Notes under the pieces: model-generated
The model's database searches: none
What the model was told of the DNA's origin: nothing
The model's input: only the letters and a program-made list of their open reading frames with translations
In this document: one piece after another, positions 1-30,281 of the stretch
Numbering within the stretch: the stretch's first letter is position 1
Layout of the letters: the number at the start of each line of letters is the position of its first letter
Program-made: the position numbers and the translations under genes
IMG/VR virus record: IMGVR_UViG_3300008459_000246
Location: 1 to 30,281 of that record
Origin: a virus
Length of the DNA stretch: 30,281 bases
Reading direction: 5' to 3' (one strand)

Positions 1-18
1 TGGTCTGAGTTTGAAGTG

Positions 19-255
19 ATGCGTGAAAGGATCAAGGAAGAACGTGCTGAAATCCAACGCCAAGAACTGAAGAAACAACAGGCGACTAGATGGCGACGGG
101 CAAATATAAAAAGAAAAATCGCGGAGCAAATGACGTCAATTATCGCGGTTCTTTTCATAACAGTGTGGTTCCTATGGCTAATGATCCTACTCCGAACGAG
201 CCACACGTACCGTGGTCTTTACTCATCGCCCTATTGGTCATGTGTCTTGTGTTGA
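19..255 (+). CDS. small membrane protein, overlaps the next gene
   Basis: This is a 78-residue ORF of unknown function. Residues 1 to 38 are strongly charged and probably helical (many K, R, E, Q). One hydrophobic segment follows (about residues 39 to 57), then a short polar tail. The ATG at 19 shares its first base with a TGA at 17-19 in another frame, a TGATG arrangement typical of coupled phage genes. The frame is, however, open to the left window edge, so the true start could lie upstream. It shares 166 nt with the ORF at 90-383 in another frame. Both frames encode a membrane segment, so at least one could be fortuitous. Position next to a holin and endolysin suggests a membrane role in lysis or in the virion; this is inference. 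Confidence 0.4.
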   Translation: MRERIKEERAEIQRQELKKQQATRWRRANIKRKIAEQMTSIIAVLFITVWFLWLMILLRTSHTYRGLYSSPYWSCVLC

Positions 256-383
256 TAGTCGCACTACCTGTCATGGGGATTATGTACCTTGATATGAACA
301 ACGCAACGAATGCAGCTATGCAAGAGATAAAGAAGATGCGTGAGTTACGCGCCAAGATACTAACTGAAATGCGGGGTGAGTAA
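90..383 (+). CDS. small single-pass membrane protein upstream of the lysis genes
   Basis: This 97-residue protein has a basic, polar N-terminus, a proline-containing stretch, one long hydrophobic segment (about residues 41 to 66) and a charged helical C-terminus (about 68 to 97). I do not recognise the family. Its TAA shares a base with the ATG of the next gene (TAATG at 381-385), which supports it as the genuine member of the overlapping pair. There is no strong Shine-Dalgarno before its ATG, so it may depend on translation of the overlapping ORF. The layout (one membrane segment plus a helical tail, beside holin and endolysin) would fit an accessory lysis protein, but no spanin or lipoprotein signature is present. 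Confidence 0.6.
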   Translation: MATGKYKKKNRGANDVNYRGSFHNSVVPMANDPTPNEPHVPWSLLIALLVMCLVLIVALPVMGIMYLDMNNATNAAMQEIKKMRELRAKILTEMRGE

Positions 384-910
384 TGCCAAAAGCAAAAAAT
401 CAAGTACATCCATTTCTACCCGGTCGCCCCACTGATACTGCTTATGTTCAACGATATATAAGAAACGAAGATGAAATAAAAGACATACGTGAAAAAGGGT
501 ATGCGTTACCAAAAGAAGGCGGTAACCAAAAAAAATATTGGACGGCTGTTGACCACCCAAACACAAACTATTCAGAAGACGCTACTTTAGTACGCGCCCC
601 GCGTAGAGATGTTAAAGAAAATAAAGCGGTATCTGCTGATAGTTTAGAAGTACACGATAGGAAAACTGGTAAATGGTCGCCTATACGTGGTGGGAGTCTT
701 GGTGGAGGGTCAGGCGGTGGTGGTTCAATGGATAGAAAAGAGTTACAGCTAGGCGCAGAACTTGATCCAAAAGCCATGATAGACAAAGATAAAAAAGAAC
801 GGATGGAACGTGAGGGTGGGCAGTATAAAAAAGGTGGTGTAGTTAAATCTGCTTCCCAACGTGCAGATGGTATAGCCCAACGGGGTAGAACAAAAGGAAG
901 GGTTAGATAA
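383..910 (+). CDS. conserved phage protein with glycine linker and basic C-terminal tail
   Basis: This is a 175-residue hydrophilic protein of unknown function. The N-terminal half is charged. A flexible glycine/serine linker follows at residues 103 to 115, then an acidic/basic helical stretch (116 to 146) and a basic tail (149 to 175) of the KKGG...SRADGIA.RG.TKGR type. I know that tail from the ends of many environmental phage proteins, where its function is not established. The start is fixed by a one-base overlap with the preceding stop, and the stop overlaps the ATG of the holin-like gene in the same way. Virion or accessory protein is the most likely role; no enzymatic motif is visible. 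Confidence 0.65.
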   Translation: MPKAKNQVHPFLPGRPTDTAYVQRYIRNEDEIKDIREKGYALPKEGGNQKKYWTAVDHPNTNYSEDATLVRAPRRDVKENKAVSADSLEVHDRKTGKWSPIRGGSLGGGSGGGGSMDRKELQLGAELDPKAMIDKDKKERMEREGGQYKKGGVVKSASQRADGIAQRGRTKGRVR

Positions 911-1425
911 TGCTGACAATCTTCTCAACACTGGTATCGTTCTTAATGGGTGGCTTGCCCAAGATACTTGATCTGTTCCAAGACAAGGCCGATAAGTCCC
1001 ACGAGCTTAAACTTGCCCAGATGCAGACAGAGCGCGAACTACAACTAGCTGCCGCAGGGTACGTGGCTCAACAGCAGATCGAGGCTATTAAGCTTGACGA
1101 GATTAAAACTCAGACACAATCTGAGGAGAAGGTTTCTCTAATCGACGCTCAAAAGGCTGAGATGAACGCTATCTATGCCCACGATACAAGCCTAAATGAA
1201 GGTACATCACAGTGGATGAAAGACTTGCGGGCTTCGGTTCGGCCTGTTATTACCTATGGATTCTTCTTCTTGTTAGTGGCTATTGACGCAACCTTGGCTT
1301 ACAAGGGGATTACAGGCGGTGTAGAGTTTACTGTATTGGCTGACCAGCTTTGGGATAACGAGACTCAGGCATTGTTCGCCAGCATCATAGCGTTCCATTT
1401 TGGTGGTAGGGCGTTTGGAAAATGA
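910..1425 (+). CDS. holin-like membrane protein (GTA holin / 3TM type)
   Basis: This 171-residue protein has a hydrophobic or amphipathic N-terminal segment (about residues 1 to 20), a long charged glutamine-rich coiled coil (about 25 to 90), a conserved-looking R-A-S-V-R-P-V stretch entering a first clear membrane helix (112 to 131), and a second (about 152 to 166). The order matches the 3TM holin family found in gene-transfer agents and prophages. A holin permeabilises the inner membrane at the end of infection so the endolysin can reach peptidoglycan. The endolysin gene follows directly with a 4-base ATGA overlap. Family assignment is from recalled architecture, not a search. Confidence 0.7.
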   Translation: MLTIFSTLVSFLMGGLPKILDLFQDKADKSHELKLAQMQTERELQLAAAGYVAQQQIEAIKLDEIKTQTQSEEKVSLIDAQKAEMNAIYAHDTSLNEGTSQWMKDLRASVRPVITYGFFFLLVAIDATLAYKGITGGVEFTVLADQLWDNETQALFASIIAFHFGGRAFGK

Positions 1426-1901
1426 TAAGCCCAAAGGCTTTGAAAATGATTTCGCATCATGAAGGTTTGCGATTAAAGCCCTACCGTTGCCCTGCTAGGT
1501 TGTGGACGATTGGGGTAGGGCATGTGATCGACCCAAACCATGCCAAAGTGCCGTTTGCAGACAGACTAAGTTTGCCTTGCCCAGAAGGCTGGAATCGTGT
1601 ATTTACAACGGAAGAAGTGGATGCCATACTTGCAAAAGACCTTGAACGCTTTGAACGCGGAGTTCTTAAATATTGTCCTAATGCTGGCAGCAAGCAAGGT
1701 TGGATGGACGCTTTGGTCAGCTTCAGCTTCAATGTAGGTTTGGGGACTTTACAACGCAGCACTCTGCGGCAGAAACACAACCGGGGCGACTACGCTGGTG
1801 CGGCAGACGAGCTTTTAAAGTATTGCAAAGCCGGGGGCAAAGTCTTAAAGGGACTAGAGAACCGCCGCAAAGATGAACGTTCTTTGTATTTGGGTGGGTA
1901 A
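1422..1901 (+). CDS. endolysin, GH24 lysozyme (muramidase)
   Basis: This 159-residue enzyme hydrolyses the N-acetylmuramic acid to N-acetylglucosamine bond of peptidoglycan during lysis. The catalytic signature E-8x-D/C-5x-T of T4/P21-type endolysins is present: Glu14 in HHEG, Cys23 at the Asp/Cys position, and Thr29 in WTIGVGH. The later F-N-V-G-L-G-T-L motif (about residues 103 to 110) and the C-terminal G-L-x-N-R-R-x-x-E motif are also typical of GH24. Length is normal for the family. No signal peptide or SAR-type membrane segment is visible at the N-terminus, so export should need the upstream holin. The start overlaps the holin stop by four bases. Confidence 0.93.
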   Translation: MISPKALKMISHHEGLRLKPYRCPARLWTIGVGHVIDPNHAKVPFADRLSLPCPEGWNRVFTTEEVDAILAKDLERFERGVLKYCPNAGSKQGWMDALVSFSFNVGLGTLQRSTLRQKHNRGDYAGAADELLKYCKAGGKVLKGLENRRKDERSLYLGG

Positions 1902-4031
1902 ATGACCTTAAAGAAACTAAGTTTGAAACCGGGGGTCAATCGAGAAAACACCCGGTACTTTAATGAAAACGGCTGGTTTGTTAGCCAGTGGGTACGGTTT
2001 CGTCAAGGTACTCCAGAAAAGATTGGTGGATACGCTCGCCTATCTGCTAACACGTTTATAGGTGTGTGCAGATCGCTTATAAATTGGGTCACATTAGCTG
2101 GGCGTAACTACCTTGGTATTGGCACTAGTAAAAAATTCTACATAGAGAATGGTGGGGCGTACTACGACATCACCCCTTACCGTACGTTTGATGCTTCCGG
2201 CACTCTTACTAATCCATTTACTACTAACCTAACAACGCCGACTTCGGTGGAAGTTGCGGATACCGCACACGGGTTAATAGTAGGTAGTGTAGTGTTTTTT
2301 ACTAATGCGACTGCCGTAGGCGGGGTTCCAGCTAGTGATTTTAATACTCGCCACGTTGTAGCTACAGTTGTAAACGCAAATGCTTACACAATCGTTGTAG
2401 CTACTGCGGCAACGTCTATAGCCACAGGTGGTGGCACAGTCTCATATCAGTACTACAGCACTGGGGTAGCACTCACTAACCCGTTTACTACTACCTTAAC
2501 AACCCCTACGCTAGTCAACGTATTCCACACTGGGCATGGCGGGTCGCCGGGGGACTATGTTACGTATTCTGGGGCGACTGCGGTCGGTGGGCTTACGCTT
2601 AATGGCACGTTCACAATTACGGCCTTAATAGATACTAACAACTACACCATAACATCTCCTACCCCAGCCACATCAGCAGCTACTGGCGGTGGTACTGTAA
2701 TAGCGCGATACGAGGTTCCAGTAGGTTCAGACTACCAAGTGCCGACCGATGGTTGGGGTACGGGTGCGTGGGGCCTTGGTGCATGGGGTATTGGTAGCTC
2801 GTTGTACGTACAAATGCGTATATGGTTTGCGTCTAACTTCGGCGAGGATTTAGTCTACGCTCCACGAGGCCGAGACCTTTTTTATTGGGATGCCACAACC
2901 GGCACAGGTGTTAGAGGGGTTGCAGTTAAAACCTTGGCGGGGGCTAGTAATGTACCGAGCTTTGTTAACGCTCTGATTGTTTCGGACGTATCTCGGTTTG
3001 TGTTGGCGTTTGGGACTAATGAGATTTATACCAATACACTTGACCCTATGCTCATTCGCTGGGCAGACCAAGAATCGGTAGTGAACTGGACTCCTTCGCC
3101 TACAAATCAAGCCGGTAGTATCAGGTTATCTGCTGGGTCAGAAATTGTGACTAGGCTGCAAACACGGCAAGAAATTGTGGTGTGGACTGATTCTGCCCTG
3201 TACAGCTTACAGTATGTCGGGCTTCCTGCTGTGTGGAGTCCCACGTTATTATCCGACAACATCTCGATTGTAGGGCCGAACGCTGCGGCTATCGGTGCGG
3301 GAGTGGTGTACTGGATGGGTAACGGCAAGTTCTACAGCTACGATGGTCGGGTTCAAACGCTGCGTTGTGACCTGCGCCAGTACATCTTCAACGACTTTAA
3401 TTACGATCAAAGCTTGCAAGTTTGTAGCGGTAGTAATGAAGCGTTTAACGAAGTCTGGTGGTTCTATCCGTCGGCTAATTCTCTTGCGCCTAACAAATAT
3501 GTTATCTATAACTACCTTGAAAACATTTGGTACTATGGTGAATTGACTCGCTATGTCTGGATCGACCGCAATACTCGACAGCATCCGATGTCGGCAACAA
3601 CAGATAAAATCATATACCATGAAGATGGGTTAGACGATCAGTCAACAGAGGTCGTTTTACCTATTAATTCGTACATAGAATCTACAGAGTTTGATATTGA
3701 CGACGGGGATAGGTTTGGGTTTATCTACCGTGTGCTGCCGGATATGAACTTTTCAGGGTCCACTGCACTGGCTCCAGCAGTTACGATGACGTTCTACCCA
3801 ATGGTTAACTCGGGTTCCGGCTTCGGTACTTCAGTAGGTGGTAGCGATAATGCCGCAGTTATAAGAACCGTTGCCGTTCCGGTAGAAGAGTTTACTGGGC
3901 AAGTTTATGTTCGTATTCGTGGTCGTCAGATTGTTATGCGGGTCGAGTCTAACCAAGTAGGGGTAGCGTGGCAGGTAGGTGCACCACGTATTGATATTCG
4001 CGCCGATGGGCGTAGAGGAACCGGCACATGA
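1902..4031 (+). CDS. large beta-rich tail protein, hub/nozzle candidate
   Basis: This 709-residue protein is rich in beta-type sequence and lacks enzymatic motifs. The N-terminus (residues 10 to 45: G-V-N-R-E-N-T-R-Y ... R-F-R-Q-G-T-P-E-K-I-G-G) and the W/G-rich stretch at about 283 to 300 are signatures I associate with structural genes of marine and freshwater podoviruses. The central part (about 310 to 560), with repeated blocks such as I-V-V-W-T-D-S-A-L-Y-S and Y-W-M-G-N-G-K-F-Y-S-Y-D-G, resembles the propeller-like organisation of P22 gp10 and T7 gp12 tail hub/nozzle proteins. That is inference from pattern. Residues 102 to 268 contain a duplicated domain (see repeat entry). The ATG directly follows the endolysin stop. 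Confidence 0.6.
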   Translation: MTLKKLSLKPGVNRENTRYFNENGWFVSQWVRFRQGTPEKIGGYARLSANTFIGVCRSLINWVTLAGRNYLGIGTSKKFYIENGGAYYDITPYRTFDASGTLTNPFTTNLTTPTSVEVADTAHGLIVGSVVFFTNATAVGGVPASDFNTRHVVATVVNANAYTIVVATAATSIATGGGTVSYQYYSTGVALTNPFTTTLTTPTLVNVFHTGHGGSPGDYVTYSGATAVGGLTLNGTFTITALIDTNNYTITSPTPATSAATGGGTVIARYEVPVGSDYQVPTDGWGTGAWGLGAWGIGSSLYVQMRIWFASNFGEDLVYAPRGRDLFYWDATTGTGVRGVAVKTLAGASNVPSFVNALIVSDVSRFVLAFGTNEIYTNTLDPMLIRWADQESVVNWTPSPTNQAGSIRLSAGSEIVTRLQTRQEIVVWTDSALYSLQYVGLPAVWSPTLLSDNISIVGPNAAAIGAGVVYWMGNGKFYSYDGRVQTLRCDLRQYIFNDFNYDQSLQVCSGSNEAFNEVWWFYPSANSLAPNKYVIYNYLENIWYYGELTRYVWIDRNTRQHPMSATTDKIIYHEDGLDDQSTEVVLPINSYIESTEFDIDDGDRFGFIYRVLPDMNFSGSTALAPAVTMTFYPMVNSGSGFGTSVGGSDNAAVIRTVAVPVEEFTGQVYVRIRGRQIVMRVESNQVGVAWQVGAPRIDIRADGRRGTGT
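2205..2705 (+). repeat. intragenic tandem duplication of an ~80-aa domain
   Basis: Two diverged copies lie inside the 709-aa tail protein: residues 102 to 182 (nt 2205-2447) and 191 to 268 (nt 2472-2705). Both begin L-T-N-P-F-T-T, continue with L-T-T-P-T, a histidine-glycine turn, A-T-A-V-G-G, an N-x-Y-T-I strand, and end A-T-G-G-G-T-V. The DNA copies have drifted, so the duplication is old. Such modules are usually surface-exposed beta domains inserted into a structural scaffold. Confidence 0.85.
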
Positions 4032-4210
4032 GTATTCCATTAAACCCCCCTCCACCAAACTTACCACTCGCTCCTGCGGAGTGGAGTAGGATGTACCAAG
4101 ATCAGTTTTCAAATGTTTTACGGTTATATTTTAAGAATTTAAATAGCACAGTTGAAGATACGCTGGTTCAGGTGTCTTCTAATCAAACTCTTATTTGGTT
4201 GAACATGTAA
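4028..4210 (+). CDS. small conserved virion-cluster protein
   Basis: This is a 60-residue protein with a proline-rich N-terminus and the segment W-S-R-M-Y-Q-D-Q-F-S-N-V-L-R-L-Y-F (residues 19 to 35). I recall the MYQDQFSNxLRLYF motif from small proteins and domains in tail gene clusters of environmental phages; its function is unknown. The start overlaps the previous stop by four bases (ATGA), and the stop shares a base with the next ATG (TAATG), so expression is coupled on both sides. A structural or assembly role is likely from context only. Confidence 0.7.
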   Translation: MSIPLNPPPPNLPLAPAEWSRMYQDQFSNVLRLYFKNLNSTVEDTLVQVSSNQTLIWLNM

Positions 4211-4548
4211 TGTCGCGCTTCCAAAACATTATTCCGTTTTCGTTGGGTCAAGTCGCACTGTCTACTAGCTATACACTATTGTATACAGTGCCAGCGGCTA
4301 CGCGCACGTACGTCAAACAGTTCGATATTTGCAATACCACAGGCGCACCGATGGATTTTTATATCTCTATCGTACCTGCTGGGGGCACCGCTAGTGATGC
4401 AAACGCTATTTTCTACAATGCCCCTATACCCGGCAATACAGTGGTGCAATGGAACGGGGTTCAGATTATGTACGAGGGCGGCACCATACAAGTTAAGGCT
4501 TCCGCAGTAGGATGTACTGTTACTGCGAGTGGGGGCGAGGCTATATGA
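4210..4548 (+). CDS. small beta-sandwich-like virion protein
   Basis: This 112-residue protein is almost entirely predicted beta strand, with alternating hydrophobic residues and many T, S, G and V. The pattern L-Y-T-V-P-A-A-T-R-T-Y-V-K-Q-F-D-I-C-N-T-T, followed by an I-P-G-N-T-V-V-Q-W-N block, is typical of small tail-associated or decoration proteins of about this size. The ATG at 4210 was preferred over an in-frame ATG 15 nt upstream because it shares one base with the preceding TAA (TAATG). The following gene starts with an ATGA overlap. The exact role is not known. Confidence 0.7.
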   Translation: MSRFQNIIPFSLGQVALSTSYTLLYTVPAATRTYVKQFDICNTTGAPMDFYISIVPAGGTASDANAIFYNAPIPGNTVVQWNGVQIMYEGGTIQVKASAVGCTVTASGGEAI

Positions 4549-5804
4549 TCACTGTATACCCTCCGTTTGGTAGTCCGTCTAACCCCAGTGCCGTTACTAT
4601 AGGCGGCACTAATACAGATGCTTTTGGTAGGCTTCGTGTTAGCGAGCCATACACTCTGTTTGATAGCCAGAGTCGATACGCAGCCGATATTCACTTCGAT
4701 ACCGCTGTAACAGGTACTGGTTCATCTACTTTTAACACAAACCAGAGTAGCGTTAGTTTGGCGGTAACAGGCGGCGGTGTAGGGTCGGTAGTGCGTCAGA
4801 CCTTCCGCAGCTTCCCATATCAACCGGGTAAAAGCTTGTTGGTTTTGGCTACGTTCTTAATGGACACTAATAACAACGTCAATATTAGTCAACGCGTTGG
4901 ATACTTCGACACCCAGAACGGGGTGTTTTTTCAAAAGGTAGACGGAGTTAATTCATTTGTTCTGCGTACTAACACAACAGGAACTCCGTCCGATGCGCGG
5001 GCAGTAACCCAAGCTAATTGGAATGGTGACAAGTTAGACGGCACGGGGGCTAGTGGTCTTACTCTTAACTTAGCCCACCCTCAGATTCTATGGATGGACT
5101 TTGAGTGGTTAGGTGTCGGTTCTGTACGCTGCGGTTTTATTATTAACGGCGCGTATATAGTTTGCCATACGTTTGACACAGCTAACGTCTACGGAAGTAC
5201 CGTTTACATGACAACGGCTATTTTGCCAGTGCGTTATGAGATTACTACGACTACAGCGGCAGTTGCGGCATCACTTACACAAATATGTAGCACAGTAGTT
5301 TCTGAGGGCGGGTTTGGGCAGACGTCTATTGACCATGTGGCGCGTCGCACTACAGTGTTTACCAATATAACTACAGCGGCTACATTCTTCCCTATTGTGT
5401 CTATCCGCTTGGCGGCAAATAGGCTGGGTGCTGTTGTACTGCCTAACAGGGTGCAGTTTCTCCCACTAACCAACCAGAACTATGAAATTGCGTTATTAAA
5501 GAACCCAACACTAACGGGTGCTACTTGGGCGGCTACGGTTCCATCTGACAGCAATGTGGAGTTTGATGTGGCAGCTACAGCTATTTCAGCTACCGGAACA
5601 ATAGTTCAAACAGATTACGTGACTAGTACAGGAAGCGGAGGAGTTGGCCCGACTGCCGCCCCAACCGGGTACAACTGGGACTTACAACTTGGCGCATCTT
5701 TGGCGGGGGTAAGTGACATCTATACTTTGGCAGTTAGAACCGTAGATGGCGCTACTCAAGGATCGGGCGTGGGGTCTATTTCATTCTACGATTTGACCCA
5801 ATAG
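4545..5804 (+). CDS. virion structural protein, possible tail fibre or receptor-binding component
   Basis: This is a 419-residue beta-rich protein. Residues 22 to 40 contain [18 protein letters not shown], a signature of a phage structural protein family seen in many marine phages. The rest is T/S/G/V-rich with short strands and no catalytic motif. The start at 4545 overlaps the upstream stop by four bases (ATGA); a longer in-frame start exists 33 nt upstream but lies deep in the previous gene. A gap of only 8 nt separates it from the next gene, so it is part of the virion operon. A surface or fibre role is inferred from composition and position. Confidence 0.68.
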
Positions 5805-5812
5805 GTTTAAAC

Positions 5813-8800
5813 ATGACTGCTGCTAAAACAACCTTTACTCCTCCTAGCGCGGCTCAAGCCCTAGAACTTGCTAGATCAGGCGATATAGCTGGCGCACAAG
5901 CAATGCTTAACGCTTCCGCAGCTTATACAGCGCCAACATCTACGTTTTCAGCAGCGGATTACGGCCCTCCTGCCCCTTCCGCAGAACAAATTGCTGCGAA
6001 TGTAGCTGCGACTAATGACAGATTAACGGCTGCTCCTCCTGCTGTTCCTCCTGCTGCTGAACCTACTTTATATATTGGTAGTCAACCTACCTCTTATTCT
6101 ACGACTACCTCTTATTCTACGACTAAAGGCTTTACTTTAAAATCACCTACGCAAGCGCAAGTTCTTGCAGCAGCAAATGCAGCTATTGTAGCAACAACAA
6201 ATTACGATAAAGCGGTTGCATCTGGCAGAGGTGATTTAACTAAGTTAGAAAACATACGTGATACCGCGACTACAAAAGCTACTACCCTGCTAACCGAGTT
6301 AGTAACTTCTACTACAAACAAATTAGACGCGTTAACTAAGGCCGCTAATAATATGGTAAGCGTAGTTGATGTGGGCGCAAATAAAAAAGTAATTGGTACC
6401 GCATCAAATGCTAATAACGTAGTTAACTCTACCGCTGGTAACGTCAATAAAATTACTACGGCGCTAACTACGCTGCTTAGTAAAAATCCTTCGCTTAGAG
6501 ATTCTGACATTTTTACCGCTTTATCCGATGCTACAACTTCGCTTACTGGCGAGTCTCGTGACGCTAGAAATGCGTTCTTTACGAACGCAATCGATATTGC
6601 CGCAGCTACAGGTAATCGTGACCAAGTTAATAAATTACAGGTTAACCAGTTTACCGCTATACAAAATGATGTTGTTGCCGATGCTACTACGGCAATGCAG
6701 ATACAAGGTAAGACTGCTACAGAAATAGCTTCGGCTGTAAAAACTATAAAGACCGAGATTGGTTCTAATATTAAAGAGTTCCGTACACAACTTAGTGATG
6801 TAAACAGAGTTGAGAAAACACAATTACAAAACTTAGCTGCCGCACAAAAAGCCGAACTTACGCTTTTAACAGACGCATTTAAAGCGCAAGGGTTAACAGG
6901 TAAAGCGTTAAAAACTGCGGTCAACCTAGAAAAAACTGCCAACACTGCGGAATATACAACTGCAAAAATTGGATTAGCTGAACCCACAGTACAGACGTTG
7001 CAAGGCGTAGGTTATGACAAGGCTACTGGTACAGTAACAGGGAACGTTCGTTCTACTGCTGCGTCATACGCAGATAATGCGCCAGTAAAAACAGCAGTCG
7101 ATACAAAACTTGATGCCGCGTTTAGCATACTTACTAACCTTAACATTCCTATGTCTTATAGTGAAAAGGTAAAGGGTGGCACAATTAATACAGGGTTAAA
7201 TGTAGAAACGATAGTAAAAAACGTACTTCCGTACAAGGACGAAGCAACTGGCGAATACACAAAGAAAAATTGGGTTACTAAGCTTGTAACTGAAGGCGAA
7301 AAATACATTAATAAAACTTCTACTCCTGAACAACTAAGCCAAGCCAAACTTACGCTTAAACCAGCGGGTGACCCGGTTAATAATGTTTTTGTTTCAAAGA
7401 CAGGCGACAGGTACACCTATTTCCAAAAAGATGCCGATGGTAACTTTAAAGGGCTTGCTACTACTCGTGCAAACTTCAAAGAAGATGATAACGAAGGTTT
7501 TTTTGAAAGTATAGGTTTAGGTGGGATTGGACATACATTAGATGGTCTAACAGGTAATAAATTTGTTCAGGCAATTGTTACAATGTGGAACCCAGCAGCA
7601 GGGGCTGCGTTGACTGCTTTCGATGTAGGTACTAAAACCGATTGGGATTTAGGAGCGATGGCAAAAGCTGGAGGCACTACATACTTGTCTTCGCAAGTAT
7701 TACCGGGGGTTATGAAAGGGGTTACGTCAGGATTTACCAAAGCTGTATCAAACCGACTTGTTAGCACGTTAGGGGAAACCGCTGCTAATGCTGCGGCTAA
7801 CGGTATAACCACGGGGGCTACCAATGCTTTAGTTGGTCGGATACTGAACCCGGATGCTAATGTAGAACAACTGTTTGCTACTGGTTTTGTTGGTGGTGCG
7901 GTTGCTTCTTCTGCCGATGTACTTACTTACAAATTGCTTGGCGCAGGAGACATTACAGCCGGTGCAGAGATGGTTAACAAGATAGCGCAATCTACCGGGT
8001 TAAAAACTACGCAAATTATCGACACCGTTGGGGATACTTTTGTTACGGCAGCAAATACAGCTATTCGTAAGGACGGTAACATATTAGACGAGTTTGCCTC
8101 AACTATGGCTGGTAGTGCGCTCGGGTACAAAGCAAACAATATGATAGTCGCTGAGTTTACTAAATACGCTCCCGAGCTACAGTACGAAGCTAACGTTGCT
8201 GGCGGTATAGCTAACGTAGCAGTACAGGCAAAATTTAAAGATATTGACGTAGTTACTGCTGTAATGTTGAACTCCGGCAATATTAGTAAAGCAGCAAAAG
8301 AAGCCGCTACACCGATTGTAGATTACAGTACGATTGAAGACCGGTCGTGGAGGCCAATTAATGATGTGATAGCGGGCCAAGATCAACTTGCCGATAAGTT
8401 AATAGGTAAAGACGCGTCCACCACACAAGTACAAAATACTATCGCGAGTGCTTACACAAACAGTGCACGTAACTTAGCTATAACCCAGATGAAAAACGCC
8501 GGGTATGACGATGAAACTATTAACACGTTGGTAAAGACCGGCACTATCGACTATCGTGCTCAGTACTACATTCAGCGGGATAGAGATACCGTAGATCAGC
8601 TCGAAACTAATGCGGCTACTGCGGCTAAACAATATGGATTAGATTCGACAGAGTACAAAACTGCTGCGGGTCAGGTTTTAGCTGCTAAAGCTAATATGGG
8701 TATTTACGGCGTTACAAAAGATGACAAAGATGTTTACTCATACAACTACGCTAACGGTTCTAAAAACATAGATGTTAATGCAGGAGACCTTGGTGGTACT

Positions 8801-10723
8801 AAAGTAAGTCCGACCGGAAGTAAAACTTCTTACGACATAGTGTCTGAAGCTTCACTACCGCCTGATGTTCGCACTCAGTTTGCGGCGGCTGGCTCCGAGA
8901 GAGTAGGCGATATTATTCGTGAAAAAGACCCGGAAACTGGAGCTTTCGTATATAAACGCGCCCTTTCTGGCACACGCTCTGACGGTACGGAGTATAGCTA
9001 TACGGCGCAGTACAACCCTACAGATACAAAAGCTCCGGTTACGTATGATTACCCCGGAGGAACTGCATCCGTAACTCGCCCCGACTTGGAATTCAGAGGA
9101 ACAATTCCAAAAGACCCTTCACAGCTTTCTGACTCGGCCAAAGAAATTTATACTAGATACGTTGATGCTGGGTTTAGTCAAGGTGAAGCGTTGGCAATTG
9201 CTTCTGCTTCTGATCCAAAATTTAAGAGCACGGTGTTTGATAAACAAGTTGGTCCCGTACTAGCTGTTCTTTCTCCTGAAAATGTGGCAAAAATTAAAAA
9301 AATAAGTGTAGACGATCCTGAATACGATACTAAAATTTCTAATGTGCTTCAAGATGAAATTAATTTAGAGGGAAAAGGTAATCTTCGTAAAAACGCAGAC
9401 GGTACATATACAGATATTACAGACCCAAGTTATGTTGTGTATAAAAATGAACAAGGTCTATGGACTACTAGCCTTTCCGTTGGCGTATCAGGCGGTAACG
9501 AAGTTTCAGATACTATTGACACCACTATAAAAACTCCTACCTACGATGCTACAAGCGTACAAGATCAAAAGTTTAAAGCTTTTATTGGCCTTGGAACTAG
9601 TACGCCGGGCGCGGCTAATAAAGCTTTGTTCGGTGGTGGGGCATCAACCAATCTTGCAGTTACCGACCCAGACGCGTTTAGATTTATTGCTAGAGATGTA
9701 TTTAAAACTGCTGGGCTTCCTGATAATGTTATTGATGTTGAAAGTTGGGTCAAAACACAAACTCCAGAAACGTTAGAAAATATTTCTAAGCAAATTGAAG
9801 TGCAAGCAAGCAAAGTTGTTACTAAGCCGGTCGTAGATACAACTACAACTACAACTACTACTGGTGGCGGAACTACTACTGGTGGCGGAACTACTACTGG
9901 TGGCGGAACTACTACTGGTGGCGGAACTACTACTGGTGGCGGGGTTACGGGAACTCAAGGGGAGTTGGGAGGCGCTGGAACGGATGTTTCTATTACCACT
10001 GGAACTGCCGGAACTGGAGCTGCCGGAACTGGAATTACTACTGGTGGAACCACAGGCGCTGGAACCGCTGGAACCGCTGGAACCGCTGGAACCGCTGGAA
10101 CCGCTGGAACCGCTGGAACCGCTGGAACTGGAACTGGAACTGGAACTGGAACTGGAACTGGAACTGGAACTGGAACTGGAACTGGAACTGGAACTGAAAC
10201 TGGAACTGGAACTGGAACTGGAACTGGAACTGGAACTGGAACTGGAACTGGAACTGAAACTGGAACTGAAACTGGAACTGAAACTGGAACTGAAACTGGA
10301 ACTGGAACTGGAACTGGAACTGTTGGAGTTGACGGAACTATAACTACACCCCCTGTTGTTACGCCTCCTGTTGTTACGCCCCCTGTTGTTACGCCTCCCG
10401 GCACTACGCCTCCCGGCACTACGCCTCCCGGCACTACACCTCCCGGCACTAAAAAACCACCTACTGTACCCACTGGATTACCTACTGGTGAAGGGCAATC
10501 AGTTGCCGTAAGTCCCCCTGAACTGATGAAAATCGGGTATTTTTACGATATTGGTGGAGAAAACATTTTGCCCCCTACGGGCGAACAGATACAACCGTTA
10601 GATCAAGAAGATGAAGAAAAGCCAAAAGATACACGGTTGGCAAAAGCAAAAGAAGACCCGTTCAAGTACTTGTTTGCAGAGGGCGGCAGTGTGGACGATT
10701 TATTACGGATTTTAAGAGGTTAA
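5813..10723 (+). CDS. giant repetitive virion protein (internal or tail-tip candidate)
   Basis: This 1,636-residue protein is not assignable to a named family. Residues 1 to 130 are A/P/T-rich, and about 130 to 430 look like long helical or coiled-coil segments rich in A, T, N and K. Residues about 560 to 720 are glycine/alanine-rich and hydrophobic, possibly membrane-interacting; the remainder up to about 1340 is mixed. Residues about 1342 to 1546 are extreme low complexity: TTTGGG, GTA, GT/ET and [10 protein letters not shown] repeats. A charged tail follows, ending in [16 protein letters not shown]. An AGG lies before the ATG. Size and position ahead of four internal-core-type genes suggest an ejected or tail-tip virion protein. 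The repeats may act as a flexible or adhesive linker (inference). Confidence 0.75.
9853..9942 (+). repeat. 18-bp tandem repeat encoding TTTGGG (5 copies)
   Basis: Five near-identical 18-bp units encode Thr-Thr-Thr-Gly-Gly-Gly near residue 1350 of the 1,636-aa protein. The unit length is a multiple of three, so gain or loss of copies would not shift the frame. Confidence 0.9.
10061..10123 (+). repeat. 9-bp tandem repeat encoding Gly-Thr-Ala (7 copies)
   Basis: Seven perfect copies of ggaaccgct sit directly before the hexanucleotide tract. The match between copies indicates recent expansion by slippage or recombination. Confidence 0.92.
10124..10321 (+). repeat. 6-bp microsatellite encoding Gly-Thr (about 33 units)
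   Basis: About 33 consecutive units of ggaact, five of them changed to gaaact, encode Gly-Thr with Glu-Thr interruptions. The variants are regularly placed, suggesting block duplications. The tract keeps long ORFs open in other frames (Glu-Leu repeats on + and Val-Pro repeats on -), which are by-products of the repeat. Confidence 0.93.
10350..10450 (+). repeat. 15-bp tandem repeats encoding PPVVT then PPGTT
   Basis: Three units of cct-cct-gtt-gtt-acg type are followed by four of cct-ccc-ggc-act-acg type. They encode a proline-rich extended segment after the Gly-Thr tract of the 1,636-aa protein. Confidence 0.88.
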
Positions 10724-10724
10724 T

Positions 10725-11582
10725 ATGGCTGAATACGATTGGAGTGGTAATACTTCTTCTGGCTCTACATACAGTTGGAGTGGGTTTGATCCAGATGTTA
10801 TTTCTGCTGCCGGAGGTAAGAGTACTTCCGACATTATAGACTCAAGTACGGGATGGAGCTTTAAAGACATTACGGATAATATAGGCACTAAGGCCGCAGA
10901 CGCGCTGGCTAAAGCGTACAAAACTAGTGACGGGTCTATTAATTGGAAAAACGTACTTGCCACTGGTACGGGGTTAGTTTCGTTATACAAAAGCGTAGGT
11001 GGCGGTGGTGGCGGTGGGAGCGGTGGTGGGAGTGGAGGCATATTAGATAACATATTCGGTAGTGGTTCGGCTCCGCAAGTAGGGTATCAAGGTGACATCC
11101 CACAATATACCGCTATACGTGCTGCGGTTCCTGATGCAACTGAAGCTGCTGCTTACAAGCCGGGATTACAAGGGCGTCGTTATTTTTCTGATACTTATTA
11201 CGTAGATAAAGCAAACGTACCAACTGCTCGGACTACTGCGGAAACGCAAGCAACTGGTATCGCTGCACTTCAAAAACCGCCGGTGGGGGTAGAACCCAAC
11301 GCCGCTGGAGGCATAATTGGATTAAAACAAGGTAGGTACTTAAATGGCACTACCGATGGTATGGCTGATAAAATAAGAACTTCTATAGACGATAAACAAC
11401 CTGCTGCGTTAAGTCATGGCGAGTTTGTTATCCCTGCTGACGTAGTAAGTCACTTAGGTAATGGTAATTCTGAAGCTGGCGCGGATAGGTTATATAAGAT
11501 GATGGACAAAATTAGAACGGCTCGTACCGGCAATAAGAAACAAGGTCGGCAAATTAACCCCAATAAATACTTACCGGCGTGA
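10725..11582 (+). CDS. internal-virion-cluster protein with conserved C-terminal domain
   Basis: This is a 285-residue protein. The N-terminal 90 residues are S/G/T-rich, followed by a glycine/serine run at 92 to 105. The C-terminal domain (about 193 to 285) holds A-A-G-G-I-I-G, G-T-T-D-G-M-A-D-K-I, the block L-S-H-G-E-F-V-I-P-A-D-V-V-S-H-L-G-N-G-N, and a K-K-Q-G-R-Q-I-N-P-x-K ending. I recall this module from virion genes of several environmental phages; it has no assigned activity that I know of. The start lies one base after the preceding stop, with AGAGG upstream. It probably belongs to the internal core or tail-tip set with the next three genes. Confidence 0.7.
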   Translation: MAEYDWSGNTSSGSTYSWSGFDPDVISAAGGKSTSDIIDSSTGWSFKDITDNIGTKAADALAKAYKTSDGSINWKNVLATGTGLVSLYKSVGGGGGGGSGGGSGGILDNIFGSGSAPQVGYQGDIPQYTAIRAAVPDATEAAAYKPGLQGRRYFSDTYYVDKANVPTARTTAETQATGIAALQKPPVGVEPNAAGGIIGLKQGRYLNGTTDGMADKIRTSIDDKQPAALSHGEFVIPADVVSHLGNGNSEAGADRLYKMMDKIRTARTGNKKQGRQINPNKYLPA

Positions 11583-11590
11583 GGTAAATT

Positions 11591-12474
11591 ATGGCTGCTG
11601 ATCCACTAGCTTCTACTGCAAATGCTACAACTGGGGGCACTCCTGTAGGTACTACTGTAGGTAAACAGACGGGTAGTGAATCGTCTTTATCTAATTGGGT
11701 AGGCCCCTATGTAACTGAAATGCTAGGCAAAGGGCAAGCATTGTCCAATACGCCTTTTCAAGCATATACAGGGCCGCTTACTGCTGGGCAATCGGACTTA
11801 CAAAAACAAGCATTCTCTGGAATTGCCGGGTTAACGATGCCTACTACTATGGGTGCGTATACACCACAGTCTATTACTGGCATAACTGCAAAAGATGCAA
11901 CGACCGGACAATCAGAGTTTGATAAATACATGAGTCCGTATTTGCAATCGGCATTAGACCCACAACTGGCAGAGGCTCGGCGACAAGCTGAAATATCCCG
12001 CGTACAAGATATGTCACGGCTTACTCAAGCAGGTGGGTACGGCGGCTCTCGTCAGGCAATTATGGAATCTGAAGGGCAACGTAATCTTCAGCAAAACCTA
12101 GCAGGGATTACAGGTAGGGGATACCAAACCGCATACGACCAAGCTCTTGGGCAGTTTAACTTGGAACAACAGCGCAAGAAAGAAGCGCAAGAGATGTCTA
12201 ACCAATATGGTATGGGTCTTGTAAATGCGCAAGCAGGTTTGGGAGAAACCCAACGCGGTATAGCCTCGCAAGATATTGCTGCGCGTAAAGCCCAGTTTGA
12301 GGAAGAACGTGACTACCCGTTTAAGGCGGTACAGTATCAACAATCTTTACTGCAAGGTTTACCGGTTGCCACGTCTGCATATTCGTACCAACAACCTAGT
12401 GGTATGACTCAGTTGCTTAATTCCGTTGGTGGTGTCCAGCAATTGTACGATATGATTTTTGGGGGAACACCTAA

Positions 12475-12478
<4 letters not shown>
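11591..12478 (+). CDS. internal-core-type virion protein, alanine/glutamine-rich helices
   Basis: This 295-residue protein has a low-complexity A/T/G N-terminus. Y-V-T-E-M-L-G-K-G and Q-A-Y-T-G-P-L-T-A-G-Q motifs lie near residues 36 to 65. A long helical region rich in Q, A, R and E runs from about 110 to 245 and includes the Y-M-S-P-Y-L-Q and G-Y-G-G-S-R-Q-A motifs. This pattern occurs in virion proteins encoded beside large internal proteins in marine podoviruses, comparable in position to T7 gp14/gp15. Function is inferred from the neighbourhood. GAGGT precedes the ATG, and the stop overlaps the next start by four bases (ATGA). Confidence 0.65.
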
Positions 12479-14703
<2,225 letters not shown>

Positions 14704-14712
14704 GAGGTACAA

Positions 14713-17700
14713 ATGGCACTCTACGAAGTTGTTACCGACGACGGTTCTAAGTACAGGGTTGAAGCGGCTGATAATATACGCCAAGAAGACTTGTATGCAG
14801 CGGTACAACAACAAATGCAACGTGATCGCCGCGCTAAGTTACAAGCCGAGATTGACGAGCTGCGCAAACCTCTTCCAGAACCCCCTCCAAAAACTACTAT
14901 TGGTGGGGAAGTTAAAGAGGCGTTCAAAGGTATCGTACCCGGTGCTGTTGGGTTAGCCGAAACTGCGGGTGCAGGTATTGCTGCATTGTTCCCGGAAGAT
15001 ACTGAAAAAGCCGCACGGGCTAAGTTACGTGAAATAGCTACGTCTATATCTGAACCCTTTGCTGCTGCTCCGGGGTACGAAGACACAATAGGTCGTAATA
15101 TTGGTCAGGGTCTTGGCTCGACTTTACCATTTGTTCTTACAGGCCCTTTTGGTATGGCAGGTCGTGCTGCTGCCGTAGGGTTGGGTGCTGCCGCTGGTGC
15201 TGGTGAGGCTAGACAAGCTGCGGAAGCTAAAGGTGTTACAGGTGAAGACCGTGCTCTTGCCACAGCACTCGGCACTCCGGTTGGTTTGTTAGATATTTTT
15301 ATACGTGAAGTTCCGTTTGCCAAGAACATTATTTACACTGCGCTTAAACGTGGTGGTGTTGAAGGTGCTACTGAAGCTGCGCAGAAAGTTGCTCAGAACC
15401 TTATTGCTAAAGGTGTATACGATCCAAGTCAGCCTATCTTTGCCGGGTCTGGTGAAGAAGGTGCGTATGGTGCTGGAGTCGGTGCGTTAGCAAGCTTGTT
15501 GGTTGATATGACTATAGGCCGTCGTGCGCGAGGCGGCCAAGGCGGTGCTGGTACTACTGGGGGGCAAGAAGCTCCTATGCAAGCGGGCCTACCACCTACA
15601 GCAACACAGGGTGACTTATTTCCAAGTGAACTACGCACTGCCGAAACGGCAGTCATGCCACCCGCACCACCTCCTAGTGGTACTCAAGGTGAGTTGTTTA
15701 CTCCTGAAGAAGCACCAACTTCAGAACAACAGGCTGAAGAAAAAAGACGCGAAGCAGAGTACAGGCAACAAGCTGGGATGGAGCCTTTAGAGGCTGCACC
15801 AGTAGCCCAAGTTCCCCAAGCAGGGCAAATGGATTTATTTGCACAGCCCGCTGCCGAACCTGTTGCCCCCGTTCAACGGGATATGATTGCAGAGTCGGAG
15901 ACTGCTCAAACCGAAGACATGCTTCGCGCCGAGGCTATTGCACCTGAAGTTGCCGCTCGTAATGAAGCTGAAATTGCTCGGTTACGAACACGCGGAGCGG
16001 AACAACAAGCTGCAAGTGAACTCCGTGGGGAATCAGAACTAGAAAGTACGGACGCTCGTGTAGCTGACGTGCAACGTAAAAAGACAGAGGCCGATAGGCT
16101 GGCGTTGTTGCAACCTATTATCGAAGATATTTCGGTCAAAAATATTCCAAAAGCATTTGGTAAAACATTAGCCGATGCTGGGTACACCGACTTAACTTTT
16201 ACCCCTAGAGAACTTAGTCTAATCAACCGTGCTTACGATGTTCGTTTAGCAGAACCGGCTGTGACTGAAGTAGAACCCGACGTAACTGCCAAGGAAACAC
16301 AAGCCGGGCTAGAAGGACAGATACCTGAACGTCAGCCCAAAGTACGTCAAATGCAACAAATGCAGTTGCCGGGAGTACCTACACCCAAACTGCCAAAGAC
16401 TGCTGAAGATGTTGAAGCTGCCGAGTCTACGGTCATTACTCCCCAAACGTTAGATGGGCTTGGCATTTTAAAAGCCGCCCCGTTACGCCAACGTATTATT
16501 GGGGCTGATGTAGCTACCCCCGAAGGCAGAGTAAAAGTACTTAACGAGTTAGCCGAGTACGTTAGCAACCCCAATACAAAAGACGCGCCACGTAAAAAGA
16601 TAACGGATTTTATGGGGTCGCCTATATTCCGGCGGCAAACAGAGATGTTTGGCCCTAAAGGTGGAGTACTAAAACCCGCCGTTGCGAAGGAGACTAAAAA
16701 TGTTCCTACTGCCAAACTTGAGCCTACCCCAACTAGAGTTAGCCCTCCTAGTGCTGGACCAAGAGTGGGAGATAGTACCGGAAGAGTTACAACACCTACA
16801 AGTACCGGAGTGGGTGGCCCTAGTGAACTTGCTGGAAAACCTAAAGCTGGAGAAAAGGTACAACCTCCTGCACTAAAAGAAGAGAAGCCTTCCAAGCTAA
16901 AAGAAGCTAAACCTTCTAAACCAAAAGAAGCCAAGCCTACGGAGAAGAAGGAAGAGAAGCCAAAAGCGGCTAAAAGTAAAGTTGAAACCGATATTGAAAA
17001 AGAAAAAACGGAGTTCGCTAAAAGGAATTTTGGTGCGCCTATAACGTTTGCATTTGAGAACCGTTTTATAGTTGGCGATAACGCAAGCGATATTAAGAAG
17101 TTAGAGTCAAGTATCTCTGAGCTTTTCGGTACTGTGTTACCTGACGAAGCTACAACTGCGCTGTCAAATAACGATCTGGTCGGCGCATTAAACGCTATAG
17201 CTGATAAGACCACAGGTACAAACGCCCGTGTTGCAAAAGCGTTAGCCGGTGTAATTGGTAAAACTAAAGTTGAGTTCGTTAAGGATTTAAAAGACGAATC
17301 TGGTAAGTCCGTTGCGGGTACATATAACCCTAAGACAGATACAATCAGTTTAAACGAAGGCACTGGCCTCAATGTGCATACATTCTTGCATGAGACAGTC
17401 CACGCGGCAACGTCCCACGTACTTGCAAACAAGTCACATCCTGTTACCAAGCAACTGACTCAACTCTATAATGGTGTTAAGGGATGGCTTGATACCGCAT
17501 ACGGTGCAACATCTTTAGATGAGTTTGTATCTGAGGCTATGTCGAACCCTGAGTTCCAAGCCAAGCTGCAAGCTATCAATCCTAAAGGCGACAAGATCAC
17601 TGCATGGCAGCGGTTTGTAAACACCGTTGGTAACTTTATGCGCAGCATGATCGGCATGAGTACCAAACCATTGGGTTCGGCGTTAGATGTTACGGATGGC

Positions 17701-20553
17701 TTAGTAATGTCTATCTTGGCTCCGGCTCCTGATACACGTAATGCAGGGATGTTATATGCCGCATCTGCTATGGGTAACAGCAGCCAAGTGTTTAAGAACC
17801 TTGATGCTTCGTACTTAAGTGCGCCAAGCTTTCAAGAGGGTATGGATAATGTTCATGAATTCCTTACTGGGAAAGTCTCAAACAAAATAAAAGATATTGC
17901 ACGTTCTGCACTGCCGTTACACGCCTTAGTTGAAGAGGCTAAACGATACGTACCGAAAGCTCCGATGGTTGATCGTTTAATTAACGAACGCGCCGGTAGT
18001 GAAGGTTTACGTAATCAGTCTATAGAACCGATTCTCGCCAAAGTTGAGACGTGGGCAAGTAGTAATCCCGGCAAGCTTGATGCGTTTAACGCCACAGTTT
18101 ATGACAGTACGTTAGCGCAGGTCGATCCGACTAAGTCACGCAACGAATATAAAGAAGCAGACGATCTCAAAGCTTGGGATGCTATGCAACCTAATCTTAA
18201 AGCCATTGGGCCAGAGGGCGCGGCTTTATACAAGACAATGCGGGACACGTACAAGAAGTTGTACGACGAGATTATCCGTATTGTTAATGCTCGTATTGAC
18301 GCTACGTCTGAAGATAAAGACCGTGCAAAAGCTATTAAGACTGAAATCTATAGCCGCTTAGTAGCACGTGGTGGCCTTGACCCGTACTTCCCATTGACTC
18401 GTGAGGGTCAGTACTGGATGTCGTACCATGCTAAGAACCCACGTACTAATACTACTGAGTTGTATGTTGAGGCGTTTGATACTAAACGCGGTCGTGCGCG
18501 GGCGATGGAAGAGTACAAAGCGGCAGGTGCTACTGACTTGCAAACATTCGCTAACTTGTCTAGCGTTAACTACCGCAACGCCCCACCTACATCGTTCATC
18601 AATGGCGTACTTAAAACGCTGGAAGCTAACAAAGTAAAACCTGAAGTTACCGAAGAAGTTATGCGGTTTTTCTTGTCTACCTTACCTGAAACATCGTTCG
18701 CTAAAGCATTCCAAGCGCGTAAAGGTACGTTAGGCTTTAAGCAGGATGCCGTTCGCGCATTACGCCAGAAGACTATTAGTATCTCTCGCCAGCTTGCCAA
18801 CATGGAATACGGCGCAAAGCTGTCCCAACTTCGTTCTGATATAGAAGAAGAGTTTAAAGGTGCGGGTCAGCCAGAAGATGCCAAGCCATACATCGACGCA
18901 ATAAACGAACACATTCAGTTTGCTATTAGCCCACAAGTACCTAGATGGTCTAAGATTGCTAGGTCGTTCGGTTTTAATATGACGCTCGGGTTTAACGTAT
19001 CTTCGGCAGTAGTCAACGTGGCACAAGTACCGTTGATCGTGGCTCCTTATCTTGGCGGCAAATACGGAACGGTAGCTACAACAAAAGCTCTAGCTCACGC
19101 TACGCGCATGTACATGCAGAGCGGATTCCAACGTGATGTTAAAACTTTCGTACCTGTTGCGGGTGCAGAAAAAACTACGGTCAATGCCGCTCCTTCTTTA
19201 GACAACTACGACTTCGATAATAAGAATGCGCCAGAAGATGTTAAGCGTCTAAAGGTCTTAGCCGATGTGGCAGGCAAACTAGGACAACTAAACCGTTCGC
19301 AGTTATACGATACGTTAGAAGTTACTGATCCTAAAGGTAGTATGTTGGATCGTATCAACGCTGCATCTGGTTTTGTTTTTCACCACGGGGAACGTATGAA
19401 CCGTCAGGTCACAATGATCGCGGCATACAACCTTGAGCTGGATAAGATGAAAGCTGCTGGACGTTCGATAGATGAAGCGGCTATGACTGAAGCGGCTGAA
19501 ACTGCTGTGTACATGACCGAGATGACTAACGGTGGTACGTCTGCCGCCTCGGCTCCTCGGATTGCACAAAGCGGTTTGGGTTCCGTAATGTTCATGTTCA
19601 AACGCTATGGCGTGTCCATGTACTACCTACTGTTTAAAACTGCTAGAGATGCGTTGCGTGGTGCGGATGGTCAAACTCGTGCAGCAGCTATGCGCCAGAT
19701 TGCAGGTATCTACGGAAGTGCCGCGTTGTTTGCAGGTGCACGTGGCTTACCTATGTTTGGCATGGTAGCTATGCTGTACAACATGTTTAGAGATGACGAC
19801 GAAGATACCTTTGAAAATGCTACTCGTAAGTTTTTAGGTGAAGGTCTATACAGCGGGGCAATTAATGCTACTACTGGGGTAGATGTTGCCTCTCGTATTG
19901 GCTTGAGCGATTTAATTTTCCGTGATCAAAAGTACTCGGAGTCTACTTCGGTTATTGCTTCGTTAGCAGAAACAATGGGCGGCCCGGTATTTGGTGTAGC
20001 CAGCCGAGTTGAGCGGGGGTTAAAACTTATTGGCGAGGGCCACACCGAGCGGGGCATCGAAGCTATATTACCGTCGGCTATGGCTAACTTGTTGCGGGCA
20101 CGTCGGTACGCTGTTGAGGGAGCTACTACTTTGCGCGGCGACCCGATTACCGGCGATATAAGCACATGGAATGTATTTGCTCAAACGTTTGGATTTGCTC
20201 CAGCCGAGTACACACGCCAGCTTGAAATTAACGCGGTTGTAAAAGGTATTGATAAAGCGACTAACGAAAAGAAAACCAAGTTGTTACGGCAGTTCTATAT
20301 AGCCACACGATTTGGCGATACTCCTACAGCGCAAGAAGCCTTGCAAGAGCTAATCAAACTACAGCAAAAGCATCCCGGACTAGGGATCGACGCGGATACT
20401 ATCGTTACCTCAATGAAACAACATGCCAAAACGTCTGCCACTATGTACCACGGCATTACGTTAAGCAAAGGTATGCGCGGTGAGTTGTTAGAAAATGCTC
20501 GTGAGTTTGACGAAGGTTACGGCGACATCGAAAATCCGTTCGACGAAGACTAA
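14713..20553 (+). CDS. giant polyvalent internal virion protein with zincin-like HExxH motif
   Basis: This 1,946-residue protein is probably packaged and ejected with the DNA. A small N-terminal domain (1 to 35) precedes a coil and a glycine/alanine-rich hydrophobic stretch (about 137 to 165). A long disordered P/E/Q/K-rich region follows (about 270 to 770) and contains Q-G-D-L-F (299-303), Q-G-E-L-F (325-329), Q-M-D-L-F (372-376) and a K/P/E linker (about 722-766). A zincin-like motif H893-E-T-V-H897 has acidic candidates for a third ligand at E937 and E941. The C-terminal half is mostly helical, with a hydrophobic segment at about 1663 to 1692. The architecture resembles phage large polyvalent/DarB-like proteins and internal core proteins. 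AGAGG precedes the ATG. Protease activity is a prediction only. Confidence 0.72.
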   Translation: MALYEVVTDDGSKYRVEAADNIRQEDLYAAVQQQMQRDRRAKLQAEIDELRKPLPEPPPKTTIGGEVKEAFKGIVPGAVGLAETAGAGIAALFPEDTEKAARAKLREIATSISEPFAAAPGYEDTIGRNIGQGLGSTLPFVLTGPFGMAGRAAAVGLGAAAGAGEARQAAEAKGVTGEDRALATALGTPVGLLDIFIREVPFAKNIIYTALKRGGVEGATEAAQKVAQNLIAKGVYDPSQPIFAGSGEEGAYGAGVGALASLLVDMTIGRRARGGQGGAGTTGGQEAPMQAGLPPTATQGDLFPSELRTAETAVMPPAPPPSGTQGELFTPEEAPTSEQQAEEKRREAEYRQQAGMEPLEAAPVAQVPQAGQMDLFAQPAAEPVAPVQRDMIAESETAQTEDMLRAEAIAPEVAARNEAEIARLRTRGAEQQAASELRGESELESTDARVADVQRKKTEADRLALLQPIIEDISVKNIPKAFGKTLADAGYTDLTFTPRELSLINRAYDVRLAEPAVTEVEPDVTAKETQAGLEGQIPERQPKVRQMQQMQLPGVPTPKLPKTAEDVEAAESTVITPQTLDGLGILKAAPLRQRIIGADVATPEGRVKVLNELAEYVSNPNTKDAPRKKITDFMGSPIFRRQTEMFGPKGGVLKPAVAKETKNVPTAKLEPTPTRVSPPSAGPRVGDSTGRVTTPTSTGVGGPSELAGKPKAGEKVQPPALKEEKPSKLKEAKPSKPKEAKPTEKKEEKPKAAKSKVETDIEKEKTEFAKRNFGAPITFAFENRFIVGDNASDIKKLESSISELFGTVLPDEATTALSNNDLVGALNAIADKTTGTNARVAKALAGVIGKTKVEFVKDLKDESGKSVAGTYNPKTDTISLNEGTGLNVHTFLHETVHAATSHVLANKSHPVTKQLTQLYNGVKGWLDTAYGATSLDEFVSEAMSNPEFQAKLQAINPKGDKITAWQRFVNTVGNFMRSMIGMSTKPLGSALDVTDGLVMSILAPAPDTRNAGMLYAASAMGNSSQVFKNLDASYLSAPSFQEGMDNVHEFLTGKVSNKIKDIARSALPLHALVEEAKRYVPKAPMVDRLINERAGSEGLRNQSIEPILAKVETWASSNPGKLDAFNATVYDSTLAQVDPTKSRNEYKEADDLKAWDAMQPNLKAIGPEGAALYKTMRDTYKKLYDEIIRIVNARIDATSEDKDRAKAIKTEIYSRLVARGGLDPYFPLTREGQYWMSYHAKNPRTNTTELYVEAFDTKRGRARAMEEYKAAGATDLQTFANLSSVNYRNAPPTSFINGVLKTLEANKVKPEVTEEVMRFFLSTLPETSFAKAFQARKGTLGFKQDAVRALRQKTISISRQLANMEYGAKLSQLRSDIEEEFKGAGQPEDAKPYIDAINEHIQFAISPQVPRWSKIARSFGFNMTLGFNVSSAVVNVAQVPLIVAPYLGGKYGTVATTKALAHATRMYMQSGFQRDVKTFVPVAGAEKTTVNAAPSLDNYDFDNKNAPEDVKRLKVLADVAGKLGQLNRSQLYDTLEVTDPKGSMLDRINAASGFVFHHGERMNRQVTMIAAYNLELDKMKAAGRSIDEAAMTEAAETAVYMTEMTNGGTSAASAPRIAQSGLGSVMFMFKRYGVSMYYLLFKTARDALRGADGQTRAAAMRQIAGIYGSAALFAGARGLPMFGMVAMLYNMFRDDDEDTFENATRKFLGEGLYSGAINATTGVDVASRIGLSDLIFRDQKYSESTSVIASLAETMGGPVFGVASRVERGLKLIGEGHTERGIEAILPSAMANLLRARRYAVEGATTLRGDPITGDISTWNVFAQTFGFAPAEYTRQLEINAVVKGIDKATNEKKTKLLRQFYIATRFGDTPTAQEALQELIKLQQKHPGLGIDADTIVTSMKQHAKTSATMYHGITLSKGMRGELLENAREFDEGYGDIENPFDED

Positions 20554-20578
20554 AAAAACCCCCGGCACTTGGCCGGGG
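20552..20578 (-). terminator. intrinsic terminator closing the replication block
   Basis: A perfect 7-bp GC stem (20560-20566 with 20572-20578, loop of 5) is followed on the - strand by one G and seven Ts (complement of 20552-20558), a textbook rho-independent terminator for leftward transcription. It overlaps the stop codon of the rightward 1,946-aa gene. On the + strand no T-run follows, so it should not stop rightward transcription efficiently. Confidence 0.85.
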
Positions 20579-20607
20579 AAAGTCCTCGGAGAGAGGAGAA
20601 AGAAGAC

Positions 20608-20625
20608 TGACGGAGTTAACCGTCA
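20608..20625. other. short inverted repeat at the convergent junction
   Basis: TGACGG and CCGTCA flank a 6-base centre between the ends of the two convergent blocks. No T-run follows on either strand, so it is not a convincing terminator. It could be a weak rightward stop or a binding site. Confidence 0.35.
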
Positions 20626-20636
20626 ATTTGATCGTA

Positions 20637-20843
20637 TCATAAAACCCGCCAAAATCGCATACCCAGTTTCCCCCCTTCAATCCGTTCCCACCCAACAACC
20701 TTGAAACCACGCCGCTCGGCTTCTTTTACAGTCTGTTTGCGTAGCTTGGTCAGGTTTATTGCTGGAACGAAAACGGAAGCCCCTATAGCAAGATCATGCC
20801 ATGCTATAAAAATGGGGACACCATCAGGTTGGATCGGGTACAT
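20637..20843 (-). CDS. small conserved phage protein, last gene of replication block
   Basis: This is a 68-residue protein. The first half reads M-Y-P-I-Q-P-D-G-V-P-I-F-I-A-W-H-D-L, then a G-A-S-V-F-V-P turn. A basic helix and a beta ending follow: K-E-A-E-R-R-G-F-K-V-V, later G-M-R-F-W-R-V-L. I recall similar 60-70 residue proteins in replication clusters of other phages; none has a known function to my knowledge. The basic helix-strand arrangement would allow nucleic-acid or partner binding, which is only a guess. Its start lies inside the end of the primase-helicase gene (20-nt overlap), so translation is probably coupled. The intrinsic terminator is about 60 nt downstream. Confidence 0.65.
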   Translation of the reverse strand: MYPIQPDGVPIFIAWHDLAIGASVFVPAINLTKLRKQTVKEAERRGFKVVGWERIEGGKLGMRFWRVL

Positions 20844-23679
20844 TTATAATCGGTAAGTCATCGTTACCAAAGTCAGAACAGTCAATAACCCAGACATCTG
20901 CGGAAGGTAAGTTCATGTTAGTACCTTTACCCATACGCATCTTTTTAGACACTGCCTTAGTCTTACTTTCTTTTAAGCCGTTAACCAACGCCGAATAGTT
21001 GTGCTGATTACGAACACACCACTGCTTCAACGGTTTCGGCAATAAGTACATCTTCTTAACATCGTACTCGTACCGTGCAACCAACGTCATTCTCGGCGTA
21101 GCGTCTGGCACTATAAGATGTTCTAGCGCATCAGTATCGGAACCACGGGCGTCGTCAGTGCTACGAATACGTAAGACGTTGTTGTAGTTCTCAGACAAGA
21201 AGCTGGCTAAAAGGTCTTCGACCGTACTACTCATTTGTTCAATGTCGTTCTTAGCCGTAAGCAACATGTTAATAACCCATGCCACAATCGGTTGGATGTC
21301 AAAATTAACTAAGCCGACTCGTTTGGCTATGGTCAACCCTGTAATGCTCGATGCTGCCTGAACTGACCAGAACCGATGTGGCTGTGATAGACCTGCTGCA
21401 TCGTCAATACGTCTTTGTGTATCTTTAAACAGCTCGTGAACTTCCGCTAAATTTTGAATTACGTACTGCATGTACGGTATACACGCATGACCATAGTGCT
21501 GAGTAATCGCAACGCTTAGATCATCTGTCTCTGTTTTAGTATCAAAATTATGTGGCTCGACTCGGTACTCAAGTACGCGACCTGCTTCTGCTTTTGGTAC
21601 GGTCTTGTACAAACTAACGCGCTCTAACAGGCTAGTGTTTCCTGTACTAACCCCATTAGTGTGCCACGGTGCACCACGGAACCTTTCCTCGTTACCTTTA
21701 CCGGACATACGGTTCTTCTGCAAACCGCCAGTAATCTGGTACATCATATCGCTTGCGTCTCTCGGCTCGATATTAGTTAGCTCGTCAAATACAGCGAAGA
21801 CGTTCTTCAACATCTCAAGACGGTTCATCTTGGAGTTCGGTGTATCTTGCTCCTGCATAATTAACTGATCAGGATTGCCCCAAACACCCAGTGCTGCTTT
21901 CGACGCTGTAGTCTTACCTACGCCGGTATCTTTACTGTACATGTGAAACAGACTAGCGTTGATCGGCGTAAACGCCACAAGCGGGGAACCAAAACTTAGG
22001 CCGATAACGTACTGGTGGAGTTCCATCTTAGGCCGATTATAGAATTCCATGATACCGCGCCAACCTTCAATGTTGCCTTTGCTTTGAAACGCTGGAAACA
22101 ATGTAGCTGTAGACTTTGCCGGTGGGTTTATATCCACACGGTCACCACGAATTTCTTTCTCACCTACGATGAATGCTACCTTACGATCATCTGACCAACC
22201 AAACTGACGATGCGCCAAGTCGGCTGCGGTTGTAGCTTGTAGTTTATTCACCCACGAATTTGTATACGACATAAGCTCTCCCATATCTAACACGGCAACC
22301 CCTTTAGGGGCGACACTCTTTCTAAACTCATCCTTAGATAACAAGTTAACCAGCGGTACAGTGAACTCGCGCACACCATCCTTGGGTAGATGTAAACGCA
22401 TAACAACTGACTCGCCGACATCTGGATCGTTTAAACGCCGAGTGATGTACATATCGTTGTGGTACACAGCTATTTCTACTGGATCACCATCTTTATCTTT
22501 AGCTTTCTTAAATACTCCACCTGCTTTGCCACGGAAGTACGGTAACGGGTATTGCGGTATTACATAAGTTTGTAATGGTATCTCGGTGTTTATTTCTGGG
22601 CGGTCTTGGATGATGTTATCTTCTTCACTCGCCTCTTGAACTTCACGGCCAAGTACAATCGGGCTACCAAACTTACCTTTAAACGGACAATTGCCACACA
22701 CTCCGGGGTTATACTCGTCGAACGTTGTACACCGATACGGCCCTTTGATCGATGCCACGCGCTTCTCAGTTGTTGTTGGGTTGTAGTCGGGATGTTTTGC
22801 CGACAACTTATGTATCGCCTTCTCACTATCTGTACAAAACTTTGCTACTGACAACGCAGCAATCCACATCGGGTAACCAATTTCAGCTTGGTTAGTAAGT
22901 GCGTACCCTAACTGAGCACACCCTTTACCCACCGCAGTTTTCTGCATGATCAGCTTGAACGAATTACTATAGCTACCTGCTAACGCATTAGTAACGTCGT
23001 CCATTATGTTTGGCACGTACCTATTACTGCCAGCAACGATGTCTTCAAAACATTCTGTAAACTTATCAAGCGATACTGAAGGCGCAAGCTCTCCAACCAC
23101 GTGTACATCTGACGGTGGTGTATCTTTAAAATTAAGCGAACCCGGCACTCGTAAGATACGTGCAGCATCAGCAGGTACAGCAGGGTCGATTATTAATTTA
23201 TGTTGTTTACATGCAGCTTTAAGTTTCTCCGCTATAGGTAACCATGCCTCTACTGAAATTGATTCTGTTAACGGCCAGTACGCGTGTATACCCCTACCCG
23301 AATTAATTAGAGTAGGTTTAGGCAACGACATTAACTTACAAAACTTACGTAGTTCGGCAAGCCCTGTCGCTTGATCTATGTACCCGGCGATAACACCTTT
23401 GTCGTTAGGTACTGCCTTAGTCGGGCCGCAATCAATATCTAAGTAGAACGCTTTCTTATACTTTACATTTGCAGCCTTACTCGATTTATCGGTTTCGAAC
23501 GTAGCCGTAGAAAAGTACGAATCAAACCCTTCCAACGGAATACTCTGTGAACGTTCGTATGCTTCCTCAATAGAGGAATGTAACTTCCGCACCGTTACAT
23601 CAGTAGCTATATCTATACTGATAGTGCAGTAGTAACCTTCATCACTCAGGACTGACTTTAAGAATTCTATTGTTTGCAT
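20824..23679 (-). CDS. primase-helicase (AEP-like primase plus DUF927-type ATPase)
   Basis: This 951-residue bifunctional replication protein is predicted to make RNA primers and unwind DNA at the phage fork. The N-terminal part fits archaeo-eukaryotic-type primases: metal-binding D81-I-D83 after a hydrophobic strand, S127-G-R-G-I-H132, and an R-x-L-R-V-P-G-S-L-N-F-K block at 174 to 185. Cys282, Cys317, Cys328 and Cys331 may bind Zn or Fe-S. The C-terminal helicase has Walker A D-T-G-V-G-K-T at 584 to 590 (Lys589) and Walker B V-F-D-E at 630 to 633, followed by a conserved N-G-V-S-T-G-N segment. It is the largest gene of the block. The assignment to DUF927-like helicases is from memory of motif spacing. 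Confidence 0.85.
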   Translation of the reverse strand: MQTIEFLKSVLSDEGYYCTISIDIATDVTVRKLHSSIEEAYERSQSIPLEGFDSYFSTATFETDKSSKAANVKYKKAFYLDIDCGPTKAVPNDKGVIAGYIDQATGLAELRKFCKLMSLPKPTLINSGRGIHAYWPLTESISVEAWLPIAEKLKAACKQHKLIIDPAVPADAARILRVPGSLNFKDTPPSDVHVVGELAPSVSLDKFTECFEDIVAGSNRYVPNIMDDVTNALAGSYSNSFKLIMQKTAVGKGCAQLGYALTNQAEIGYPMWIAALSVAKFCTDSEKAIHKLSAKHPDYNPTTTEKRVASIKGPYRCTTFDEYNPGVCGNCPFKGKFGSPIVLGREVQEASEEDNIIQDRPEINTEIPLQTYVIPQYPLPYFRGKAGGVFKKAKDKDGDPVEIAVYHNDMYITRRLNDPDVGESVVMRLHLPKDGVREFTVPLVNLLSKDEFRKSVAPKGVAVLDMGELMSYTNSWVNKLQATTAADLAHRQFGWSDDRKVAFIVGEKEIRGDRVDINPPAKSTATLFPAFQSKGNIEGWRGIMEFYNRPKMELHQYVIGLSFGSPLVAFTPINASLFHMYSKDTGVGKTTASKAALGVWGNPDQLIMQEQDTPNSKMNRLEMLKNVFAVFDELTNIEPRDASDMMYQITGGLQKNRMSGKGNEERFRGAPWHTNGVSTGNTSLLERVSLYKTVPKAEAGRVLEYRVEPHNFDTKTETDDLSVAITQHYGHACIPYMQYVIQNLAEVHELFKDTQRRIDDAAGLSQPHRFWSVQAASSITGLTIAKRVGLVNFDIQPIVAWVINMLLTAKNDIEQMSSTVEDLLASFLSENYNNVLRIRSTDDARGSDTDALEHLIVPDATPRMTLVARYEYDVKKMYLLPKPLKQWCVRNQHNYSALVNGLKESKTKAVSKKMRMGKGTNMNLPSADVWVIDCSDFGNDDLPIINVPDPT

Positions 23680-23792
23680 GTCCGTCCAGAGAAAGAAAAG
23701 GTGGGGTACTCGCTACGTCTGTGATAGCTAAACGGGACGGAGTTGCACCGCGACCTGACACCCGCACAGCATCCGCTTTCCCCCATGAAAGA
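23680..23792. other. 113-nt intergenic region with a 7-bp inverted repeat
   Basis: This spacer separates the ssDNA-binding protein gene from the primase-helicase start. The arms tccgtcc (23681-23687) and ggacgga (23735-23741) are complementary; one arm lies immediately before the primase ATG, where pairing could hide the ribosome-binding region. No good promoter or Shine-Dalgarno is visible. Confidence 0.4.
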
Positions 23793-24665
23793 TTAATCGT
23801 CCCAGTTATCAACCAGATTTGCCAACTCAGGTGCTGGCTCTGCTGACTTCTTTGACGCTGCTTTCTTTGGCTCTTCTACTTTCTCTGCTACAGCTTTAGG
23901 CTCTTCGGCAAACACCTCATCGCTACCTTCTTCTTTAGCTTTAGGTGGTGCAACAATGAACGCTACAGCTTTCTCAGCTTCAGGTGAATCCTTCACAGCC
24001 TTAACTGCTTCAAACTCTTCCTCAGTGATAGGGCGTACTGGCTTGAAGAACAACTTAGGTGTTGGGCTATTAATGTCAAAACGCATCTCAGTAACTACGC
24101 CGACTACTGGGGTGTTGTGCGCTTTCAAATGCCGACCGTACGCTTGTAATGGCAGCTTACCTTTTTCGCCTTCACCAAATATTGATGTGGCTGGCAAAAT
24201 AATCTGCGCAACTTTACGACGGTCTGTCTCACCTTCTACTAACACAGCAATACGTTGTTGGTAACGGCAAGCACGACCTTCGCCTTGACCTGAACCTTTA
24301 ATGTTCTGCTTGCAATCCATACAGCGATTAGCTTGCTTCTGATCTTCTGGTACAACGTCAGCAGGAGTCTGGTTATTAATCGACCAGCAGGTAGGTGAAG
24401 CGTTCTGACCTTCGACGTATGCACCTGCATAGAACGAACGATATACATTCGGTGCGGCTTTAACGATGATCACATTCATTGCACGTTCTTCACTGACACG
24501 TACTTCTTTGTTGCCTACATTCTCGCGGAACGCACCACCCTTGATAGAAATACGATACTGACCAAGCTCGGCATTACCACCACCAGAAATTGAATTAGTA
24601 GCGTCGTCTTGCAGTTCCTTCAAGTAAGCGGGAACACCGCCTTTAAACAGAGCAATATCACTCAT
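23793..24665 (-). CDS. putative ssDNA-binding protein with Cys cluster and acidic tail
   Basis: This 290-residue protein has a mixed alpha/beta core (about 1 to 215) containing Cys93, Cys115-x2-Cys118 and Cys133, a likely zinc site. A disordered A/E/K/P-rich region (about 225 to 275) follows, and the extreme C-terminus is L-V-D-N-W-D-D. A core plus flexible linker plus acidic/aromatic tip is the plan of phage single-strand binding proteins such as T7 gp2.5 and T4 gp32, whose tails contact polymerase and helicase. gp32 also carries a zinc site. The neighbours (primase-helicase, polymerase, helicase) fit. Family membership was not tested and an unrelated DNA-binding protein is possible. AGGAG precedes the ATG by 8 nt. 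Confidence 0.6.
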   Translation of the reverse strand: MSDIALFKGGVPAYLKELQDDATNSISGGGNAELGQYRISIKGGAFRENVGNKEVRVSEERAMNVIIVKAAPNVYRSFYAGAYVEGQNASPTCWSINNQTPADVVPEDQKQANRCMDCKQNIKGSGQGEGRACRYQQRIAVLVEGETDRRKVAQIILPATSIFGEGEKGKLPLQAYGRHLKAHNTPVVGVVTEMRFDINSPTPKLFFKPVRPITEEEFEAVKAVKDSPEAEKAVAFIVAPPKAKEEGSDEVFAEEPKAVAEKVEEPKKAASKKSAEPAPELANLVDNWDD

Positions 24666-24676
24666 CTTCTTTTCTC

Positions 24677-24931
24677 CTAGATGTCTTCATCGGGGTTAAA
24701 ATCCAACTCTAATTGTTTAGGGTCGGTTGTTGCTACTAATGCCAACGTAGGGTTTTCAGTCTCGCTACGCAATGCTGCCTCAACTTCAGGAAGCCGAAAA
24801 CGATACGTGTTACCTAACTTTAAAAATGCACTTTTAGGTACTGCACCACTTCTAATCCAACCGCGTACTGTTGATACAGATACATTAAAGTACTCGGCTA
24901 CTTCGTTAATTGTTACGTAGTGTTGCTCCAT
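24677..24931 (-). CDS. small HTH DNA-binding protein (HTH_17/excisionase-like)
   Basis: This is an 84-residue protein. Residues 5 to 55 form a MerR/excisionase-type winged helix: Y-V-T-I-N-E-V-A-E-Y-F-N-V-S, then S-T-V-R-G-W-I-R-S-G, then a wing ending Y-R-F-R-L-P-E-V-E-A-A-L. Members bind short DNA sites as regulators or recombination directionality factors. With no integrase in view, a regulator of the surrounding replication genes is the simpler guess. The C-terminal tail contains Q73-L-E-L-D-F78 followed by acidic residues. Two adjacent ATGs exist; the second (24931) is 6 nt from AGGAG and overlaps the previous stop (TGATG), so I chose it over 24934. Confidence 0.78.
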   Translation of the reverse strand: MEQHYVTINEVAEYFNVSVSTVRGWIRSGAVPKSAFLKLGNTYRFRLPEVEAALRSETENPTLALVATTDPKQLELDFNPDEDI

Positions 24932-25332
24932 CATTTTCTCCTCACCGTGACTTGGTATTCACTATCAATGTTTAATCCGGGCGGCAACTTGTCTGGATTC
25001 TTTTCTATAAACTCTTGTATGTTCCCTTGATGTAACCGCTTCTCGTACACATCAGGAATCTTGTTTTCAATCACAAACTTGCCCATCGACTCCCAATCGT
25101 TTGTCCAGTATCGACGCTTGATAGTGCGGTAAAACAAACCTTCCGAAGTACGAACACTTTCTAAATTTTGCTCTTTGCAGTAATCAAGTAGTGCACGTTT
25201 AACTTGGGCTATCTGTCCTTCAATGTCTTCTAATTTTTCATCGTACTCGGTAGCAATTTTGTTTCGTGCTTCACGCATTTTTAAATACACACGAACTAAT
25301 TTATCTACGGGTACTGTAGTTGTATCCGTCAT
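24931..25332 (-). CDS. Gp157/Gam-like coiled-coil phage protein
   Basis: This is a 133-residue protein. An N-terminal coiled coil (about 10 to 52: many K, E, R, A, L) leads into a beta-hairpin-like segment at V-R-T-S-E-G-L-F-Y-R-T-I. The signature R-Y-W-T-N-D-W-E-S-M, an R-L-H-Q-G-N-I helix and a basic strand ending V-T-V-R-R-K follow. The coiled coil plus beta-hairpin plan resembles phage Gp157 and Mu Gam-like proteins, some of which protect DNA ends. I recognise the RYWTNDW signature from replication/recombination clusters of other phages, without known biochemistry. The start is set by GGGAG upstream. It follows a putative promoter located at the end of the helicase gene. Confidence 0.6.
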   Translation of the reverse strand: MTDTTTVPVDKLVRVYLKMREARNKIATEYDEKLEDIEGQIAQVKRALLDYCKEQNLESVRTSEGLFYRTIKRRYWTNDWESMGKFVIENKIPDVYEKRLHQGNIQEFIEKNPDKLPPGLNIDSEYQVTVRRK

Positions 25333-25361
25333 CTTCTTTTCTCCCTATTGTTGGGTTTTGT

Positions 25362-25390
25362 AATTTAATTGTATCCACTACGCTAGTCAA
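25362..25390 (-). promoter_or_regulatory. putative sigma70-like promoter at the helicase/Gp157 junction
   Basis: On the - strand, TTGACT (25385-25390) is followed after 17 nt by TAAATT (25362-25367). The -35 overlaps the helicase stop codon. It would drive the Gp157-like, HTH, ssDNA-binding and primase-helicase genes. The -35 and -10 match consensus at 5/6 and 4/6 positions. Confidence 0.5.
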
Positions 25391-26921
25391 GCACTTCTTT
25401 GTAAAGATCAACAATTTTTGTGTGCGTATCAATTTTTGTATCTAACATTTTGTAAACATGTTTTTCTGCATTAGAACCTTGCAGACGAATGACTACTGAA
25501 GGATGTCGTTGACCCGGTCTATGCACTCGTGCATTAGCTTGTGCATACGTCTCTAGTGAACTAGTCGGCCCCCACCACACAACTGTGTCAGCAGCGGTTA
25601 ACGTAACACCATGTGCAGCAGACTGCGGTTGAATTACAAGGACGCGTGGCTCTGGTGTTTCTTGGAAGCGTTTAAATATGTCGGTACGTTTTGCTGCGGA
25701 TACATCACCACGAATGATTTCTGTACTTATACCGTCTTCTAATAACTTAGCAGTGATTAAATCAATCGCATGTTTAAACGGTACAAATACAAGTACCTTG
25801 TTGTTTGCTTCTGCGATTACTTCTTTCAACACAGCATAACGATTCTTAATATCGAATTCAATGATTTCTTTATTGTCTGCGTATACTGCACCGCAAGATA
25901 TTTGTAATAGCTTATTAAGATTGACTGCGGCATTCACGGAAGTTATTTCTTCTCCTGCTGCTTCCATGACCATACGGTTCTTCATCAACGTATAGTATTT
26001 CTGCTGTTGTTTAGTTAGCAGCACCTCACGGCTTACGTACGTCATCTCAGGTAAATCAAGGCACTCATCTTTGGTAAACCTGATAGCAGGTTGCAACGCA
26101 TTAAACACAGTCTGTAATGCGGTCGGTTTAGGTATCCACCTGAACTGCCCTACCTTGTACATCACCATGTCTTTAAACGACGTAGCAAACCGAGGCACTC
26201 CGCTAGGGTTAACCAGCTTGGCTAGGCCATACGCATCCATCGGCGACTGTGCAGCGGGTGTACCTGTCATCATCCACAGCCACGTATCGGGCTTCAACAA
26301 ACGGTTCAATGTCTTCCACCGTACGGTCTGCGCGTTCTTATACGCATTAGCTTCGTCAATAACGATTAGATCAAACCCACCTTCTAGGATCGCATCAGAT
26401 ACGATTTCAACACCGTCGTAGTTAATGATCACAAACTCAGCATGACCTTTTATTATCTCGCGTCTTTTTTCCGCCGCGCCATAGGCAATATCCACTGAAC
26501 GGTGCATAGCAAACTTAAACAAGTCAGCCCGCCATGCTGAGTCCATGATAGACAACGGACAAATTACCAACACGCGTTTGATCTTCTTTTGTTTCATCAA
26601 GTAATCAGCAGCCCATATCACGCTGCCTGTCTTACCTGTACCTTGTTCGTTCAAACAAAAGGCTCGTTTATGTAGCGTTAAGAACGACGAAGTAGTTTTC
26701 TGATGCTCGAACGGTTTGTGTAAGCCGGGCCAGTTGTACTGTGAAATGATCGGGCTAGGTACATTCCTGATCTTTAAATTCTTTAGTACTTGAGCTTCTT
26801 CTAAACCCCAGTGCACTAAGACTTTGCCGCCGCCTAGTGACTTACTCTTGGGTATAACTGTTGTGACCTTATTAGGGTCACGTAGTTGCAGTAGTAGTGC
26901 TTTGTTTTCTATTATTTCCAT
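25383..26921 (-). CDS. SNF2-type superfamily 2 helicase/translocase
   Basis: This 512-residue ATP-dependent DNA translocase or helicase has two RecA-like domains. Domain 1 has motif I N-E-Q-G-T-G-K-T at 91 to 98 (Lys97), motif II V-I-D-E-A-N at 187 to 192 (DEAN in place of DEAH), and motif III T-G-T-P-A at 219 to 223. Domain 2 has H-G-V-T-L at 437 to 441 and motif VI Q-A-N-A-R-V-H-R-P-G-Q at 461 to 471 with Arg465 and Arg468, a strong SNF2 signature. I chose the ATG at 26921. A GTG 54 nt upstream in frame would place the start inside a 13-bp hairpin. No Shine-Dalgarno is visible before the ATG. It lies between nuclease and ssDNA-binding genes, consistent with replication or recombination work. 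Confidence 0.88.
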   Translation of the reverse strand: MEIIENKALLLQLRDPNKVTTVIPKSKSLGGGKVLVHWGLEEAQVLKNLKIRNVPSPIISQYNWPGLHKPFEHQKTTSSFLTLHKRAFCLNEQGTGKTGSVIWAADYLMKQKKIKRVLVICPLSIMDSAWRADLFKFAMHRSVDIAYGAAEKRREIIKGHAEFVIINYDGVEIVSDAILEGGFDLIVIDEANAYKNAQTVRWKTLNRLLKPDTWLWMMTGTPAAQSPMDAYGLAKLVNPSGVPRFATSFKDMVMYKVGQFRWIPKPTALQTVFNALQPAIRFTKDECLDLPEMTYVSREVLLTKQQQKYYTLMKNRMVMEAAGEEITSVNAAVNLNKLLQISCGAVYADNKEIIEFDIKNRYAVLKEVIAEANNKVLVFVPFKHAIDLITAKLLEDGISTEIIRGDVSAAKRTDIFKRFQETPEPRVLVIQPQSAAHGVTLTAADTVVWWGPTSSLETYAQANARVHRPGQRHPSVVIRLQGSNAEKHVYKMLDTKIDTHTKIVDLYKEVLD

Positions 26922-26927
26922 AGCTTT

Positions 26928-26970
26928 AAAAAAAGAGGAATAGGCAGAACTGGGTGTCCAGTTCTGCCTA
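26928..26970 (-). terminator. perfect 13-bp hairpin plus T-run just before the helicase start
   Basis: The arms 26941-26953 and 26958-26970 (TAGGCAGAACTGG and its complement) pair perfectly around a 4-base loop. On the - strand the stem is followed by six bases and then seven Ts (complement of 26928-26934). The helicase ATG begins six bases after the T-run. It could terminate or attenuate leftward transcription, or control translation. The 6-nt gap before the T-run is longer than in a canonical terminator. Confidence 0.65.
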
Positions 26971-27046
26971 CACACAACGATAAATTAAGTGTTGATTCCC
27001 GCGTAGGTGCCGCGTGTCAACTGGTGCGGTTAGAGGGTTGAAATCG

Positions 27047-27088
27047 AAAAAACGCCCCCGGTTACTCACTCGCACCTTACAGTAACCG
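27047..27088 (-). terminator. second terminator-like hairpin in the helicase leader
   Basis: The arms 27059-27066 (CGGTTACT) and 27081-27088 (AGTAACCG) form an 8-bp stem with a 14-nt loop. On the - strand GGGGCG and then six Ts follow (complement of 27047-27052). It has the same stem, six bases, T-run layout as the hairpin at 26928-26970 and lies about 130 nt before the helicase start. Confidence 0.5.
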
Positions 27089-27129
27089 TATTAATTCGCA
27101 AGCAACCAAGAAGCAGCTTTGCAAACTCT

Positions 27130-27158
27130 AATTTATTCCTGAATCAAAACCACGTCAA
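27130..27158 (-). promoter_or_regulatory. putative sigma70-like promoter for the helicase
   Basis: On the - strand, TTGACG (27153-27158) is followed after 17 nt by TAAATT (27130-27135), starting just after the stop codon of the HNH-like gene. It has the same -10 hexamer and spacing as the candidate at 25362-25390. Transcription from it would give a leader of roughly 200 nt containing both hairpins. Confidence 0.5.
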
Positions 27159-27161
27159 CAA

Positions 27162-27410
27162 CTATTTAGCTTTTTTTTGCCCGTTACGCGCACGATTTTT
27201 TGATGGTGCTTCTAGGTAATACCCATCCTTGTTAGTACCACCTTTAGCTAACGCTTTAACGTGTGATACGTCTTTACCTGTACGGTCTACACCCTTCTTA
27301 TCCAACGCTCTACGTGCACGTTGCCGTTCCATGCGGTCAGGCGTTTCGCCTCGTTTCTCCTGCATGTCGTACTCGTGCTTGTACGGTCTTGGACTCTTTG
27401 TATATGGCAT
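27162..27410 (-). CDS. small HNH-like protein
   Basis: This is an 82-residue, very basic protein. The C-terminal half carries an HNH-like pattern: D47-V-S-H50, then L-A-K-G-G-T-N60, then L-E-A-P-S-K-N-R-A-R-N. It resembles the D-H...GG.N...N core of HNH nucleases but lacks the zinc-binding CxxC pairs, and the usual N-L is replaced by Y-L. It may be a minimal HNH nuclease or a DNA-binding derivative. The ATG at 27410 shares a base with the TAA of the upstream nuclease gene (TAATG) and has GGGAG upstream. A longer in-frame start at 27434 lies inside that gene and is less likely. Confidence 0.68.
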   Translation of the reverse strand: MPYTKSPRPYKHEYDMQEKRGETPDRMERQRARRALDKKGVDRTGKDVSHVKALAKGGTNKDGYYLEAPSKNRARNGQKKAK

Positions 27411-28078
27411 TATGATCTCCCGTTGTGTGAACAACTCAGTACCGAACAGTGCTTCCTACACAGGCCGCTCGGCTTTGGATTCCACACATCATTATCGTAC
27501 GCTATCTTAATTCTGTTATGCGACTTAACCCACTTAGACCACATTGCGTCTTGGTTTGCTACGTCGTACTTACCCTTAACAAACGCGTTACATACTACGA
27601 ACGCCAACCCACCCTTGACCTTCTTGATCTCAGGGAAGTGTTTGAAGATACATAATGCCATAAGTTCTAACTGGTCAGGGTCAGCATATTTAGCCGACTT
27701 GCCAGTTTTGTAATCAACAACCCTAGCCTCACCCTTCTCCCGGTCTAGGATCAACAAGTCAGCGATCCCCCTAAACCATACGTTGTCATCACGAAACCCA
27801 CAAGGCTGTAGGTCTTCCGTAATACCCATCTCATGCTCGCATAACTTCTCGCCGGGGATTTGCTTCAAATTATCAAGCACTGGTTTCGCAAAGGCAAACG
27901 CGGGGTCAATGGGTGTGCCATCTTTTATGTAGTTCTCCGCTGCCTCATGGAACCGTGTGCCGTACAGCATAGCGTCAGTCTCAGGCTCGACAATATCCTT
28001 TAACACCCTGAGATGAAAGTACTTGCGTGGGCACTGCTCAAACAACTTAATGCTGCTATACGACCACTTAATTGTCAT
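27410..28078 (-). CDS. Cas4/RecB-like PD-(D/E)XK nuclease
   Basis: This is a 222-residue nuclease of the Cas4/RecB/AddB group. Seen: C16-P-R-K-Y near the N-terminus, G-T-R-F-H44-E-A, G-I-A-D107-L-L, the D122-Y-K124-T-G-K catalytic strand, Q136 in Q-L-E-L-M-A-L, and a C-terminal Cys cluster C207-x3-C211-x4-C216. One N-terminal plus three C-terminal cysteines is the layout of the Fe-S cluster in Cas4 and AddB nucleases. It is predicted to be a DNA exonuclease or end-processing enzyme in phage replication and recombination. No CRISPR array or other Cas gene is present, so this is a replication-cluster homologue. It overlaps the upstream gene by four bases (ATGA). Confidence 0.87.
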   Translation of the reverse strand: MTIKWSYSSIKLFEQCPRKYFHLRVLKDIVEPETDAMLYGTRFHEAAENYIKDGTPIDPAFAFAKPVLDNLKQIPGEKLCEHEMGITEDLQPCGFRDDNVWFRGIADLLILDREKGEARVVDYKTGKSAKYADPDQLELMALCIFKHFPEIKKVKGGLAFVVCNAFVKGKYDVANQDAMWSKWVKSHNRIKIAYDNDVWNPKPSGLCRKHCSVLSCSHNGRS

Positions 28079-28278
28079 TCGGTACTTTCGTAAAGTGCTT
28101 TTATCTCGTCTATGTGCGGGTACAACACCTTAATCATGTCGGAGTTTAACGGCAGTGTTGTAAACCATGATCTAAGCGCCGTTTCTTTGTCGATGGCATC
28201 TGCCTCATTTTTAGGCCAACAATATTTTTGGCTCCACATGATTATGGCTCGCTCTTCCCTCGCGTTTACCTTACCCAT
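28075..28278 (-). CDS. small protein between polymerase and nuclease
   Basis: This is a 67-residue, mostly helical charged protein with tryptophans near residues 15, 21 and 38, and an acidic C-terminus. I do not recognise it. The ATG at 28278 shares one base with the polymerase stop (TGATG) and is preceded by GGAGAG. In-frame GTG and TTG codons just upstream fall inside the polymerase gene. The stop overlaps the nuclease start by four bases. This tight coupling to polymerase and nuclease suggests a partner or regulator of one of them (inference). Confidence 0.7.
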   Translation of the reverse strand: MGKVNAREERAIIMWSQKYCWPKNEADAIDKETALRSWFTTLPLNSDMIKVLYPHIDEIKALYESTE

Positions 28279-30119
28279 CAACACTCTCCGTAGCTTTTAC
28301 CCATACCGCTTTCACAGTCAACAGGTAGTCCAACAGCCCAATCGGGCGTCCAGCGCATACACTCTTCAATGTACTCACGCGCCGCTTCTGCTTCCTTGTC
28401 CGGCACTACACATGCTATCGCATCATGTACTGTCAACACAACCCTATATTTCTTAGAGATACGTAACATCTGCTCACCGATAATACAGCGTGCTATCCCT
28501 TGGCATACATTCTCGACAACTTTTCCGCCGTAAATACGTGTTCTTCCCCTGCGCGTTTTATAGGTAAACTCTACGCCGCTCTCTCCCGGCTCAGACTTGA
28601 GGTCGTCATACCGTAACAACAAACCACTTGGTAGTAGTATGGCTCGCTCTTTAGGAATTACTTTAAGTACTTCGTGCTTGCCTAATACCGCAGGTTCACC
28701 CCTAGATAGGTTAATGATGGCTTGCTGGGCTTGCTTCCACAACGCGGATATAGCGAAGTTTGCCTTCCGGTACACGTCAATAATCCTGCGGCATTCTTCC
28801 AGTGACAGCTCAACAGGTGGCTTAGAGTTCTTCAACGCTGCCTGAAACTTAACGGCTCCCATCCCATAACCTGCGCCGAGGATCGTGGTCTTACCAACAA
28901 ACCGCTCCTGTGGTGTAACGTCTGCTTCCTTCTTGCCGTAGATAGTCGCTGCCATTTTCTTGTACACATCTTCCCGCTTGGCAAACGCTTTAACTATGTC
29001 ATCCTGCCCTGCCAACCATGCCAACACCCGCGCCTCAATCTGAGAGGAGTCGGCATCAATCATCGTATGTCCCGGTGGTGCTTTAATCGCCATCTTTAAT
29101 TTCCCCGCGTTATCCCCTCGGCTCGGTAGGTTCTGTAAATTAATCTTGTCGTCCCCACCCCATCGTCCGGTGTGCGCTGCATAGTACTTAACCGGAACCG
29201 GCAATGTTCCACGTGAAGCAATACCTATAAACCTATCGGTACGTGTCTCTTCCAAGGTACTCTTGACCCCCAACCGCGCAGCAACCAACGCCTGTACCTC
29301 GGCACTCGGATGTAATGCCAACGCTTTAAACTCCTCGTCACTCTTTGCCAACGCAAGTGTCTCCTTGCCAGTTGTCGGGCTAATCTTTACTGGTGGCTCA
29401 ATTTCTAACGCTCGTAGTGCATCTGCAAACTTGTTATTGGATAACAATATATCTTGGGCTTCATGACGCGGAATCTTAAGCTTGTCATAGAGTGCCTCTT
29501 TCGTATTAAAGATGTCGGCCTTATGCTGCTGTAACAGTGGGATGTCTAACCGTAGTACCGGCTCGATAAACATCCTGAGTGTTAGGTTGATCAGGTGTAG
29601 TTCCTTCTTCGGAAATCCGGGCAGCATCTTGTTAAACAACTTATGAGTTAGCTCCACGTCATTGATGCAGTAGTCCCCGTAGTCCGACAACTGTTGCTCT
29701 GTGAAGTCCTCTCGGCGTAGACCCATCGCCCACTTAGTAGCGTCACCCTTCTGGCCTAGTCCGTACCGTTCAGTCAACGCGCCCAACGACCCACCAACCT
29801 CAACCCCATGAATGGCTCGACCCATACACAACGTATCCATCCAGAACTTAGGCTTGATGTCGAAGTGCCAGTTAAGTATCGACCCATCGAACAACGCGTT
29901 ATGCGCTAGGGCAACGGAGTTCTCCCAATCAAACTTATCCAACCACTTCTTAATCTGTTGTGGTGTACCTGACGCCCACTCTGCATCTGTATCGCCATCC
30001 TTAACGGCCACGCCAATAACGTGAAACTGCGGATCACGTATGTACTCTTCTGTAGTTTGCTTTGCAAACCCTACGTCCTTATTGAAATAGGTTTCAAAGT
30101 CTATAGTTATTAACTTCAA
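28278..30119 (-). CDS. polA: family A DNA polymerase with 3'-5' exonuclease
   Basis: This is a 613-residue replicative polymerase. The exonuclease domain has Exo I D7-F-E9, Exo II H-N-A-L-F-D78 and Exo III Y150-x3-D154, so proofreading residues are present. The polymerase domain has the T-G-R-W and N-L-Q-N-L-P region (317 to 332), motif A with D357 in A-D-S-S-Q-I-E-A-R, motif B R406-x3-K410-x3-L414-x3-Y418-G, and motif C H565-D566-A567. Leu414 aligns with E. coli Phe762, and the usual HDE of motif C is HDA. No 5'-3' exonuclease domain is present. Translation is set at a TTG (30117-30119), supported by GAGGAG at 30126-30131, 6 nt upstream; there is no nearby in-frame ATG. Confidence 0.93.
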   Translation of the reverse strand: MKLITIDFETYFNKDVGFAKQTTEEYIRDPQFHVIGVAVKDGDTDAEWASGTPQQIKKWLDKFDWENSVALAHNALFDGSILNWHFDIKPKFWMDTLCMGRAIHGVEVGGSLGALTERYGLGQKGDATKWAMGLRREDFTEQQLSDYGDYCINDVELTHKLFNKMLPGFPKKELHLINLTLRMFIEPVLRLDIPLLQQHKADIFNTKEALYDKLKIPRHEAQDILLSNNKFADALRALEIEPPVKISPTTGKETLALAKSDEEFKALALHPSAEVQALVAARLGVKSTLEETRTDRFIGIASRGTLPVPVKYYAAHTGRWGGDDKINLQNLPSRGDNAGKLKMAIKAPPGHTMIDADSSQIEARVLAWLAGQDDIVKAFAKREDVYKKMAATIYGKKEADVTPQERFVGKTTILGAGYGMGAVKFQAALKNSKPPVELSLEECRRIIDVYRKANFAISALWKQAQQAIINLSRGEPAVLGKHEVLKVIPKERAILLPSGLLLRYDDLKSEPGESGVEFTYKTRRGRTRIYGGKVVENVCQGIARCIIGEQMLRISKKYRVVLTVHDAIACVVPDKEAEAAREYIEECMRWTPDWAVGLPVDCESGMGKSYGEC

Positions 30120-30281
30120 GCGTGACTCCTCATAGGGTTATCCCATGCGTCTACCGATGGGGATAGGTGTTGCGTACCTCTTGCTTTGCGTAAGCGGAAT
30201 TTAAAAAAATTTATTAGTTCAGGTTCATTACGCGCAAGTTCTCTTGCATACAACGCACGGTAATTATTATTTAACTTAAAT
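30116..30281 (-). CDS. C-terminal part of an unknown gene, cut by the right window edge
   Basis: An open frame of 54 codons runs from the window edge to a TGA whose first two bases overlap the polymerase TTG start. The visible protein is basic and aromatic: Y-R-A-L-Y-A-R-E-L-A-R-N-E-P-E-L-I-N-F-F, then a basic stretch, then D-A-W-D-N-P-M-R near the end. I do not recognise it. The stop-start overlap and the polymerase Shine-Dalgarno lying inside its last codons indicate a real upstream gene of the same operon. Confidence 0.7.
   Translation of the reverse strand, partial: FKLNNNYRALYARELARNEPELINFFKFRLRKARGTQHLSPSVDAWDNPMRSHA

Follow-up and report, generated by a model that had tools for sequence, protein, structure and literature searches.

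A conserved pseudoknotted RNA ahead of a phage SNF2-family helicase gene, probably a new control element

The window, which is the whole stretch of DNA analysed here and a virus record of 30,281 bases, raises the question of what the leader in front of an SNF2-family helicase gene does. A sequence-only reading had placed a promoter and two terminator-like hairpins in this leader, each with a T-run six bases behind its stem, and had proposed that helicase expression is attenuated and needs antitermination, read-through or processing; the six-base gap was taken as a possible sign of a protein- or RNA-controlled element. The promoter, stems, T-runs and ATG all lie on the minus strand exactly where that reading had put them (Table 1).

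The helicase is preceded by a small ORF, which we take to be HNH-like by motif alone, a PD-(D/E)XK exonuclease and a family A DNA polymerase. The RNA described below, which we call element A, sits among replication genes (polymerase, exonuclease, helicase and primase-like). A strong terminator-like hairpin with a run of seven Ts (T7), at 20559-20579 on the minus strand, lies where the structural and replication gene blocks converge. We lean towards the view that the region ahead of the helicase is the transcribed leader of a helicase operon. In this leader, AAAGCT stands between the T7 run and the helicase ATG at 26921, and no purine-rich Shine-Dalgarno sequence precedes that ATG; the helicase may thus depend on element A, on the pyrimidine-rich stretch behind hairpin B, or on coupling.

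Table 1. Positions of the features of the helicase leader and of the flanking genes in the window
Feature	Position	Strand	Detail
Small ORF upstream of the leader	27162..27434	-	PHROG 4590/6437, without Pfam match
Sigma-70-type promoter for the leader	27130..27158	-	TTGACG 27158-27153, 17-nt spacer, TAAATT 27135-27130
Element A, conserved structured RNA with pseudoknot, ~109 nt	26987..27095	-	Covariance model 96.5 bits; covariation
P1 hairpin of A (8-bp stem of the sequence-only reading)	27059..27088	-	27081-27088 with 27059-27066; strands CGGTTACT/AGTAACCG at 27088-27081/27066-27059; double changes at all 8 pairs in 22 sequences
P1 loop, 14 nt	27067-27080	-	GTAAGGTGCGAGTG
Pseudoknot 5' strand, in P1 loop	27071..27076	-	GGTGCG; partner 27023-27028
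T6 run	27052-27047	-	Six bases behind P1 stem
Pseudoknot 3' strand	27023..27028	-	CGCACC; covariation in 22 and 94 sequences
P4 hairpin of A	26991..27021	-	27017-27021 with 26991-26995; 27011-27013 with 27001-27003; double changes at 8/8 pairs
Hairpin B (13-bp stem of the sequence-only reading)	26941..26970	-	TAGGCAGAACTGG/CCAGTTCTGCCTA; loop ACAC
T7 run	26934-26928	-	Six bases behind B stem
SNF2-family helicase	25383..26921	-	PF00176 3.1e-20, PF00271 3.1e-16; phrog_62 DNA helicase 1.5e-103; next gene downstream of leader

Fold and covariation of element A

In many relatives of the window the loop GTAAGGTRYGRGTG recurs, although the stem enclosing it, P1, has a very different sequence. Downstream they carry AACYRYACCAG, whose YRYACC covaries with the GGTRYG of the loop, and the P1 loop pairs with this strand 43 nt away. 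The hairpin P4, with an asymmetric internal loop (CAC/GGGAA) and a terminal loop at 27004-27010, follows directly after the pseudoknot strand. Its terminal loop is pyrimidine-rich in relatives (mean 71%) and holds one of five motifs defined by eye in 68/76. RNAalifold recovers P1 and P4 unaided, and a plain RNA fold of 26922-27124, which does not include the pseudoknot, gives z = -2.6.

To quantify the covariation, we used a 22-sequence alignment covering P1 (8 bp), the pseudoknot (6 bp) and P4 (5+3 bp), hand-chosen before the covariance model existed from sequences among the 38 that are positive by it. In this alignment 97.9% of 480 cells are paired, and the percentage paired, the double-change cells and the covariation score were matched by 0/500 shuffles. 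Double changes fall at 18 of the 22 pairs, a count that 7/500 shuffles matched, and shifting the partner by 1-3 columns abolishes the covariation. All cells of the pseudoknot are paired (100%), with double changes at two of its six pairs, a one-sided change at one and three pairs invariant. Fourteen columns of the alignment are invariant, and unpaired letters are conserved in the P1 loop and in the internal loop of P4.

The second alignment consists of 98 model-aligned hits, 94 of them distinct. It is biased to P1 and P4, but the model did not contain the pseudoknot, and the both-halves search pattern had N at the two middle pairs of the pseudoknot that vary. Here 96.4% of 2060 cells are paired, with 678 double changes compared to 206 in shuffles. 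The covariation score is 0.857, against 0.247 in shuffled and at most 0.095 in slid alignments, and was matched by 0/500 shuffles; the count of 18 double-change pairs was matched by 44/500. Since related sequences inflate all per-sequence counts, we give cluster counts beside them (A clustered at 75% identity, 53 clusters). The compensatory changes in the helices thus exceed both shuffled and slid controls, and element A is, on this comparative evidence, a conserved structured RNA, unlike chance hairpins. G-U and U-G pairs fill 166 cells, summed over the 94-sequence set; because the opposite strand would have A-C mismatches at these places, A is read in the direction of the helicase.

Two further pairings were tried and rejected. 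As an anti-Shine-Dalgarno sequence, the P4 loop scored -5.50 kcal/mol with its matched partner compared to -5.60 with permuted ones, and 1299/2000 permutations were as good. A pairing of the P1 loop with the P4 loop (AGGTGC with GCACCT), striking in the window itself, fails in L003 and L004, where the P1 loop is altered and only the pseudoknot strand follows.

Against Rfam 15, no family passes the gathering cut-off, either in the window or among 20 loci of relatives (19 with A, one without). A permissive search of the window leader gave sub-threshold matches to McaS (17.0 bits against a cut-off of 42) and rli40 (14.4 against 100). ARAGORN finds no tRNA or tmRNA in A; the one tRNA-Asn that it reports, in L069, lies outside A and upstream of the leader. 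A search of titles and abstract openings in the open-access literature returned no description of the element.

Distribution and gene context

A protein search for the helicase yielded 446 helicase-encoding places in viral contigs, the best 80 of which were kept. The covariance model R1 is positive in 38 of the 81 sources of this first set (the 80 best relatives plus the window), all with E below 1e-12. Element A is its sole significant match in the window, which is itself one of the 22 training sequences. The remaining 43/80 relatives have no model match; a few of these loci start inside the leader, and some relatives lacking A have no leader gap at all. We therefore regard A as dispensable. 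L009 and L011 form a natural presence/absence pair: both helicases are 85% identical to that of the window, and A is present in L009 and absent from the 60.9-kb contig of L011.

Searches that ignored the gene widened this set. A pattern for both halves of the element found at least 120 viral stretches, and among those listed the model recognises A in 94, with E below 1e-4 (L028, 64/79 and 29/40). A pattern for the 3' half found 77 stretches, of which 67 are A: 28 were already known, all positive, and 39 of the 49 new ones are positive. Manual comparison of contig names showed that 13 of 169 loci duplicate a contig; without these, A stands on at least 157 contigs, the window and 156 others, including L258, which is near-identical to the window and carries the same element (96.5 bits). 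Whole-contig searches of 29 records, some of which may be partial contigs, found one copy in each of 23 and none in six. All carriers seen are uncultured phages. Among bacterial genome contigs a stricter pattern gave a single match, L202, which proved false (16 bits, no helicase beside it). A blastn search of 50,697 named-phage records with the window element, an insensitive method for RNA, found none, and the model found no match at four named-phage loci with the closest helicases inspected (37.5-42.0% identity), whose annotated helicases are preceded by at most 41 nt.

Context was checked for 107 hits (the window and 22 helicase-derived loci, 83 pattern-derived loci and the false L202). The helicase is downstream in 23/23 of the first group by construction, a biased count, and is the longest downstream ORF in 81/83 of the pattern-derived hits; it lies directly downstream in 39/39 of the new loci from the 3'-half pattern. 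The L095 locus stops at the helicase start codon, and in the whole contig the helicase lies 72 nt on. In L135, small ORFs fill the 1.5 kb between A and the helicase, and L096, L111 and L139 have a gap of about 290 nt with an apparent small ORF, judged by eye. These loci suggest that A is the leader of an operon rather than of the helicase alone. Comparison between genomes thus establishes how A folds, that it is conserved, which strand carries it, that each contig searched has no more than one copy and that it lies before the helicase.

The distance from A to the start codon could be computed for 92 of the 98 hits, leaving out L036, L033, L029 and L008, which were not in the input, and L135 and L095, which end too early. 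It is 46-77 nt in 78/92, 14-16 nt in six and at least 100 nt in eight; in the window A ends 65 nt ahead of the start codon. In the 14-16-nt leaders that were read through (L031, L047 and L059; L043 and L046 are repeats of L031), a TTGGAGAATGG-like stretch leads from P4 to the start codon, and hairpin B is absent.

Several side observations concern the helicases and the more divergent leaders. The helicase ORFs L089:267-3602 (1112 aa) and L137:918-3383 (822 aa) carry an insert. That of L089 is probably an intein, with Hint_2 passing the Pfam cut-off; the Pfam search of the L137 helicase gave no Hint match. The helicase ORFs of L184, L214 and L216 have an insert too, and the helicase matches of L137, L184, L214 and L216 break at residues 343-346. 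Leaders such as L123, L136, L093 and L156 have one more hairpin, 0-6 nt behind A, whose loop is CGUAA or GAAAGA; it is found in 33/88 distinct loci compared to 75/1050 controls by a loop list drawn up after seeing examples; no such hairpin was found in the window's clade. L024, L039 and L060 have long leaders without A that are apparently structured differently.

The promoter, hairpin B and the T-runs

We scored as a promoter any match of at least 9/12 within 100 nt upstream of A, in a scan that covered sigma-70 sites only. By itself the match in the window is unremarkable, with nine such sites in 10.3 kb compared to 15.2 expected in shuffles. Its place is conserved, however: a match stands upstream of A in 36/85 distinct upstream regions, against 5.1% of 3400 random places. 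The proportion is 26/31, window included, where the helicase is at least 75% identical to that of the window and 10/54 where identity is lower. The promoter is thus, by sequence comparison, conserved among close relatives and mostly not among distant ones, and the leader with its promoter that had been proposed for the window is real in this sense. Where the promoter is seen, its end lies ~3 to 44 nt ahead of A. Element A is retained in 49/85 upstream regions without a 9/12 match. Three of the six loci with A 14-16 nt from the start codon (L031, L088 and L152) are promoter-positive through a weaker site, TTATCA-16-AATAAT.

Both stems that the sequence-only reading took for terminators are kept in relatives with changed sequence, and so pass the check proposed with that reading, but their T-runs fare differently. 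P1 is in a covarying pseudoknot, and in the window's own cluster of four L003, L004 and L006 keep P1 without a T-run, so that the first hairpin is not supported as a terminator. Six Ts in a row occur within 20 nt behind P1 in 2/94 distinct elements (the window and L090), and also in the near-identical L258. A looser T-rich stretch is found behind P1 in 33/94 compared to 158/2090 controls and in 16/53 clusters; in some other clades P1 may pause or stop transcription there.

Hairpin B presents a different picture. Among the 15 terminator-like sites that a scan of 10.3 kb gave, none has a longer stem. B-like hairpins (at least 9 pairs, -12 kcal/mol or better) occur in 43 of the 70 distinct leaders with 50-160 nt from A to the start codon compared to 52/1050 control segments, although B was chosen by folding and its pairing is thus partly circular. 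A U-rich tail, meaning at least 5 U in an 8-nt stretch behind the stem, follows in 30/43 compared to 179/2090 control places (8.6%), and at least 6 U in 9/43 compared to 42/2090. These tails are counted from 9 nt behind the loop and the folded stem often includes them; a stricter count starting after the last folded pair gives 10/43. A run of at least five Ts follows in 2/43, and the T6-T7 runs belong to the window and L176. When the 53 clusters are sorted by the state that prevails in each, 15 have B with a U-rich tail, 11 have B without a tail, 21 have no B by the strict test and six have another state. B is also present in leaders without A, with a U-rich tail in some and not in others. Of the two proposed terminators, then, the second may stand as a weak one and the first is not supported. 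The symmetry of stem, six bases and T-run is, judged against relatives, half accident: the first T-run is new in the window sequence, whereas the second elaborates a U-rich tail common to relatives.

These leaders have other features as well. The loops of B are often ACA, ACAC, GAGA, AGACC or NTAACC, in leaders with or without A, as if the loop were read. In L011, L012, L014 and L015 a tRNA-like element, read by eye, takes the place of A between the promoter and hairpin B, and in L013 and L016 one lies behind B. It has a 7-bp acceptor stem, D-arm-like and T-arm hairpins and hardly any anticodon arm, and both strands of its acceptor stem differ between L011 and L012. ARAGORN does not recognise it as a tRNA, and its best Rfam match on its strand is to mascRNA at 16.9 bits (L012), below the cut-off. 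L017:2401-2472 gives a sub-threshold match to tRNA-Sec (25.9 bits against a cut-off of 47), and the L201 leader has, by eye, a T-arm-like hairpin in another long insert, without Rfam match.

Possible functions of element A

We favour a reading in which A acts in cis on the helicase operon, after transcription has started, and sets the amount of helicase; the comparisons make this fairly likely. A is kept in 49/85 upstream regions without a promoter match, and also without B, as would be expected of a segment of the mRNA more than of an independent RNA gene. Its fixed place ahead of the helicase could reflect mere common descent, which weakens the case for action in cis. The protein- or RNA-controlled element to which the six-base gap had been taken to point becomes the best reading, whereas attenuation of the helicase with a need for antitermination is an unneeded assumption, as A lies 14-16 nt before the start codon in six relatives with no B between.

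How A would act is suggested by analogy. The gene 32 leader pseudoknot of T4, T2 and RB69 is an autogenous translational operator, gene 32 encoding the single-strand DNA binding protein. Element A, likewise a pseudoknot in the mRNA leader of a phage replication gene some 65 nt before the start, would similarly be bound by a protein, either of the phage or of its host. Unlike the T4 pseudoknot, A precedes an SNF2 helicase rather than a single-strand binding protein and has an extra covarying hairpin, P4. The T4-type pseudoknot binds the replication protein and lies 67 nt upstream of the start in T4 (PMC3014915). We hold the protein-operator reading tentatively, as the most probable of the mechanisms considered, though one that falls short of likely. 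Control would be exerted on translation or mRNA decay in leaders where A abuts the start codon, and possibly on termination at B in those where a U-rich tail follows B.

Among the alternatives, A could be a separate, stable small RNA acting in trans, with its own promoter and an end made at B or by processing, the helicase being expressed by read-through. The order of promoter, A and B in the close clade would suit this, as would the U-rich tails of B (30/43 compared to 179/2090) and the tRNA-like element that L011, L012, L014 and L015 hold in the slot of A, as though the slot accepted other RNA units. Yet 44/54 distant relatives have no 9/12 promoter match before A, in six relatives A stands 14-16 nt ahead of the start codon and B is missing, only 15/53 clusters mostly have B with a U-rich tail, and A precedes the helicase wherever context was seen; we think a trans-acting RNA unlikely. 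Somewhat less likely still is transcription attenuation in which, with the first terminator dropped, B is the intrinsic terminator and A, through a protein, a ligand or the ribosome, decides on passage. The close clade has promoter, A, B and start codon in the order this needs, and B resembles intrinsic terminators in its strong 13-bp stem, its T7 in the window and the U-rich tails of relatives. However, we saw no sequence able to pair alternatively with A and B, B occurs in leaders without A and A without B in six relatives, and the tails are mostly interrupted. Two successive intrinsic terminators, as first proposed, are highly improbable. Both stems and T-runs are present in the window and in L258, and a T-rich stretch follows P1 more often than in controls, but P1 is half of a covarying pseudoknot with a 14-nt loop, the six-T run behind it is rare and absent from the other members of its own clade, and both T-runs of the window begin six bases behind their stems, unlike those of intrinsic terminators.

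A small-molecule riboswitch or self-cleaving ribozyme in the helicase leader, a reading that overlaps with action in cis, is doubtful. The compact pseudoknot, the 14 invariant columns and the conservation of unpaired bases within the P1 loop and the internal loop of P4 speak for it, as do the CGUAA- or GAAAGA-loop hairpins that divergent clades add behind A (33/88 compared to 75/1050), whereas no Rfam family matches and the gene suggests no metabolite. The put RNA of phage HK022 suppresses termination through the zinc-binding domain of the RNA polymerase beta-prime subunit. The phage has two put sites behind two early promoters, each of ~70 nt and two stem-loops (PMC9378689). Like putL and putR, A is a folded leader RNA near a sigma-70 promoter and, in the close clade, ahead of a terminator-like hairpin, and it might load on RNA polymerase and suppress termination; unlike them, it has a pseudoknot and another size and is kept without promoter or terminator, and we consider this very unlikely. 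An HK022-like pair of sites was rejected, A having a single copy per contig searched. Its place among the polymerase, exonuclease, helicase and primase-like genes would also suit an RNA that primes or marks an origin of replication, but 43/80 helicase relatives have no A, and there is very little to recommend this idea.

Taken together, these observations describe a pseudoknot that covaries strongly, occurs on over 150 contigs, goes with a single replication gene and has no match in Rfam; it probably represents a new element that controls this phage gene. It is conceivable, if on the unlikely side, that A forms a functional RNA class of its own, whether it senses a ligand, is catalytic or serves as a dedicated protein operator, with the GUAAGGURYGRGUG loop pseudoknot and P4 as its defining features. 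The alignment, the covariance model and the presence/absence pairs make the role of A directly testable. If A is a new class, it would be one seen only in a single large group of uncultured phages, where it would time or dose the replication helicase.
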